Source: Pyramidobacter sp. YE332 (lineage in GTDB: Bacteria; Synergistota; Synergistia; Synergistales; Dethiosulfovibrionaceae). From it: a stretch of 64,000 bases of DNA. Below, piece after piece: positions 1 to 64,000 of the stretch; the first letter of the stretch is position 1, and each line of letters begins with the position of its first letter. The DNA lies in contig NZ_CP133038.1 of assembly GCF_033060595.1 (NCBI RefSeq), positions 558,001 through 622,000 on the forward strand, written 5' to 3'. The notes beneath the pieces were generated by a model that was not told the DNA's origin, searched no databases, and saw only the letters and a program-made list of their open reading frames with translations. The position numbers and the translations under genes are program-made.

Positions 1-1112
1 TCATCCGTGCAGCTGTTCACATTTACGGGCGGATTGTCTTTGAAGACGGGACCGCCTTCGTCGGCATATTGCCCCGGTACGGAGGCCTTGCCGGTCTTGT
101 CGCTTTGGGGAAGCGGAGGTGCGTCGGGGACCGTCGGTTCGGGCGGAGCTTCGCTGCCGGCAATCACGGGAGCGGGCGCGTCGGGGACGAGACGTTCGGC
201 GGTGACGGGCAGACTGCGCGCGCTCTCGCCGGGGTCGATCTCGTCGAGCAGGTCGCCGGTGCGGATGGAAGCGGGGCCGCCCTTGCCTTTCACGTAGGCG
301 CAGAGGCTGTAGTTCGGCTTGACTTCGACGACTTTGACGAGGGCGTGATAGACTTTTTCGGCGTCGATGATGGAGCCGTCGATGGCGCGGATCGGTTCGC
401 CCTCTTCGTAGACGCCGTAGAGCTGGCCTTTGGCCGCGCCCTTGGCGGAGCCCATGTCGATGAGAGCGCGCTGCGGCGTGACTTTGATGACGTGATAGGC
501 GACGCCGCCGATGCGGCGTTCCAGTTCGCGCACAACGCGCTTGACGGCTTTCATGGCGGCCTGCGAACCGACGCCGCCGTACTGCGTCGTGCCGATCACG
601 GTACCTTCGTACACGGCGCCGGCGATGGCGCGGCTGGCCGCGCCGGTCTGACGCAGAGCGGCGGTGATGGCGCCGGTGGTGGTGTCGATGGTGCGGACGT
701 CGAGCGTGACAGTGCCGACGTTGCTGCCGACGGCCAGGCCGAAGTTGTGGATGGGCAGCACGCCGCCGGTCTGTTGTTCGTCGAACTGGGTGACGGCGCC
801 GGTGATGATCCATTCCACGCCGGCGAGACGCCCGACTTTGACGAGCGTCGATTCGGACACCAGTCCCGACATGGAAAGCCTCTGCTCGCGGGCCACTTTT
901 TCGAGGGCGGTGCGCTCGTAGACCTGGAACGATCCGGAATTGGAAAGTTCGGTGATGAACATTTCCGTGAGCGCGTCGGCGACGTCCGACGAGACTCCCG
1001 GCGCTCCCGACCTGAAACGGTCCACGCCGATGCGGATCACGGCCGCGGCGGGCGAAAGCAGAACGCTTGTCATCAGAAACGCGGCGGCGCACAGCGTTTT
1101 GATTCCTTTCAT
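1..1112 (-). CDS. CsgG/HfaB-like secreted protein, partial (C-terminus beyond window)
   Basis: The frame starts at ATG 1112, preceded by AGGAGG at 7-nt spacing, and is still open at position 1, so about 370 residues are visible. Residues 1-25 form a signal peptide without a lipobox Cys. The core resembles CsgG/HfaB proteins: 'EQRLSMSGLVSES', then 'VGRLAGVEWIITGAVTQF' and 'TIDTTTGAI', the same order as in its neighbour at 1188-2117. The last 70 or so residues are Pro/Ala-rich and look unstructured. CsgG proteins form outer-membrane secretion channels or assembly factors; whether this one forms a pore cannot be told. It lies downstream of a hairpin terminator, so it may be read at a lower level than the upstream paralogue. 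Confidence 0.75.
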   Translation of the reverse strand, partial: MKGIKTLCAAAFLMTSVLLSPAAAVIRIGVDRFRSGAPGVSSDVADALTEMFITELSNSGSFQVYERTALEKVAREQRLSMSGLVSESTLVKVGRLAGVEWIITGAVTQFDEQQTGGVLPIHNFGLAVGSNVGTVTLDVRTIDTTTGAITAALRQTGAASRAIAGAVYEGTVIGTTQYGGVGSQAAMKAVKRVVRELERRIGGVAYHVIKVTPQRALIDMGSAKGAAKGQLYGVYEEGEPIRAIDGSIIDAEKVYHALVKVVEVKPNYSLCAYVKGKGGPASIRTGDLLDEIDPGESARSLPVTAERLVPDAPAPVIAGSEAPPEPTVPDAPPLPQSDKTGKASVPGQYADEGGPVFKDNPPVNVNSCTD

Positions 1113-1138
1113 CGATAATCCTCCTTGGAGTAATAAAA

Positions 1139-1169
1139 CAACCTGCGCTCTGGGGTGGAGCGCAGGTTG
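1139..1169 (-). terminator. Intrinsic terminator between the two CsgG-like genes
   Basis: A 12-bp perfect inverted repeat (1139-1150 with 1158-1169) is followed on the minus strand by a T-rich run (TTGTTTTATT). It ends the 1188-2117 gene and probably only partly blocks transcription into the next CsgG-like gene. Confidence 0.7.
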
Positions 1170-1187
1170 TGATGGACCGGAAAGAAC

Positions 1188-2117
1188 TTATTCGTAGTCG
1201 AGCTTGACGTCGTCGGGCTTGCGGATCGGCTCGATGCCGTCGCCGCGTCTGAGCCCGCCGCCGCGGACGATCTTGGCCTTGGAATACTGGGGACGGGCGT
1301 CGATGATCTGGATCACGGCGACATAGTAATGTTCCGCGTCAAGTACGTTGCCGTGAAGGTCGCGGATCGCTTCGCCCTCGCGGTACACGGCGTAATACTG
1401 GCCCTTGCGGGCGCTGCCGGTGGCCGTGCCGGCGTCGATGGTGACGTTGCGGACGCCCTTGGCTTCAAGCACGTGGAACCCTTCGGCGCTGCCGGGCGCG
1501 GCGCCGGCGCCGATAGCGGCGCGGAGATTGGCGATCACTTTGGTAATGGCCTTGTGAGTGGCGGTAGCCAGCTGTCCGCCGCTGCGGCCGGTACCGAAAC
1601 CGCCGTAGCGGCTCAGCAGTCCGCCGAGGACGTTGGTGCCGGCGCCCTCGGCGCGCCCCGCGTAAACGATGGCGCCGGTCGTGGTGTCGACGATCCTGAC
1701 GTCGAGCGTAACGTAGGCGGTGTTGGTGTTGATCAGGCCGCCGATCAGGCTGCTGCCGCCGCCGATAATGCCGCCGCCGGCGGTGTCGCTGGCGCTGTAT
1801 TTGGTCACGGCGCCGGTCATCATGTACTGAGCGCCGGCAAGACGTCCGGTGCGCGAGGCGGTGTTGCTGTCGATCAGGCCGGACTGCCCCATGCGCTGCT
1901 CGCGGGCGATCACGTCGAGACGGTCGCGCTCGACGACCTGGAAGGTGCCGCTGTTGACGAGCTCGGTGATCATCATGTCCATGATGGAATCGACGGGCAC
2001 GTGGCGGCCGGAACTGTTGCGGAAGGTCTCGACGGAGATGGTATAGGCCGCAAGAGACGGAACGGCGAGGCACAGAGCGGCGCAAAACGCCAGCAGGATT
2101 TTGAGCGATTTTTTCAT
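1188..2117 (-). CDS. CsgG-family secreted protein
   Basis: 309 residues. An N-terminal signal peptide (about 1-24) is followed by a CsgG-type fold: 'EQRMGQSGLIDSN' near residue 75, 'TGRLAGAQYMMTGAVTKY' near 90, a Gly-rich loop (about 113-130) and 'VDTTTGAIVYAG' near 143. No lipobox is visible, unlike E. coli CsgG. It is a clear paralogue of the partial gene at 1-1112 and follows a secreted protein gene by 21 nt, so 3137 to 1188 probably forms one operon. No CsgA/B-type subunit is visible, so curli export is not supported. A role in outer-membrane assembly or secretion is inferred from the family. Confidence 0.75.
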   Translation of the reverse strand: MKKSLKILLAFCAALCLAVPSLAAYTISVETFRNSSGRHVPVDSIMDMMITELVNSGTFQVVERDRLDVIAREQRMGQSGLIDSNTASRTGRLAGAQYMMTGAVTKYSASDTAGGGIIGGGSSLIGGLINTNTAYVTLDVRIVDTTTGAIVYAGRAEGAGTNVLGGLLSRYGGFGTGRSGGQLATATHKAITKVIANLRAAIGAGAAPGSAEGFHVLEAKGVRNVTIDAGTATGSARKGQYYAVYREGEAIRDLHGNVLDAEHYYVAVIQIIDARPQYSKAKIVRGGGLRRGDGIEPIRKPDDVKLDYE

Positions 2118-2138
2118 GGTCTGGGAGCTCCCTTCGGT

Positions 2139-2990
2139 CTAATAGATGTCGACGTACATGGTGCTGTCGGTGATGTCGTTGATGCGGGCGTAAGGCACTT
2201 TGTCGACGATGGCCTTCTGCAGTTCCTTGAGGTCGAAGTTGCCGAACACGGTCAGCTGGGCCCAGTCGCCGTCAAACCGCCCGGTGCGGGCGGAGGTGAC
2301 GCCGTAAACCGTCTTGCAGGCGGTGACCACGCTTTGTACGGATTTGAGGTCGCGCGCTCCTCTGACGAAGACGTAGAAGCCCCCGTCGGTGACGTTGGGG
2401 TTGGCGGGCACGCCGGTGATTTTCTCGGCAAGTTCCTCGGCCGCTTTCCTGACGGCTTTGATCTCGGACTCGTCAGGCGTGGCGCCGACTTCCTTGCCCA
2501 TGGCGGAATCGGAGAAGATCGTGCGTCCCGTGGAATCGTAAACGTGCACCATGACGACGGCCGAGCCGGTGTACATGCCGAACTCGTTGCGGATCGTGTC
2601 CAGCACTTCCACGGTGCCGTCGACGTACTGGCTGACGCCGTGCGCGCGGCTGATCTTCTTGACGGCGCCGGGGCCGGGTTGTTTGGGCTGAGCCTTGACG
2701 ATGCGGGCGGTGATCTGGTCGCTGACGACTTTGTAGCCGTTTCTCACCAGCGCGCTGCGGATCGTCTCCGTTGCCAGGGCGGCGCCGCGGGCGGCCGAGG
2801 CGTAGTGCGTATAGCTCATGCCGCCGTAGTAGTTCCAGCTGGACAGCGACGTATAGCGCGTGCCGGGCTCGACGTCGTAAAGGATGACGGCGATGGCCCG
2901 GTTCTTCCGCAGCGGCGCCGCGACGGCCGTGACCGCCAGCGTCAGCACCGCCAGCGCGGCGAGGGTGAAACGAAGGACTTTGCGGTTCAT
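2139..2990 (-). CDS. Secreted protein of unknown function in the CsgG-like operon
   Basis: 283 residues with a signal peptide (about 1-25, cleavage near 'AVAAPLRK'). The mature part begins with a strand-rich 'AIAVILYDVEPGTRYTS' region. It holds a central part near 95-150 ('VDGTVEVLDTIRNEFG', 'GSAVVMVHVYDSTGR') and ends in a small alpha/beta domain from about 195 ('GGFYVFVRGARDLKSVQSV'). I do not recognise the family with certainty. Its place directly upstream of a CsgG-like gene suggests an envelope partner of that protein. Confidence 0.65.
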   Translation of the reverse strand: MNRKVLRFTLAALAVLTLAVTAVAAPLRKNRAIAVILYDVEPGTRYTSLSSWNYYGGMSYTHYASAARGAALATETIRSALVRNGYKVVSDQITARIVKAQPKQPGPGAVKKISRAHGVSQYVDGTVEVLDTIRNEFGMYTGSAVVMVHVYDSTGRTIFSDSAMGKEVGATPDESEIKAVRKAAEELAEKITGVPANPNVTDGGFYVFVRGARDLKSVQSVVTACKTVYGVTSARTGRFDGDWAQLTVFGNFDLKELQKAIVDKVPYARINDITDSTMYVDIY

Positions 2991-3017
2991 AATGGATACC
3001 TCCCCAAAATTAAGGCT

Positions 3018-3137
3018 TTAAAAACACATGGTGTTGAGAAGCTGCGCCCGGCCCGCGACCGCTCCGAGAAGCGCAAAGGCGACGACCAGCGTCAGCAGGA
3101 TCAGGAAAAAAGCGGTGGTGCGGCAGAACCGTTTCAT
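3018..3137 (-). CDS. Small hydrophobic membrane peptide (39 aa)
   Basis: Short frame from ATG 3137 (MKRFCRTTAFFLILLTLVVA...) to TAA 3018, with GGAAG 8 nt upstream. A basic N-terminus is followed by one transmembrane-length hydrophobic stretch (about 9-28). It is the first frame of the CsgG-like operon, 28 nt ahead of the secreted-protein gene. It could be a small membrane protein or a leader peptide. Support is only the ribosome site, hydrophobic pattern and position. Confidence 0.4.
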   Translation of the reverse strand: MKRFCRTTAFFLILLTLVVAFALLGAVAGRAQLLNTMCF

Positions 3138-3398
3138 GACGAAGACTTCCTTCAACGCAAATTTTGTTGCTTTGTAAAAAGCATAACGGCAAAGATATCC
3201 GGACGCATTAGCGAAAACAACAATATTTGGTTCTGTCGGACCGCGCGGAACGATCCCTTGCAGGAATTTTGTTTAAATATAACATACTGATAAAAGAAAG
3301 AAAAGACATCACCCGTTGGGGTGAAATTTGAGGGGAGAGTGCAGAAAGATAGATGAGCAGAATGTTTGTAAAAATATAGTTGAAATATAAGATTTTAA

Positions 3399-3427
3399 TT
3401 GACTGTCCCGGCATTTTTTTATAAACT
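3399..3427 (+). promoter_or_regulatory. Candidate promoter for pckA
   Basis: TTGACT (3399-3404) and TAAACT (3422-3427) are 17 nt apart. TATAAA overlaps at 3420-3425 with a 15-nt spacer. It lies in an AT-rich stretch (about 3290-3430) within the 400-nt gap between the small peptide and pckA. Nothing else certain is visible in that gap. Confidence 0.45.
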
Positions 3428-3538
3428 CGTGAAACACGGAAGAAGTTCTGCGTTATCGCAAGCAGACGCACCGGATGATGCAAGAGATTCTTATAGCCGC
3501 AGATGTGCAGATGACGGAAAAGAGGAGAACTGAATCTT

Positions 3539-5194
3539 ATGGTTGAACTGGAGCACTTCGAAAACGCGGAACTCTTCAAAAAAATCAACGCTTTGCCCGT
3601 GCGCGCCATTGTCGAAACGCCGTTTTACGGCAACAACGTCACGAAGATCGAAAGCGTCGCCCAGGCTTATGAGCTGGCCAAAAACAGCCCCGGCACGCTG
3701 GAGCTGACCGGTATGCCCGTGTATCAGCCGGAGGCGCAGGGGCTGCCGAAGGGCGCCAACGTGCTGATGTTCGACGACGGCGCCGTCGTCGGCCGCGCTG
3801 CGGCCGCCCGACGCATCGTCGGTACGCCCGGAGTGGACACGGCCGGACTGTGCAAGATCGTGCGGGAAGCCGTTTATCAGGGGCGCTTCCGCCGTTTTTA
3901 CGAAGCCGAGACGGTGGTCGGGCTTGACACGGACTTCACCGTCCGCGCCCGCCTTCTGATCCCCGAAGGATTCGAGAACAACTTGCTGAGCTGGATGCTG
4001 AATTTCCAGTTCATGACCGACGAAGTGAAAAAATTCTACGCCGGCAGCCGCGTCATTCCCGGCGAAGGCGACATCCTCGTCTATTCCGATCCGTACTGGA
4101 CGCATCCCGACTTTCCGCTCGGGCTGGCCTTCTTCTCGCCGGAGCAGAACTGCGCGGCCATTCTCGGCATGCGCTACTTCGGCGAGTTCAAAAAAGGCAC
4201 GCTGACGCTCGGCTGGGGCACGGCCGCGCGCCACGGCTACGCCTCCTGTCACGGCGGCCTGAAGCGCTTCACGCGCCGCGACGGCGAAAAGTTCGTGCTG
4301 GCCGTGTTCGGCCTTTCCGGCTCCGGCAAGTCGACCATCACCCACGCGACTCACGGCGGCAAGTACGACATCATGGTACTGCACGACGACGCGTTCGTCG
4401 TCAACGTCAGGGAAAAGTACGCTATCGCCATGGAGCCGACCTACTTCGACAAGCTGCAGGATTACCCGATCGGCTGCGAGGCCAACAAATACCTGCTGAC
4501 GGTACAGAACTGCGGCGTCACGCGCGACGCCGCCGGCAAAACGATAGCCGTCACCGAGGACGTGCGCAACGGCAACGGCCGCGCCGTCAAGTCGCGTTTG
4601 TGGACGGCCAACCGCGTGGACCGCATCGACGAGCCGCTCAACGCCATCTGCTGGCTGATGAAGGACCCGACGCTGCCGCCGATGCTCAAGCTCACCGGCG
4701 CCTCGCTGGCCGCGACGATGGGGGCCACGCTGGCCACGAAGCGCACCTCGGCCGAACAGCTGGCCCAGGGCGTCGATCCCGACGCCCTGGTGATCGAAAG
4801 CTACGCCAATCCGTTCCGTACCTATCCGCTGTCCATGGATTTCGAGCGTTTCAAGGCGCTCATCGAAGACGGCGTCGACTGTTACGTTCTCAACACCGGC
4901 GACTTCATGGGCAAAAAGGTGACGAAGGAAGACACGTTCGCCGCGCTCGAAGCCGTCGTCGACGGCACGGCGAAATTCGAGCCGACGGGGCTGCCCGGCA
5001 TCGAGTATCTGCCGGTGAAAGGCTTCGAGATGGATCTGAACGACGAAAAATACCGCGCCGCCTTCATGGCCCGCATGAAAGACCGCGCCCGCTTCGTTGC
5101 CAGCCGCGAGACCGCCGGCGGGGGCGTCGACGAATTGCCCGAGGACGCTCTTGAATCCATCGAAGCGGTAGTCAGCGCGCTGAGAAAAATGTAG
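3539..5194 (+). CDS. pckA: Phosphoenolpyruvate carboxykinase (ATP type), divergent
   Basis: 551 residues, close to the usual length of ATP-dependent PEPCK (about 540). The enzyme interconverts oxaloacetate plus ATP with PEP, CO2 and ADP in the cytoplasm. The P-loop is 'GLSGSGKST' near residues 257-265, and a kinase-2-like 'LHDDAFVV' follows near 281. A conserved C-terminal stretch reads 'ATMGATLATKRTSAEQ' and later 'VLNTGDFMGKKVTKEDT'. GAGGAG lies 11 nt before ATG 3539. The P-loop differs from the common GLSGTGKTT form. In a non-sugar-using anaerobe it may run in either direction. It is single and ends at a strong two-way terminator. Confidence 0.8.
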   Translation: MVELEHFENAELFKKINALPVRAIVETPFYGNNVTKIESVAQAYELAKNSPGTLELTGMPVYQPEAQGLPKGANVLMFDDGAVVGRAAAARRIVGTPGVDTAGLCKIVREAVYQGRFRRFYEAETVVGLDTDFTVRARLLIPEGFENNLLSWMLNFQFMTDEVKKFYAGSRVIPGEGDILVYSDPYWTHPDFPLGLAFFSPEQNCAAILGMRYFGEFKKGTLTLGWGTAARHGYASCHGGLKRFTRRDGEKFVLAVFGLSGSGKSTITHATHGGKYDIMVLHDDAFVVNVREKYAIAMEPTYFDKLQDYPIGCEANKYLLTVQNCGVTRDAAGKTIAVTEDVRNGNGRAVKSRLWTANRVDRIDEPLNAICWLMKDPTLPPMLKLTGASLAATMGATLATKRTSAEQLAQGVDPDALVIESYANPFRTYPLSMDFERFKALIEDGVDCYVLNTGDFMGKKVTKEDTFAALEAVVDGTAKFEPTGLPGIEYLPVKGFEMDLNDEKYRAAFMARMKDRARFVASRETAGGGVDELPEDALESIEAVVSALRKM

Positions 5195-5220
5195 GAGCGC
5201 CGGGAACCGATTGCGATTAC

Positions 5221-5279
5221 ATAACGAGACAAGGCCCGGCGCCGGAAAATTTTTCCGGCGCCGGGCCTTGTCTCGTTAT
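5221..5279. terminator. Bidirectional terminator: 29-bp perfect palindrome
   Basis: Arms 5221-5249 and 5251-5279 are perfectly complementary around a single central T. The T/A tracts lie inside the palindrome, so it can end transcription in both directions, from pckA (+) and from the sugar transferase (-). Confidence 0.85.
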
Positions 5280-5281
5280 GC

Positions 5282-6634
5282 TCATTTGCCGCCGGGATCT
5301 TTTTCCTCGACGCCCGCCGAACTTGACGGCATGAAGAGCACCTTGACGGTGGAGATCATCAAATAGAAATCGAAAATCAGCGAGAAATGCTGGATGTAGA
5401 GCAGATCCAGCTTGAGCTTGTCCTCGAACAGCGTGTTGTAGCGGCCGAATACCTGCGCATAGCCCGTCAGGCCGGATTTGACCTTGAGACGGTAGCGAAA
5501 CTCCGGGTATTGGCGGCAGTACTGCTCGATCAGCTCGGGACGTTCCGGCCGCGGGCCGACGAGAGACATGTCGCCCTTGAGGATGTTGAACAGCTGCGGC
5601 AGCTCGTCGATGCGCAGCATGCGCAGCCAGCGTCCCACGGGAGTGATGCGGCCGTCGTGGTTGGAAGCCATCTCGGCGCCGTTGGACTCGGCGTTCTGCA
5701 CCATAGTGCGGAACTTGTACAGCTGGAACGGCTGCCCGCCCTCGGTGACGCGCGTCTGCCGATAGAGCGCCGGACCGCCGTCGTGCAGACGGACCGACAG
5801 CGCGGCGATCAGCATCAGCGGGCTGAGCGCGATCAGCGCCGCGGCCGAACCGGCGACGTCGATAGCGCGCTTGATGAGCTTCTGCTCGCTGCTCATTTGA
5901 TGTCCGCGGAACAGGAAGGCGGGGATATCGTCGATCTGGCAGCGTACGGCGCTGTGGACGAAGATCTCGTCCACGTTGGGGACCATGAGCAGACGTTTGT
6001 CCGTCTCGTAGCAGTGACGGATCACCATGCTGCGGAACTCCGGCCGCCCGTGCCCGAGCATGAGCACCAGCGGCTGCCCGTCCATGGCGCTCTGCACCGC
6101 CGCATCCCCGTCGCTCTCGTGGCAGTACTGGACGATGCGATAGCGTTTGCTCTCGCTGAGGAATTTCCTCAGCACGCGCTCGTCGTCTTCGGGATTGGCG
6201 AGGATGGCCAGCGCGTCGCGGGCGGGATTGATGGCGAAATAAACGGCGTTGGCGGCGACGTAAAGCAGCGTTCCCGCCAGAACTTGCGCGCACGTGAGCA
6301 ATATCATCGGCCCCACCGCGATGAAACGGTGCAGCATGAGGCTCAGCTGCGAGTATCCCGTGAAATTGGCGATGGCCAGCGCCAGCGAGAAGGAATAGAT
6401 CAGCTCGCGCAGGCGCAGGATACCGATACGGTAAGCCCCGTATGAATAACTGAGAGTATAGAACACCAACAGGTAGACTACGCCGACGACGTAATTGTCC
6501 TTGAACATCAGGCGCGGCGCTTCGTACCAGATTTTGAAGCCGCCGATGTAAAGTCCGACGGCGGTGACGACGATCAGGATCTTGAAGAGGAACATGATGG
6601 ACTTCTTGAATTTTGCAGCGATGGAACCATTCAT
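5282..6634 (-). CDS. Polyprenyl-phosphate sugar phosphotransferase (WbaP/WcaJ family)
   Basis: 450 residues from ATG 6634. GAGGAG sits 8 nt upstream, while a GTG three codons earlier overlaps that ribosome site and is rejected. About four or five membrane segments occupy residues 10-150, then a nucleotide-binding-like middle part, then a further hydrophobic segment near 270. The C-terminal bacterial sugar transferase domain carries 'KFRTM', 'DELPQLFNIL' and 'SLVGPRPERPEL'. Such enzymes move a sugar-1-phosphate from a nucleotide sugar to undecaprenyl phosphate, starting exopolysaccharide or O-antigen synthesis. No other polysaccharide genes are next to it here. Confidence 0.88.
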   Translation of the reverse strand: MNGSIAAKFKKSIMFLFKILIVVTAVGLYIGGFKIWYEAPRLMFKDNYVVGVVYLLVFYTLSYSYGAYRIGILRLRELIYSFSLALAIANFTGYSQLSLMLHRFIAVGPMILLTCAQVLAGTLLYVAANAVYFAINPARDALAILANPEDDERVLRKFLSESKRYRIVQYCHESDGDAAVQSAMDGQPLVLMLGHGRPEFRSMVIRHCYETDKRLLMVPNVDEIFVHSAVRCQIDDIPAFLFRGHQMSSEQKLIKRAIDVAGSAAALIALSPLMLIAALSVRLHDGGPALYRQTRVTEGGQPFQLYKFRTMVQNAESNGAEMASNHDGRITPVGRWLRMLRIDELPQLFNILKGDMSLVGPRPERPELIEQYCRQYPEFRYRLKVKSGLTGYAQVFGRYNTLFEDKLKLDLLYIQHFSLIFDFYLMISTVKVLFMPSSSAGVEEKDPGGK

Positions 6635-6806
6635 GAAAGCCACTCCTCAATGGTGGATTGATGAAAGACAGATGCAAGAAGTCTTTCAGAACATTCATAT
6701 CATAACACACGCGAGGCGAAAAAAGCGCTTTTTCCCCGAACGTCGGCGCCGCTTTGTTTCTTCTGAAATTCTTCAAGGTAAATGCAACGCAACATCCGGT
6801 ACCCCG

Positions 6807-6849
6807 TTGCATTAAATCTGAATTAAAAGGAGCTTGCATTTAGTCTGAA
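6807..6849 (+). repeat. Subterminal repeats at left end of IS30-like element
   Basis: Two copies of TTGCATTWANTCTGAA (6807-6822 and 6834-6849), with starts 27 bp apart, plus an inverted partial copy at 6776-6789. They probably bind transposase. The same motif recurs at the right end. Confidence 0.7.
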
Positions 6850-6903
6850 TTGATGAAAGACCTTTCTTACGAGACAACAGATCTCGGAAAGGAGTTCATC
6901 ATC

Positions 6904-8196
6904 ATGAACAAACATTTGACTCTGGCTGAAAGAAAAGCCATTGAAAGCGCCCTCAACCGGCGAGAATCTCTCAGAAGTATTGCCTCAACGGTTCTGAAGT
7001 CGCCGAGTACGATCTCCAGAGAGATCAGAAAACATGCAGAGACTGTCTTCAAAGGCTGTTATGGCCGGACAGTAAACTGCTGCCTTCACCGGTATGACTG
7101 CTCCGTTACTTCCCTTTGTAACACCTCTCCGAAATGCCGTTCACTGTGTTTCCGGTGCTCAAGATGTAATACGATGTGTCCTGACTTTAAGGAGGAGGTC
7201 TGCCCGCAGCTTTCGGTTCCTCCGTATGTCTGTAACGGCTGCCCCAACCGTCACCGCTGCACTTTAAAAAAACGGATCTATTCTGCTAAATCTGCAAATG
7301 ACTCTTACGAGAAAACTTTGCATGAGGCTCGTGAAGGCTTCAATATCTCCGATGCCGAGCTTGCAGATATTGATTCTTTTTTCTCTCCTCTCATCAAACA
7401 GGGGCAGTCTCTCTATCATATTATCCGTAATAATCGAGATACTGTTCCCTGTTCTGAAAGTACCGCCAGACGGCTCCTGCTTTCGGGTATTTTAGAGGCA
7501 CGGAAAATAGACTTGCCCCGAGCTGTCCGTTTTAAGAAGAGAAAGGGAAAAAGAAATAACATGAAGGTGGATAAAAAATGTCGTGAAGGCCGTACCTACA
7601 ATGATTTTCTCTCTTTTTCGGAGAAACATCCGGACATGCTTATTACCGAAATCGACAGTGTCGTTGGCACCACAGGAGGAAAAGTTCTTCTGACTGTCAT
7701 CTTAAGAAACTGCAACTTTATGCTGGCTTTTTTGAGAGATAAAAATACTGCTCAATCTGTTGAGCAGATTTTTACAATGCTCTTCACTCTTCTGGGCAGG
7801 AAACGCTATAAGTCCATGTTTCAGGTCCTTCTTGCTGACAACGGTACAGAGTTTTCCAATCCGACGGCTATCGAAAAAGGTCTGGACGGAGAAAGAAAAT
7901 CATATATGTTCTATTGCAATCCACAAGCACCGCAGGAAAAACCGAAGGTTGAAAATAATCATACTCTCATTCGAAGGATCCTTCCCAAGGGAACAACTTT
8001 CGACAATTTATCCCAAACTGATATCAACCTGATGATGTCTCATATAAACTCATACGGGAGGAAAAAATTTAACGGAAAATCTCCTGCAGAGATCTTTATC
8101 AACCTGTATGGCGAGGATGTATTGCATTTACTCGGACTCGAACTTATTCCGCCACAGGATATCTGTTTAAAGCGGACTCTTCTCGCCGGTAAATAA
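6904..8196 (+). CDS. IS30-family transposase
   Basis: 430 residues from ATG 6904, with AAAGGAG upstream. An upstream in-frame ATG at 6853 lacks a good ribosome site. An N-terminal helix-turn-helix region reads 'LTLAERKAIESALNRRES' and 'SPSTISREIRKH'. A Cys-rich patch follows at about 60-120. The DDE integrase core has 'ITEIDSVVG', 'LLADNGTEFSNP' and the IS30-typical 'ENNHTLIRRILPKGTTF', ending with 'MMSHINSYGRKKFNGKSP'. The frame is intact, so this copy may be active. It differs from the second copy at four residues. Confidence 0.92.
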   Translation: MNKHLTLAERKAIESALNRRESLRSIASTVLKSPSTISREIRKHAETVFKGCYGRTVNCCLHRYDCSVTSLCNTSPKCRSLCFRCSRCNTMCPDFKEEVCPQLSVPPYVCNGCPNRHRCTLKKRIYSAKSANDSYEKTLHEAREGFNISDAELADIDSFFSPLIKQGQSLYHIIRNNRDTVPCSESTARRLLLSGILEARKIDLPRAVRFKKRKGKRNNMKVDKKCREGRTYNDFLSFSEKHPDMLITEIDSVVGTTGGKVLLTVILRNCNFMLAFLRDKNTAQSVEQIFTMLFTLLGRKRYKSMFQVLLADNGTEFSNPTAIEKGLDGERKSYMFYCNPQAPQEKPKVENNHTLIRRILPKGTTFDNLSQTDINLMMSHINSYGRKKFNGKSPAEIFINLYGEDVLHLLGLELIPPQDICLKRTLLAGK

Positions 8197-8218
8197 CGGC
8201 TCCTTTTTAATTTCTTGA

Positions 8219-8444
8219 TTGCATTAACTCTGAACTGAAAATTTTGCTTTCAGTTGAGGATCACTTTTGTATGCACTTTTTTCGGACAATTTCCTCGTAA
8301 CAGCTTTTCATCCCCTTGAATTTGTTCCGTTAGCGCAATCTTGATCGTTATTATGTGTTCGTAATGACTGCTTGCTGCTTTTGTCCTGTCAAAGTAAATG
8401 CAACCCTGTCGCATTTACTTTGACGAGGTTGCATTTACTCTGAA
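8219..8444 (+). repeat. Subterminal repeats at right end of IS30-like element
   Basis: Four copies of the 16-bp motif: 8219-8234 (+), 8389-8404 (-), 8408-8423 (+, one base off) and 8429-8444 (+). The second and third face each other and form a hairpin with a 3-nt loop. Confidence 0.7.
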
Positions 8445-8554
8445 AATTTACCGCTTTGTTTCTTCGCCGGGCGGCCATGATCGCCGCGCGGAACGGCGTT
8501 GTGTGTGACGGGGAGAGGCGGCATTTTGCGCGCGGCGGACCGTTTGGCACGAAA

Positions 8555-8584
8555 AAGGCCGGCCTCAGCCAAGAGACCGGCCTC
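8555..8584 (-). terminator. Intrinsic terminator of the NhaC-like gene
   Basis: GC-rich inverted repeat followed on the minus strand by TTTTTCG. It lies 24 nt beyond the stop codon at 8608. Confidence 0.75.
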
Positions 8585-8607
8585 GCTTTGACGGAGCGAT
8601 GACGGGA

Positions 8608-10008
8608 TCATACCATCAAGAACCCTACGAAAAGATAAGCGATCGAAGCCGCCGCAGCGCAGACGAGCGCATAAGGCAGCTGGGTCTTGACGTGATCGAT
8701 GTGATCAGCCGCCGCTCCCGCGGAGGAAAGAACGGTTGTGTCGGACAGGGGCGAGCAGTGATCGCCGAATACGCCGCCGCCGGCAACGGCCGCAAAGCAG
8801 GCGGTAACGAGCGGCGTCACCTGATTGTTCGTATAGTTGAAGGCCAGCGGCAGCGCAATGGGCATGCAGATCGCGAACGTTCCCCATGAGGTTCCCGTGG
8901 CGAAGGCCATGATCGCCGCGATCACGAAGATGATGAAGGGCAGCAGATGAGGCGACAGGAACTGTTGGGCCAAAGAAACGATGTAGTTGGCCGTCCCCAT
9001 GGTTTTGCTCAGCGCATTGACCGAATAGGCGAGAGCCAACAGCATGACGACGGGCACGGCCCCCTTGACGCCGTCGGTGGCCGTGTTGATGACATCTTTG
9101 AGAGGGATGCCCTGCAGCATCATGCTGACGGTCATGAAAATCACGACGGCGAGGAACGCCTCCATGGTCTTGGCGGAGTGAAGCGTGACGTAGGTCCCCA
9201 CGGCGATGCATACGATCATCAGCACCGGCAGGATGAAATTGAGGAACACGCGCGTCTTTATGCCCTCTTGCGCGGGCATCTCCGTCAGTTCCTTGCCGAT
9301 CAGCGGCTGAGCGCCGTCGCGCAGGACCTTGCCTTCGTCCATGGCGCGCCGCTCGGCTTTCTTCATCGGCCCGAAATCCTTGACGAGACCGGAGCCGATC
9401 AGGAATACGAAGGCCACGGCAAACAGCGCGTAAAAGTTGAACGGCACGGCTTTCACGAACAGGCTCATGGCCTGCTCCTGGTCGACGATGCAGCCCACGC
9501 CGACGGCCAGACCGCTCAAATAAGCTGCCCAGCCGGTGATGGGCACCAGCACGGAAACGGGCGCCGAGGTGGAGTCGGCGATGTAGGACAGCTTTTCGCG
9601 GCTGATTTTCGCGTTGTCGGAAATACGGCGCATGACCGTGCCGACGAACAGCGGCGAGAAGGAATCGCTGAAATAAACGAAAAGGCCCAGCAGCCACGAA
9701 ATCAACTGCACGCCCTTGCGTCCCAAATGAAAATCGTGCACCTTCCGCGAAAATCCTTGAATGGCCCCCGTCTTCTGGAAGTAAGCGACGAGAATACTGA
9801 TGAAGACGTTCAGCATCATGACCCAGGCGAAGCCTGTGGTCCCCATGCTCGTTTTCAGCAACGTGGGCAGCCCCATCAGCCCCTGTCCGGCCAGCAGCGT
9901 GCCGGCAAAGCAGGCGACCATCAGCGAGACCACCGTGTTGCGCGTGACAAAGCACAGTACCACGGCGAGGAGCGAGGGAATGACGGAAATAAATCCCATG
10001 TTTTGCAT
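8608..10008 (-). CDS. NhaC-family Na+/H+ antiporter-like transporter
   Basis: 466 residues with about 11-12 hydrophobic segments. The C-terminal signature 'GDHCSPLSDTTVLSS' and the mid-protein 'FSDSFSPLFVGTVMRR' identify the NhaC/ion-transporter superfamily. It exchanges sodium (or a metabolite) for protons across the cytoplasmic membrane. It starts 29 nt after the alanine dehydrogenase stop, so the two are probably co-transcribed. That position suggests it supports Na+-coupled uptake or amino-acid exchange, but the substrate is not shown by the sequence. Confidence 0.82.
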   Translation of the reverse strand: MQNMGFISVIPSLLAVVLCFVTRNTVVSLMVACFAGTLLAGQGLMGLPTLLKTSMGTTGFAWVMMLNVFISILVAYFQKTGAIQGFSRKVHDFHLGRKGVQLISWLLGLFVYFSDSFSPLFVGTVMRRISDNAKISREKLSYIADSTSAPVSVLVPITGWAAYLSGLAVGVGCIVDQEQAMSLFVKAVPFNFYALFAVAFVFLIGSGLVKDFGPMKKAERRAMDEGKVLRDGAQPLIGKELTEMPAQEGIKTRVFLNFILPVLMIVCIAVGTYVTLHSAKTMEAFLAVVIFMTVSMMLQGIPLKDVINTATDGVKGAVPVVMLLALAYSVNALSKTMGTANYIVSLAQQFLSPHLLPFIIFVIAAIMAFATGTSWGTFAICMPIALPLAFNYTNNQVTPLVTACFAAVAGGGVFGDHCSPLSDTTVLSSAGAAADHIDHVKTQLPYALVCAAAASIAYLFVGFLMV

Positions 10009-10037
10009 CGTAACGCCTCCTTAAATGAAAAACAGAC

Positions 10038-11207
10038 TTATGCTTTCTTGTAGAAATTGTTCGAGCGGCTGACCGTCGCGTGAGGCGCCGGGTCGAGTTC
10101 GCGTCCGGCGATGCCGAGGACGTCCTCCGGCCTGATCCATGGCTTGCCCTGCAGCGCGCTGGTCTCCTCGTGGGTCAGCATCCCCTTGTAGCAGGTCAGG
10201 GCGCGGCGCAGGAAACCGTCGCGCGCGCAAGCCTCGGCGACGCCGCGGTTGAGAATGCTGCGGAAGTGCCCGATGACCGAGGCCGCATAGGCGATGGACG
10301 TTGACTGAGCAATGGCGCCGGGAATGTTGCTGACGCAAAAGTGAACGATCCCTTCCTCGACGTAGCGGGGATTCTCGTGCGTCGTCTCGTGGAACGATTC
10401 GATGGCGCCCTGGTCATCGTTGCTGATGTCGACCAGCACGGAGCCCTTTTCCATGAGGCGGAGCATGTCGCGAGTGACGAGATAGTCCTTGCAGCCCTTG
10501 GGCCATTTGACACAGTTGAGGATCATGTCGGTGCCGGGCAGCAGTCTGGCGACGTTTTCGCGCGTGGAGAAGGCGGTGTCGACGGAATCGCCGTATTCGA
10601 ACTGAATCGCCCGCAGCGTGCCGATGTTGATGTCGAGCACCGTGCAGTGGGCGCCAAGGGCGTGCAGCACCTGCAGAGCGCTCTTGCCGACGATGCCGCC
10701 GCCGAGAATGACGACGTTCATGCCCGGCGCGCCCGCCAGACCGCCTACATATTTGCCCTTGCCGCCGTTGATCGACAACATCGACTCGAGACCGAACAAA
10801 GCGCCTTGTTTGCCGGCCGCCTCGCAGTTGGGCGAGCCGTAACGGTGGCAATCCTCGGCGGTGAACGCGATGCACCCGCTCTTGAGCAGCGCCTCGACTT
10901 CTTCGGGATGAGCGGCCGGATGGATGCAGGTGAAGACGATCTGGTCCGCGCGGATCAAACCGTACTCGCAGGGCTCGAACTCCTTGACCTTGGTGACGAA
11001 CTCGGCTCGGGCGTAAATCTCTTCCATCGTGTCGACGATCTCGGCTCCCGCTTTGGCGTAGGCGCCATCGTCAAAACCGGCGCGCTCGCCGGCTCCCTTC
11101 TGGACCAGTGCCTCATGTCCGTCGGCGACGATCGTGGAGATCTCGCCGGGCGTGGCGATGGTGCGGTATTCGCCGTTCTTGATGTCTCTCAGAAGACCAA
11201 AGATCAT
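10038..11207 (-). CDS. ald: Alanine dehydrogenase / N(5)-(carboxyethyl)ornithine synthase-like
   Basis: 389 residues from ATG 11207, with TGGAGGA 6 nt upstream. The N-terminal domain has 'LVQKGAGERAGFDDGAYAKAGAEI' features typed here in part ('KGAGERAGFDD'). The catalytic-region Lys is in 'FVTKVKEF' and His in 'FTCIHPAAHPE'. The Rossmann motif is 'NVVILGGGIVGKSA' near 170 with the NAD-binding acidic 'VLDIN'. Alanine dehydrogenase reversibly deaminates alanine to pyruvate with NAD. It lies between UxaA-family genes and an NhaC-type carrier, so it may convert pyruvate made by this cluster. Confidence 0.85.
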   Translation of the reverse strand: MIFGLLRDIKNGEYRTIATPGEISTIVADGHEALVQKGAGERAGFDDGAYAKAGAEIVDTMEEIYARAEFVTKVKEFEPCEYGLIRADQIVFTCIHPAAHPEEVEALLKSGCIAFTAEDCHRYGSPNCEAAGKQGALFGLESMLSINGGKGKYVGGLAGAPGMNVVILGGGIVGKSALQVLHALGAHCTVLDINIGTLRAIQFEYGDSVDTAFSTRENVARLLPGTDMILNCVKWPKGCKDYLVTRDMLRLMEKGSVLVDISNDDQGAIESFHETTHENPRYVEEGIVHFCVSNIPGAIAQSTSIAYAASVIGHFRSILNRGVAEACARDGFLRRALTCYKGMLTHEETSALQGKPWIRPEDVLGIAGRELDPAPHATVSRSNNFYKKA

Positions 11208-11377
11208 GTGAAATCCTCCAGTGTTGGGAAATTTATAGAGTCTGAATATTATATTCAGATGTGGCTTAACATAGAATATCATGAAATGAAAAAAATGAGG
11301 AGAGGCGGCCGCCTTTCTTTCACAAAGAATATGCCACTCGGATCTGCTGTGACAGATCCAACGCATCATGATCAACA

Positions 11378-11423
11378 AAGCGAGACGGCTACCGGCATAA
11401 AGCCGGCGACGGTCTCGCTTTGT
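11378..11423. terminator. Hairpin downstream of the UxaA large-subunit gene
   Basis: A long imperfect inverted repeat whose outer arms ACAAAGCGAGAC and GTCTCGCTTTGT match exactly. In the minus direction it lies about 67 nt beyond the 11490 stop. It interrupts one half of the dispersed repeat described at 11424-11483. Confidence 0.55.
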
Positions 11424-11483
11424 GAATTTTCCTCGCAACTCCCAGCAAACTATGTTAACGCTTTCTATCAAGAATCAGTATGA
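11424..11483 (-). repeat. Dispersed repeat, one-ended copy (C)
   Basis: The minus strand reads TACTGATTCTTGATAGAAAG, then CGTTAACATAGTTTGCTGGG. This closely matches the starts of the repeats at 61157, 16195 and 56125. The far terminus is not recognisable, and the terminator hairpin at 11378-11423 follows instead. Confidence 0.55.
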
Positions 11484-11489
11484 CGGGCG

Positions 11490-12716
11490 CTACACCTCCC
11501 GGCAGTGATTCATGATTTCCTCTTCGCTCTTGACGTGGTAGCCGTGACGACGGGCGATGCACATCAGGCTGTCGTCGCCGGTCTTCTCGGCCTGTGTCCG
11601 CTCGCCATCCGCAACGCGGATGACGAGGTCGAGCAGGGCTCTGCCGGTGTCTTCGGGCGAATCGCCGCGGGAAATGATGCCCGACGCGTCGAAGTCGAAC
11701 ATTTCGCTCATGGCCTTGTAAGTTTTTTCGTTGCCGGTGATCTTGACGACCGGGGCGATGGGGTGTCCCGTGGGCGAGCCGCGTCCCGTGGTAAAAGCGA
11801 CGATCTGCGCGCCGCAGCCGATCTCGCCGGTGGTGACTTCGCCGTCGTGGCTTTCGTACTTCATCAGGAACAGGCCTTTCTTGCCCTTCTCGGGCGGCGT
11901 GGCGTAGTCGATCACGTCGACAATGGGGCAGGTGCCCGATTTGTGCATGCCGCCCAGCGCCTTTTCGACGATGGAACTGACGCCGCCGTCGGCGTTGCCG
12001 GGGGAGATGAGCTGGTTGCGTTTGGCTCCCAGCCGCATGTCGATGCTGCTGCGCAAGACGTCCTCGATCTCGTAAATGGCTTTGTAAACTTTATCGGCGA
12101 CCTCTTTGCTGACGGCGCGGCGGGCGAGAATGTGCTCGGTGCCGAGCAGCTCGTTCATCTCGCTGAGGATCGCGCTGCCGCCCTGCGCGACCAGCTTGTC
12201 CACCATTTCGCCGACGGCGGGATTGGCGGCCAGGCCGCTGGTGGCGTCGGTCCCGCCGCACTTCGTGCCGACGAACAGCTCGCTCAGCGGGCAGGGCACG
12301 CGCCGCTGTTCGGCCAGACCGGCGAGCATTTTTCTGCCGGCTTCGACGGCGCGGTTGATCGTGTTGGTCGTGCCGCCTTCTTCCTGGATGACGAAACAGG
12401 CGACGGGGCGCCCGTTCTTGCGCACGGCTTCCTCCAGCTCGCGCGGCGGAAAACGCTCGCAGCCGAGGCCAATCACCAGCACCGCGCCGACGTTGGGATG
12501 CGTGCCGAGAGCTTTGAGCGTACGGGCCGTCAGTTCAAGATCAAGGCCGACCTGCGAACAGCCTACGGCATGGCGGATTGGCACCGAACCGGGCAGCTGG
12601 GCGGCAATGCGCTCCACCGTGCGATTGGCGCAGAACACGGAGGGAATGATGGCCAGATGATTGCGTACGCCCACCGTTCCGTCTGAACGACGGTATCCAT
12701 TGAAAGTGATCGTCAT
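11490..12716 (-). CDS. UxaA-family hydro-lyase, large subunit
   Basis: 408 residues matching the C-terminal domain of altronate/galactarate dehydratases and sulfolactate sulfo-lyase large subunits. Conserved motifs in order: 'GVRNHLAIIPSVFC', 'HAVGCSQ', 'VIGLGCE', 'GTKCGGTDATSG' and 'FTTGRGSPTGHPI'. The Cys residues in these motifs are typical of the family. Its small subunit is 11 nt upstream (12728-12997), and both follow the TctCBA transporter. It likely dehydrates or desulfonates a hydroxy-acid imported by TctCBA. The substrate cannot be read from the sequence. Confidence 0.82.
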   Translation of the reverse strand: MTITFNGYRRSDGTVGVRNHLAIIPSVFCANRTVERIAAQLPGSVPIRHAVGCSQVGLDLELTARTLKALGTHPNVGAVLVIGLGCERFPPRELEEAVRKNGRPVACFVIQEEGGTTNTINRAVEAGRKMLAGLAEQRRVPCPLSELFVGTKCGGTDATSGLAANPAVGEMVDKLVAQGGSAILSEMNELLGTEHILARRAVSKEVADKVYKAIYEIEDVLRSSIDMRLGAKRNQLISPGNADGGVSSIVEKALGGMHKSGTCPIVDVIDYATPPEKGKKGLFLMKYESHDGEVTTGEIGCGAQIVAFTTGRGSPTGHPIAPVVKITGNEKTYKAMSEMFDFDASGIISRGDSPEDTGRALLDLVIRVADGERTQAEKTGDDSLMCIARRHGYHVKSEEEIMNHCREV

Positions 12717-12727
12717 GATCGTTCCCC

Positions 12728-12997
12728 CTATCGCCTGCCGCGCTCACAGGACATGTTGTGCGTGTGGATCCATGTGCCGCGGGGCGTGTCGGCCTTCACG
12801 CGGCCGATCTCCTCGCCGTACTTGATGACCGGATCGCCGGCGTGCAGGTCTTTGATCAGCACCTTGTGGGCGAATTCCACGTCGTCGAGGAGCGTCAACG
12901 GTCCGTCGGGCGTGTCGATCGTATCGCCTCGGAAACTGTCTTCGAGCACTGTTTTCACGTTGTCGGCGGGCGATATCTGCAAACTGCGTCTGAGCAT
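12728..12997 (-). CDS. UxaA-family small subunit (SAF domain)
   Basis: 89 residues forming a stand-alone SAF domain, the N-terminal part of UxaA-type dehydratases. Features are 'ADNVKTVL', 'AHKVLIKDLHAGDPVIKYGE' (conserved K and G) and the metal-associated 'WIHTHN' near the C-terminus. It pairs with the large subunit at 11490-12716. Split small and large genes occur in altronate-type and sulfolactate (SuyA/SuyB) enzymes. The 105-nt gap to tctA upstream shows no clear signal. Confidence 0.82.
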   Translation of the reverse strand: MLRRSLQISPADNVKTVLEDSFRGDTIDTPDGPLTLLDDVEFAHKVLIKDLHAGDPVIKYGEEIGRVKADTPRGTWIHTHNMSCERGRR

Positions 12998-13102
12998 TTT
13001 TCAAATTTTCCCCCTCAATTATGCTGTAACGTTTCTTCGGAAAAAAGGTGCGGCATCGCCAACAGAACTTCGAATCGGCCGCATCTGTCCGATCGTCTTG
13101 AG

Positions 13103-14614
13103 CTACGCCGCCTTTTTGCTCTGACGCGCTTTTTTCCAGTTGACATACCAGGGCGTGGACTGGATCAAAGAAAGCAGCGCCAACGCCAGCAGCGCGGCGG
13201 AGATCGGGTTGGTGACGAAAATCGACCAGCTGCCGCCGCTGATAAGCAGCGCCTGATGCAGGCTGACGTCGAGCATATGGCCGAGAATCAACCCGACCAC
13301 GAGGGGCGCGACCGGGATTTTGAGCTTATCCATGAAGTAACCGAGGATGCCGAAACAGAACATCAGCCCCACGTCGAAGAAGTTGTTGTTGATGGCGAAA
13401 GCGCCGATGACGCAGAGAATCGTGATCGCCACGGCGAGAATGCGGTTGTGGATCTTCGTCACCGCGATGCACAGGCGCGTGAAGAACAGGCCCTCCACGA
13501 ACATGGCGAAGCACGAAAACAAGATGGCCCACAGCAGCGTGTAGGTGACGCCGGCGTACTCGGTCATCAGCGTCGGACCGGGCATGATGCCGTGGATCAT
13601 CAGGCCGCCGAGCAGCACGGCCGTGGCCGAGCTGCCGGGGATCCCCAGCGTGATCGTGGGCACGAGAGCGCCGCCGACCACGGCGTTGTTGGCCGATTCC
13701 GGCGCGGCGATGCCGTATTCGTTGCCGTCGCCGAATTCGTGTTTGCTGCGCCCGGGCTTGTAAAAGCGTTTGACCTCGTTGTAAGCGAACCAGCAGGCCG
13801 TGTCGCCGCCCGTGCCGGGGATGATGCCGGTGAACACGCCGATGAGGCCGGAACGGACGATTGTCGGCAGCAGCGCCCTCAGCTCGAACCAGGGACGCAC
13901 GACGCTGTCCTCGATCGTCCCGATGCGCTCGGCATTGTCCTCGTCCTTCTCGATCAGACGGAGCACCTGGGGGATGGAAAACAAGCCGATCAACGCGACC
14001 GTGAAGGGAATGCCCGAGAACAGGTTGATATTGTTCATGGTGAAGCGCGGGATCCCCGTGATGGGGTCCATCCCCACCGTGGACAGCGCCAGGCCGAGCG
14101 ACCCTGAGAGCAGTCCCTTGACGGGCGATCCCTGCGACAGCGAGGCGATGATCGTCATGCCCAGCACGGCCACCGAAGTGAGCTCGACGGGGCCGAACAT
14201 CACGGCCACACGTCCCAGCAGGGGCGCTACTGTCAACAGCGCGATACTGCTGACCACGCCGCCGACAAAGGAAGCGAACAGCGAAATGCCGAGAGCGTGC
14301 CCCGCTTCGCCGCGCGAGGCCATCGGATAGCCGTCCATGACCGTGGCCGCCGCCGAAGGCGTGCCCGGCGTACGGATCAGAATGGCGGCGATCGAGCCGC
14401 CGTACATCGAGCCCATATAAAGCGACGCCAGCATGGTGATGCCTGTTTCCGGCGGCATGGCGAACGTCACGGGGACCAGCAGCGCGATCGCCATCGTAGC
14501 CGAAAGGCCGGGCATGGCGCCGACGAAAAGTCCCAGCGCCGTGCCGCCGCACATGGCCAGCATGTTGTTCCACTGGAGGATGTTGCTCAGACCGAGAATC
14601 ATACTGTCAAACAT
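13103..14614 (-). CDS. tctA: Tripartite tricarboxylate transporter, large permease TctA
   Basis: 503 residues, the usual TctA length, with about 11-12 membrane segments. Conserved TctA features are 'GALPGLSATMAIALLVP'-like text (here 'GAMPGLSATMAIALL'), 'LASLYMGSMYGGSIAAIL', 'TPGTPSAAATVMDGYP' and 'GIIPGTGGDTACWFAYN'. Together with TctB and the TctC binding protein it forms a secondary, ion-driven importer of carboxylates. It lies 20 nt after tctB. Confidence 0.93.
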   Translation of the reverse strand: MFDSMILGLSNILQWNNMLAMCGGTALGLFVGAMPGLSATMAIALLVPVTFAMPPETGITMLASLYMGSMYGGSIAAILIRTPGTPSAAATVMDGYPMASRGEAGHALGISLFASFVGGVVSSIALLTVAPLLGRVAVMFGPVELTSVAVLGMTIIASLSQGSPVKGLLSGSLGLALSTVGMDPITGIPRFTMNNINLFSGIPFTVALIGLFSIPQVLRLIEKDEDNAERIGTIEDSVVRPWFELRALLPTIVRSGLIGVFTGIIPGTGGDTACWFAYNEVKRFYKPGRSKHEFGDGNEYGIAAPESANNAVVGGALVPTITLGIPGSSATAVLLGGLMIHGIMPGPTLMTEYAGVTYTLLWAILFSCFAMFVEGLFFTRLCIAVTKIHNRILAVAITILCVIGAFAINNNFFDVGLMFCFGILGYFMDKLKIPVAPLVVGLILGHMLDVSLHQALLISGGSWSIFVTNPISAALLALALLSLIQSTPWYVNWKKARQSKKAA

Positions 14615-14634
14615 GCGAACACGCTCCTTTTCCC

Positions 14635-15081
14635 TTAAGCGCCGAGCAGTGGTTCGAGCAGGCCGAGCGGCACGGGAAGATTCAGGAAACGGACGAACAG
14701 CAGATAGACGAAAACGCAGAACAGCGCGGCGATCAAGGCTGCCTTGAGGAACCCCGCTGCGCGCAGATAGATATAGCTGACGATCATGAAAAGAGGCGTC
14801 GCGACGAAATATCCCGCCTTTTCCGTCACGGCGATGTAAGCGGCGGTCATCAGCGAGTAAACGACCACGCGCACGACGTTGATCCGCGCTTTCTCACCGG
14901 ATGGAGGGGCCGAGCGCCGCGCATTGAAAGCCATCGCGAAGCTGAGCAGGAAGATCAACGCCGCCACCAGCTGCGGAAACAGTCGAGCGGAATCAGGCAT
15001 GGACTGGGCTGTAAGGAAAAAGAACAGCCCCACGCCGAAGGAAAACAGCGCAAAAAGGACGTGTTGCATAAAATAGGACAT
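14635..15081 (-). CDS. tctB: Tripartite tricarboxylate transporter, small permease TctB
   Basis: 148 residues with four membrane segments (about 5-22, 37-52, 75-90 and 100-140), as in TctB proteins. It lies between tctC and tctA in the standard TTT order. A start at 15081 keeps the first segment. Confidence 0.85.
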   Translation of the reverse strand: MSYFMQHVLFALFSFGVGLFFFLTAQSMPDSARLFPQLVAALIFLLSFAMAFNARRSAPPSGEKARINVVRVVVYSLMTAAYIAVTEKAGYFVATPLFMIVSYIYLRAAGFLKAALIAALFCVFVYLLFVRFLNLPVPLGLLEPLLGA

Positions 15082-15142
15082 GAAAAAAGACTCCTTCGCA
15101 CAAACGGACAGCCCCGGTTTTTCGGCGATACCACTTGAAAAA

Positions 15143-15169
15143 AGGCGGCTTCAGCAAGTGAAACCGCCT
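15143..15169 (-). terminator. Intercistronic terminator between tctC and tctB
   Basis: Inverted repeat AGGCGG...CCGCCT with a T run on the minus strand. It probably lets the binding protein be made in excess over the permeases. Confidence 0.6.
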
Positions 15170-15191
15170 CGTGGTTCATTTCGGTGGAAGT

Positions 15192-16166
15192 TCAGTGTTT
15201 CTGAAACTGATCCTTCACTTCGTTCCAAATTTCGGTGAAATCCTTTTCCTGTTTCTTCAGCATGGCCATGTAGTCGTCGCCGTACTTCATGTCGATGATG
15301 GAAGCGCGGTCGGCGCACGCTTTCTTGAATTCGGGCATCTCGGCCATCTTTTTGAACGCTTCGATCAGCGTGTGGCGGGCCTCCTCGGGAATGCCGGCGG
15401 GAGCGCTGTAGCCGCGCGAAGAGCCGGATACCACGTCGATGCCTTTTTCCTTCATCGTCGGCACGTCGGGGAGCAGCTCGTAACGTTTCTCGGCCATGAT
15501 CGCCAGCGCGCGCAGGTTGCCGGCTTTGATCTGAGGGAAGACGATGCCGATGTTGTTGAAGCTGACGTCGATCTTCCTGCCCATCGCCGCCTGCCAGGAG
15601 GGACCGTCCCCTTCGAAGGGGACCATCTGGACTTTCAGCCCTGAAGCTTTTTCGAAGATCAGCGTCGTGAAGAAATCGTCGCCGCCGACCCCGGAATTGC
15701 CGACGGTGACCTTGCCGGGGTTGGCTTTGACCGCCGCGATGAAATCGTCGAAAGTCTTGAAGGGACTGTCGGCCGCCACGACGACGATGCCGGGATCGCT
15801 GATGACGTTGGCGATGGGCGTCAGCTCGTCGACCTTGTAGGTGATGGCGGGCGTCATGATGTAGTTGGTCAGAAGCATGGGCGTGTTGGTGATACTCAGC
15901 GTGTAACCGTCGTTGCGAGTCGCCTTGGCCAGCTGCGTCCAGGCGATCGCCCCGGTGGCTCCCGGGATGTACTGATTGACGAACGACGTGCCAAGGACCT
16001 TCTCCAGGTAAGGCTGAGTCAGCTGAGCGACCGTATCGCTGCCGCCGCCGGCCTTGAATCCCTGCAGAACGGTGATCTGCTTGCTCGGATAAGCGGCAAA
16101 AGCAGCGGACGCTGCCAGCGCGCCGATCAAAACTGCTGCACCGAAAACGCGATTTCCACTTCTCAT
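15192..16166 (-). CDS. tctC: TctC/Bug-family periplasmic carboxylate-binding protein
   Basis: 324 residues from ATG 16166, with GGGGGAG 8 nt upstream (a TTG one codon earlier is less likely). The signal peptide ends near 'AFAAYPSKQITV'. Bug-family landmarks are 'YPSKQITVLQGFKAGGGSDT' near 26-45, 'IPGATGAIAWTQLAKA' and 'FNNIGIVFPQIKAGNLRALA'. It captures a carboxylate in the periplasm and hands it to TctAB. It is the first gene of the transporter operon. The FCD-GntR gene at 18171-18911, now separated by an IS, is the likely regulator. Confidence 0.9.
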   Translation of the reverse strand: MRSGNRVFGAAVLIGALAASAAFAAYPSKQITVLQGFKAGGGSDTVAQLTQPYLEKVLGTSFVNQYIPGATGAIAWTQLAKATRNDGYTLSITNTPMLLTNYIMTPAITYKVDELTPIANVISDPGIVVVAADSPFKTFDDFIAAVKANPGKVTVGNSGVGGDDFFTTLIFEKASGLKVQMVPFEGDGPSWQAAMGRKIDVSFNNIGIVFPQIKAGNLRALAIMAEKRYELLPDVPTMKEKGIDVVSGSSRGYSAPAGIPEEARHTLIEAFKKMAEMPEFKKACADRASIIDMKYGDDYMAMLKKQEKDFTEIWNEVKDQFQKH

Positions 16167-16194
16167 CAAAAGATCTCCCCCTCACGATGTATTA

Positions 16195-16348
16195 ATACTG
16201 TTTTCTTGATAAAAAGCGTTCGCACCGTTTGCCGGGCGCTGCGGGGGAGTTCAGCCGCTCAGAACTCCCTCGACTGTGCTGCGCAGCTCGCTGTGTGGCT
16301 CTCCCTCGCAGCGCCCTTATGCTCGGCCTTTTAATGGAGAAACAGTAT
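16195..16348 (+). repeat. Dispersed inverted-terminal repeat, copy B
   Basis: Starts ATACTGTTTTCTTGATAAAA and ends with the complementary ATGGAGAAACAGTAT. It has an internal GC-rich arm GGGCGCTGCG and CGCAGCGCCC. It sits directly upstream of tctC, so it may carry or disturb that promoter. Related copies are at 61157, 56125 and, one-ended, 11424. Confidence 0.65.
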
Positions 16349-16533
16349 AGGTACCTGAACCGTGGTGCCTTAAACCTCCCCGCGGAGCGACGGGGAATGA
16401 TTTTTCAGAGGCGAAGCAGTCTTTCGCCGAATAACGATCGAGAGCTTTTCGTTGAAAATCAGCGTCAGTTTTTCTGGTTAACCATGATCTACCTGAGGCA
16501 AAAACAGTGTAACATCATGGATATTAAAAATCA

Positions 16534-16550
16534 AGTCGACAATTTACTTT
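16534..16550 (+). repeat. 17-bp direct repeat, left flank of ISNCY-like element
   Basis: AGTCGACAATTTACTTT is repeated exactly at 18091-18107, on either side of the transposase region. It is the probable target duplication. The core ATTGTCGAC is also compatible with a GntR operator. The stretch 16349-16533 holds no gene that I can see. Confidence 0.7.
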
Positions 16551-18090
16551 TTGTCGTTGCTCAGTGATAAAGTCCCCCATAACTGTTCCAAGAAAATGTC
16601 ACTCTGAGATAATACCGTTCATGAAACAGGAGCGAATGACATTGTCACAAAAGGAACTGGATCGTATCAGGATTATCGGAGCGCTTGTCGACGGACGCAT
16701 GACGAACAGGGAGGCGGCGGAAAAGCTGGGGCTCTGTCAACGGCAAATCATCAGGATCAAGAAGAGGTTCGTCGCTCAAGGGGCGGCGGGGCTTGTTCAC
16801 GGCAACCGCGGCAGAACGTCTCGGCGCAGGATCGGAGATGAGGTTCGGGAGTCGGTGCTGAAGGCGTATGAGGAGGTCTATTACGATTTCAACTTCTCTC
16901 ACTTTGCGGAATGCCTGAACGAACGGGAGGGGATCGGGATCAGTCGTTCGAGTGTCGTCCGCATCCTGAAGGACGAGGGGATCAGGAGCAAGAAGAGTGT
17001 GCGGCGGCGGCCGAAGCTTCACCGTTCTCGACCGCGGAAGGTGGCCGCGGGGATGTTGTGGCAGACTGACGCCACGTCGTTTGAATGGTTTGGCAGGGGG
17101 AACGGGCGTGCGACGCTGCACGCTTATATTGACGATGCGACGGGGATCGTGACTGGCGCCTGTTTCACTGAGAACGAATGTATGGCGGGCTATGTCGCCG
17201 CGCTGGGGATGGGGATCGAGGGGTATGGGCTGCCGATGGCGATTTACAGCGACCGGCATACGATTTTCCGCTCTCCAAAGGCACGGGCGCAGGATGATGA
17301 GGATCGGATCGAAGGGAATGAAGAAAATGAAGGGAATGAGGCGGGGAAGGAGGAGCCGTTAAGTTGTTTCGGACGGGGGCTGAAGGATCTTGGGATCGGG
17401 CAGATCTTTGCCTTGACGCCGGAGGCGAAGGGGCGTGTCGAACGTCTTTGGAACACGATGCAGGACAGGCTGCCGGGGAGCTGAGGCTGCTTGGCGTCTC
17501 GGATATCACGGCGGCCAACGAGGTTTTGCCCAAGCTCATCGCCAGGCACAATCGGAAGTTTGCCGTCAATCCGGCTGAGGGAGAGGACGTTTATGTGAAG
17601 CCGGAAGGAAAAGTCGATTTGGATTTTCTCTTTGCGCGTCGCGAATCTCGCAGGACGGATCACGGCGGCATGATCTCCTACGGAGGTCGTCGGTACGTTC
17701 CGGCGGCGGACGATTGCCTCGGGATGGCCAAAACGACGGTTGAGGTGCGTGAAACGTCGACCGGGCGGATCTGGGGTGTTTCCAAGGGCAGACGGATCGA
17801 GATGAAGGAGGTTGAAAGTCAAAAACGAGTCGACTCCGATGAGGCATCGGCAAAGAAACGGAAAAGCGGGCTTGTGAAAGCGCACAAGCCCGCTCCGGAC
17901 CACCCTTGGCGGCGTGGCGTCGTCAAAAGGCAGGGATATCATAGCACATGTCGGGATAAATGTACGTTCGCGTAGACGTTGTTATGGCGGCACGATGGGG
18001 AGTTCTTTCGAGATGTCTTGCTGTGATGGGAGTGTGAGGGGGTGACTTTTTCAATGAGCAGTTATGGTGACATTTTTATTGGCTATTGAC
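16551..18090 (+). mobile_element. ISNCY-like insertion sequence with broken transposase (about 1540 bp)
   Basis: Bounded by exact 17-bp direct repeats (16534-16550 and 18091-18107). Subterminal sequences share AAAATGTCAC and CCATAACTG in inverted order: 16578-16585 and 16593-16602 on the left, 18060-18085 on the right. It separates tctC from the GntR regulator that probably controls it. The single transposase is frameshifted. Confidence 0.7.
16621..17975 (+). pseudogene. ISNCY-type transposase, frameshifted
   Basis: From ATG 16621 the frame has an HTH region ('MTNREAAEKLGLCQRQIIRI') and the start of a DDE core ('LWQTDATSFEWF', 'AIYSDRHTIF', 'EAKGRVERLWNTMQDR'). It then stops at 17484. The rest of the protein ('ELRLLGVSDITAANEVLPKL', 'PAEGEDVYVKPEG', 'SYGGRRYVPA') continues in the next frame to 17975. 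One base missing from the G4 run at 17475-17478 explains the break. A start at 16636 is also possible. It is not functional as read, unless the missing G is an assembly error. Confidence 0.8.
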
Positions 18091-18107
18091 AGTCGACAAT
18101 TTACTTT
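18091..18107 (+). repeat. 17-bp direct repeat, right flank of ISNCY-like element
   Basis: Exact copy of 16534-16550. It lies just before the terminator of the GntR gene. The stretch 17976-18090 is IS end sequence without a gene. Confidence 0.7.
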
Positions 18108-18116
18108 GAAAAAAAG

Positions 18117-18157
18117 TCCGCCCCGGACGCTCCTGCCATTGGCGCGTCCGGGGCGGA
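18117..18157 (-). terminator. Intrinsic terminator of the GntR gene
   Basis: 14-bp perfect arms (18117-18130 and 18144-18157). On the minus strand it is followed by a TTTTTTT run, and it lies 13 nt beyond the 18171 stop. Confidence 0.85.
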
Positions 18158-18170
18158 TGGAATTTTTTGT

Positions 18171-18911
18171 TTAGCCGTTGTCCTTGCGTTCCAGGTTCAC
18201 GGTGTAACTGAGCTTGTAGCGGGTGTACGTCCGTTCGAGATGGAGTTTCATGATTTTGCCGGCGGTTTCCGCGTCCTGTCGGAAAATGGCATCGGCCAGT
18301 TTCTCGTGCTCGTCGATGATCTGATCGGGCCAGATGTCCTGCGGGCGGCGGGCGATGTCGCCGAGGATCAGCGAGTTCAGCGTGCTCTGCGAGAGCGCGA
18401 TGACGCTTTCGTAAATTCGCAGCAGCACCATGTTATGAGCGGCCGTGGCGATCAGATTGTGGAAGATGCTGTTCCATTTCGCGCCCTGCAATCCTCGGTC
18501 CGGGGGCGCCAGCGCGATGACACGGCGCAGCATGGTCAGCGCCTCGTGAAGATGTTCCAGATCCTGTTCGTTGCGGCGCTGGGCGGCAAAACGCGCGGCA
18601 GGGACCTCGACGAGGCTGCGCACTTCCGAGATTTCGTCATAGAGTCCGACCGGCCAGGCCGACTGAAAGTCGTCCAGCGAACGAAAGGCCCCGCTGACGT
18701 CGTGGCTTTCCACGAAAATGCCCTGACGTTCGCGAATCTCCAGCACGCCGTAAGCTTCGAGGATGTTCAGACACTCGCGGATATGCAGCCGCGACATGCC
18801 GAAATGCTTTTCCAGTTCTCGTTCCGTCGGCAGCTTGCCGCCGCTGACGATCTCTCCGCTCTTGATGGCCTGAAGGATCCGTTTCAGCTGCTCTTCTTTT
18901 CTCTTGTTCAT
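18171..18911 (-). CDS. GntR-family regulator, FadR/FCD subfamily
   Basis: 246 residues. The winged-helix domain (1-75) has 'GGKLPTERELEKHFGMSR' and 'VLEIRERQGIFV'. The all-helical FCD domain (90-235) has 'VRSLVEVPAARFAAQR', 'IFHNLIATAAHN', 'DEHEKLADAI' and 'MKLHLERT', with the His residues expected to hold a metal. Such regulators sense small acids. GGAGTGG lies upstream of the ATG. It lies upstream of and on the same strand as tctCBA, so it is the likely controller of that cluster. Confidence 0.88.
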   Translation of the reverse strand: MNKRKEEQLKRILQAIKSGEIVSGGKLPTERELEKHFGMSRLHIRECLNILEAYGVLEIRERQGIFVESHDVSGAFRSLDDFQSAWPVGLYDEISEVRSLVEVPAARFAAQRRNEQDLEHLHEALTMLRRVIALAPPDRGLQGAKWNSIFHNLIATAAHNMVLLRIYESVIALSQSTLNSLILGDIARRPQDIWPDQIIDEHEKLADAIFRQDAETAGKIMKLHLERTYTRYKLSYTVNLERKDNG

Positions 18912-19110
18912 GATTTTCCACTCCGCAATGAAATGATGATAACGATCGCTCTAAAATTTTTATGCCGCGACAATCCGCCGTATCCGCTGCCGGCCGCCGA
19001 GGGGGAACCGATCCAGGCTGGAAAAGTGAGATGCCGGGCTGCGTGAAAGCGCGCTGTGCCGCCGGCGGAACGTTTTTGTGCCCGCGGGGAGGACTTTCAG
19101 GGCGCGGCGG

Positions 19111-20352
19111 TCACAGCAGGATCGCTCTGTACAGGCCGAAAATGACGAACGGAGCCACGGCCATCTCGATCATCAGCGGCAGGTATCCTTTGTCCAGCGC
19201 GGAAACGGAACAGTCCATCTGCTGCAGGGTGAGCGTCTGGCACAGATGCAGGGGCGAAAAGAAATAGCCGTTGAAGCTCCAGGTGTAGATGAAAACGCAG
19301 TAGAGCAGCTCTTCCGTCGGCGGCAGGTGCAGGCTCGTCAGCAGCGGCACCAAAACGCCCAGCGGCACGTAGCTGAGCCCCGTGGTGAGGCCGAAGAGCA
19401 GCGCCGCGGCCGCGATCACCAACAGCACGCGAAACCCCGACGACTGCACGAACATGGTCTGGAAGGCGGCCATGATGCCGGTCAAATCGCGCACGGTGTT
19501 CTGCATGAAATAGATGCCCAGCATCGTCACGAAAGTTTGGCCGCTGAGCCCCTGCCAGAACGCGCGCGCGTAGGCTTTTGCGTCGCGCCGCCCCCAACCG
19601 GCCAGAATCAGCGCCAGCGAAGCGAAGGCGCTCAGGTACATGGGCACCTTGAACAGACCGTTGAGCAGCACGATGACGTAGATCGGCGACATGTATTTGA
19701 GAATGCTGACAAGCCCGCGGAGCGTATGCCCGCCGCCGGAGCGCGAAGCGACCGGCGCCGAGGCGCCGCGCAGGTAAAGCAGGTAAGACGCGAACTCCAT
19801 GCCGGCGACAAAAACGACGTTGAGCGCGATCAGCTTGTACAGGCTGACGTGCGGCGCCATGTTGGAGAAAACGATCATCGAGCTGCTCGTCGGCAGCAGG
19901 AAGAAGGCGCAGTGACGGAAGGTCAGGTTGAGCGCCGCGCGCTTGAACACGGGCAGCCTGAGGCTGTCGCCCAATTCGTCGACGAAAGGGCTGGAGATGC
20001 CCGCGCCGCCGGGCACCGAGACCATGCCGATCGCCGCCGGCAGGATCATGATCACCGCTTTGGCCGACGAAAAAACGTCCTTGAAGGCCTCCACAAGCCG
20101 GCCGAGAATGTCGTACTGCTTCATCAGCGCGCTGAGAACGCCGATCTGCAGGATGACGGCGATGGTTTTCATCGTCGGCGGCGAGGTGACGATACTCGTA
20201 AAGTTTTCCGCGATACCGCGCAGGGACTGACCGGCGCCGAGTCCCATGATCAGCCCCGTGATCAGCAGCGAGGTGCCGTTCCACAGCTTCCCCTTCGGGA
20301 AGAAGACGAGAAAACCGAAGGCCGCGCCCATTGCCAGAAATTCTCTCAGCAT
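19111..20352 (-). CDS. DUF401-family integral membrane protein
   Basis: 413 residues, strongly hydrophobic with about 10-12 segments. Motifs seen in DUF401 proteins are 'MVSVPGGAGISSPFVDELGD' and 'NLTFRHCAFFLLPTSSS'. These proteins resemble ion-transporter-superfamily carriers, but their substrate is unknown. It is a single gene. The 200 nt upstream of GntR and the 140 nt upstream of this gene show no other gene. Confidence 0.7.
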   Translation of the reverse strand: MLREFLAMGAAFGFLVFFPKGKLWNGTSLLITGLIMGLGAGQSLRGIAENFTSIVTSPPTMKTIAVILQIGVLSALMKQYDILGRLVEAFKDVFSSAKAVIMILPAAIGMVSVPGGAGISSPFVDELGDSLRLPVFKRAALNLTFRHCAFFLLPTSSSMIVFSNMAPHVSLYKLIALNVVFVAGMEFASYLLYLRGASAPVASRSGGGHTLRGLVSILKYMSPIYVIVLLNGLFKVPMYLSAFASLALILAGWGRRDAKAYARAFWQGLSGQTFVTMLGIYFMQNTVRDLTGIMAAFQTMFVQSSGFRVLLVIAAAALLFGLTTGLSYVPLGVLVPLLTSLHLPPTEELLYCVFIYTWSFNGYFFSPLHLCQTLTLQQMDCSVSALDKGYLPLMIEMAVAPFVIFGLYRAILL

Positions 20353-20460
20353 GGAGGCCGCTCCTTTCGCGAATGAAATGTGCCGCCGTAAAAGCTCCGC
20401 CCCGAGGCAATGTTATCATACCGCGCGCAGAAAAAACTCTTGCGCCGGCGCGGACGAAAA

Positions 20461-20490
20461 AGCCCGCTTCCGCAAAAAGGAGGCGGGCTC
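20461..20490 (-). terminator. Intrinsic terminator of the aminotransferase gene
   Basis: AGCCCGC...GCGGGCT inverted repeat followed on the minus strand by TTTTTCG, just beyond the 20496 stop. Confidence 0.75.
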
Positions 20491-20495
20491 GAGTT

Positions 20496-21704
20496 TTATC
20501 GGGCGTTGAAGACGTACTTGTCCAGGCGCGCCATGGCTTCCTTGACGCGCGACAGCGGCAGCGCCAGGTTGACGCGGATGCTGTACGGGCCGTTGAACAT
20601 GCGCCCGTCCTGCCAGGACACGCCCACGTCGGAACCGGCCCGGTGCACTTCGTCGATGGTCTTGCCGTGCTTTTTGCACCACTGCTCGCAGTCGATGAAG
20701 AGCATGTAGGTGCCCTGCGGTTTGGCCAGATCGACGCCGTCGAAATGCTCTTTGATGTAATCGTAAGCGTAGTTCACGTTTTCCGTCAGCACCTGGCGCA
20801 GCTCGTCCACCCACTCGTAGCCCTCGGGCTTGTAGGCGCCGATCAGCGCGTGCATGGAGAGCACGTTCATGCTGTTGTAGTGCGACAGCGACGATTCCTT
20901 GTCGATGCGCTCGCGCAGCCAGTCGTTGTAGATGATGTGGTAGCTGCCGATCAGGCCGGCGAGGTTGAAGGTCTTGCTGGGCGCGTAGAGCGCGACGGTG
21001 CGGTTTCGCGCGTCGTCGCCGACGCTCTGCGTGGGGATGTGCTTATAACCGTCGAGCGTCAGATCGGACCAGATCTCGTCGGAGATCACGAACACGTCGT
21101 GTCTGCGGTAGATCTCCATGGCTTTTTCGATCTCTTCGCGTTCCCAAACGCGGCCGCAGGGATTATGGGGCGAGCAGAAGATGGCGGCGTGGATCTTGTT
21201 TTCCACGATCTTCTTTTCCATGTCGGCGTAATCCATGCGCCACACGCCCTGTGCGTCGCGCTTCAGCGGCGAGTGGACGATGCGCCAGCCGTTGTTGTTC
21301 AGCGTGTTGGTGAAGCCGATGTAGGTGGGGGAGTGGAGCAGCACGTTGCCGCCCCGCGAACAGATTACGTTCAGCGCGCTGGCCACGCCGCCGAGCACGC
21401 CGTTCTCGTAGCCGATGTGCTTCGCTTCGAGCCCGGCGACGCCGTTGCGCTTCGCCTGCCAGTCGATGATGGACTGATAATATTCCTTTTTGGGCGCGAA
21501 GTAACCGTAGAGCGGATGTTTCGCGCGCTCGATCATCGCTTCGGGCACGGTGGGCACGGTGGCGAAGTTCATGTCGGCGATCCACATCGGGATCGAGTCG
21601 AACCCCGGTTTGGGCGGATTAGGGGCCATGCCGGCTCCGAGGTTGTCTACGGCGAGGGCGTCGCGGCCGTGGCGGTCGATGATGCTCGTGAAATCGTACT
21701 TCAT
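20496..21704 (-). CDS. PatB/MalY-type PLP aminotransferase (cystathionine beta-lyase-like)
   Basis: 402 residues, the standard length of the fold-type I subgroup. Key sites: 'MWIADMNFATVP' near 39, 'YGYFAPKKEYYQSI' near 70, 'CSPHNPCGRVW' near 167, 'ISDEIWSDL' with the PLP-binding Asp near 200, and the PLP Lys in 'YAPSKTFNLAGL' near 237. PatB/MalY proteins cleave cystathionine or cysteine conjugates. Aminotransferase activity is also known in the group. It is a single gene between two terminators. Confidence 0.85.
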   Translation of the reverse strand: MKYDFTSIIDRHGRDALAVDNLGAGMAPNPPKPGFDSIPMWIADMNFATVPTVPEAMIERAKHPLYGYFAPKKEYYQSIIDWQAKRNGVAGLEAKHIGYENGVLGGVASALNVICSRGGNVLLHSPTYIGFTNTLNNNGWRIVHSPLKRDAQGVWRMDYADMEKKIVENKIHAAIFCSPHNPCGRVWEREEIEKAMEIYRRHDVFVISDEIWSDLTLDGYKHIPTQSVGDDARNRTVALYAPSKTFNLAGLIGSYHIIYNDWLRERIDKESSLSHYNSMNVLSMHALIGAYKPEGYEWVDELRQVLTENVNYAYDYIKEHFDGVDLAKPQGTYMLFIDCEQWCKKHGKTIDEVHRAGSDVGVSWQDGRMFNGPYSIRVNLALPLSRVKEAMARLDKYVFNAR

Positions 21705-21811
21705 GAGAAAACTCCCCTTCCTGCGTTCGATTTCGGCCGCAGCGGCCGAAGCGTGGTTTTATACGGAAACTGATCCATTCTACTCTGCCCTTTCGAAAAT
21801 CTCAACGTGCC

Positions 21812-21857
21812 GCCTCAAAAAAAGAGAGGCTCCGCAGAGTCTCTCTTTTTTTGAGGC
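21812..21857. terminator. Bidirectional terminator, 17-bp perfect arms
   Basis: Arms 21812-21828 and 21841-21857 match exactly and contain A7/T7 tracts. It lies 4 nt beyond the PpiC stop and just upstream of the aminotransferase gene. Confidence 0.8.
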
Positions 21858-21860
21858 GCA

Positions 21861-22772
21861 TTACTTGGCGGGCTTTTTGTCGCCGGAGGCGGGCGCCTCG
21901 GGCGCGGCGATCTTCACGCCGTAGCGGGCGCGCAGCGCGTCGCGTTCGTCTTGGATGGCCTTGACCTGTTTCTGGCGCAGGAGGTCGGCCTTGATGTCTT
22001 CCTTCACCTCGGCGAACGGACGGATCGAGGCGTCGCGGCTGTCGGTGGCCTTGATGACGTGATAGCCGAAATCGGTCTTGACGGGCTTGGCGGTCATCTC
22101 GCCCTTTTTCAGGGCGAAGGCGGCCTTTTCGAACTCGGGCACCATCTGTCCCTTGCTGAAATAGCCCAGGTCGCCGCCACGGCTGCGCGTGCCGTCGGCG
22201 GAGTTGTTCTTGGCGGCGTCCTCGAACGTGATCTTGCCGGCTTTGATGTCGCGGATCAGATCGGCGGCCTTTTCCTGAGCGGCCTTGCGATCTTTCTCGG
22301 GCATGTTCTTGTCGGCGCGGATCAGGATGTGCGAGGCGCGGATCGCCGCGGGGACCTGGAAGATCTCCTTATGCTCGTCGTAATACTTCTGCGCGTCCTT
22401 GTCGGTCGCGGGCGTCTTGCCGGCTTCGTCGAGAATCTTCTCCGTGGCCAAAGTGAAGAGCAGGCGCTGTTCGAGGTTGCCCATGGCCTCCTTGTACTTG
22501 GCCGTGTTCTGCAGCTTCTGCTCGTGCCCCGAGCGCGAAAAGACCTTGAAGTCAATCAGGTTGTCCAACAGCTGCGCCTGGCCCTGCGGCGAAGCATAGG
22601 CCGCGCGCTGCTGCGGGTCGAAGCCGCTCATGGCCTGGTCGAGGTCGGCCTGCGTGATCGTCTCGCCGCCGACGGTGGCCAGCACCTTTTTGCCGGAGTT
22701 TTGGTCGGCCGCAAACGCCGAGCCGGCCAGAAGAACCGAGAGCGCCGCCGCGGCGGCAAACAACTTTTTCAT
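21861..22772 (-). CDS. Peptidyl-prolyl isomerase, parvulin/SurA type, exported
   Basis: 303 residues. A signal peptide (1-21, cleavage near 'SAFAADQ') is followed by a SurA-N-like helical part with 'VLATVGGETITQADLDQA'. The parvulin domain is at about 140-250: 'IRASHILIRADKNM', 'ADGTRSRGGDLGYFSKGQMV' and 'TDFGYHVIKATD'. It helps fold exported proteins in the periplasm. It is transcribed alone, away from the 22937 gene, from a shared control region. Confidence 0.9.
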   Translation of the reverse strand: MKKLFAAAAALSVLLAGSAFAADQNSGKKVLATVGGETITQADLDQAMSGFDPQQRAAYASPQGQAQLLDNLIDFKVFSRSGHEQKLQNTAKYKEAMGNLEQRLLFTLATEKILDEAGKTPATDKDAQKYYDEHKEIFQVPAAIRASHILIRADKNMPEKDRKAAQEKAADLIRDIKAGKITFEDAAKNNSADGTRSRGGDLGYFSKGQMVPEFEKAAFALKKGEMTAKPVKTDFGYHVIKATDSRDASIRPFAEVKEDIKADLLRQKQVKAIQDERDALRARYGVKIAAPEAPASGDKKPAK

Positions 22773-22844
22773 CCGAAAAATTCCTCCTTAAAAAAAATCG
22801 CTTCCTGTGCGCGAAGCGCACAAAATGTTCGTGCAGCATCGCCT

Positions 22845-22893
22845 ATTATAACCGAATTTATTCACTTGCAAAGGTGTATAAATCTGCTATCCT
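22845..22893. promoter_or_regulatory. Divergent promoters sharing one palindromic -35
   Basis: TTGCAA at 22866-22871 reads the same on both strands. Rightward it pairs with TATCCT (22888-22893, 16-nt spacer). Leftward it pairs with TATAAT (22845-22850 on the minus strand, 15-nt spacer). The first would serve the 22937 gene, the second the PpiC gene. Confidence 0.5.
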
Positions 22894-22936
22894 TTTAACG
22901 GATCACGATCGACCCGGCAGGGAGGGATGAGACGCC

Positions 22937-23191
22937 ATGCTTCAGACAGAGACGATCGAATGGAGCCAGTTCAAGGAACGCTTCGCCTTTTTGCTGGCGG
23001 AGATGACGCCGGCGCTGCGCGGCATCGACGACGAGACCATCGCGTTCCGTACCGAAGAGTGGTCGGTGCTCCCTCGCTGGGATTCGGGCGAATTCATTTT
23101 CGAGTACTACGCCGAAGAGCCGGACACGTTCCATCCCGGCGACGACGAGACGCAGATCGTAGTGACGAACGTTCCCTGGGGGAATCTTTAG
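22937..23191 (+). CDS. Small acidic protein of unknown function
   Basis: 84 residues, rich in Glu/Asp and aromatic residues ('IEWSQFKERFAFLL', 'EFIFEYYAEEPDTFHPGDDE'), with no signal peptide or membrane segment. The start is ATG 22937, because an in-frame TGA lies three codons upstream. AGGGAGGG is about 10 nt before it. I do not recognise the family. It precedes the amidohydrolase gene by 37 nt and may share its transcript. Confidence 0.6.
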   Translation: MLQTETIEWSQFKERFAFLLAEMTPALRGIDDETIAFRTEEWSVLPRWDSGEFIFEYYAEEPDTFHPGDDETQIVVTNVPWGNL

Positions 23192-23228
23192 GGGGACGCG
23201 TATTATAAATTTCAGGGGAGGTCCTTGT

Positions 23229-24392
23229 ATGAAACTTATTGTCAATGCGCGCGTGCTGCCCGTTTCCGCCGCGCCGATCGAGAACGGCGCGGTGCTCGTG
23301 GACGGAACGAAGATCGCCGGCGTCGGCGAACACCTCGGCGCTCCCGAAGGCACGGAGATCATCGACGCCCGCGGCCTGACGCTGACGCCCGGCCTGGTCG
23401 ACGCCCATACCCACATCACCACGTCCGAAGAGATGGAACTGTACGGCATGAGCGACATCAACGAGATGACCAACCCCGTCACGCCCGGGCTGAGCATCCT
23501 CGATTCCATCTACGTGCGCGACAAGAACGTGGCCGAATCGCGCGAAAAAGGCGGCGTCACCTGCGTGCAGACTTTGCCCGGCAGCGCCAACGTCATCGGC
23601 GGCACCGGCGCCATCATCAAGCTCAAGCAGGCCAGCGTCGTCGAGGAAATGCTCGTCAAATCGCCCTCCTGCATGAAAGCCGCTCTCGGCGAAAACCCGA
23701 TCCGCGTCTACAAGGACAACGGCCACCGCACGCCCACGACCCGCATGGGCAACGCCTACATCATGCGCAAAACCCTGCAGGACGCCCGCAACTATCTGGA
23801 AAAGAAAAAGTGCCGCAAAGACGGCGAAGCCTTCGAGACCAACCTCGACATGGAAGCGCTTTCCCTCGTGCTCGACCGCAAGATCAAGCTCAGCGTCCAC
23901 AGCCACCGCGCCGACGACATCTGCACCGCCGTGCGCATCGCCGAGGAGTTCGGCCTCGACTTCACCATCGAGCACTGCACCGAAGGTCAGTTCATCGCCC
24001 CGTGGCTGGCCGCGCACCACGTCAAGGCCGCCGTCGGCCCCACCTTCGGCGTGCCCGTCAAGCCCGAACTGCGCCATCAGGGCTGGGAGACCCTGCTCGC
24101 TCTGCGCGACGCCGGCGTGCACATCTGCATCCTCACCGACCACCCCGTGATCCCGCTTTACGGACAGATCGTCTCCGCCTCGCTGGCCGCCCGCGCCGGA
24201 CTGACCGAAGCCGAAGCCCTGCGCTGCGTCACGCTGTCCAGCGCCGAGCACCTCGGCATCGAAGATCGCGTCGGCTCCATCGACGCCGGCAAGGACGCCG
24301 ACCTCGTGCTGTGGAACGGCAACCCGCTCGACACCCGCTGCCACCCCGTCATGACCATGATCGACGGCAAAGTGGAGTACCGCGCGCTGTAA
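23229..24392 (+). CDS. Amidohydrolase-superfamily enzyme (imidazolonepropionase-like)
   Basis: 387 residues. Metal ligands in order: 'GLVDAHTHITT' near 56, Lys-rich middle 'NAYIMRKTLQDARNYLEKKK', 'KLSVHSHRADDI' near 220, 'DFTIEHCTEGQ' near 243 and 'CILTDHPVIP' near 301. The C-terminus 'GSIDAGKDADLVLWNGNP' is typical of the family. It probably hydrolyses a cyclic amide or a dipeptide-like bond. The substrate is not evident. GGGGAGG precedes ATG 23229. Confidence 0.82.
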   Translation: MKLIVNARVLPVSAAPIENGAVLVDGTKIAGVGEHLGAPEGTEIIDARGLTLTPGLVDAHTHITTSEEMELYGMSDINEMTNPVTPGLSILDSIYVRDKNVAESREKGGVTCVQTLPGSANVIGGTGAIIKLKQASVVEEMLVKSPSCMKAALGENPIRVYKDNGHRTPTTRMGNAYIMRKTLQDARNYLEKKKCRKDGEAFETNLDMEALSLVLDRKIKLSVHSHRADDICTAVRIAEEFGLDFTIEHCTEGQFIAPWLAAHHVKAAVGPTFGVPVKPELRHQGWETLLALRDAGVHICILTDHPVIPLYGQIVSASLAARAGLTEAEALRCVTLSSAEHLGIEDRVGSIDAGKDADLVLWNGNPLDTRCHPVMTMIDGKVEYRAL

Positions 24393-24404
24393 AAATTCAG
24401 CCGT

Positions 24405-24446
24405 AAAAAATGCCGGAGGCTCGCGATCGAGCTTCCGGCATTTTTT
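24405..24446. terminator. Bidirectional terminator between convergent genes
   Basis: AAAAAATGCCGGA...TCCGGCATTTTTT stem with an inner GCTCG/CGAGC extension, between the amidohydrolase (+) and MntP (-). Confidence 0.88.
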
Positions 24447-24463
24447 ATTCCCGTGTCTCGGCG

Positions 24464-25057
24464 CTAGAGCACGCTGTCGGCGAAGATCTCGAGGCCGATG
24501 CCGATCAGGATCGCGCCGCCGAGGATCGTCGCCCGGCCGGACAGCGCCGTGCCGATCCTCTTGCCGATCAGCAGTCCCGCCGCGCAGACCACGAACGTGA
24601 CGGCGGAGATGATCAGCGAGGCCGCCAGCGCCGCGGCGCAGTCGTAATTGGCGATCGTGAAGCCGACCGAGAGCGCGTCGATCGACGTGGCGATCCCCTG
24701 CAAAAACAGCACGGCGGGCGTCAGCCGAAGCGCGGCGCGATCCTCGCGACCGCCGCGCAGCCCTTCGAACACCATCTTGCCGCCGATGCCAAGCAGCAGG
24801 ATCAGCGCGATCCACGGCACGATCTTCCGGAAGGAACAGAAAACTTCGACGATCGTGCGCACGCAGACCCAGCCCGCCATCGGCATCAGCGCCTGGAAGA
24901 ACGCGTATACGCCGGCGACGGCGCAGCCGCGGCGCGCTCTCATGCGCGGCTCATTCAGCCCGTTGACCATCGACACCGAAAAGGCATCCATCGACAGCCC
25001 CACGCCCAACAGCGCGCAGTTCAGCACAAACATGAAATTCAAATTCACTTCGGCCAC
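24464..25057 (-). CDS. mntP: Manganese efflux pump MntP-like
   Basis: 197 residues with six membrane segments arranged as two repeated halves. Each half has the acidic motif of the family: 'GLSMDAFSVSM' near 20 and 'ATSIDALSVGFT' near 123. MntP exports Mn2+ from the cytoplasm. The start is GTG 25057, though a second GTG three codons later is equally possible. I looked for a yybP-ykoY riboswitch upstream and did not recognise one. Confidence 0.85.
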   Translation of the reverse strand: MAEVNLNFMFVLNCALLGVGLSMDAFSVSMVNGLNEPRMRARRGCAVAGVYAFFQALMPMAGWVCVRTIVEVFCSFRKIVPWIALILLLGIGGKMVFEGLRGGREDRAALRLTPAVLFLQGIATSIDALSVGFTIANYDCAAALAASLIISAVTFVVCAAGLLIGKRIGTALSGRATILGGAILIGIGLEIFADSVL

Positions 25058-25094
25058 CCCATTCCGAATGATCGCCCGTCCCCGCGGAAACGAA

Positions 25095-25130
25095 AAATCC
25101 GGGCATAGCCTCGGCTATACCCGGATGTCG
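25095..25130 (-). terminator. Intrinsic terminator downstream of suf region
   Basis: ATCCGGG...CCCGGAT stem with a 2-nt loop and one mismatch, then TTTTTCG on the minus strand. It stands between the suf genes and mntP and could also act as a leader attenuator for mntP. Confidence 0.6.
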
Positions 25131-25145
25131 TTTTTCGATCGTCCT

Positions 25146-25171
25146 CATGTATAGCTTGGCAGTTATACATG
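25146..25171. other. Isolated hairpin, possible remnant of an IS200/IS605-type end
   Basis: CATGTATA (25146-25153) and TATACATG (25164-25171) form an 8-bp stem with a 10-nt loop. Behind it, about 25172-25300 has no gene and differs in composition from suf. IS200/IS605 ends are hairpins of this kind, but no tnpA or tnpB is readable, so this is only a suggestion. Confidence 0.25.
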
Positions 25172-25305
25172 AGTCTCGCAGTTTAAAGCACGCCAGACCT
25201 TTACGGCCAGCATGTTGACGTGCTGCGCTCCGTCCCGAGCGCGTGCTACTCCCTCACGGAGGTTATTGTGACACCGTCGTCTCGTGTTAGTCAAGACAAA
25301 CCGTT

Positions 25306-26232
25306 CTACTTCAAGAAGCCGTTGATGATCTGCTCTTCCGCCTGCTGTTCGCTCAGACCCAGCGTCATCAGCTTGACGATCTGGTCGCCGGCGATCTTGC
25401 CGATGGCGGCCTCGTGGACGAGCTGCGCGTCGACGTTGTTGGCTTCCAGCGAGGGCACGGCGAGGATCTTGCCCCGGTCCATGATGATCGAGTCGCATTC
25501 GGTGTGCCCGCTGCACGGCGCGTTGCCGACGATGCAGGCGTCGAACTTCTGAAACGACGCGTCGCGCGCCACGGAGCGCGACACCACGTCCGCGCTCGAA
25601 CCTTCGCCGTTCAGCGCAACTCGGTAACCGCTGACAGCCTGCTGGTCGCCGTGCGTCATCAGGCGCTCGCGCACCACGAGCCGGGCGTCCTTTTTCAGCT
25701 CGGCGATCGTCATGCGCTGCGTCGAATCGACGCCCTTGATCTGCACCATCTCCATCTCCATGGAGCTGCCGTCCTCCATGTAAACTTCCGTCTGCGGGTT
25801 GAGGATGCGCTTGCCCTCGCCGCTGCCGGAACCGTAGTGCTTTTCCACGTAGCGGACTTTGGCGTTTTTGCCCACGTAAAAGCGGTGCACGCCGTCGTGT
25901 TCGGCGTCCTGTCGGCCGCAGTTGTCGATGCCGCAGCCGGCGACGATGAGCACGTCGCTGCCGTCGCCGACGTAAAAGTCGTTGTAGACCGTTTCCTTCA
26001 GGCCGCTGGCGCTGACGACGACGGGGATGTGCACGCTCTCGTTCTTCGTGCCCGGAGCGATGCGGATGTCGATCCCCGTGCCGTCGGCCTTGGAGGTGAT
26101 CTCGATGTGGGCGGTGTTGCTGCGCCCGGCCAGCTGGCCGTTGGCGCGGAAGTTGTACGCTCCCGTCGGGACCTTGTGCAGGTCGGCCACTTCCGCCAGC
26201 AGGCGTTTTTGGATCTCGTCCAGCTGCACCAT
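25306..26232 (-). CDS. sufB: SufB/SufD-like Fe-S cluster scaffold protein
   Basis: 308 residues, shorter than E. coli SufB (about 495) and like the compact SufB of two-gene suf systems. Core motifs: 'VLIVAGCGIDNCGRQDAEHD' near 108, 'VRYVEKHYGSG', 'QAVSGYRVALNGEGSSADVV' and the C-terminal 'SGHTECDSIIMDRG', with conserved Cys and His, then 'NNVDAQLVHEAAIGKIAGDQ'. It builds Fe-S clusters with the ATPase SufC. It starts 2 nt after the sufC stop. No sufS or sufU is nearby. Confidence 0.85.
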   Translation of the reverse strand: MVQLDEIQKRLLAEVADLHKVPTGAYNFRANGQLAGRSNTAHIEITSKADGTGIDIRIAPGTKNESVHIPVVVSASGLKETVYNDFYVGDGSDVLIVAGCGIDNCGRQDAEHDGVHRFYVGKNAKVRYVEKHYGSGSGEGKRILNPQTEVYMEDGSSMEMEMVQIKGVDSTQRMTIAELKKDARLVVRERLMTHGDQQAVSGYRVALNGEGSSADVVSRSVARDASFQKFDACIVGNAPCSGHTECDSIIMDRGKILAVPSLEANNVDAQLVHEAAIGKIAGDQIVKLMTLGLSEQQAEEQIINGFLK

Positions 26233-26234
26233 GG

Positions 26235-26974
26235 TTAAGCCTCCCCCTGTTTCAGCTTGTGGCACACGTCGACGGCCGACTCCGTGCCGACCAGCGCGGG
26301 GAAAATTTCCGCGCGCGGCCCCTGCTTCTCGATGCGTCCCTCCGCCAGCACGACGATCTCGTCGGCGATGCTGAGGATGCGTTCCTGATGGGAGATGATG
26401 ACGATCGAACTGTCCTTGATGTCCTCGCGCATCTTTTTGAAGATGCGGATCAGATTCTGGAAGCTCCACAGGTCGATTCCCGCTTCCGGCTCGTCGAAGA
26501 CCGAGAGCTTGGCGCGGCGGGCCAGCACCGTGGCGATCTCGATGCGCTTCAGCTCGCCGCCCGAAAGGGAAGCGTTCACCTCGCGGTTGATGTAGTCGCG
26601 CGCGCACAGTCCCACTTCGGCCAGATACTCGCAGGCCTCGCTGACGAGAAGTTCTCTGCCGACGGCCAGACGCAGCAGGTCGACGACCTCCAGCCCTTGA
26701 AGCGCACCGGCTGCTGAAAGGCGAAGCCGATGCCCATGCGGGCGCGCTCGGTGACGCTTTTATCGGTGACGTCTTCGCCGTCGAGAAAAATGCGGCCGCC
26801 CGTGGGCTTTTCGATGCCGGCGATGAGGCGCGCCAGCGTCGATTTGCCGCCGCCGTTCGGGCCGGTGACGACGACGAATTTTCTGTTGTCCACTTTCAGG
26901 CTCAGATCGTGGATGATCTCCTTCCGGCCGACGTCCTCGGCGACGCTGAAGGAAATATTTTTCAATTCCAGCAT
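26235..26974 (-). pseudogene. sufC: SufC Fe-S assembly ATPase, frame interrupted by 1 nt
   Basis: From ATG 26974 the frame carries the Walker A 'GPNGGGKSTLARL' near 41 and the Q-loop 'FAFQQPVRFKG'. It then shifts. The remainder reads on in the next frame: signature 'SLSGGELKRIEIATVLARR', Walker B 'LSVFDEPEAGIDLW' and H-loop 'IVIISHQERIL'. One G missing from the run at 26694-26696 accounts for the break ('FKG' should lead into 'LEVVDLLRLAV'). SufC is normally essential where it is the only system, so an assembly error or a very recent mutation is more likely than an old pseudogene. Confidence 0.85.
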
Positions 26975-27117
26975 GGCTGGCAACCCCCTTCGTTTTTGTT
27001 CCCCCGGATCCGGGGCGAAGGCGCGAAGCCCCTCTCCGTTCCCGTTTTTACTCTATCACATTTTAGGTGAAATGTTCGTTGGCGGGACAACGGAAGATGC
27101 TTTTTCCCGCGGGAAAA

Positions 27118-27149
27118 ACGCCGCGGCCATTGTGTCATGACCGCGGCGT
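27118..27149. terminator. Inverted repeat upstream of sufC
   Basis: ACGCCGCGG...CCGCGGCGT stem. On the minus strand it is followed by TTTTTCC, so it acts as a terminator for transcription arriving from the IS side. The suf promoter should lie between this and 26974. Confidence 0.5.
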
Positions 27150-27273
27150 GTTAGTCAATAAGAACCGTCGGAATTGACGCGTTCCGCTTTCGGTTGAAAT
27201 TCTTCAAGGTAAATGCAACGCAACATCCGGTACCCCGTTGCATTAAATCTGAATTAAAAGGAGCTTGCATTTA

Positions 27274-28153
27274 GGGCTTGTTTAAAAAACATTTCAGCTT
27301 GTATTATTTCAATAAAATAACACTGGCAGCGACAAGAACAAAAGCGAAAAACGAAGCGTCAAGTTTGTCATAGCGGGTGAAAATTCTACGGAACCATTTG
27401 ATTTTCTGAAAGAAACATTCAACCAAGTGTCGTTCCTTGTAAACATGCTCATCTATAAACCACGGTTCGGGATTATCGCTCTTCGGCGGGATAGTGTAAC
27501 TTCCCTCCCGAGAAGTAATGTACTCTCTGATGGCTTGCGAACCGTAAGCCTTATCGCCGATGACGTTGCTCCCTCTGATTTCCGCTTGCCCGAGCAAGGA
27601 CACGGCATGGCGGGAATCGTGGTCATTGCCGGGACTGAGCAGGAGCGCCAGCGGATTGCCTAAACCATCTACTATCGCATGAATTTTCGTATTCTTGCCG
27701 CCTCTGGACATGCCAATCGCTTGAGCCCCTTTTTTCCCCCTTCCGGGGTTTTCCCTCTCCCGTTGGCACTTTGATGTACTTTGCAGGACGTGGAGTCGAT
27801 AGAGAGATTTTCCATGTCGGCATCAGCGCTTAGGGCGGCAAAGATCGCCTCGAATATTCCCCGCTGTTTCCACAGCCTGAAACGTGCGTAAACTGCCTGC
27901 CATTTGCCGTAACGCTCCGGAAGATCTCTCCATGGCGCTCCACTTCTGGCAAGCCACAGAATCCCATTGATGATCCTGCGGTTATCGTATTTTGCCGGGC
28001 GTCCACGTTGACCTGATTTCGGGTGTTCGGGCGGCAGCATTCTCTTGATTCGATTCCACTCGCTGGAGGTCAGTTCATATCTTCTCTCTTCCATGAGAAA
28101 AGTTTAAGCGATTGGATCGATTTAGGCAACTTTGACGTTTTTTAAACAAGCCC
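27274..28153 (-). mobile_element. IS5-family element (IS427-like group), 880 bp
   Basis: The terminal inverted repeats GGGCTTGTTTAAAAAAC are perfect at both ends (27274-27290 and 28137-28153). It carries one transposase in two overlapping frames. It is inserted inside the third subterminal repeat of the IS30-like copy. Only a single A (27273/28154) appears duplicated, against the 2-4 bp usual for the family. Confidence 0.88.
27304..28094 (-). CDS. IS5-family transposase made by programmed frameshift (orfA/orfB)
   Basis: orfA runs from 28094 ('MEERRYELTSSEWNRIKRML', 'GILWLARSGAPWRDLPERYG', first catalytic Asp in 'LSIDSTSCKVH') and stops at 27672. orfB overlaps and ends at 27304, with 'SRGGKNTKIHAIVDG', the second Asp in 'VIGDKAYGS' and Glu in 'RHLVECFFQKIKWFRRI'. 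The overlap has the slippery sequence GGAAAAAAGGGG (minus strand, 27726-27737), the usual frameshift site of this group. Both frames are otherwise intact, so the element may be active. Confidence 0.88.
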
Positions 28154-28215
28154 AGTCTGAATTGATGAAAGACCTTTCTTACGAGACAACAGATCTCGGA
28201 AAGGAGTTCATCATC

Positions 28216-29508
28216 ATGAACAAACATTTGACTCTGGCTGAAAGAAAAGCCATTGAAAGCGCCCTCAACCGGCGAGAATCTCTCAGAAGTATTGCCTCAA
28301 CAGTTCTGAAGTCGCCGAGTACGATCTCCAGAGAGATCAGAAAACATGCAGAGACTGTCTTCAAAGGCTGTTATGGCCGGACAGCAAACTGCTGCCTTCA
28401 CCGGTATGACTGCTCCGTTACTTCCCTTTGTAACACCTCTCCGAAATGCCGTTCACTGTGTTTCCGGTGCTCAAGATGTAATACGATGTGTCCTGACTTT
28501 AAGGAGGAGGTCTGCCCGCAGCTTTCGGTTCCTCCGTATGTCTGTAACGGCTGCCCCAACCGTCACCGCTGCACTTTAAAAAAACGGATCTATTCTGCTA
28601 AATCTGCAAATGACTCTTACGAGAAAACTTTGCATGAGGCTCGTGAAGGCTTCAATATCTCCGATGCCGAGCTTGCAGATATTGATTCTTTTTTCTCTCC
28701 TCTCATCAAACAGGGGCAGTCTCTCTATCATATTATCCGTAATAATCGAGATACTGTTCCCTGTTCTGAAAGTACCGCCAGACGGCTCCTGCTTTCGGGT
28801 ATTTTAGAGGCACGGAAAATAGACTTGCCCCGAGCTGTCCGTTTTAAGAAGAGAAAGGGAAAAAGAAATAACATGAAGGTGGATAAAAAATGTCGTGAAG
28901 GCCGTACCTACAATGATTTTCTCTCTTTTTCAGAGAAACATCCGGACATGCTTATTACCGAAATCGACAGTGTCGTTGGCACCGCAGGAGGAAAAGTTCT
29001 TCTGACTGTCATCTTAAGAAACTGCAACTTTATGCTGGCTTTTTTGAGAGATAAAAATACTGCTCAATCTGTTGAGCAGATTTTTACAATGCTCTTCACT
29101 CTTCTGGGCAGGAAACGCTATAAGTCCATGTTTCAGGTCCTTCTTGCTGACAACGGTACAGAGTTTTCCAATCCGACGGCTATCGAAAAAGGTCCGGACG
29201 GAGAAAGAAAATCATATATGTTCTATTGCAATCCACAAGCACCGCAGGAAAAAACGAAGGTTGAAAATAATCATACTCTCATTCGAAGGATCCTTCCCAA
29301 GGGAACAACTTTCGACAATTTATCCCAAACTGATATCAACCTGATGATGTCTCATATAAACTCATACGGGAGGAAAAAATTTAACGGAAAATCTCCTGCA
29401 GAGATCTTTATCAACCTGTATGGCGAGGACGTATTGCATTTACTCGGACTCGAACTTATTCCGCCACAGGATATCTGCTTAAAGCGGACTCTTCTCGCCG
29501 GTAAATAA
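28216..29508 (+). CDS. IS30-family transposase, copy 2
   Basis: 430 residues from ATG 28216, after AAGGAG. It differs from the copy at 6904-8196 at four positions: V to A in 'GRTANCC', T to A in 'GTAGGK', L to P in 'KGPDGE' and P to T in 'QEKTKVEN'. The DDE motifs are kept. Its upstream region now abuts the IS5-type element, so its own promoter and left end are disrupted. Confidence 0.9.
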   Translation: MNKHLTLAERKAIESALNRRESLRSIASTVLKSPSTISREIRKHAETVFKGCYGRTANCCLHRYDCSVTSLCNTSPKCRSLCFRCSRCNTMCPDFKEEVCPQLSVPPYVCNGCPNRHRCTLKKRIYSAKSANDSYEKTLHEAREGFNISDAELADIDSFFSPLIKQGQSLYHIIRNNRDTVPCSESTARRLLLSGILEARKIDLPRAVRFKKRKGKRNNMKVDKKCREGRTYNDFLSFSEKHPDMLITEIDSVVGTAGGKVLLTVILRNCNFMLAFLRDKNTAQSVEQIFTMLFTLLGRKRYKSMFQVLLADNGTEFSNPTAIEKGPDGERKSYMFYCNPQAPQEKTKVENNHTLIRRILPKGTTFDNLSQTDINLMMSHINSYGRKKFNGKSPAEIFINLYGEDVLHLLGLELIPPQDICLKRTLLAGK

Positions 29509-29536
29509 CGGCTCCTTTTTAATTTCTTGATTGCAT

Positions 29537-29759
29537 TAACTCTGAACTGAAAATTTTGCTTTCAGTTGAGGATCACTTTTGTATGCACTTTTTTCGGACA
29601 ATTTCCTCGTAACAGCTTTTCATCCCCTTGAATTTGTTCCGTTAGCGCAATCTTGATCGTTATTATGTGTTCGTAATGACTGCTTGCTGCTTTTGTCCTG
29701 TCAAAGTAAATGCAACCCCGTCGCATTTACTTTGACGAGGTTGCATTTACTCTGAAAAT
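29537..29759 (+). repeat. Subterminal repeats at right end of IS30-like copy 2
   Basis: Same four-site arrangement as 8219-8444, including the facing pair that forms a hairpin near 29700-29734. The stretch 29509-29885 holds only IS end sequence and a short gap. Confidence 0.65.
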
Positions 29760-29885
29760 TTACCTTCCGCTTTCGGGCGGTCGCCGCCGGGAGAGAGGCG
29801 GAAAATGTTCCACGTGGAACATTCCTTCGCGGAAGGGGAACCGCTGAGAGCGCTCCGCCGTTCGAAAACGAGCTCGCCTTTGCCC

Positions 29886-30837
29886 CTACGCCCGCGCTTT
29901 CGGACGCAGGACTTCGCCGACGAGCTGGATAAAGCGCCGCACCGCTTTGGCTGTGTAGTCGCGGCTGGGCAGGAGCGCGTAAAACTGCCGCGTCGCCAGC
30001 GGCGAATCGAGCCTGTAAAAGCACAGCGGCGTCGCCGCGGCCGTGACCATACGGTCGCTCACAAAAGCGGCAGCGAAGCCGCCTGCCGCCAGATGATAGG
30101 TGGTGGCGAGCTGACTCAGCTCAATCTTGAGGCGCGGTTTGACGCCGACGGCGGCGAAAATTTGCAGCATACGGTCGTGAAGATTGTTACCGGGCATCAG
30201 CGAGATGAACTCAAGCTCTCCGCAGCGCTCGGCGGGCAGCGCGGGACAATCCCCATGCAGATGATGGCCGTTCATGACGCCGCGCGGCGGCAGGGCGAAG
30301 GCTCGGTATCGGCGGTTGAACGGATGGGCGCGGGGCACTGCCAGCAGAATGCGATCGCTGAACATGGGGTAACGCTCGAAGTCCTTCATGAAGAGTTGGT
30401 TGCAGCTGAACGTCAGGTCTACGGCGCGTTCCTCCAGCATCTTGGTGAGGACGGCCGAACTGTGCTCGACCAGCTCCAGGGCGATGCCCGGATAAAGCTG
30501 GCTGTAGCGCGACAACACCGGCGGCAGGATGTAGCTGTTGATGTAGTGGGAGCCGCCGATGCGCACGTGTCCGGTTTGGAGGTCGTTGATGTCGCCGATC
30601 CGCTGCGTCAGTTCCGCCTCGATTTTTTGATGCGTGTGATCGCGTTGATGTAAAGCCAGCCGGCTTCGGTGAGCTGAAAGGGGCGCACCTTGCGGTCGAA
30701 CAGCGTCATGCCGATGGACGACTCGATTTTTTGATCGCCATGCTCAGCGCCGGCTGCGTGATATACAGTTTTTCCGCCGCTTTCGAAAGGCTGCCGCTTT
30801 TGTAGACCTCGTAGACGTACTCCAGCTCCTGTCTCAT
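29886..30837 (-). pseudogene. LysR-family regulator, two frameshifts
   Basis: ATG 30837 follows AAGGAG. The HTH part reads 'SLSKAAEKLYITQPALSMAI', then shifts at the A6 run 30727-30732. It continues as 'SSIGMTLFDRKVRPFQLTEA' and shifts again at the A6 run 30623-30628. The effector-binding domain then runs to 29886 ('HVRIGGSHYINSYILPPVL', 'LVEHSSAVLTKMLEERAV'). Both breaks lie in the identical sequence ATCAAAAAATCGAG, and adding one A at each restores one frame of about 317 residues. It is divergent from the UxaA/DAACS operon, the usual LysR arrangement. Confidence 0.85.
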
Positions 30838-30946
30838 AACATAAATTCTCCTTATGGTGTAATAAATTTCCAGTAATTGAATTTATGTTACCGCCGCCGT
30901 ATGATGACGTCAAGCAAGATATTCGACTTTCAAGGGGGGATTGAAT

Positions 30947-31243
30947 GTGAACATCAACGCTTTGCTCATGGATGAGAAAGACAACGTGGTCACCTGCGTC
31001 GAAGAGGTGCCGGCCGGGGCGCCGGTCGTTTATCGCCACGGCGATGAGCTCTGCACGCTCACGGCGGAGGAGACGATTCCCTATTGCCACAAGGTCGCCT
31101 TGGTCCCGCTGGACGAGGGGGACGAAGTGATCAAGTACGGCGAGCTGATCGGCCGCACCTTGGTACCGATCGCGAAAGGGCACTGGGTCTCGCACGAGAA
31201 CATCTTCAGCGTGCCGCGAGACTACGCCAGTGAAATGGTATAA
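30947..31243 (+). CDS. UxaA-family small subunit (SAF domain), second copy
   Basis: 98 residues from GTG 30947. AAGGGGGG sits 8 nt upstream, while a TTG at 30941 is too close to it. SAF-domain features: 'EEVPAGAPVVYRHGDE', 'PYCHKVALVPLDEGDEVIKYGELIGR'-type core (K and G conserved) and a C-terminal 'HWVSHEN' where the first copy has 'WIHTHN'. The altered metal-site region suggests a different substrate from the 12728 protein. It overlaps nothing and is 13 nt ahead of its large subunit. Confidence 0.82.
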   Translation: MNINALLMDEKDNVVTCVEEVPAGAPVVYRHGDELCTLTAEETIPYCHKVALVPLDEGDEVIKYGELIGRTLVPIAKGHWVSHENIFSVPRDYASEMV

Positions 31244-31256
31244 GGAGGGGGAAACG

Positions 31257-32417
31257 ATGCAGTTTTGGGGATACAAACGCCAGGAGGGGCGCGCGGGCAT
31301 CCGCAATCACGTGTTGATCCTGCCCACGTGTGCCTGCGGCAGCGAGAGCGCGCGCATCATCGCGTCGCAGGTGCGCGGCGCCGTGAACATCATTTTCAAC
31401 ACCGGCTGTTCCGACGTGGCGGCGAACACGGCCATGTCGCAGAAAGTGCTGACGGGTTTCGCCTGCAATCCCAACGTCTACGGTGTCGTCATCATTGGCC
31501 TTGGCTGCGAGACGGTGGGGCACGCGCAGTTGCGCGAAAAAATCCGGGGAATGACCAGCAAGCCCGTGGTTTCTTTCGGCATTCAGGAAGAGGGCGGCAC
31601 GCTCAGAACCATCGAAAAAGCTGTCCGCGCCGCGCGCGACATGGCCGCCGAAGCCGCCATGCAGCAAAAAGAACGGTGTGACATATCGAATCTGCTTCTG
31701 GGCATCGAGTGCGGCGGCTCCGACGCTACCTCGGGCATCGCCAGCAATCCCGCCGTGGGCGAGCTCAGCGACCTGCTCGTGGATCTCGGCGCTTCGACGA
31801 TCATGAGCGAGTCCATCGAATGGATCGGCGCCGAGCACGTCGTCGCCCGGCGTGCGGCGACGCCGGAACTGCACAACAAGATCATCGAGATCTGCCGGAG
31901 TTACGAAGAACACCTCAAGGCGGCGGGGCAGGACTGCCGCGCCGGTCAGCCCACGCCCGGCAACAAGGCAGGCGGCCTTTCCACGCTCGACGAGAAAAGC
32001 CTCGGCTGCATCCGCAAGGGCGGCTCCCGCCCCATCGTCGAAGTGCTGGCGCAGGCCGAGCGCCCCACGAAGCACGGCGCCATCGTCATGGACACGGCCG
32101 GTTACGACATCTCCTCCGTCACCTCCATGGTAGCTGGCGGCTGCAATGCCGTGATCTTCACCACGGGGCGCGGCACGCCGACGGGCAACGCCATCGTGCC
32201 CGTACTCAAGGTGACGGCCAACGCCCGCACCTATCGGATGATGGACGACAACATGGACGTCGATCTGAGCGGCATCATCAAGGGCACGACGACGTATCGG
32301 GAAAGCGGCAGGGAGCTCCTTGAGATCATCGGAGACGTCTGTAACGGCAAGATGACCAAGGCCGAAGCCTACGGCTTCTCCGACATCGCGATCGATCACG
32401 TCTGCCGCTTCGTTTGA
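31257..32417 (+). CDS. UxaA-family hydro-lyase, large subunit, second copy
   Basis: 386 residues from ATG 31257, preceded by AAGGAGGGGG. It has the same ordered motifs as the 11490 protein: 'AGIRNHVLILPTCAC', 'NTGCSD', 'IGLGCET', 'GIECGGSDATSGI' and 'FTTGRGTPTGNAI'. With its small subunit and the adjoining DAACS transporter it forms a compact uptake-and-lyase operon. The substrate is probably a C3-C6 hydroxy acid (inference). Confidence 0.82.
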   Translation: MQFWGYKRQEGRAGIRNHVLILPTCACGSESARIIASQVRGAVNIIFNTGCSDVAANTAMSQKVLTGFACNPNVYGVVIIGLGCETVGHAQLREKIRGMTSKPVVSFGIQEEGGTLRTIEKAVRAARDMAAEAAMQQKERCDISNLLLGIECGGSDATSGIASNPAVGELSDLLVDLGASTIMSESIEWIGAEHVVARRAATPELHNKIIEICRSYEEHLKAAGQDCRAGQPTPGNKAGGLSTLDEKSLGCIRKGGSRPIVEVLAQAERPTKHGAIVMDTAGYDISSVTSMVAGGCNAVIFTTGRGTPTGNAIVPVLKVTANARTYRMMDDNMDVDLSGIIKGTTTYRESGRELLEIIGDVCNGKMTKAEAYGFSDIAIDHVCRFV

Positions 32418-32441
32418 TTTTTCATTAAAGGGGGAAGAGAA

Positions 32442-33683
32442 ATGGGATTCATCTTTAAACCGTGGAACAAACTGAGCCTGTTCACGCGCATCATGATCGG
32501 CTTCGCGCTCGGCGTCGCCGCGGGGCTGATCTTCGGCAGGCAGGCCGCGGTGCTGAAACCGCTGGGAACAATCCTCACCAACCTGCTGACCATGGTGGTG
32601 GCGCCGCTGGTGCTCTGCCTGCTGGTCTGTGCGGCCGCCGACGTGGGAGACGGCAAGAAGCTGGGACGCATGGGCGTGAAGACGGTGGTCGTCTTCCTTG
32701 TCAGCACTGCGTTCGCCATCGTCATCGGCCTGATCTTCGCCAATCTCATGAAGGTCGGCACGGGCGTCAGCATCGAGCTCGCCAAGGAATCGGCGAAGAC
32801 GACGGCGAAACAGGTCTCCATGCTCGACACGCTGATCAACGTTATCCCCAAAAATCCTTTCGAGGCCCTGTCGAAACAGAACCTGCTGCAGATCATTTTC
32901 TTTGCGCTGCTGCTGGGCTTCGCGCTGATGAAGATCGGCCCCAAGGGGCAAGCGTTGCTCGACATGTTCCGCGCCGGACAGGAAGCGATGAAAAAGATCA
33001 CCACTATCGTGCTCGAGTTCACGCCTTACGGCGTTTTTGGCCTGATGGCGCAAGTCGTGGGAGCCAACGGCCCGGATATCCTCATCCCTTACATCAAGGC
33101 GATCGCGGCCATGTACATCGCCTCGTTCCTCTATCTGGTCGTCGTTCAGGCCGGTCTGATGGCCGGCGTGATTGGGCGCGTCAGCCCGCTCCGTTTCCTG
33201 AAAACGATGAAGGAAGCGATGACCTTCGTCTTCGCCACCTGTTCCAGCGTCGCCACGATCCCGCTCAACCTCGAATGCACGAAGAAACTTGGCGTCGACG
33301 AGGAGACGGCCAACTTCGTGATCCCCTTCGGTGCCGTCATGAACATGAACGGCACCGCCATCTACGAAGCCATCGCCGTGGTCTTCACGGCCCAGATCTT
33401 CGGCGTGCCGCTCACCGTCGCCGATCAGGTCATGATCATGCTCACCGCCACGTTGGCTTCCATTGGCACCGCCGGCGTGCCCGGCTCGGGGCTGGTGATG
33501 CTGACCATCGTGCTCACCTCGGTCCATCTGCCCATGGAAGCGATCGGGCTGCTGGCCGGTATCGACCGCATCCTCAACATGGCCCGCGTGATCCCCAACA
33601 TCGCCGGCGACGCGGCCACGGCGCTGATCGTCTCCCGTTCCGAAGGCACGTTCAAAGCCCCGGAGCCGACTGGCGGACAGTGA
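32442..33683 (+). CDS. Dicarboxylate/amino acid:cation symporter (DAACS family)
   Basis: 413 residues with eight membrane helices and two re-entrant loops expected. Signatures: 'FATCSSVATIPLNLECTKK' (serine-rich hairpin 1 region), 'GAVMNMNGTAIYEAIAVVF' (helix 7 NMNGT motif) and 'ASIGTAGVPGSGLVML' (hairpin 2), then the helix 8 acidic and Arg region 'IDRILNMARVIPNIAGDA'. It imports C4-dicarboxylates or acidic amino acids with Na+ or H+. It is the last gene of the UxaA operon and ends at a strong terminator. Confidence 0.93.
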   Translation: MGFIFKPWNKLSLFTRIMIGFALGVAAGLIFGRQAAVLKPLGTILTNLLTMVVAPLVLCLLVCAAADVGDGKKLGRMGVKTVVVFLVSTAFAIVIGLIFANLMKVGTGVSIELAKESAKTTAKQVSMLDTLINVIPKNPFEALSKQNLLQIIFFALLLGFALMKIGPKGQALLDMFRAGQEAMKKITTIVLEFTPYGVFGLMAQVVGANGPDILIPYIKAIAAMYIASFLYLVVVQAGLMAGVIGRVSPLRFLKTMKEAMTFVFATCSSVATIPLNLECTKKLGVDEETANFVIPFGAVMNMNGTAIYEAIAVVFTAQIFGVPLTVADQVMIMLTATLASIGTAGVPGSGLVMLTIVLTSVHLPMEAIGLLAGIDRILNMARVIPNIAGDAATALIVSRSEGTFKAPEPTGGQ

Positions 33684-33774
33684 CCGCGAAAAGGCGCCCC
33701 GGCGCCGGAACGCGGAGAAGACCGCGTCGGCATGGAGCGGACGTCCGCGTTTCGCGCGGGACATGCGGCACGCA

Positions 33775-33820
33775 AAAAAATCCCCGGCGGCCATTTTTTT
33801 TCGGCCGCCGGGGATTTTTT
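33775..33820. terminator. Bidirectional terminator, 18-bp perfect arms
   Basis: AAAAAATCCCCGGCGGCC and its complement around a T-rich loop, between the DAACS gene (+) and the MBL-fold gene (-). Confidence 0.9.
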
Positions 33821-33889
33821 GTGTGCCGTCCATTTTTGCGTTTGGCAAAGCAAAGCACGTCTTCTCGGGCGCCGCGGATGCCCCGGCCG

Positions 33890-34843
33890 TCAGGCGTTCT
33901 CGCCCAGAAAGCGCGCGAAGCCGCGCACGCTGTTGCCGAGGAAGTACGCTTCGCGGCTCTGCGCGCTTTCGGTATAGGCGACGAGGTTGGCCAGTTCGGG
34001 GTCTTCGCGCCGCAGCAATTCGACCGTTTCGTCTTCGCTCAGGCCGTCTCGCAGGGCCTGGGCGATCGTTTCTTCCCAGAAAAGGTTCTGTCTCAGCGCC
34101 CGTTCGGGCAGCGTGCGGTCGGACGAAGCGCCGAAGTGCCCGGCGCAGAACAGGTCCCAGTCGGCGGCGGCGAGCTTTCTCATGCTCTCGCGGCCGATTT
34201 CCGGCACATAGCGGGGCGGCGTGGCGGGACGGATGCCGTCCCGCCGCCGGCCGTCGGCGAACCAGCTCGAGGCGCCGTCGCCGGGGATGACGCCGAGCGC
34301 TTCGCCGCCGAAGCAGAGGCGTCGCCCCGCGCAGCGGCGCAGGAAGGAGACGTGGTGAGCGGCGTGCCCTGGCGTGTCGATGACGCGCCACGCGGGGGGC
34401 AGCTGTTTGCGCGCGACGAGAGCGGAAGCGGGCACGGGCAGCGGCGGCCGGTAAGCGGCGGCCATCGCTTCGCCGAGCGTGGCGGCGGTGGCCTGCCAGA
34501 GCTTTTGCGGCGAGATCAGGTGTTGGGCGGCGCGCTCGCAGCAGAACACTTTCAGCCGCGGGTAATCGCGGCACAGACAGCCGGCCGCGCCGCAGTGGTC
34601 GAGGTGGATGTGGGTGAGCAGCAGCAGGTCGGGCACGGCTTCCAGGTCGTCCAGCGCTTTTTTGAGACGCGCGTAGGAACCGGCCACGCCGCAGTCGACC
34701 AGCGCGGTTTCGCCGGGAGCGCGCAGCAGCCAGGCGCCGAGGAACTCCTCGAAGCCGGGCCGGCCGTCCAGCGGCAGGCGGATCAGGTCGAGCGACTCGC
34801 CGCCGGCGGCGGCGACGGGGCGGACGTCGTTTGTCCGGGTCAT
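33890..34843 (-). CDS. MBL-fold metallohydrolase
   Basis: 317 residues. The metal-binding motif 'LTHIHLDHCGAAG' is near residue 77. Further ligands are 'DTPGHAAHHVSFL' near 155 and probably 'FCAGHFGA' near 233. The C-terminal 70 residues are helical. The group includes glyoxalase-II-like and quorum-lactonase-like hydrolases, and the substrate is unknown. It is a single gene, read away from the dctP promoter. Confidence 0.82.
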   Translation of the reverse strand: MTRTNDVRPVAAAGGESLDLIRLPLDGRPGFEEFLGAWLLRAPGETALVDCGVAGSYARLKKALDDLEAVPDLLLLTHIHLDHCGAAGCLCRDYPRLKVFCCERAAQHLISPQKLWQATAATLGEAMAAAYRPPLPVPASALVARKQLPPAWRVIDTPGHAAHHVSFLRRCAGRRLCFGGEALGVIPGDGASSWFADGRRRDGIRPATPPRYVPEIGRESMRKLAAADWDLFCAGHFGASSDRTLPERALRQNLFWEETIAQALRDGLSEDETVELLRREDPELANLVAYTESAQSREAYFLGNSVRGFARFLGENA

Positions 34844-34967
34844 GGCGAAAACCTCCTTGTATGAAGAGCGATGACGTGGTTTATTGTACCGCGGCGGAAA
34901 TTTTTTTCCAGCGCCGGGCGCGGAGGATGCCGGAGCGGATTTTGTCTTTCGCCTTTCCTGAAACCGA

Positions 34968-34996
34968 TTGCACGGTTCGCGGCGCCTTGCTATAAT
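34968..34996 (+). promoter_or_regulatory. Strong sigma-70-type promoter of the dctP operon
   Basis: TTGCAC (34968-34973), 17-nt spacer, TATAAT (34991-34996), 66 nt ahead of the dctP start. Confidence 0.75.
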
Positions 34997-35061
34997 GGAC
35001 CGGCCTCCGAGATTTCGCGGCGGAGGAAAAGTTCGTTATCCTTCAAAGGAGTGGATCGCAC

Positions 35062-36054
35062 GTGAAGAAGTTGGCAAGTCTGTTTCTCGCCGCTGCGCTG
35101 ATCGCCCCGGCCTCGCTGGCCGCGGCGGAGTACCCGGCGATGAACGTCCGCCTCAGTCACAACCAGCCTGTCGGCAGCCCGGAGGACGTCGGCGCCCAGA
35201 CGTTCAAAAAGCTGATGGAAGAGAAATCGGGCGGCAGGATCACCGTGGACGTGTTCCCGCAGATGCAGCTGGGCTCGATGCGCGAGCAGGCCGAAATGGT
35301 GCAGATGGGCACGCTGGAGATGTCCGTGCAGCCCACTTCCGTGCTGACGCCTTTCGTCGAGGAACTGAGCGTCATCGACTTCCCGTTTCTGTGGGCCGAC
35401 AAGGACGAGCTGTACCGCATCATGGACGGCGAAGTCGGCGGGAAGTTCTACGCCTTCTGCGAGAAGAAGGGCTTCAAGACCCTGGGCTTGTGGGCTTCGG
35501 GTTTCAAACAGATCACGACCAAGGGCAGGCCGGTGAACGCGCCCGAGGATCTGAAGGGCATGAAGATCCGCGTCATGCCCAGCCCGCAGCTGGTGGAGCA
35601 GTACAAGTCGTGGGGCGCCAATCCGATCCCGATCGAGTACGCCGAGCTGTACAACGCGCTGCAGCAGAACATCGTCGACGGTCAGGAGAATCCTTTGCAG
35701 ACCATCGCCATGGCCAAGCTGTACGAGGTGCAGGATTATCTGACGATCTCCGATCACGGGTTCCTCGGTTATCTGTTCATCGTCAACAGGCGCTGGTTCG
35801 AGAAGCAGGGCGAGGACGTACGGAAGCTGATCGTCGAGTGCGAACGCGGCGCCCGCGAGGCGGAACGCCTGGCGCAGGCAGAGGGCGAGGCCAGATTCCT
35901 CGAGCAGATCAAACAGTCCAAGATCGCCGTCGGCGAACTGACGGACGAGAACCGCGCCAAGTTCATCGAGGTCAGTAAGCCGCTGCACGACAAGTTCGTC
36001 GAGGGCTCGGCGACCAAGGCGGAGCTGCTGAAAGCGGTTTACGAGGCCAAATAA
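35062..36054 (+). CDS. dctP: TRAP transporter periplasmic binding protein DctP
   Basis: 330 residues from GTG 35062, with AAAGGAG upstream. Signal peptide 1-22 ('SLAAAEYPA'). Family features: 'MNVRLSHNQPVGSPEDVGAQ' near 28, 'DVFPQMQLGSMREQAEMVQ' near 64, 'LKGMKIRVMPSP' with the carboxylate-binding Arg near 172, and 'VDGQENPLQTI' near 212. It captures an organic acid for DctQM. A terminator between it and dctQ suggests it is made in excess. Confidence 0.93.
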   Translation: MKKLASLFLAAALIAPASLAAAEYPAMNVRLSHNQPVGSPEDVGAQTFKKLMEEKSGGRITVDVFPQMQLGSMREQAEMVQMGTLEMSVQPTSVLTPFVEELSVIDFPFLWADKDELYRIMDGEVGGKFYAFCEKKGFKTLGLWASGFKQITTKGRPVNAPEDLKGMKIRVMPSPQLVEQYKSWGANPIPIEYAELYNALQQNIVDGQENPLQTIAMAKLYEVQDYLTISDHGFLGYLFIVNRRWFEKQGEDVRKLIVECERGAREAERLAQAEGEARFLEQIKQSKIAVGELTDENRAKFIEVSKPLHDKFVEGSATKAELLKAVYEAK

Positions 36055-36082
36055 CCCGCGGCGTCCGGCGCGGCGAAAAAAC

Positions 36083-36113
36083 AAGGGGCGGCTCCTGCAG
36101 GAGGTTCGCCCCT
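36083..36113 (+). terminator. Partial terminator between dctP and dctQ
   Basis: AAGGGGCG...CGCCCCTT stem followed by TTCGTTTTTA. It probably lowers dctQM expression relative to dctP. Confidence 0.65.
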
Positions 36114-36164
36114 TTCGTTTTTATATTCATGATGCGTTGCATGAAACTGGGAGGAGATCGAAAA

Positions 36165-36623
36165 ATGCTCAGGTTCCTCGGCAGGATTGAGGAGATTTTC
36201 TGCGCGGCCGCTCTGCTGACAACGGCTCTTGTGCTGTTCGTCAACGTGGTGCTGCGCTATGTTTTCAGCGCCAGCACGAGCTGGGCCGAAGAGCTGATCC
36301 GCTATCTGATGATCTGGATCACTTTTATCGGCGGCAGCGTCTGCGTGCGGCGGGGGGCGCATATCCGCATGGACTTTCTGCTCGGCGTGCTGCCCGAAAA
36401 AATGGCCGGCGCGCTGACGCGTCTGGTCTATCTGATCGCGGCGGGATTCTGCGCGGCGCTGTTCCGGTACAGCTATCAGCTGGTGCGGTTCACCGTGGAA
36501 CTCGAGCAGACTTCGCCGGCGATGGGAATCCCCATGTGGATCCCTTATCTGGCGATGCCTTTGGGATCGGCGCTGATGGCGCTGCGTTTCGTTCAGGCCG
36601 CTTTCGGGAAGGAGGGCGCCTAG
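36165..36623 (+). CDS. dctQ: TRAP transporter small permease DctQ
   Basis: 152 residues from ATG 36165, with GGGAGGAG 8 nt upstream. Four membrane segments. The family signature 'TSWAEELIRYLMIWITFIGG' is near 40, followed by 'CVRRGAHIRMDFLL'. It bridges DctP and DctM. Its stop is directly followed by the dctM ATG. Confidence 0.92.
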   Translation: MLRFLGRIEEIFCAAALLTTALVLFVNVVLRYVFSASTSWAEELIRYLMIWITFIGGSVCVRRGAHIRMDFLLGVLPEKMAGALTRLVYLIAAGFCAALFRYSYQLVRFTVELEQTSPAMGIPMWIPYLAMPLGSALMALRFVQAAFGKEGA

Positions 36624-37904
36624 ATGACGGTCTTTCTGATGTGCGCGCTGCTGGCGCTGCTGTTCGGCAGCGTGCCGATCTTCGTCGCTCTGGCGGCGGC
36701 CGTGCTGGTTTCGATGCTGCTCTTCACGGGACTCGATCCGATGGTGCTGGCGCAGCGCATGTTCGGCGGACTCGACAAGTTCTCGCTGATGTCGATGCCG
36801 TTTTTCATCTTCGCCGCCAATCTGATGGACACGGGCGGACTCTCCAAGCGCATCCTCAAGTGGACGCGCAGCCTCGTGGGGGCGCGCAAGGGCGGACTGG
36901 CCTACACGACGCAGTGCACCTGCATGATCTTCGGCGCGCTCTGCGGCTCCAGCCCGGCGACGGTGGTCGCCATGGGGCGCGTGCTCTATCCCGAGCTGAT
37001 CGAAAGCGGCTATCCCGAGGATTTCTCCGCCGGTCTGATCGCGTCGTCGGGATCGGTGGCGCTGATCATCCCGCCCAGCGTGACGCTGATCATGTACGCG
37101 GCTGCCACGGGCGTGTCGGTGGGCTCGCTGTTCATGTCGGGCGTCAGCGCCGGGATCGTCTACGGGCTGGCGACGGTCGTCTACATCTGGTACTTCGCGC
37201 GCCATCACGATCTCAAGGTCTCGGCGCCCTCCAGCCGCGGCGAGATCGTCCGCAATACGCTGGAAGCCGGCTGGTCGCTGATGGTGCCGGTGATCATCCT
37301 CGGCGGCATTTACTGCGGCGTGTTCACGCCCACCGAGGCGGCGGGGATCTCCGCCGTTTACGCGCTGTTCGTCGGCGTGGCGGTCTACCGCGAGATCACC
37401 TGGGCGAAACTGTTCGACGTGTGTCTGCGTTCGGCCGTGACCTGCGCGCAAGTGATGATCCTCGTCGCCGCGGCCACGAGCTTCGCCTGGTTCCTCACCG
37501 TGGCGCGCATCCCGCAGATGGTCACGGCGGCGATCATCGAAAACATCAAAACGCCCTGGGCGTTCATCGCCATGGTCAACGTCATTCTGCTGATCGTGGG
37601 CATGTTCATGGAAGGCATCGCCGCCATCGTCATCCTCGCGCCGCTGTTCTTCCCGATCGCCCAGCAGATGGGCATCGACCCGCTGCATCTGGGCATCATC
37701 ATGGTCTCCAACCTGGCGCTGGGCAACTTCACTCCGCCGTTCGGACTGAACCTGTTCGTGGCCGCGGGCGTGACCGGGCTGCCGATGTCGAAGATCATCG
37801 GCGCGGTGACGAAGTTCATCATCGTCTCGATCGTCGGTCTGCTGGTGATCTCCTACGTGCCGGCGCTTTCAACCTTCCTGCCGGCGCTGGTGTACGGCCG
37901 TTAG
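36624..37904 (+). CDS. dctM: TRAP transporter large permease DctM
   Basis: 426 residues, the normal DctM length, with about 11-12 hydrophobic segments. Motifs: 'MSMPFFIFAANLMDTGGLS', 'GALCGSSPATVVAMGRVLYP' and 'SGSVALIIPPSVTLIMYA'. The C-terminal half repeats the design ('IVGMFMEGIAAIVILAPLFF', 'GNFTPPFGLNLFVAAGV'). It uses an ion gradient to import the DctP-bound acid. Confidence 0.93.
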   Translation: MTVFLMCALLALLFGSVPIFVALAAAVLVSMLLFTGLDPMVLAQRMFGGLDKFSLMSMPFFIFAANLMDTGGLSKRILKWTRSLVGARKGGLAYTTQCTCMIFGALCGSSPATVVAMGRVLYPELIESGYPEDFSAGLIASSGSVALIIPPSVTLIMYAAATGVSVGSLFMSGVSAGIVYGLATVVYIWYFARHHDLKVSAPSSRGEIVRNTLEAGWSLMVPVIILGGIYCGVFTPTEAAGISAVYALFVGVAVYREITWAKLFDVCLRSAVTCAQVMILVAAATSFAWFLTVARIPQMVTAAIIENIKTPWAFIAMVNVILLIVGMFMEGIAAIVILAPLFFPIAQQMGIDPLHLGIIMVSNLALGNFTPPFGLNLFVAAGVTGLPMSKIIGAVTKFIIVSIVGLLVISYVPALSTFLPALVYGR

Positions 37905-37916
37905 GGAGCGCGGGGA

Positions 37917-39143
37917 ATGTCGGGTTTCGAGCGCGTCCGCGAACTGGTCGCGGCGATCTCGCAGACCGGGCGCGGCGAGCGGGGCGTTTCCCGCCTCGCT
38001 CTGACCGAGGCGGACCGTCAGGCGCGCGAGATCGTGATCGAAGAGATGAAATCGCTCGGCATGTCGGTGACGACCGACGCCTGCTGCAATCTGTGGGGAC
38101 GTTTCGAGGGAAGCGCGGACCAGCCGGGCGTGGTGATCGGCTCGCATCTGGATTCTGTGCCCGAGGGCGGGTGCTACGACGGCGTGCTCGGCGTGGCCTG
38201 CGGGCTGGGCGCGGCGCGCGACCTCCTTGCCGAAAATCCGCATCCGCGGCGTTCGCTGTCGGTGGTGGTCTTCACCGCGGAGGAATCGAGCCGCTTTTCG
38301 CTGGCGACGATCGGCAGCAAAGCGGCGACGGGCAATCTGTCGCTGATGGACACGCTGCGCTTCAAGGACAAACAGGGCGTGACGCTGCTCGACGCGCTGC
38401 GCGATTTCGGCGGGCGGCCCGAGCGGATCCCGCGCGACTGCCTGGCGCCGGCGTCGTATCACTCTTATTTCGAACTGCACATCGAACAGGGGCCGGTGCT
38501 CGACTGGAACGGCGAGGACGTGGGCATCGTCGAGGCGATCGCCGCGCCGACGCGTTTCATGCTCGAAGTGATCGGCGAACAGGCCCATTCCGGCGCTTGT
38601 CCGATGAACCTGCGCCACGACGCCATGGCCGCGGCGGCGGAGATAATCCTCGCCGCGGAGCGCGCCGGACGTGAGGAAAGCGAGTTCGGCACGGTCGCCA
38701 CCGTGGGCGTGTGCGAGTGTTTCCCCGGGGCCATGAACGTGGTGCCGGGGCGAGTCGTTCTGAAAGTGGACGTGCGCGGCATCGTCGAAAAAAGCATCCG
38801 CCGCGCCTGCGACGAGATCAAGGCGCGCGTCGGAAGCGTCTGCGCCGAACGCGGCGTGAGGGCGAACTTCACGCTCTACTCGGCCGACAAGCCCGTCGCC
38901 ATGGACGGCCTGCTGGCGCGCCGCCTCGAAAACGTCTGCAAAGACTTGCAGGTCAAATACCGGCGCATGCTCAGCGGCGCGGGACACGACGCCATGTACA
39001 TGGCCACGCTGATCCCTTCGGCGCTGATTTTCGTGCCGTGCAAGGACGGCGTCAGCCACAACCCGGCCGAAACGGTGGACTGGCGGCGCGTGCGTCCCGG
39101 CTATGAAGTGCTGCTCCAGGCGGTGAAAGACATCGTTCGGTAA
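37917..39143 (+). CDS. M20-family amidohydrolase (N-carbamoyl-L-amino acid hydrolase / allantoate amidohydrolase type)
   Basis: 408 residues. Two-metal-site residues: 'VVIGSHLDSVPEGGCYDGVLG' in part (His and Asp near 81-92), 'FTAEESSRF' near 125 and 'HIEQGPVLDWNG' near 187, then 'GEQAHSGACPMNLRHDA' with the substrate-binding His and Arg. C-terminal 'GAGHDAMYMA' and 'GVSHNPAE' complete the pattern. These enzymes remove carbamoyl groups from ureido acids. It begins 12 nt after dctM and ends 53 nt before pyrC, linking uptake to the pyrimidine genes. Confidence 0.88.
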   Translation: MSGFERVRELVAAISQTGRGERGVSRLALTEADRQAREIVIEEMKSLGMSVTTDACCNLWGRFEGSADQPGVVIGSHLDSVPEGGCYDGVLGVACGLGAARDLLAENPHPRRSLSVVVFTAEESSRFSLATIGSKAATGNLSLMDTLRFKDKQGVTLLDALRDFGGRPERIPRDCLAPASYHSYFELHIEQGPVLDWNGEDVGIVEAIAAPTRFMLEVIGEQAHSGACPMNLRHDAMAAAAEIILAAERAGREESEFGTVATVGVCECFPGAMNVVPGRVVLKVDVRGIVEKSIRRACDEIKARVGSVCAERGVRANFTLYSADKPVAMDGLLARRLENVCKDLQVKYRRMLSGAGHDAMYMATLIPSALIFVPCKDGVSHNPAETVDWRRVRPGYEVLLQAVKDIVR

Positions 39144-39196
39144 CTTTTTTACGAAGACTCCGGAATCCCAGGGATATTTTTATAAGGAGGCTGTTC

Positions 39197-40522
39197 ATGA
39201 AACCGATCCTGTTTCAAAAAGCGCGCCTGATCGACCCCGATCTGAAAATGGACATGCGGGGCGATCTGCTGGTCGAAAACGGCGTCGTTTCCGCCCTCGG
39301 CCCCGAGCTGCTGCCGACCGCGGACGCCGAAAAGATCGACTGCGGCGGCGCAGTCCTGGCCCCAGGACTGGTCGATCTGCACGTGCATTTCCGCGATCCC
39401 GGCCAGACCGAAAAGGAAACATTGGAGACGGGCTGCGCCGCCGCGGCCAACGGCGGCTTCACGGCCGTAGTGACGATGGCCAACACCAAACCGGCCGTCG
39501 ATTCGCCCGAGCTGATCCGCAGCTGCATCAAGCGCAACCGGACCATGGACTGCCGCATCTATCCGGGGGGCGCGGTCACCAAGGGGCTGGGCGGCAAAGA
39601 ACTGACCGACTTCGAAGCGTTGAAGGAAGCCGGCGCGGTCTGCCTGACCGACGACGGCATCACCGTCGGCAGCGGGCCGCTGTTTTACGAAGCCATGGAA
39701 AAAGCGGCCGCCGTCGGCCTGCCCGTGAGCGTTCACTGCGAGGCTCCCGGCTTCGAAGGCGACCGCTCCATGAACCGCGGCGAGATCTCCAAAAAACTGG
39801 GGCTCGCCGGCGCGCCGGCGCTGGCCGAGGAGCTGATGATCATGCGCGACGTGTTCTTCGCCGAGAAGACGGGCGCGCATGTGCACGTGCAGCATGTCAG
39901 TTCGCGCCGCGGCGTCGAGATCATCGCGGCGGCGAAAGCCCGCGGCGTCGCCGTTACCGGCGAGGCCACGCCGCATCACATGTTCCTCGACGAAACGGCG
40001 ATTCTCGAATGCGGCGCCAACGCCAAGATGAGCCCGCCGCTGCGCACGGCCGACGACGCGGCGGCGATCCGCGAGGCGCTGATGAGCGGCGTGCTCGACG
40101 TGGTCGCCACCGATCACGCGCCGCACACGCCGGCCGAAAAAGCCCTCGGCATCGCCAAGGCCCCCAACGGCATCATCGGTCTGGAAACGTCGCTGGGGCT
40201 GTGCCTCGACGGATTGTGCCGCGAGCGTGGATTTTCGCTTTCCTCGCTGGTGGAGCGCATGAGCTCCGCGCCGCGGCGGATTTTCAAGCTGCCGCCCGTC
40301 CATCTTCAGCCCGGCTCGCCGGCCGATCTGACGCTGTTCGATCCCGAACGCCGCTGGCGCGTGGACGCGGCGAAGTTCAAATCGAAGGCGCGCAACTGTC
40401 CGTTCAACGGCTGGACGCTGAGCGGCACGGTCCTGATGACCGTGCTGGGCGGGAGGATCGTCTGCGATCGAAGAACTTTTCGTGCAATCGGTTGTATAAA
40501 ACGGTCCGTTGCGATACAATAA
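39197..40522 (+). CDS. pyrC: Dihydroorotase
   Basis: 441 residues, class I dihydroorotase length. Metal ligands: 'GLVDLHVHFRDPGQTEKET' near 58-76, 'VTKGLGGKELTDF' with the region of the bridging residue, 'SVHCEAPGFE', 'HVQHVSSRRGVEII' and 'VVATDHAPHTPAEK' near 308. It cyclises N-carbamoyl-aspartate to dihydroorotate. TAAGGAGG precedes ATG 39197. It heads a pyrC-K-D-F-E-R cluster that lacks the genes for the first two pathway steps (carbamoyl-phosphate synthase and aspartate carbamoyltransferase). Confidence 0.94.
   Translation: MKPILFQKARLIDPDLKMDMRGDLLVENGVVSALGPELLPTADAEKIDCGGAVLAPGLVDLHVHFRDPGQTEKETLETGCAAAANGGFTAVVTMANTKPAVDSPELIRSCIKRNRTMDCRIYPGGAVTKGLGGKELTDFEALKEAGAVCLTDDGITVGSGPLFYEAMEKAAAVGLPVSVHCEAPGFEGDRSMNRGEISKKLGLAGAPALAEELMIMRDVFFAEKTGAHVHVQHVSSRRGVEIIAAAKARGVAVTGEATPHHMFLDETAILECGANAKMSPPLRTADDAAAIREALMSGVLDVVATDHAPHTPAEKALGIAKAPNGIIGLETSLGLCLDGLCRERGFSLSSLVERMSSAPRRIFKLPPVHLQPGSPADLTLFDPERRWRVDAAKFKSKARNCPFNGWTLSGTVLMTVLGGRIVCDRRTFRAIGCIKRSVAIQ
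40492..40520 (+). promoter_or_regulatory. Internal promoter at the end of pyrC
   Basis: TTGTAT (40492-40497), 17-nt spacer, TACAAT (40515-40520). The start of transcription would fall near 40527, just before the long hairpin ahead of pyrK. Confidence 0.6.
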
Positions 40523-40532
40523 ATCCGTCGAT

Positions 40533-40593
40533 CGCGCGGCCGTTTGCACGGCGCGCCGGGGGGATGAAAGCGCGCCGTGCAAACGGCCGCGCG
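40533..40593 (+). promoter_or_regulatory. Long leader hairpin ahead of pyrK
   Basis: Perfect 24-bp arms (40533-40556 and 40570-40593) with a 13-nt loop CGGGGGGATGAAA. No U tract follows, so it is not a simple terminator. It would form at the very 5' end of a transcript from the 40492 promoter, 12 nt ahead of the pyrK ribosome site. Confidence 0.6.
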
Positions 40594-40621
40594 GGAAGCG
40601 CCAACGAGAGGGGAGTTTGGA

Positions 40622-41392
40622 TTGATTCGCGATTACGATTCGCGGCTGCTCGAAAAGGAACGGATCTCGCCGGACATCTGGCATTTGACGTTCGCGTGTC
40701 CAGAGATTGCCGAAAACGCGCGGCCGGGGAATTTCGTGCTGCTCAAAACGTCGGCCGCCACGGCGCCGCTGCTGCGCCGGCCGCTCGGCATCCTCGATGC
40801 CGACCCCGCAAAGGGGACGATCGAGACGCTTTTCCGCGTCGTTGGGCAGGGCACGGCTCTGCTGGCTGCCGCCGAACCTGGCGCGTCGCTTTCCGTGCGC
40901 GGGCCCGTAGGCGGGCAGTTCGCCCCGTTCCGGCACGAAAAAGTCTGGGGCGTGGCCGGCACGCTGGGCATCGCGCCGCTGCTGTTCCTGTGCCGCGAGC
41001 TGAACGGTTTCGACCGTCTGTTCCTCGGCGTCGGCAACGCCTCGTGGCGGAGCTTCGCCGACTGGGTGCGCGCCCGCGCGCCGGAGATGGTTTTGTACAG
41101 CGACGACGGTTCGATCGGACGCAGGGGATTTTCCATCGCCGGACTGGAAGGGCAGGATCTGAGCGACGTGTCGCTGGCCTGCTGCGGCCCCAATCCAATG
41201 ATGAAAGCGCTGTACGAACGGTACGGCGCGCAGTGCGACGACATCCAGGTCAGCCTCGAGCGCCGCATGGGCTGCGGCATGGGCGGCTGCTTCGGCTGCG
41301 TGGTCGACACCACGACGGGACGGCGGCGCGTCTGCATCGACGGCCCCGTGTTCCAGGCCAGGGAGGTGAAATGGGATGAGCTGCATCTCTGA
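40622..41392 (+). CDS. pyrK: Dihydroorotate dehydrogenase electron-transfer subunit
   Basis: 256 residues from TTG 40622, with GAGGGGAG upstream. FAD-binding 'LLRRPLGILD' near 50, NAD-binding region 'VAGTLGIAPLLFLCRE' near 115 and the [2Fe-2S] cysteines in 'RMGCGMGGCFGCVV' and 'VCIDGPVFQ' at the C-terminus. It passes electrons from PyrD to NAD. It overlaps pyrD by 17 nt, so the two are translationally coupled. Confidence 0.9.
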   Translation: MIRDYDSRLLEKERISPDIWHLTFACPEIAENARPGNFVLLKTSAATAPLLRRPLGILDADPAKGTIETLFRVVGQGTALLAAAEPGASLSVRGPVGGQFAPFRHEKVWGVAGTLGIAPLLFLCRELNGFDRLFLGVGNASWRSFADWVRARAPEMVLYSDDGSIGRRGFSIAGLEGQDLSDVSLACCGPNPMMKALYERYGAQCDDIQVSLERRMGCGMGGCFGCVVDTTTGRRRVCIDGPVFQAREVKWDELHL

Positions 41393-42305
41393 TCCGCTCG
41401 CGCTCGACGTCGGCGGCATGAAGCTGAAAGTCCCCGTCGTGATCGCGTCGGGCACGTGGGCTTACGAAGCCGGAATGTGGGCGGACGACCTGACGCGCCA
41501 CGTCGGCGCGATCTGTTCCAAAGCCATCACCAAGGATCCCTGCCCCGGTAATCCCGGCTGCCGCATCTGGGAGACGCCCTCGGGCGTTCTCAACAGCATC
41601 GGATTGCAGAACGAGGGCATCGACCGCTTCATCGACTGCCGTCTGCCCGACCTGAAAAAACGCGGCGTGCCCGTGATGCTCAACGTCTGTATGCAGAGCG
41701 CCGAAGATCTGGCTTACATGATGGACCGCATCGCCGAAGCCGGGGACATGGTCGACGGCGTGGAACTGAACGTTTCCTGCCCCAACACCGATCACGGCTG
41801 CATGAGCTGGGGCGTCGACCCGGCGCTGACGGCGCAGGCCACGGAGATGGCGCGCCGGCGCTGGGACGGCCCGTTGTGGGTGAAGCTGACGCCGCAGGCG
41901 CCCGACATTCCTGCGGTGGCGAAGGCCGCCGAGTCGGCCGGAGCCAGCGCGGTCGTGACCGCCAACACCTGGCTGGGCATGGCGATCGACACGCTGCGCG
42001 GGGTGCCGGTTTTCAGCCGCCGTGTGGCGGGACTTTCCGGCCCGGCCGTTTTTCCGCTGGCGCTGCGCGTCGTCTGGGACGCGGCCGGCGCCGTGAAAAT
42101 TCCAGTGATCGGCTGCGGCGGCGTGGACGGCCCCGATTCGGCGCTGGCCATGATCATGGCCGGAGCCAGCGCCGTGGAAGTCGGAGCGGCGCTGTTCGGC
42201 GATTTCAAAGTGCTTGAAAACGTCCACGAGGGATTGCTCGCCGCCGTGGAGCGCTGGAACGTCGCTTCCCTGGCCGAACTGATCGGCCGCGCCCGCCGCG
42301 CGTGA
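41376..42305 (+). CDS. pyrD: Dihydroorotate dehydrogenase, class 1B catalytic subunit
   Basis: 309 residues. FMN-barrel motifs: 'VVIASGTWAYEAGMW', 'SKAITKDPCPGNPGCRIWET' and 'NSIGLQNEGIDRFI'. The catalytic Cys is in 'GVELNVSCPNTDHGC', typical of class 1B, with 'VIGCGGVDGPDSALAMIMAG' for phosphate binding. It oxidises dihydroorotate to orotate together with PyrK. Confidence 0.94.
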   Translation: MSCISDPLALDVGGMKLKVPVVIASGTWAYEAGMWADDLTRHVGAICSKAITKDPCPGNPGCRIWETPSGVLNSIGLQNEGIDRFIDCRLPDLKKRGVPVMLNVCMQSAEDLAYMMDRIAEAGDMVDGVELNVSCPNTDHGCMSWGVDPALTAQATEMARRRWDGPLWVKLTPQAPDIPAVAKAAESAGASAVVTANTWLGMAIDTLRGVPVFSRRVAGLSGPAVFPLALRVVWDAAGAVKIPVIGCGGVDGPDSALAMIMAGASAVEVGAALFGDFKVLENVHEGLLAAVERWNVASLAELIGRARRA

Positions 42306-42364
42306 GCACGCGAAAATTTTGTCAAAAAAACGGGATCGATCCTATCAACGTGAGGAGTGCTTTT

Positions 42365-43084
42365 ATGACCGAACACACATCTTTGCCGCTGTTTGCGGCG
42401 CTCGACCTCGACACGCTGCGCGAGGCGCGCCGCACGATGGACGCCCTTTCGGGAATCGTGGACGCCATCAAGATCGGCCCGCGCCTCTACGCTCAGGGCG
42501 GCGCGCCGTTTCTGAAGGAGATCGTCGACCACGGTTTCAAACTGTTTCTCGACCTGAAGCTGCACGACATCCCCAACACCGTGCGCCTGGCCGTGGAGAC
42601 GCTGGCCGACCTTGGCATCTTCTGTCTGACGCTGCAGGCCGCGGGCGGCCGCCGCATGATGGAGGAATCTGTCGCCGCCCGCGATCGGCTCGGCTCGACC
42701 ATGAAGCTGCTCGGCATCACCGTGCTGACCAGCTTCGACGAAAAAAGCTGGGACGAAGTCGCGCCCGGCTGCCCGATGGACGTGGCCATCAAAAAGCGCG
42801 CCTGGCTGTGCGGAGACTGCGGCATGGACGGGCTGGTGTGCTCGCCGCTCGATCTGCCCGAGGTGCGCGCCGTGACGCCGCCGACGCTGCTCAAGGTCGT
42901 GCCCGGCGTGCGCCTCGTCGCCGGCGGCGACGACCAGAGCCGCGTCGCCACGCCCGCCGACGCGTTCCGCAACGGCGCCGATTACATCGTCATGGGGCGT
43001 CCCATCTACAAAGCGCCCGACGTTCGCAAGGCGGTCGAAGAGATCGCCCGATCCATTGAGGAGGGATTGGCATGTCGGAAGTGA
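42365..43084 (+). CDS. pyrF: Orotidine-5'-phosphate decarboxylase
   Basis: 239 residues from ATG 42365, with GAGGAG upstream. Catalytic 'FLDLKLHDIPNTV' near 61-73, substrate loop 'GLVCSPLDLPEVR' and phosphate-binding 'NGADYIVMGRPIYKAPD'. It makes UMP from OMP. It overlaps pyrE by 13 nt. Confidence 0.94.
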   Translation: MTEHTSLPLFAALDLDTLREARRTMDALSGIVDAIKIGPRLYAQGGAPFLKEIVDHGFKLFLDLKLHDIPNTVRLAVETLADLGIFCLTLQAAGGRRMMEESVAARDRLGSTMKLLGITVLTSFDEKSWDEVAPGCPMDVAIKKRAWLCGDCGMDGLVCSPLDLPEVRAVTPPTLLKVVPGVRLVAGGDDQSRVATPADAFRNGADYIVMGRPIYKAPDVRKAVEEIARSIEEGLACRK

Positions 43085-43674
43085 TGACGGATTCTCAGGT
43101 ACAGGAAAAACTGAAAGAGATGCTCGTCGAGAGCAAAGCGTGGCTTGAGGGGCATTTCAAGCTCACCTCGGGGCGACACAGCGGCAACTACATGCAGTGC
43201 GCCATGCTGCTGCGCTTTCCCAAATACGCGGCGTTCGCCGGCGGCGAGATCGCCAAACGGATCGCCGCGTTCAGGCCCGACTTCATCGTCTCGCCGGCGC
43301 TGGGGGGGCTGATCATCGGACATGAGGTGGCGCGCGCGCTGGATATTCCATTTTTGTTCTGCGAACGTGAGGAAGGCAAAATGAAGCTGCGCCGCTTCCC
43401 GATGCCGGTCGGCAAACGTTTCGTCGCCGTCGAGGATGTCGTCACCACGGGCGGCTCCGTCAAGGAGACCGCCGAGCACATGATCGCCGGCGGCTGCGTC
43501 TGGGCCGGTTCTGCCTGCATCGTCGACCGCTCCGGCGGCGCGCAGCAGCTCGGGGCCGAGCTCGTTTCGCTCTTCAAGGTCTCTTTCCCCACCTGGGAAG
43601 CCGACGACTGCCCGCTGTGCCGCGAACTGGGCACGCCTCCCGTCAAGCCCGGCAGCCGGCTCAACGCGAAGTAG
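43072..43674 (+). CDS. pyrE: Orotate phosphoribosyltransferase
   Basis: 200 residues. 'FKLTSGRHSGNYMQCAML' near the N-terminus and the PRPP-binding motif 'FVAVEDVVTTGGSVKE' near 118. The C-terminus carries 'DDCPLCRELGTPPVKPGS'. It joins orotate to PRPP to give OMP. Confidence 0.93.
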   Translation: MSEVMTDSQVQEKLKEMLVESKAWLEGHFKLTSGRHSGNYMQCAMLLRFPKYAAFAGGEIAKRIAAFRPDFIVSPALGGLIIGHEVARALDIPFLFCEREEGKMKLRRFPMPVGKRFVAVEDVVTTGGSVKETAEHMIAGGCVWAGSACIVDRSGGAQQLGAELVSLFKVSFPTWEADDCPLCRELGTPPVKPGSRLNAK

Positions 43675-43710
43675 AAAAACGATCCTTTTACGACTGGAGG
43701 CGACGCGGCG

Positions 43711-44256
43711 TTGAAACTGAAAGAAAAAGCCGTCGTGATGACGGCCGAAGACATGGAGCGCGCCTTGCGCCGCATGGGCAACGAGATCGTCGAACGCAAC
43801 CACGGCGCCGACGACCTCGTCATCATCGGCATCCAGCGCCGCGGCGTCTATCTGGCCGGACGGCTGCGCGAGTTCCTGCGCGCCTCCGAAGGCGTCAAGC
43901 TGCCGCTGGGCGAACTGGACATCACGCTGTACCGTGACGACATCACGCTGCTCAGCGACCAGCCTGTCGTGCACAGCACCGCCATTCCCGTCGACGTCAA
44001 TGGCCGCCGCATCATCCTCGTCGACGACGTGCTGTACACAGGACGCACGATCCGCGCCGCGCTGGAAGCCATCGGCGACATCGGCCGCCCCGCCTGCGTG
44101 CAGCTGCTGATCCTCATCGACCGCGGCCATCGCGAGCTGCCGATCCAGCCCGACTATCTCGGCAAGGCCGTGCCCACCTCGTCGCAGGAGATCGTGGACG
44201 TGCGCGTCAAAGAGCTGGACGGCGAGGACGTCGCCGTGATCTGCGCCAAAGCCTAG
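43711..44256 (+). CDS. pyrR: Pyrimidine operon regulator / uracil phosphoribosyltransferase PyrR
   Basis: 181 residues from TTG 43711, with GGAGG about 10 nt upstream. The PRPP motif is 'IILVDDVLYTGRTIRAALEA' near 102, and other family features are 'IIGIQRRGVYLAGRL' and 'LYRDDITLLSDQPVV'. PyrR binds pyr mRNA when UMP is high and also has weak uracil phosphoribosyltransferase activity. It is last rather than first in this cluster. I could not find a clear PyrR-binding loop ahead of pyrC. Confidence 0.9.
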   Translation: MKLKEKAVVMTAEDMERALRRMGNEIVERNHGADDLVIIGIQRRGVYLAGRLREFLRASEGVKLPLGELDITLYRDDITLLSDQPVVHSTAIPVDVNGRRIILVDDVLYTGRTIRAALEAIGDIGRPACVQLLILIDRGHRELPIQPDYLGKAVPTSSQEIVDVRVKELDGEDVAVICAKA

Positions 44257-44258
44257 CC

Positions 44259-45113
44259 ATGCGCCGGTTCCGAATCGTCCTCTGCGGCGCGGCGCTGTTG
44301 CTGGGCGCGCTGTCGGCCGCCGCCGCGGAAAAAACGCGTGTGCTGGCGCTCGATCCGATGACCGAGCTGCTGTTTCAATTTATCGGCGGCCCTTATGTGA
44401 GCACTGCATCCGGCGCGAGCTGGGACGACAACGGCCGCCTGCGCGTCAGCCGCGCCGCCGTCATGGGCAGCGCGAACGCGGCGCTGCCGCTTTACGCGCT
44501 CGACCCGGCGCAGTATCGCGAGTTCATGACGGCCGGCCGCCGCGGCAAGAATCTGACCGCCGCCGAGCAAAACCGCGCCAATCTGCATTATCTTTATCCC
44601 GACGGCGTGAAGCGCGGCGACGTCGACGCCTTTTACGGCGATCCTGCCAACATGCCGTTCACCGCGCAGCAGGTCGCAAACGCCCTCAGCGAACTCGTCC
44701 CCGCGCGCTATGCCTACTTCCAGCGCCGTCTCGGCGAGTTCAACGCGCGCCTCCGCTCCGTGCTGATCACCGGACGCCGTCTCATGACGGGCACGAAGGT
44801 GCTCTGCCTGAGCGAACGGTATCGTCTCTTCTTCGCCGCTTTCGGCTGCACCGTCAGCGTTCCGACCGAGGAGGAAATGCGGCGCATCCGTCAGATCAGC
44901 CAGGCTTCCAATCCGAAATACATCGAAAGCCTCGCCGCCGGCCTGGCCGCCGGACGCCTCGTGGTCGTCGCTCACGATGCCGATCCCAAGCTCCGCCGCG
45001 CCTTGGTCGCCCATCTCGGGGCCGTTTACATCGCGCCGCCGAAGAACGAGGACATCCTGTTTTTCATGCACCGCGTCCTCCTCGACGTCGGTTCCCGTCT
45101 CAGCCGCCGTTGA
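44259..45113 (+). CDS. Exported protein, degenerate ZnuA/TroA-like
   Basis: 284 residues, starting 2 nt after the pyrR stop. Signal peptide 1-22. The middle part 'NMPFTAQQVANALSELVPAR' with 'YFQRRLGEFNARL', and the later 'LAAGRLVVVAHDADPKLRR', follow the layout of periplasmic zinc/manganese-binding proteins. However, the usual His ligands are not evident. It may bind something other than a metal. The family link is by pattern only. Confidence 0.5.
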   Translation: MRRFRIVLCGAALLLGALSAAAAEKTRVLALDPMTELLFQFIGGPYVSTASGASWDDNGRLRVSRAAVMGSANAALPLYALDPAQYREFMTAGRRGKNLTAAEQNRANLHYLYPDGVKRGDVDAFYGDPANMPFTAQQVANALSELVPARYAYFQRRLGEFNARLRSVLITGRRLMTGTKVLCLSERYRLFFAAFGCTVSVPTEEEMRRIRQISQASNPKYIESLAAGLAAGRLVVVAHDADPKLRRALVAHLGAVYIAPPKNEDILFFMHRVLLDVGSRLSRR

Positions 45114-45193
45114 ACGAAAAGGCAGGACAAAGGCCGCCGCGGAGACACGGAGAAAAGCAAAGAGAAAAATGGAGCCGCCGCTTTGCGGCGAAA

Positions 45194-45256
45194 ATCGAAA
45201 ACCGCGAGGGCGGATGACCGATTCACATCCGGTCATCCGCCCTCGCGGTTTTCGAT
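45194..45256. terminator. Bidirectional terminator, 27-bp perfect arms
   Basis: Arms 45194-45220 and 45230-45256 pair without mismatch, between the exported protein (+) and selD (-). Confidence 0.85.
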
Positions 45257-45311
45257 GTCTCTTTTCCTCCGTTTTTGCGCCGCTTCTCCGCGACAGCCTT
45301 TGTCCCCATGG

Positions 45312-46358
45312 TCATACGCAGACGATGCGCCCCGTGCCGGGCTTGAAGCGGCCGATCACGCCGGCGCGGTCGAAACCGTGCCGTTTGGCGAGCGCTGCGA
45401 TTTCTTCGGCGTCTTCCGGCGGGCAGGCCATCATCAGGCCGCCGGAAGTCTGCGTGTCGAAGAGGAAGTCGCGGTACGTGCGCGATACTTTTTCGAGACG
45501 GTCGATCTGCGGCGCATAGAGCTTTTCGTTGCGGTAACCGCCGGCGGGAAACAATCCCATCTGGGCGAGGTCGGCCGCGCCGTCGAGCAGCGGCAGAGCC
45601 TCGACGCTCAGTTCGAGGTCGACGCGGTGGTCGGAAACCATGTCGAGCGCGTGCCCGGCCAGGCCGAAGCCGGTGACGTCCGTGGCGGCGTGGACGCGGC
45701 GGCGCTGCTCGGCCGTCATGCGGCGGGGCAGGTCGTTGAGCGCCGTCATCCAGCGCACGGCCTCCGCCGCCTGCGCGGGATCGGCCATTTCCGCCTTGAT
45801 GGCGGTGGCCATGATGCCCGTGCCGAGCGGCTTGGTGAGCACGAGCGCGTCGCCGGGATGCGCGCCGGTGGTGCGCCACATGGCGTCGCGTTCCACTTCG
45901 CCGAAGACGCAGAGCCCGTACTTGGGCTCCTGATCCTCGACGCTGTGCCCGCCCATGAGAAAAGCGCCGCTTTCGGACACTTTCGAAGCGCCGCCTTCCA
46001 TGAGGCGCTTGAGCATGTCCAGCGGCAGACAGTTGAGCGGGAAGGCGACGATGTTGAGCGCCACGAACGGCGAGCCGCCCATGGCGAAGACGTCGCTGAT
46101 CGAATTGGCGGCGGCGATCTGCCCCCACACGTAAGGATCGTCGACGACCGGCGTGATGAAGTCGAGCGTGAGGATGCCGACGCGCTCTTCGGTGATCTTC
46201 CACAGCGCCGCGTCCTCGCCCCCTTCCCAGTCGGTGAGGATACGGCCGTCGTGGGGACGGGGGAGATCCGCCAAAACTTTCGCCAGGTCCTCCGGACCTA
46301 TTTTGGCGGCTCAGCCGCTGCTGTGGGAAAGTTGGGTCAGTCGTTGGTCAAGGCTCAT
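45312..46358 (-). CDS. selD: Selenophosphate synthase, itself a selenoprotein (UGA = Sec16)
   Basis: 348 residues if the in-frame TGA at 46311-46313 is read as selenocysteine. The N-terminus from ATG 46358 is 'MSLDQRLTQLSHSSG', then U, then 'AAKIGPEDLAKVLADL', exactly where SelD enzymes carry their catalytic Cys or Sec. Later motifs: 'ILTLDFITPVVDDPYVWGQI', 'ANSISDVFAMGG', 'FLMGGHSVEDQEPKYG' and 'DVTGFGLAGH'. It makes selenophosphate from selenide and ATP. A hairpin directly after the UGA fits a bacterial SECIS. Starting the gene downstream of the TGA would lose the active site. Confidence 0.93.
46268..46309 (-). promoter_or_regulatory. Predicted SECIS element in selD
   Basis: Outer 9-bp stem (46268-46276 with 46301-46309) enclosing an AGGTCC-GGA-GGACCT minihelix. 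It begins one base downstream of the UGA codon on the minus strand, the position required for SelB-dependent decoding. Confidence 0.75.
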
Positions 46359-46433
46359 TTTCGTTTCGCTCCTGTCGTAAAACTTCTTTAATAACCATTA
46401 TACCGCAGCGGCGGCAAAAAGTCGCCCGGCGGC

Positions 46434-46652
46434 TCAGCGGCGGAAGAAGAGGTTGGCGAGGACGGTGAGGACGACGCTGACGACGATTGAGCTGGCGAGC
46501 GGGAAATGAATCGACCAGTTCTTGCCCTGCCAGGCAAAGTCGCCGGGCAGGCGGCCGAGGGGCAGAAAGCGCCCGCCGAAGTGGACGACGGCCCCGACGG
46601 CGAACAGCGCGAGACCGATGATCATGATGGTTTTGCCGATGTCGTGAACCAT
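46434..46652 (-). CDS. DUF2905 small membrane protein
   Basis: 72 residues with two hydrophobic helices (about 8-28 and 52-70). The linker 'PLGRLPGDFAWQGKNWSIHF' and the C-terminal 'SIVVSVVLTVLANLFFRR' match the DUF2905 pattern. Its function is unknown. It lies divergent from prfB and upstream of selD on the same strand. Confidence 0.8.
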   Translation of the reverse strand: MVHDIGKTIMIIGLALFAVGAVVHFGGRFLPLGRLPGDFAWQGKNWSIHFPLASSIVVSVVLTVLANLFFRR

Positions 46653-46863
46653 GATTTCATTCCTTTCCGTGAAGTCCCCGTTTTCGATTGACCGGGATCA
46701 TTGGAAGCGCCGCGTTTCGAAGCGGGCAGGTCCGCCGGGGCGGCGCGGCTTCGACGAGCCGGCGGCGGATCTTCGTCGTTTTATTTATACCATGTCGGCG
46801 CAAAAGGGCAAGCGCCGCGGCGAAGAGATACGTAAAAAATGCAGACAAAAGAGAGGCAACGGA

Positions 46864-46892
46864 TTCTGCATCGAGGCGCAGGATGCTATAAT
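46864..46892 (+). promoter_or_regulatory. Extended -10 promoter of prfB
   Basis: TGCTATAAT, with TATAAT at 46887-46892 and a weak -35, 37 nt ahead of the prfB start. Confidence 0.55.
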
Positions 46893-46928
46893 AAATGACA
46901 AATCTGTTTTTCAGGAGGAATGAAACCG

Positions 46929-48024
46929 ATGGCATTGATGCCGATCACCACGGTCATGGAGGAACTGCAGGCGCTGAAGGCCGAGCTGCAGGAAAGCCTT
47001 TGACCTGCCTGCGATAAGGAAGGACTGCGAAGAATTGCGCGCCCAAACGGCCGCGCCCGATTTCTGGTCGGGGGCCGACGCGCAGAAAGTTTCGGCCCGG
47101 CTGTCGCGACGCGAGGCCGATCTGGCCCGCTGGGACAAGATCGAACGGGAATTCGCCGATCTGCAGACGATTGCCGAGCTGCTGGGCGACGGCGAAGACG
47201 CCGAACTGACGAGCGAGTTCGGCGAACGCAGCGCGGCGTTCCGCCGCGAGATCGAAGACGAGCAGATGGCGCTGCTGTTGTCGGGCCCCTACGACCATTG
47301 CAGCGCTATTTTGAGCGTGCACGCCGGTTCGGGCGGGCTGGATTCGCAGGACTGGGCGGAAATGCTGTACCGCATGTACCTGCGCTGGTGCGAGGAACGT
47401 CGTTTCAAGACGAAGCTGCTCGATTACCAGCACGACGAAGAAGCCGGTATCAAGAGCGCGACGCTGCTGATCCAGGGCGAGACGGCCTACGGCTATCTGC
47501 GCTCGGAGATCGGCGTGCACCGCCTCGTGCGCATCTCGCCGTTCGACACCAACAAACGGCGGCACACGAGCTTTGCGTCGGTGGACGTGTCGCCGCAGCT
47601 GCCCGACGACGTGGACGTGGAGATCGCGCCGGAAGACCTGCGCATCGACACGTACCGTTCCAGCGGCGCGGGCGGCCAGCACGTCAACATGACGGATTCG
47701 GCGGTGCGCATCACGCATTTGCCCACGGGCATCGTGGTCAGCTGCCAGAACGAGCGCAGCCAGCACATGAACAAAGCTACGGCCCTGTCGGTGCTGAAGT
47801 CGAAACTTTACCAGCGGGAGCTCGAGCAGCGGCAGGCGGAGATGAGCGCGCTCGCCGGCGAAAAGAAAGAGAGCACGTGGGGCAGCCAGATCCGTTCCTA
47901 CGTGCTCCAGCCCTACACGCTGGTCAAGGATCACCGCACCGGCGAAGAGACGGGCAACGTCGGCGGCGTGCTCGACGGGGGGCTCGATCCTTTTATTTTG
48001 GCCTATCTGAGGTGGGCGCGATGA
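46929..48024 (+). CDS. prfB: Peptide chain release factor 2, with programmed +1 frameshift
   Basis: ATG 46929 follows AGGAGG. 24 codons are read before CTT TGA at 46998-47003, the standard RF2 frameshift site. The frame then continues from GAC at 47002 to 48024, giving 364 residues, the usual length. The RF2 'SPF' anticodon-like tripeptide is in 'HRLVRISPFDTN', and the peptidyl-tRNA hydrolysis motif is in 'SSGAGGQHVNMT'. It ends translation at UGA and UAA. In a genome that reads UGA as Sec in selD, its level also affects Sec insertion. Confidence 0.95.
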
Positions 48025-49919
48025 AACGATTTTGGGCGGTTGTGGGCGCGGCGCTGGCGCTGTGCGTTCCGGCTGCGGCGGAGCCTTTTGCGCCGACGGA
48101 GCCGATCATGCCGCTGGCGCAGGTGCGGGCGGGCATGAAAGGGTACGCGAAAACGGTCTTTTCCGGCAGCAGGATCAAATCGTTCCCGGTCGAAGTGCTG
48201 GGAGTCGTCAGCAAGAAAGACCGCCCCTCGAAGCTGATCCTGATCCGCGCCTCCGGTCCGGACATCGACAGGGCCGGCGGCATGGCCTCGGGCATGAGCG
48301 GTTCGCCGGTGTACGTGAACGGGCGGCTGATCGGCGCGTTTTCCTTCGGCTGGGATTTCGGCGATCCGAAGATGGGGTTGGTGACGCCGATCGAACAGAT
48401 GATGGAGCTTTTCGATTATCCGAGCCGCGCTCAAAAGCTTGCGAGCGTGCGCCCGCTGCTCTCGAAAAAGAAGGATACCGAGCTGGAACGGCGGTTCAGC
48501 GAGCTGTACGACCAGTACGCGCGGAACGCCGCGAAGAAAGCGGACGGCGTTTTGGCGCCGACGCCGGCGCACCGGGCGATGAAGGAAAAGTCGGTTCCCG
48601 ATTTCGAGTTCTCGCTGCCGCAGGATATCGCCGCCGCGGAAGCCGAAGAACTGACCCATAAGGAGCCGGCGGTCGCCGAGACCACGGCGAAAATGTACGC
48701 GACGGCGGATGGGCTCAGCCGCCGCGCGCTGAAGAAACTCGGCGACCGGCTCGGCATGCGCGTGGTCGAGGGCGGTTCGGGCGACAATACGGCGGTGTCG
48801 GAAAAGGCCAAGCCGCTCAAGCCGGGCGACGCCGTTTCGGCGATGCTGGCCTGGGGCGACGTGGCGCTCGACGTCAGCGGCACGCTGACGGCCGTGGACC
48901 GCGACGGACGCTTCATTGCCTTCGGCCACAGCTTCAAGAACTGGGGGGCCGTGGCCTACCCGTTGGCGAAAAGCGAAGTCTACGGCGTCATCGGCAGCTA
49001 CGAGTCGCCGTTCAAGCTGACGGCGTCGCAGCGCCTCGTCGGCACGGTGACGCAGGATCGGCCGGAGGGCATCGCCGGCTGGCTGGGCCGCTTCCCGCCG
49101 GCGGTCTCGGTGCGGGTGGAAATCGAAGATCTCGACAGCCGCCGTACGGTGGTGCGCCGTTTTCAGATGATCAACGACGAGCACGCCGTGGTCTCGCTCT
49201 TGCCGGAGCTGCTTGCGGGACTGGCGGACCGCGAGCTGGCGCGCGAGTCGGGAGGCACCGTGCGTTATGACGTCACCGTCACGGGCGACGGCATGCCCGA
49301 CGACTGGAGCGTGAACGACGTGGTGGTTGCCGACGAGGACGTGATGAGCGACGCCGTGTCGCCGCTTGCGGCGCTGGTGTCGAACGTGGTCGGCAATCCC
49401 TATCGAAACGTCAGCCCCGTGGGGCTGAAGATCAAGCTGTCGGCCTCGTCGCAGATCCGCAAGCTGATCATCGAGAGTCTCAGCGTCGACCGCAGCGAGG
49501 CGGCTCCGGGCGATACGGTGACGGTGACGGCGACGCTGCGCCCGTGGCGTCATCAGCCGGTGATCCGCAGTTTCACGCTGAAAGTTCCCGAGGATGCGGC
49601 GGGCGGCTACACGGTTGCGCTTCGGCAAGGGAATCCCGCGCCGACGGACGATTCGAACGACGAGCCGCCGGTGACCGATCGCCGTCTGTCGTCGTTCGAG
49701 CAGCTGCTGTACGAGCTGCAGACGCGCGAACGGAGCTGCGAGGTGATCGTGGAGCTGGTCAGCCAGGATGATTCGGGGACGCACAGCGAATTCCCCGGCG
49801 AAGTCCGCCGCCGCAAAATGCGCGAAGGCTCGATGCGGATCTTCCGCTCCGATTACGTGGTCGAAGGCAGCCTGCAGGTGCCGCTGACCGTGCTCGAACC
49901 GAAAAAGAAACGTTCGTGA
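48021..49919 (+). CDS. SpoIVB-like (S55) serine protease, exported
   Basis: 632 residues, overlapping the prfB stop (ATGA). Signal peptide 1-20. The S55 active-site motif 'MASGMSGSPVYVNGRLIGAF' has its Ser at residue 95, and 'FIAFGHSFKNWG' near 300 supplies the His. The C-terminal 200 residues are beta-rich with acidic stretches. SpoIVB proteases act in signalling cascades in spore formers. In diderm non-sporulating bacteria similar proteins are of unknown role, probably in envelope regulation. Confidence 0.8.
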   Translation: MKRFWAVVGAALALCVPAAAEPFAPTEPIMPLAQVRAGMKGYAKTVFSGSRIKSFPVEVLGVVSKKDRPSKLILIRASGPDIDRAGGMASGMSGSPVYVNGRLIGAFSFGWDFGDPKMGLVTPIEQMMELFDYPSRAQKLASVRPLLSKKKDTELERRFSELYDQYARNAAKKADGVLAPTPAHRAMKEKSVPDFEFSLPQDIAAAEAEELTHKEPAVAETTAKMYATADGLSRRALKKLGDRLGMRVVEGGSGDNTAVSEKAKPLKPGDAVSAMLAWGDVALDVSGTLTAVDRDGRFIAFGHSFKNWGAVAYPLAKSEVYGVIGSYESPFKLTASQRLVGTVTQDRPEGIAGWLGRFPPAVSVRVEIEDLDSRRTVVRRFQMINDEHAVVSLLPELLAGLADRELARESGGTVRYDVTVTGDGMPDDWSVNDVVVADEDVMSDAVSPLAALVSNVVGNPYRNVSPVGLKIKLSASSQIRKLIIESLSVDRSEAAPGDTVTVTATLRPWRHQPVIRSFTLKVPEDAAGGYTVALRQGNPAPTDDSNDEPPVTDRRLSSFEQLLYELQTRERSCEVIVELVSQDDSGTHSEFPGEVRRRKMREGSMRIFRSDYVVEGSLQVPLTVLEPKKKRS

Positions 49920-49995
49920 GCGGCGGAGAACGACGGCCGCCGCGGAGAACCCGAAGATCGGTCACGAAGGAACCGGAAAAATTCCAATGAAAGTA

Positions 49996-50039
49996 ATGCA
50001 GAAAGCCTGTCGATCGCTTGATCGGCAGGCTTTCTGCAT
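49996..50039. terminator. Bidirectional terminator, 20-bp arms
   Basis: ATGCAGAAAGCCTGTCGATC with its complement (one G-T pair) around GCTT, between the S55 protease (+) and the histidine kinase (-). The remaining gap 49920-50134 holds no gene. Confidence 0.8.
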
Positions 50040-50134
50040 ATGGGCGGTTCTGTACGGACGTTCCATATCATATTCTTTTGAATTTTTTCTCCGCTCCGCC
50101 GCTTCTCCGTGACGGCTTTTGTTTGAAGACACGC

Positions 50135-51525
50135 TCATCGTCCGGCGGGGATATCGACGGTGACCAGCGTGCCGCCCTCGGGGCGGGGGCGGATGGAAAA
50201 CGACGCGCCGATCAGCGCGGCGCGTTCGTTCATGCTGGCGATGCCGCGGTGCCCCTGCACGCGCAGGACTTCGGGATCGAATTCGCGGTCGATGCCGGAG
50301 CCGTCGTCGGCGATGGTGAGTCGACAGCCGTCGCCGCAAGTCAGCTTGACGTCCACGGCCGCGGCGTGCCCGTGCCGGGCGGAGTTGGCCACGGCTTCCT
50401 GGACGATGCGGCACAGCGCCAGCACCTCCTTTTCGCTGAGCGCGTCGACGCAGCCTTCGACGGCAGCCGTGACGGCGACGTTGTGGATGCGGCTGAGACG
50501 ATTGGAAATCTCCTCCAGGGCGCGCATGGCGCCAAGGCTGAGCCACGGCGGCGAGAGCCGGTCGCAGACGTCGCGCATCTCCTGTACGGCGGTGAGGGCG
50601 GCTTCCTGCGCGGCGGCAAGGTGTCCGCCGACGCGTTCGCGGTCGATCTCGGGCCTGCCCAGGCCGCGCAGCGCGAGCTGAATGCGCTGGATCAGCGACG
50701 CCACGGTCTGCAGCGGGCTGTCGTGGATCTCGCGGGCGAGGCGGGTGCGTTCTTCTTCTTGGGTGCGCACGATGTCGCCGACGTAGTTCTTCTTTAAAGT
50801 CTCGCGGTCGACGGCGCTGACCGACAGTTCCGAGAGGGCTTCCTGCATGTTCTGCAGTTCGGGCAGCGGCGGTCGGGAACCGGCGCGCAGCACGTCCCGC
50901 CCCCAGTGCAGCGTTTCCACCTGCGCGGCAAGACGGCGCAGCGGCGTCACGCACCAGCGCCACAAAAGCCAGATACCGATCAGGGCGATCGCGCTGACGC
51001 CGATGGTGATGAACTGCTGCAGGAAGACGAGATCGCGCATCGGCCCGGGGACGAGGAACTTGGAGATGACGACGACGACGGCGCGGATGCCGTCGGGATA
51101 AGGATAGACGGCCGCAGCCGAGGGCGGATGCGGATCGATCTGCACGGAGAGCAGCTGCATCTCGCCGCTGGCGAACGCGCGGTTGACGGCGAGCGCCAGC
51201 TCGGGCGTGATCTTGCTGCCGGGCGAGCCCTGCAGCTTGATCCCCCCGGTCCGACGGTGGCGATCCAGCCGGGCACGGGCGGCCCGAGCGTGAGCATTTT
51301 CAGGAACAGCCCCATGCGCCGGTGGCGCTGCAGCGGCGATTCGTTGCTCGCGCCGCTTTCCTCGCGGACGATGCTGCGCGCCAGGCTTTGGGCGTAGCGC
51401 GACGCCATGCCGGCCATGGCCCGCTGCTGCCGGTAAAGGCCGAAACCGGAAAAAAGCAGCGCGGACAGCGTCGGCACGAGGATCATCATGAGGATGGCGG
51501 GGAGCAGCCAGCGGCGTTTCTTCAT
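50135..51525 (-). pseudogene. Histidine kinase (LiaS/NarX type), frame interrupted by 1 nt
   Basis: From ATG 51525: TM1 ('WLLPAILMMILVPTLSALLF') and a periplasmic loop to 'GWIATVGPGG'. The frame then shifts at the G6 run 51242-51247, and the rest ('IKLQGSPGSKITPELALAV') follows in the next frame. TM2 is 'FITIGVSAIALIGIWLLW'. The HisKA_3 helix has the phospho-His in 'RTRLAREIHDSPLQTVA', and the HATPase has 'SARHGHAAAVDV' and 'DDGSGIDREF'. Adding one G restores about 463 residues. It overlaps the response-regulator stop by 4 nt, so the pair is coupled. An assembly error is likely. Confidence 0.85.
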
Positions 51526-52169
51526 GAAGGAAGTTCCCCTTCAAGCAGTTCATCGACGAGGATCACGCCGTTTTTCAGGGCGATGATCAGGGCCTCGGTC
51601 TTGTTCTTGGCGCCGAACTTGGCGTAGACGGAGGAGAGATGGGCCTGAACGGTGCGTTCGGTGATGAACAGCTTCGCCGCCACTTCTTTGACGGGAAATC
51701 CCTGGGACGAAAGCAGCAGCACTTCACGCTCGCGCGGCGAGAGCGGTTCCAGTTCGTTCGACGCGGAGTCGACGGAGTTGGCGATGGCGGAATCGAGATA
51801 GATGCCGCCGCCGATCACCGACTGCAGCGCCTGCGTCAGCTCCATGACCGCCGACGTCTTGACGATGAAACCGCGCGCGCCGGCCGAAAGCGCCGCCACG
51901 ATGTACGGCTGGGCGTTGTAGGCCGTGAGCATGATGACCTTCGTCGGCAGCTTGGCGTCCTTGACTTTGCGGGCCACGGTGATGCCGTCCATTTCCGGCA
52001 TGCGGATGTCGAGCAAGGCCACGTCGGGTTTGAGCTTTTCGATCATTTCCCAGGCCTGTTTGCCGTCGGACGCCTCGCCGAGCAGATTGAGACCTTCTTC
52101 TTCGTTGATGAGCGCCGCCAGCCCGGCGCGGGTGAGCGGATGGTCGTCGGCCAGAACGATTGAGATCAT
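51522..52169 (-). CDS. NarL/LuxR-type response regulator
   Basis: 215 residues. Receiver domain with the acidic pair 'LADDHPLTRAGL', phospho-Asp 54 in 'ALLDIRMPEMDG' and 'GARGFIVKTSA'. The C-terminal LuxR HTH is 'LSPREREVLLLSSQGFPVKE' and 'LFITERTVQAHLSSVYAKFG'. It is the partner of the 50135-51525 kinase. The Spy/CpxP-like and proline-rich envelope genes transcribed away from it are likely targets (inference). Confidence 0.92.
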   Translation of the reverse strand: MISIVLADDHPLTRAGLAALINEEEGLNLLGEASDGKQAWEMIEKLKPDVALLDIRMPEMDGITVARKVKDAKLPTKVIMLTAYNAQPYIVAALSAGARGFIVKTSAVMELTQALQSVIGGGIYLDSAIANSVDSASNELEPLSPREREVLLLSSQGFPVKEVAAKLFITERTVQAHLSSVYAKFGAKNKTEALIIALKNGVILVDELLEGELPS

Positions 52170-52466
52170 GTGAAAGAACCTCCCGTTTCATGATGGAGTC
52201 GCTATCCGGTACTGCGCTTATTGTATCGCCGGAAAATCGGATTGGGAATGGGAATCTGTACAATCTTTTGTGACAGCGGGTTTGAACCGTCAAGGACAGC
52301 GCGCAAAAATTTCCTGTGAGAATCCGCAGGCGGAGGATTGATGAATCCTTCAATGCGCGGCGGGCGCTTTTCAATTATACTCAGGACACGTTCGAGGGAG
52401 AACGCGAGAGAGGTTCCCCTGCGGCGCGTTCCATGAAAAGACATTTATAACAGGAGGCCATGCAAA

Positions 52467-53090
52467 ATGAAAAAAACGCATCGTGTTCTCGGCGGTCTGG
52501 CGATCGCGATCCTTGGCAGCGCGGCGGCGTGGGCTGTTCCGCCTCGCCCCGGCCGGGAAATCCACGGCGGTCCCGGCATGCCCCCGCCACTGCGGATGCA
52601 GCGCTGGGAAACTGACAGGCGTATCTCTGAGAAGGCGCCTGAGGAAATCAAAAACGCTTTTGCGGAGATGAAAAGCCTGAAGAAAGACCTCCGCCTCGAG
52701 CTTGGCAAGGATAAGCCCGACTCGGCCAAGGCGCTGGAGATGCTGAAAAAGTCCGAGGAACTGCACGCCAAGGTGCGCGAGTGGGAAGTGAAGCAGATCC
52801 TTGAGGGCAACGCGCCCAAACCCGCCGGCCGCCGGCATCGCGGCGGTTTCAGGGGACACGGCCCCGACGGCCGTCTCGCGCCTGCCGCGCCCGGGTTCGG
52901 TCCGCACGCCCCGGCGCCGGTGGTTCCGCATTATTATATGATGCCGATGATGCCTTACTCCGTGACACCGATGTACCACTGCCCTTGCATGACGATGGTG
53001 TCGCCGGTGCCCCGGCAGGACGCGCCCGCGGCGCCCGCCGCCGAAGCTCCGGCGGCCGAGGATGCCGTTTCTCGCGCAGACGGGGTTTGA
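52467..53090 (+). CDS. Spy/CpxP-like exported protein
   Basis: 207 residues. Signal peptide 1-23 ('AAAWAVPPRPGR'). A charged helical region (about 45-115) holds 'EKAPEEIKNAFAEMKSLKKD' and 'ALEMLKKSEELHAKVREWEV', as in periplasmic LTXXQ chaperones. The tail is rich in Pro, His, Met and Cys ('HYYMMPMMPYSVTPMYHCPC') and could bind metal. ATG 52467 follows AGGAGG. It faces a two-component system, the arrangement seen for envelope-stress genes. Confidence 0.6.
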   Translation: MKKTHRVLGGLAIAILGSAAAWAVPPRPGREIHGGPGMPPPLRMQRWETDRRISEKAPEEIKNAFAEMKSLKKDLRLELGKDKPDSAKALEMLKKSEELHAKVREWEVKQILEGNAPKPAGRRHRGGFRGHGPDGRLAPAAPGFGPHAPAPVVPHYYMMPMMPYSVTPMYHCPCMTMVSPVPRQDAPAAPAAEAPAAEDAVSRADGV

Positions 53091-53148
53091 TGACGGAAGG
53101 GCGGAGAATCCGTCCGTGTCCTCCGCCTGAAGAAGGGAATGAGTTTTG

Positions 53149-53612
53149 ATGAAAGCCACACGCGCTCTGTTTGCTTCGCTGCTTTTGGGATCTTTTGTCC
53201 TCTCGTCCCCGGCGGCGACTTTTGCAGCCGTCCGCGGCGACGTCGCAGCAGAAAACATGTCGCCGCGGAGCGGCGCTGATCGTCCGGCACCGCCTCGTCC
53301 GATGCCTGCGCCTGACCGTCCGGGGCCCGATCGTCGGCGACCTGCGCCGGATCGTCCGGGCTCCCGCCGTCCTACGCCCGCTCCCAGCCGACCGATGCCC
53401 GGTCCGAATCGTTCAGGAACGAACCATCCCGGGCCAGACCGTCCGATGCCAGGACGACCTGCACCTCAGCCTCCCGCACGCGGAGGCTATAATCCTCCTC
53501 CCCTCCGCCCCGTCGTGATCGTCATCACGACGACCACGACGCGCTGAAAGTCGGCGGCGCCATGCTCCTTCTCGGAGTGCTGATCGGCGCGGCCGCCAAC
53601 AGCGGCGACTGA
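53149..53612 (+). pseudogene. Proline-rich exported protein, frame interrupted by 1 nt
   Basis: Signal peptide 1-26, then repeats of 'APDRPG'/'PGPDRR' type. As read, it ends at 53547 with an odd Val/Ile/Thr tail. In the next frame the sequence gives 'RRDRHHDDHDALKVGGAMLL' and ends '...GAAANSGD' at 53612. That matches the C-terminus of the next gene ('RDRDDLFVVGGAMLLLGAIL'). One C missing from the run at 53500-53503 explains this. Confidence 0.7.
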
Positions 53613-53680
53613 TACTTCCCGAAATCTAATTCTCCAGTGTCCCGCGGACACTGAACTATTGCAGACAAGGAGGTTTTTCC

Positions 53681-54151
53681 ATGTATAAGAAAAGACTGGC
53701 CGGCGTCGTTCTTGTCGCTGCGGCTGTCGTCATCCTGAGCGGGGCGGGAACAGCCGGTGCCGCCTCGAAGAAAAGTGCCGTATCCCAGATTGCTGTTCCG
53801 CGCCGAGGCCCCGGCGGTCCGGGCTTCCGCCCGGCGCCTCCGCCGCCTCGTCCCGGCGGTCCGGGCTTCCGTCCCGCGCCCCCGCCGCCCCGTCCCGGCG
53901 GTCCGGGCTTCCGTCCCGCGCCCCCGCCGCCCCGTCCCGGCGGTCCGGGCTTCCGTCCCGCGCCCCCGCCGCCCCGTCCCGGCGGTCCGGGATTCCATCC
54001 TGCGCCCCCTCCGCCCCCGCCTCCGTACGGGCACCGTCCGCCGCCCCCTCCGCCTCCCCGGAGATATCATCGTCATCGCGACCGCGACGATCTGTTCGTT
54101 GTAGGCGGCGCCATGTTGCTGCTCGGAGCGATCCTCGGCGGCGCGAACTGA
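53681..54151 (+). CDS. Proline-rich repeat exported protein
   Basis: 156 residues. Signal peptide 1-27. Five 14-residue units of 'GGPGFRPAPPPPRP' (about 45-114), then a poly-Pro stretch, a His/Arg/Asp segment 'RRYHRHRDRDD' and a hydrophobic Gly-rich tail 'GGAMLLLGAILGGAN'. The tail and charged segment are shared with the upstream gene, so they are paralogues. The design suggests an extended envelope protein anchored or assembled through its C-terminus. AGGAGG precedes the ATG. Confidence 0.7.
   Translation: MYKKRLAGVVLVAAAVVILSGAGTAGAASKKSAVSQIAVPRRGPGGPGFRPAPPPPRPGGPGFRPAPPPPRPGGPGFRPAPPPPRPGGPGFRPAPPPPRPGGPGFHPAPPPPPPPYGHRPPPPPPPRRYHRHRDRDDLFVVGGAMLLLGAILGGAN
53813..54022 (+). repeat. Five tandem 42-bp coding repeats
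   Basis: Units start at 53813, 53855, 53897, 53939 and 53981. The inner ones are almost identical. They keep frame and can change in number by slippage. Confidence 0.85.
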
Positions 54152-54325
54152 CGCTGATTTCCAACGAAAAAGTATCGTTGAAAATGCCGCGTCGGCGGGC
54201 GGGCCGCGAAAAGCATGCGGCGGTTTGATGCAGTTTTCGACGCTCTAAAAAGGGCGAAGGACCTGTGCCCTTTTTGACGAAAACTCAGGATGGACTTCAC
54301 TTAAAATCGGCGATGTAACGAACGT

Positions 54326-54356
54326 CTCCCGGCAGGTTTTCTGCCGGGAGTTTTTT
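54326..54356 (+). terminator. Intrinsic terminator after the proline-rich genes
   Basis: CTCCCGGCAG and CTGCCGGGAG around GTTTT, followed by TTTTTT. The stretch 54152-54868 otherwise holds only the yedE promoter and leader. Confidence 0.88.
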
Positions 54357-54646
54357 GTCGTCCGGTCATGAAGCCCGCAATCGAGAACGGAGAGGACCCG
54401 GAACATTCGGGGCGCGCTCTTTTTCTGACGAGCGGGAAGGCTGCGCGACGGAATGCCGGCTGTGTTTTTCATGAAACCTATGACAGTGATTTATTTAACT
54501 GAAACTGTCAAAAATACGGCGTAATCCACAAGGACGGCGCGGCATGGAAGCTTTTGCGCCGAAAACGTTTATGGATTGGGTTGTTTTCATTCTTTTCCGT
54601 TATTCTGCGCGGCGGCGGGGGCGTTGGGGATGCTGAAAAATGTTGC

Positions 54647-54674
54647 TTGAACTTTTTGCGCTCTCTGGTATCAT
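54647..54674 (+). promoter_or_regulatory. Promoter of the yedE leader
   Basis: TTGAAC (54647-54652), 16-nt spacer, TATCAT (54669-54674), about 195 nt ahead of the yedE start. Confidence 0.55.
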
Positions 54675-54717
54675 GCATAAAGATTATAATTATTAGGCTG
54701 GAGCTGTCCGAAGAGGC

Positions 54718-54746
54718 GGAAGCCGCCCGGGCGGTTTCCGTTTTTT
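54718..54746 (+). terminator. Leader terminator (attenuator) ahead of yedE
   Basis: 11-bp stem GGAAGCCGCCC/GGGCGGTTTCC (54718-54739), one G-T pair and no real loop, followed by GTTTTTT. It lies about 40 nt after the promoter and 120 nt before the gene, so it probably gates yedE expression or ends a short RNA. Confidence 0.6.
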
Positions 54747-54868
54747 CCCGCTCTGAAGGGACGTCGGTCGAAACGGCGGGAACGGGCTGCGTTGGCGTGG
54801 TCGCCCTGACAACGGCAGGTGCGGCCGGATCCAACGCGCGAGTTGATTTTATCGGAGGAGTGATATTT

Positions 54869-55891
54869 ATGTGGGCGGGACTTATTCCCGGTTTTCTATT
54901 CGGCTTTCTGCTGAAAAGGAGCCGCATGTGCCTTGCGGGCGGCCTGCGCGACGTGTACATGGAAAAGCGGCGCAGCGGCCTGATTTCGATGCTGCTGATC
55001 ATCTTCACTCAGAGTGTGGTGTATTTCTCGCTGATCCGCGCTGGCGTGCTGGCGATGCCCGAACCCAAGGCGTTTCCCCTCGCGGCGACGGTCATCGGCG
55101 GTCTGCTGTTCGGTCTGGGGGCCCTGATCGCGAACGGCTGTATCACGACGACCCTGGTCAAGGTCGGCGACGGGCGTCTTGCCGGTTTCATGTCGCTGTT
55201 TTCGTTCATGATCGTCGGCGTGGCCAGCCAGAAGGGATTTCTCAGCCCGTTGGTGGCCAAACTCCGGGCCGTGGGCAAGGTTCAGGACGGCCTGCTTGCC
55301 GCCCTGCCCGTCGCCCCGCTCTGGGTCGCCGTTCTCGGTCTGGCGCTGGTGCTCGGCTGGGCTTTCTACGACCGCAAAACGGCCAAACCGCCTTTTGTCC
55401 TGCCGGCGCAGTATCACGGAGCTCGTCATCTGTTTTTTGAAAAAATCTGGAGCGTCTACGCAGCGGCTGTCCTGATCGGCGTTTTCGCGGGGCTCTCCTA
55501 CGCGTTCAGCAAAACGATGACGGGGACGCCCAGCGCGTGGGGCATCACGGGCGGCGTCACCGGTTGGCTGAGGGCCATGACCGAGGGCGGCGCGGTCAAA
55601 TGGGCGCAGTTCTTCGTGCTGGGGATCGTGCTGGGGTCGTTTGTCTGCACGTATGGCAGCGGCGAGTTCAGCCTCAAGGGTACCGACGGCGCCACGCTGC
55701 TGCGCGCCATGGCTGGCGGAGCGCTGATGGCCTTTGGTTCGGTGCTCGGCGGCGGCTGCATCGTCGGTCACGGGCTTTCCGGCACGGCGCGCCTTTCGCT
55801 GACCTCGTGGGTCGCGTTCGCTTCCATCACGCTCGGCATTTGGGCGGGCGTGCGTCTGTTCTACAAAGACGCCATCGTCACGAAAAAATAA
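54869..55891 (+). CDS. yedE: YedE/YeeE-family transporter (putative selenium/sulfur uptake)
   Basis: 340 residues from ATG 54869, with GGAGGAG 8 nt upstream. About nine hydrophobic segments. Family motifs: 'GFLFGFLLKRSRMCLAGGLR' at the N-terminus, 'FGLGALIANGCITTTLVKVG' near 90 and 'FGSVLGGGCIVGHGLSGTA' near 290, with conserved Cys and Gly in each. YedE-type proteins move thiosulfate or are linked to selenium genes. The adjoining TusA-like gene and selD in the same window favour selenium, but this is inference. Confidence 0.82.
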   Translation: MWAGLIPGFLFGFLLKRSRMCLAGGLRDVYMEKRRSGLISMLLIIFTQSVVYFSLIRAGVLAMPEPKAFPLAATVIGGLLFGLGALIANGCITTTLVKVGDGRLAGFMSLFSFMIVGVASQKGFLSPLVAKLRAVGKVQDGLLAALPVAPLWVAVLGLALVLGWAFYDRKTAKPPFVLPAQYHGARHLFFEKIWSVYAAAVLIGVFAGLSYAFSKTMTGTPSAWGITGGVTGWLRAMTEGGAVKWAQFFVLGIVLGSFVCTYGSGEFSLKGTDGATLLRAMAGGALMAFGSVLGGGCIVGHGLSGTARLSLTSWVAFASITLGIWAGVRLFYKDAIVTKK

Positions 55892-55906
55892 AGGGAGGTT
55901 TTTGTT

Positions 55907-56125
55907 ATGATCAAGCTTGACACCATGGGAAAAGACTGCCCTCTTCCTCTGATCGAACTGAAAAAGGCCGTCGCGGCCAGCCAGAAGGGGGAAGAGATCG
56001 AGATCGCCTTCACCTGCCCGGAAGCGGTGACCAATTTGCCCCGCTACTGCCAGGAGGACGGCCACGAGGTGCTTTCGTTCGAGAAGCTCGGCAACAAGGG
56101 CTGGAAGATGGTTATCAGGAACTGA
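55907..56125 (+). CDS. TusA/YedF-like sulfur (selenium) carrier protein
   Basis: 72 residues, the single-domain TusA fold. The active Cys is in 'GKDCPLPLIELKKAV' near residue 11, the family 'CPxP' motif with L in place of x. A later 'FTCPEAVTNLPRYCQEDGHE' fits the fold. It lies 15 nt after yedE and would receive persulfide or selenide from the transported compound. The longer YedF proteins have a second domain that is absent here. Confidence 0.85.
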   Translation: MIKLDTMGKDCPLPLIELKKAVAASQKGEEIEIAFTCPEAVTNLPRYCQEDGHEVLSFEKLGNKGWKMVIRN

Positions 56126-56279
56126 TACGCTGTTCCTGGTAGAAAGTACTCACATAATTTGCCGGTCGCTGCGAGGGAATTCAGTCGCTCAGGACTATCT
56201 TTGCCGCCGCGCAGCCCGCTTTGCGAGTTTTCCCTCGCCGCGCCCTTCCGTTCAGCTTTTTGATCAAGAAATATAGTAT
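56125..56279 (+). repeat. Dispersed inverted-terminal repeat, copy D
   Basis: Starts ATACGCTGTTCCTGGTAGAA and ends CTTTTTGATCAAGAAATATA followed by GTAT. The ends are inverted copies of each other, and GCTGCGAGGGAATTCAG is shared with copies A and B. It begins at the last base of the TusA-like stop codon. Confidence 0.6.
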
Positions 56280-56456
56280 GAGCGCCTTCGCTCTCCGTTT
56301 TTCATTTGATCCTCCGCTGAAGCTGAAGGGCTCGCGGCCGCGCTTTTCCCCGGGCGAAACGTTCCGACGGCGTTTCGCGCCGGGGATTTTATTTTGCGGA
56401 GGAAAATGGGAAATTTGTTTTGCTAAAAAAAGCGCGGTCCGCGGCGCAGAAAAAAT

Positions 56457-56485
56457 TTGCAAAATTTCTTCGCGGACGGTATACT
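56457..56485 (+). promoter_or_regulatory. Promoter of the 56618 transporter
   Basis: TTGCAA (56457-56462), 17-nt spacer, TATACT (56480-56485). It lies within the 490-nt gap 56126-56617, which otherwise holds repeat D. Confidence 0.65.
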
Positions 56486-56617
56486 TACTTCCATCTACAG
56501 GCAATCGGCCCATTTGGACTGATTGTGGCGATGTGTTCCGAAAAAAACTTTTGTTCCGGGGGGACGGAAAGGTTTTTCGGCAAAATCTTGTGTGTCGAGA
56601 AGGAGCGAGAAGAGATT

Positions 56618-57832
56618 ATGCTTGAGTTCTTTAAGTACAATTTCATGGCGGCGTTTGCCATCTGCGGTCTGATGTACGTCATCGGCGAATGGGTTTCCAC
56701 GATCACAAAAGCCTGGGTTCCCTCGGTTTTCGTCACGGCCTGCCTGATGCTGCTGGGGTACTGGCACGGAGTGCCTCACGATCTGGTCACCGATTCGGTG
56801 CTGATCCCCTTCGGCGCGAGCACGGGCATTTTCCTGCTGCTGGTGCACATGGGCACGATCATCAGCTTCAAACAGCTGATGGAGCAGTGGAAGGTCGTCG
56901 TTGTGGCGCTGGCCGGTCTGGCTGGCATGTGCCTCGCCGGTTACTTCGTCTGCCCGTTGTTCATGGATCGCAGCTTCGTCATCGCCGGACTGCCGCCTCT
57001 GACGGGAGGCATCGTCGCCGCTTCGATCATGCAGCAGGCGGCCATCGCCAAGGGCATGACGGCCGTCGGCGTATTCGCCATCGCCATGTACTGCGTACAG
57101 GGTTTCGCGGGCTATCCTCTGACGGCGATCTTCCTCCAGAACGAAGGGCGCCGTTTGATCAGGAACTTCCGCGCCGGCAAATCCGACGCCAACGGCGTCA
57201 CGGAAGAGCAAGCCGTTCTGGCCGCTGCCGCGGTGCGCCGCAAGTTGCTTCCTTCCGTGCCGAAGAAATTCGATTCGGCCGTGGTGGTGCTGCTCAAACT
57301 GGGGATCGTCGGCTATCTCGCCACAGTCATGGGCGGCGTCTCCTTCGGTCCCGTCGGCAAGATCAGCGGCGCGATCTGGTGCCTGCTGCTCGGCGTGCTG
57401 TTCACGTCGATCGGCTTCCTTGACGAGAATTCGCTGACGAAATGCAACTCCTTCGGCATCGTCATGTTCGCGCTGATGATGTACATTTTCGACGGCCTGA
57501 AGGACTGCACCCCCGAGATGCTCAAGTCCATCATCCTGCCCCTGGTGCAGCTGATCGTTACCGGCGTTTCCGGCCAGCTGTTGTTTGCCTTCATCGCGGC
57601 GAAGATCGTCAAGCTCTCCGTCCCGCTGGCGTTCTCCGTTTCGCTGACCGCCTTGTACGGCTTTCCCCCCAACGCCGTCATCACCGAGTCGATCTGCAGG
57701 GCTCTGGCCGAAAACGACGAAGAGCACGATTACCTGTCGGGCATCCTCATGCCGGCCATGATCGTCGGCGGCTTCGTCACCGTTACGATCACGTCCGTCT
57801 TCGTGGCTGGGATCTTCGAGAAGCTGTTCTAA
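56618..57832 (+). CDS. GltS-like carboxylate/amino-acid transporter, substrate uncertain
   Basis: 404 residues from ATG 56618. About ten hydrophobic segments in two halves. The first half has 'VHMGTIISFKQLMEQWKVVV' and 'GLPPLTGGIVAASIMQQAA', and the second has 'LGVLFTSIGFLDENSLTK' and 'SLTALYGFPPNAVITESIC'. The overall layout resembles the glutamate/2-keto-acid carrier superfamily, but I cannot name the exact family. It precedes an M20 amidohydrolase and may import that enzyme's substrate. Confidence 0.6.
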   Translation: MLEFFKYNFMAAFAICGLMYVIGEWVSTITKAWVPSVFVTACLMLLGYWHGVPHDLVTDSVLIPFGASTGIFLLLVHMGTIISFKQLMEQWKVVVVALAGLAGMCLAGYFVCPLFMDRSFVIAGLPPLTGGIVAASIMQQAAIAKGMTAVGVFAIAMYCVQGFAGYPLTAIFLQNEGRRLIRNFRAGKSDANGVTEEQAVLAAAAVRRKLLPSVPKKFDSAVVVLLKLGIVGYLATVMGGVSFGPVGKISGAIWCLLLGVLFTSIGFLDENSLTKCNSFGIVMFALMMYIFDGLKDCTPEMLKSIILPLVQLIVTGVSGQLLFAFIAAKIVKLSVPLAFSVSLTALYGFPPNAVITESICRALAENDEEHDYLSGILMPAMIVGGFVTVTITSVFVAGIFEKLF

Positions 57833-57918
57833 ACGGAGTGCAATAGGTGCGCGGAAAGCTGCCAGGCTATGGTCTGACAGCTTTCCGCGTCGGAAGCGAT
57901 TGAAAGGAGAAATGTATT

Positions 57919-59094
57919 ATGGACATCAAAGCTCTTGCCGACAAGTACGAATCCTACATCGTCGAACGCCGCCGCTATTACCATTCCTGCCCGGAACTGT
58001 CGGGCGAGGAGAAGGAGACGCGCGCGCAACTCCGCCGCGACCTCGAGGCCATGGGCGTCACCGACATCAGAGAGTTGAAAAACTGCTGCGGTCTGACGGC
58101 CACGATCCACGGCGGCCATCCCGGCAAAACGGTGGCGCTGCGCAGCGACATCGACGCGCTGCCCGTAAAGGAGCAGACCGGTCTGCCGTTCGCCTCGAAA
58201 AACGAGGGCAAAATGCATGCGTGCGGCCACGACAACCATATGGCCATGCTGCTGGGCGCGGCGCAGATCCTCAACGAGGTGAAAGGCGAGCTGCACGGAG
58301 ACGTGCGCCTGATCATCCAGCCCGCCGAAGAAGTGGCCACCGGCGCCAAGGCCATGCTCGCCGAGGACGCGCTGGACGGCGTCGAGGCCATTTACGGCGC
58401 TCACATCTGGGGCGTGCTGGGGAGCGGGCTGATCGACGTGACGCCGGGCAATCGCATGGCCTGCTGCCACCAGTTCAAAATCACCGTCACGGGCGTGTCG
58501 GCCCACGGTTCGGCCCCGCATCTGGGCATCGACGCCATCACCGTTTCGGCGGCGATCGTCAATAACCTGCAGCAGTGCGTGTCGCGCATGAACGACCCGC
58601 TCAATCCCCTCGTGCTGACGGTGGGCACGGTGCACGGCGGCGACCGCTGGAACTGCGTGCCCCGAGAGGTGGAAATGGAAGGCACGGTGCGCACTTTCAA
58701 AGCCGATACCTCGGTGGAAGAGGCCATGCGCCGCGTCATTGCCGACACGGCCTCGGCCTTCGGCGCTGCGGGCACGCTCGAATACAAGTATCTGACCCTG
58801 CCCGTGATCAACGAGGACGAACAGCTGAACCGCATTGCCCATGACGCCGTAGTCAAACTGTACGGCGAGGAAAGCGTCGGGCACATGCCCACGATCATGG
58901 GCAGCGAAGATTTCTCGTGGTTCGGCGAAAAATGCCGCTGCATCTTCGGCTTCATCGGCAGCCGCGACGAGGAAAAGGGCTACGTTTACACGAATCACCA
59001 GGAGAAATACGACGTGGACGAGAGCGTCCTCAAGCGCGGCAGCGCCGTGATGGCTCAGTTCGCGGCGGATTTCCTGGCCGAAACGGCGCGCTAG
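57919..59094 (+). CDS. M20D amidohydrolase (aminoacylase/hippurate hydrolase type)
   Basis: 391 residues. Metal site: 'MHACGHDNHMAMLLGAAQIL' near 95-114, 'IQPAEEVATGAKAMLAED' near 133 and 'GAHIWGVLGSG' near 158. Dimerisation-domain 'VSAHGSAPHLGIDAI' and C-terminal 'TIMGSEDFSWFGEKCRCIFG' complete the family pattern. It removes acyl groups from amino acids. AAAGGAG precedes ATG 57919. It probably shares a transcript with the 56618 transporter. Confidence 0.9.
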   Translation: MDIKALADKYESYIVERRRYYHSCPELSGEEKETRAQLRRDLEAMGVTDIRELKNCCGLTATIHGGHPGKTVALRSDIDALPVKEQTGLPFASKNEGKMHACGHDNHMAMLLGAAQILNEVKGELHGDVRLIIQPAEEVATGAKAMLAEDALDGVEAIYGAHIWGVLGSGLIDVTPGNRMACCHQFKITVTGVSAHGSAPHLGIDAITVSAAIVNNLQQCVSRMNDPLNPLVLTVGTVHGGDRWNCVPREVEMEGTVRTFKADTSVEEAMRRVIADTASAFGAAGTLEYKYLTLPVINEDEQLNRIAHDAVVKLYGEESVGHMPTIMGSEDFSWFGEKCRCIFGFIGSRDEEKGYVYTNHQEKYDVDESVLKRGSAVMAQFAADFLAETAR

Positions 59095-59202
59095 GAGGTA
59101 AAACGAGAGACGCCGCGAAAGCGGAAAGAGGATCGCAGAGAAAGCTCGCAGGACGTTTTTCTTAGGAGAAGTCCCGCGTGAAACGTTCGATGCCGAACGT
59201 CA

Positions 59203-59242
59203 AAGAGGCGGCCCGCCGGAACACGTCGGCGGGCCGCCTCTT
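59203..59242. terminator. Bidirectional terminator, 16-bp perfect arms
   Basis: AAGAGGCGGCCCGCCG with its exact complement, 8-nt loop. A second small stem (ACGTTCG/CGAACGT, 59183-59200) lies just before it. Confidence 0.75.
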
Positions 59243-59282
59243 GTCTGGCCGCAACGGAGAGGATGAAATGGAGGCGAGGCGC

Positions 59283-59789
59283 ATGAAGTTCGAGGCCGTC
59301 ATGGCGAAAACGGAAGACGCTTTCACCATGGGAAAGATCCATTCACGCTCATGGCAGACGGCGTACAAAGGAATCGTCCCCGACGAAATCGTCGCGGCGT
59401 TTACCGCGGACAAGCAGGCGGAGAGATTTGCCCGTGCGATTGCCGCCCGGCGGGAAGAATATTATCTGTTCACGGTCGACGGCCGTCCCGCCGGTGTCGC
59501 TTCCCTGTACCGAAGTCACGAGGATGACGAACCTGATCACGTCGGAGAGATATACTCGATCTACTTTCATCCCGATTTCTGGGGAACTCCGGCCACCCAG
59601 GCCGGACTGGAATTTTGCATCAAGAGGCTAAAGTCCCTTGGCTATTCGCACCTCACGATATGGGTGCTGTGCGACAACATCCGAGCAAGGCGATTCTACG
59701 AAAAGAACGGTTTTGTCCGTGACGGCCGCGCGCAGCAGGTCACGGTCGGGCGGCCGTTGTGGGAGGTGCGGTACTCTATGGAAGTGTGA
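59283..59789 (+). CDS. GNAT-family N-acetyltransferase
   Basis: 168 residues from ATG 59283, with GGAGG 8 nt upstream. ATG 59268, five codons earlier, is also possible. Acetyl-CoA-binding core: 'GEIYSIYFHPDFWGTPATQA' near 80, 'LTIWVLCDNIRARRFYEKNG' near 120 and 'VRDGRAQQV'. It resembles acetyltransferases of the RimI/MnaT type. The target is unknown. Confidence 0.82.
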   Translation: MKFEAVMAKTEDAFTMGKIHSRSWQTAYKGIVPDEIVAAFTADKQAERFARAIAARREEYYLFTVDGRPAGVASLYRSHEDDEPDHVGEIYSIYFHPDFWGTPATQAGLEFCIKRLKSLGYSHLTIWVLCDNIRARRFYEKNGFVRDGRAQQVTVGRPLWEVRYSMEV

Positions 59790-59822
59790 CAGGCGTCCGG
59801 CGCGGCTTTTCACGGAAGCGGT

Positions 59823-61022
59823 CTACGCCAGCAGTTTCGTGCCGGGATAGGCCTTCAACCCTTCGCCGAGGATGGCGATGGCGCGGGTGAGATCGGCGCA
59901 GTTGAGCACGTAGGCCAGGCGCGCTTCGTCCCTGCCGAGGCCGGGCGTGGCGTAAAAGCCGCTGCCGGGCGCGAACATGACGGTCTCGCCGTGGGAGTCG
60001 AAGTGTTCCAGCAGCCAGATCGCAAACTTTTCGGCGTCGTCGATGGGCATTTTGATCATCACGTAGAAAGCGCCCTGCGGCGACGAACAGGCGACGCCGG
60101 GGATTTTGGCGAGCTCGCGCTGGAGCGTGTCGCGCCGCCGGCGGTACTCGGCGTTGACGCCGTCGAGATAGCTCTTCGGCGTGGCGTAGAGCGCGGCGGC
60201 GCCGATCTGTTCCAGCTCGGGACAGCACAGGCGGGCCTGGCAGTATTTCATGATCTGGACGCAGAAATCTCTGTTGCGGCTCAGCAGCGCGCCGATCCGC
60301 GCGCCGCAGGCGCTGTAACGCTTGGAAAGCGAATCGACGAGCACGAGATGCTCGTCGAGCTCCGGCATGGCGCCGAAGCTGCGGTACGAAGCTCCGTAAA
60401 CGAACTCGCGGTACACTTCGTCGGCGATCAGCGCCAGATTGTGGCGGCGCACGACGCGCGAGATCAGTTCCATCTCCGCGGGCGTATAGACGCGCCCCGT
60501 GGGGTTGCCGGGATTGGTCAGCAGAATGGCTTTGGTGCGCGGCGTGATGCTGCGCTCCACGTGCGCTTCTTCCGGCAGCGCATAGCCGTTTTCGACATGC
60601 GTCGTAATGGCACGAACGGTGATGTTGAGCGCCCGGGCAAGCGCGTTGTAATTGGCGTAAAAGGGCTCGAAAACGAGGATCTCGTCGCCGGGATCGCAGA
60701 GCGCCATCATGGCGATCAGCAGCGCTTCCGAGCCGCCGTTGGTGATGGTGATCTGTTCGGTGCCGTAATCCATGCTCCAGCTCTGGTAATAGGCGCGGAT
60801 CGCTTCGAGCAGGCGCGGATTGCCGTGCGAGTCGCCGTAGGCGATGACTTTTTTGTCGAAGCGGTGGATTGCCTCGAGAAAGCCGGCGGGTGTTTCGATA
60901 TCGGGCTGACCGATGTTCAGATGGTAGACTTTCTTGCCTGCGGCCTTTGCCGCGGCGGCGTAGGGAGTCAGCTTTCTGATGGGGGACGCGGACAGGCTGC
61001 TGATTCGTTCTGAAATGATCAT
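59823..61022 (-). CDS. Class I PLP-dependent aminotransferase (aspartate-type)
   Basis: 399 residues from ATG 61022, with AAGGAG 11 nt upstream. 'VYHLNIGQPDIETPAGFLEA' near 32, 'ITNGGSEALLIAM' near 95, 'LLTNPGNPTGRVYTPAE' near 171, 'ALIADEVYREFVYG' near 206 and the PLP Lys in 'VDSLSKRYSACGARIG' near 240. The C-terminus has 'CSSPQGAFYVMIKMP' and 'GSGFYATPGLGRDEARLAY'. It transfers amino groups between amino and 2-oxo acids. The order of specificity cannot be read. Confidence 0.9.
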   Translation of the reverse strand: MIISERISSLSASPIRKLTPYAAAAKAAGKKVYHLNIGQPDIETPAGFLEAIHRFDKKVIAYGDSHGNPRLLEAIRAYYQSWSMDYGTEQITITNGGSEALLIAMMALCDPGDEILVFEPFYANYNALARALNITVRAITTHVENGYALPEEAHVERSITPRTKAILLTNPGNPTGRVYTPAEMELISRVVRRHNLALIADEVYREFVYGASYRSFGAMPELDEHLVLVDSLSKRYSACGARIGALLSRNRDFCVQIMKYCQARLCCPELEQIGAAALYATPKSYLDGVNAEYRRRRDTLQRELAKIPGVACSSPQGAFYVMIKMPIDDAEKFAIWLLEHFDSHGETVMFAPGSGFYATPGLGRDEARLAYVLNCADLTRAIAILGEGLKAYPGTKLLA

Positions 61023-61156
61023 TGTCAATTCATCTCCTTCGGATTTGGTGAACAGCGGCGCGAAGAACCCGGCCTTCGCATGCGTGTTCCTTATGAAATA
61101 AACGTGCTCCATAGTGCCTCGAGAAATCGAACCGTCCTGACACAATATAGCAGCTG

Positions 61157-61263
61157 ATACTATTTCTTGATAAAAAGCGTTAACATGGTCTACTGGGCGC
61201 TGCGAGCGACTGAACTCCCTCGCAGCGCCCTTGCGTTTGGCATTTTAATCGAGAACCAGTATG
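61157..61263 (+). repeat. Dispersed inverted-terminal repeat, copy A
   Basis: Starts ATACTATTTCTTGATAAAAA and ends TTTTAATCGAGAACCAGTAT, an inverted match. Inside is a GGGCGCTGCGAG...CTCGCAGCGCCC hairpin. It lies upstream of the aminotransferase gene (minus), in the gap before the PrpR-like gene. Confidence 0.7.
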
Positions 61264-61334
61264 ACAAACTGGAAGGCATCGTATCCGAGATTTCCGCCGC
61301 GGCGTTCTTCAAAACGCGGCGGCGTTATGCCGGA

Positions 61335-63104
61335 TCACCTGAGCATCCGCCACAGGGTGCTTCTGCTGATGCCAAGGCGTTTGGCGGTTTTCGTCTGGTT
61401 CATGTTCTCCTGCGCGAAAATTGCCGTGACGATCTCCCTGACGATCTCGTTCAAAGGGCGGTTCAGGTTAAAAGCGGCCGCAGCGGTGGGGAGCAGCTGA
61501 TGACGCTCCTCCGCCAGCACCTCTTCCGTCGCGCTGGCGGAAATGTAGGACATCTTGGCGGAGACCACGAGACAGCGCACCACTCTGACGAGCTGGTCGA
61601 TGTTCCGCTCCCAGGGAAACTTTTGGAGCAGCAGCATGGCTTCGGGCGTGAACCCCACGACTTGGGTGCCAAGCCGGGCGTTCAGCGAGTTGATGTAAAG
61701 CCCTACCAGGGTGGGAATGTCGCCGCTGTGCCGTCGTAGAGGCGGGATTTCGACGGTAAGGCAGGAAAAGATTTCCCTGAGATAGATGAAGAAGCTGTCG
61801 CGCTCGGTGAAGCCGTCGCCGAGAGAACAGGAAAGGATGAACTTGTTTCGGCACGCAACGGCGGTGTTCCCGAAATAGTTTTCCAGCCTCAGGCGCTGTT
61901 CGGGCGGAATGTGTTCGACGCAGCGGATGTAAAAGGTGAGACCGTTGTCGCGGAGCGGGGAGTTCTCGTTTTCAAGCAGATACTCCCAGTGAGATTCCGT
62001 CATCATCCTGCAGTCGATACGGACCAAGGAGCTGCGGCGCCGTCTGCTGTGAGCGTAAATATAGTGAGCGAAACGGTCTTTCCCGGTCCCGGGTTCGCCC
62101 ACCAGAAGCACCGGCTGGTCGATGGCGGCGCAGCGGTTGATGCGGTGAATGACCTTTTGCATGATCGCGCTCTCGCCGAGAAAATTTTCGAAAGGCGCCG
62201 TCTGAAGGGCTTCCTCCGGATCGTAACACCGCAGCGCCTTGTTGCCAAAGGGTTCCGCGTAAGGCTGCCGCGTCAGCGTGTAGACGCAGTAGTTCCGTTC
62301 CCTCGAGACAAGGGCTTTGCCTTCGATGGAAACTCGCTGCGCGTCAAGGCGTCGGACGAGATGCAGGTTCTCTCCGGAAAGAATCGAGGGGACATTTTTT
62401 TCCAAGGTGGAACGAAGTTTCTGCGGGATATCCTTCAGTGTGGAGAAGCAAAGTTCCCGGCGGTCGCCAAAGACGATCAGGTTGTCGTTGAGGCTGTTGA
62501 GCAGGGAATCGAGAAGATTTTTGCTTTCCTGCAGGTCGCGGTAATAACTTTGCAGGTGCAGCGCCCTTTGGAACGCGTCTTCGATGCTTTCCATGCCTGA
62601 GGTGACCAGGATTCCGTTCATATCGAGCTTTTGGGCGATGATGGCGGTGATCGTGTCGCCGACGACGATTCGGCGCCCTTCCTTTTTGAGTTTTTCGAGC
62701 TGTTCTCGCGCTTCGTCGGCGCTGTGGATGGTGATCACGGGAGTCGTGTACTGAAGCAGGTCGCAGAGCGACGAGGCGTTTTTTGTGATGCTCGGGTAGC
62801 CCATGATGGCAAAGTCGTCGGAGAAATTGCGGGCCAGCCGGATGGCCCGCAGGATGTCGCAGACCGAGAGATCGATCTCGCAGGCGGGAATGGAGAAATG
62901 CCTGCGGATCTCTTCGGCCGTGCCTCCTCGTGAGATGATGGCGTCGATGCTGGATTCGAGGTGCTCCGAAACGGCTCTGACGCCGTCGGCCAGATCGCCG
63001 ACGCGGATCACGAGCTCCAGGTCGCTGCGGCGCGCGGCAATGTTCATCATGACGTCGCGCATTCCTTCGTAGGGGGCGATACAGAGCAGACGAACCTTTT
63101 TCAA
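61335..63104 (-). CDS. PrpR_N-domain regulator with degenerate AAA+ domain
   Basis: 589 residues. The N-terminal PrpR_N sensor domain (about 1-190) has 'DAIISRGGTAEEIRRHFSIP' and 'YTTPVITIHSADEAREQLEK'. A PAS-like linker follows, then an AAA+ domain with Walker A 'LLVGEPGTGKDRFAHYIY' near 335. The GAFTGA loop needed for sigma-54 contact is missing, and the Walker B is degraded ('GLTFYIRCVEHIPPE'). The C-terminal Fis-type HTH is 'NMNQTKTAKRLGISRSTLWR'. Such proteins often flank DUF1537 acid-sugar kinase genes, as here at 63414. Confidence 0.85.
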   Translation of the reverse strand: MKKVRLLCIAPYEGMRDVMMNIAARRSDLELVIRVGDLADGVRAVSEHLESSIDAIISRGGTAEEIRRHFSIPACEIDLSVCDILRAIRLARNFSDDFAIMGYPSITKNASSLCDLLQYTTPVITIHSADEAREQLEKLKKEGRRIVVGDTITAIIAQKLDMNGILVTSGMESIEDAFQRALHLQSYYRDLQESKNLLDSLLNSLNDNLIVFGDRRELCFSTLKDIPQKLRSTLEKNVPSILSGENLHLVRRLDAQRVSIEGKALVSRERNYCVYTLTRQPYAEPFGNKALRCYDPEEALQTAPFENFLGESAIMQKVIHRINRCAAIDQPVLLVGEPGTGKDRFAHYIYAHSRRRRSSLVRIDCRMMTESHWEYLLENENSPLRDNGLTFYIRCVEHIPPEQRLRLENYFGNTAVACRNKFILSCSLGDGFTERDSFFIYLREIFSCLTVEIPPLRRHSGDIPTLVGLYINSLNARLGTQVVGFTPEAMLLLQKFPWERNIDQLVRVVRCLVVSAKMSYISASATEEVLAEERHQLLPTAAAAFNLNRPLNEIVREIVTAIFAQENMNQTKTAKRLGISRSTLWRMLR

Positions 63105-63267
63105 AATACGACACCTCCCAGGTCAGTATGTTTTATTCTAACACAAATTTCGGAAATGGACGAAAACGGAACGGTCCTGCGATTTTATGAGCATGGCTGA
63201 GCGGCGGCGCGGAACGCTCGAGCGAAAGCGCGCATTCCAGGCGAGGCCGTGATCGTTTTTCCTTCTT

Positions 63268-63312
63268 GTTTCAAAATAAAACACATCGTCGAAAAGAGTT
63301 TCATAATGAAAC
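63268..63312 (+). promoter_or_regulatory. Probable operator pair for the PrpR_N-type regulator
   Basis: GTTTCAAAATAAAAC (63268-63282) and the perfect palindrome GTTTCATAATGAAAC (63298-63312), with centres 30 bp apart, about three helix turns. A weaker GTTTCCGAAA is at 63335-63344. They lie between the divergent regulator and kinase genes. Confidence 0.55.
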
Positions 63313-63413
63313 TGAAAAAAGAATATCCGCTCTTGTTTCCGAAATATTTTTTTCTTATGCTTTTGCGTAGGAAACGAAAACAAGAGAAAGAATCGTTGAA
63401 GGGAGCTGACGAT

Positions 63414-64000
63414 ATGCTTCGACTGCTGATACTGGCCGACGATTTTACGGGGGCGCTCGATTCGGGGGTACAGCTGGCTCAATGTGGAGCGCACACTCAC
63501 GTGACGACCAATCTGGATGTCTCCTTCGATGCTTGGAAGGACGACGCCAGGGAATCTGTCGTCGTTGTCGACACGGAATCGCGCCACATCGATCCGCGGC
63601 GGGCCTTCGAGATCGTCCGCGACATCGCCGGACGTGCCGTGAAAAGCGGCGTTCCCGTGATTTACAAGAAAACCGACTCGGCACTGCGCGGCAACATCGG
63701 GGCAGAGCTGGAAGGCGCTCTGGCCGGCAGCGGAGCGACGCGCCTTCTGTTCGTCCCTGCGTATCCGAAATTGAAGCGCCTGACCCTTGGAGGGATTCAG
63801 TACATTGACGGCGTCCCCGTGAGCGAGAGCGTTTTCGGCCGCGATCCCTTCGATCCCGTAAGGGAATCGTCGGTGGCGAAGATCATCGGACTTCAAAGTA
63901 CCCTTCCCGTGGTATCGGTGGCGGAGGGAGCGCCGATTTTGGCAGCGGAACGTCGGGAGATTCTCGTTTTCGACGCTTCGTCGGACGAAGCCTGCGTGGC
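63414..64000 (+). CDS. Four-carbon acid-sugar kinase (DUF1537 family), partial
   Basis: The frame opens at ATG 63414 after AAGGGAG and is still open at 64000, so 195 residues are visible. The N-terminal signature 'LLILADDFTGALDSGVQLAQ' and 'YKKTDSALRGNIGAELEGAL' are diagnostic of DUF1537 kinases (OtnK/DtnK), which phosphorylate threonate or erythronate. 'LLFVPAYPKLKRLTLGGIQY' also fits. The partner PdxA2-type dehydrogenase, if present, would be beyond the window. Confidence 0.9.
   Translation, partial: MLRLLILADDFTGALDSGVQLAQCGAHTHVTTNLDVSFDAWKDDARESVVVVDTESRHIDPRRAFEIVRDIAGRAVKSGVPVIYKKTDSALRGNIGAELEGALAGSGATRLLFVPAYPKLKRLTLGGIQYIDGVPVSESVFGRDPFDPVRESSVAKIIGLQSTLPVVSVAEGAPILAAERREILVFDASSDEACV

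Follow-up and report, generated by a model that had tools for sequence, protein, structure and literature searches.

The selD gene and its in-frame UGA

The selD locus of Pyramidobacter sp. YE332 carries a UGA codon close to its start, raising the question as to whether selenocysteine (Sec) is inserted there, some other residue is inserted, or the gene is broken. A preliminary description had placed the start of selD at ATG 46358 and an in-frame TGA at 46311-46313 as codon 16, followed by an open SelD frame to 45312, and translation with TGA as Sec confirmed these coordinates. The features below are numbered within the window, i.e., the whole stretch of 64,000 nucleotides that was analyzed.

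45312-46358, minus strand: selD, encoding selenide, water dikinase (selenophosphate synthetase); assigned by translation with TGA as Sec, by TIGR00476 and by sequence match to PDB 3u0o and 2yye
46311-46313, minus strand: in-frame UGA, predicted Sec codon, codon 16 of selD; opposite the C of SSGCAAK in the 2yye alignment, with TGA conserved in Synergistota
46285-46299, minus strand: apical hairpin AGGUCC-GGA-GGACCU, predicted bacterial SECIS; loop 17 nt after the UGA, a register conserved in 76 of 87 distinct sequences
46268-46309, minus strand: whole predicted two-part fold; lower stem 46309-46300/46277-46268

Read in this way, the predicted selD product has 348 aa, residue 16 being Sec within the peptide SSG-U-AAKIG, and the gene ends at its own TGA (45314-45312), UGA thus being the terminal stop of selD as well. 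Comparison with TIGR00476, the NCBIfam SelD equivalog, gave 350 bits against a cut-off of 125 and covered positions 1-310 of the 311 in the model; both AIRS domains were matched. In the alignment with 2yye, U16 and K19 fall on the C and K of SSGCAAK, which places the UGA at the catalytic Cys/Sec position, as had been proposed, with the Lys three residues on that marks members of the SelD family. The nearest named record, at 99% protein identity, is from Pyramidobacter sp. C12-8. The plain ORF list of the locus gives a 320-aa frame alone, beginning at an internal TTG at 46274; the earlier warning that plain gene calling truncates selD was justified, and annotation should present selD as encoding a full-length selenoprotein, not a truncated SelD. 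When the window was scanned for further UGA-split frames, mainly apparent wrong-frame ORFs of a G+C-rich genome were obtained.

Just upstream of selD and on the same strand lies a gene for a DUF2905 protein of 72 aa (46437-46652). On the other side, the plus strand carries a run of pyrimidine genes (39197-44256) encoding dihydroorotase, a DHOD electron-transfer subunit, DHOD, OMP decarboxylase and two phosphoribosyltransferases, pyrE- and pyrR-like. This run is followed by a gene for an unknown protein with a weak ZnuA match (44259-45113), convergent with selD. A very strong terminator-like inverted repeat, with 20 pairs counted and then TTTT, is located downstream of selD at 45248-45202. A search for a sigma-70-like promoter near selD found none.

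Sec machinery and selenium use in the host genome

The host genome (Pyramidobacter, Synergistota; 2.80 Mb, 97% complete) had been expected to encode SelA, SelB and tRNA-Sec outside this locus, and the search recovered all three, the set required of a bacterium with selenoprotein genes. The tRNA-Sec is located on contig C1 at 1467886-1467980 (66.3 bits; gathering threshold 47), where ARAGORN likewise called tRNA-SeC with anticodon tca. The selA gene lies at C1:1811654-1813018 (553.5 bits), and selB adjoins it on the downstream side (368 bits in one frame). A second gene with an in-frame UGA is grdA, with the motif ECFV-UGA-TAAGAMD; grdA is a classic selenoprotein gene. Only one copy of SelD is present. 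Neither the selenouridine synthase (mnmH; TIGR03167) nor YqeB (yqeB; TIGR03309) was found in the host genome, and Sec therefore appears to be the sole known use of selenophosphate in this organism.

Distribution of the UGA codon across Synergistota

We surveyed 188 Synergistota genomes, 124 of which had a SelD match at E <= 1e-40. The codon at the Sec site was UGA in 116 of these matches and TGC (Cys) in six, and the other two were fragments short of the site; a conserved in-frame UGA with Cys in other homologs is the pattern by which bacterial selenoprotein genes are recognized. The closest relatives retain UGA at this site, with no sense codon among them. A tRNA-Sec scoring over the cut-off was present in 103 of the 116 genomes with UGA-SelD, and the co-occurrence was significant (Fisher p = 6e-16, relatedness ignored). 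Among the 13 remaining genomes, 11 encode SelB, including one (G027) with a partial tRNA-Sec match of 65 bases, and the two that have neither are 55-66% complete. The six Cys-SelDs (L126-L131) belong to the same SelD family and carry their Cys at the homologous position, but they differ in the TGC codon, in a sequence identity of 39-43%, and in that both tRNA-Sec and SelB are missing from five of the six genomes, the sixth (G147) having both. This distribution of UGA and Cys relative to tRNA-Sec and SelB is as expected if the UGA is read as Sec.

Two genomes deserve separate mention. In G147 the Cys-SelD (L131, contig C297) adjoins selB and tRNA-Sec; this organism is a Sec user with a non-selenoprotein SelD, in a phylum in which nearly all SelDs are predicted selenoproteins. 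A one-contig relative of the same family, 96% complete, contains UGA-SelD and SelB (G114, locus L139). Its tRNA-Sec was found neither by the covariance model nor by DNA similarity to the tRNA-Sec of its sister, possibly due to absent sequence or a diverged tRNA; this genome counts against the reading of UGA as Sec.

The predicted SECIS hairpin

The preliminary description had noted a two-part hairpin starting one base after the UGA. The position was correct and the apical hairpin is conserved among relatives, whereas the lower half is not; the lower stem, considered as a conserved part, was rejected, being present in some relatives only. In the apical hairpin, 46299-46294 pairs with 46290-46285 around a loop at 46293-46291. 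Published rules for bacterial SECIS elements specify an apical loop of 3-9 nt, an upper stem of 4-16 bp, a G in the first two loop bases, a distance of 16-37 nt from the UGA and an energy <= -7.5 (PMC13188914). The selD hairpin agrees with all of them, with a GGA loop (3 nt, starting GG), a stem of 6-7 bp, a spacing of 17 and a helix energy of -8.4 kcal/mol. The segment 46320-46250 folds at -29.8 kcal/mol, with z = -2.66 relative to dinucleotide shuffles, 5 of 200 of which were as good. When the same peptide was recoded synonymously 2000 times, 298 of the variants (15%) formed an apical hairpin that equaled or surpassed the native one. The fold of this single sequence is thus weak evidence for a SECIS, and since it is unexceptional against its recodings, the proof has to be comparative. 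At the gathering threshold Rfam gave no match in the window, so no curated RNA family backs the predicted SECIS.

The comparison of 87 distinct sequences from relatives provides strong evidence for the predicted hairpin. More than half of them (52/87) reached p <= 0.05 against their own synonymous recodings. Codon usage at the pairing sites was biased: GGU was the Gly codon in 77 of 80 cases against a background of 10%, AUA the Ile codon in 73 of 84 against 33%, and GCG the Ala codon in 73 of 73 against 32%. Synonymous sites are thus constrained where the predicted pairing demands it. One stem pair is changed from G-C to C-G, a compensatory change, in five sequences in which the protein changes from Gly to Ala and from Asp to Glu; all five belong to one family, f8, and may therefore reflect a single event. 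The same pair is G-U in nine sequences. Conservation of the UGA and the hairpin spans Synergistota.

The loop register is +20 in nine sequences from families f6 and f8 (L088, L092, L099, L113, L114, L116, L117, L120 and L121), where the usual register is broken and the hairpin, with its GGA loop, lies 3 nt farther from the UGA. L122 looks like a tenth such case, with one mismatch.

Reading of the UGA codon

The gene, the position of its UGA, the hairpin and the machinery are evident at the sequence level. With the machinery present, the UGA kept in the closest relatives and a hairpin of bSECIS type conserved, the earlier reading of the locus as a selenoprotein gene is supported, neither of the outcomes that the preliminary description had named as refuting it being observed, and UGA codon 16 is almost certainly read as Sec via SelB and the hairpin. 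Based on the known family, we infer Sec insertion and SelD catalysis as follows. SelB carrying Sec-tRNA-Sec would bind the apical hairpin just 3' of codon 16, and the ribosome would insert Sec at this codon with no stop. The full-length SelD would then convert selenide and ATP to selenophosphate, and SelA would use this to produce the Sec-tRNA-Sec needed for SelD as well as for other selenoproteins such as GrdA.

It is very improbable that suppression inserts another residue, such as Cys or Trp, in place of Sec. Synthesis of a Sec-containing SelD itself needs selenophosphate, and in a genome in which no second SelD was found the cycle could be started by some readthrough that inserts a residue other than Sec; against suppression stand the dedicated Sec machinery, its co-occurrence with UGA-SelD in the phylum and the use of UGA as the terminator of selD. 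A sequencing error or nonsense mutation, leaving a pseudogene or a protein translated from TTG 46274, would account for plain ORF calling giving the 320-aa frame alone, but it can be practically dismissed, being refuted by the same TGA in 116 genomes and the conserved hairpin, by the loss of the catalytic Sec and Lys loop from the truncated form, and by this being the sole SelD of a genome with selA, selB and tRNA-Sec.

A wider proposal is tentative, and we lean somewhat less toward it than away from it. The SECIS may shift between the +17 and +20 registers while the residues that immediately follow Sec (Gly/Ala, Asp/Glu) vary so as to maintain the RNA stem, so that the RNA would shape the active-site loop; in addition, a sole Sec-SelD, with Sec as the apparent sole use of selenophosphate, may form a closed loop started by a leaky non-Sec form. 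As the sole SelD needs its own product, this genome is a clean case in which to ask what sets a cycle of this kind in motion.

Comparison with known systems

Among bacterial selenoproteins, the Sec-containing form of SelD is one of the two with the widest distribution (PMC1794560). Synergistetes was named a selenoprotein-rich phylum in 2016, with 13 of 14 organisms using Sec (PMC5029168), and Aminobacterium and Cloacibacillus figure in deep-Sep (PMC12013277). The available parts of these two accounts (PMC5029168, PMC12013277) do not name this Pyramidobacter selD. Our finding of a Sec-containing SelD is correct but ordinary, as the phenomenon is already known. A selenoprotein SelD is indeed a textbook case, and the SelD of Aquifex aeolicus (PDB 2yye/2zod) is one that we take to be a Sec-containing SelD, or SPS2. 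Compared with the Sec-containing SelD/SPS2 of bacteria, the Pyramidobacter protein has a sequence that is only moderately alike, with no essential difference, and it shares the same SSG-[U/C]-AAK motif, length and domains.
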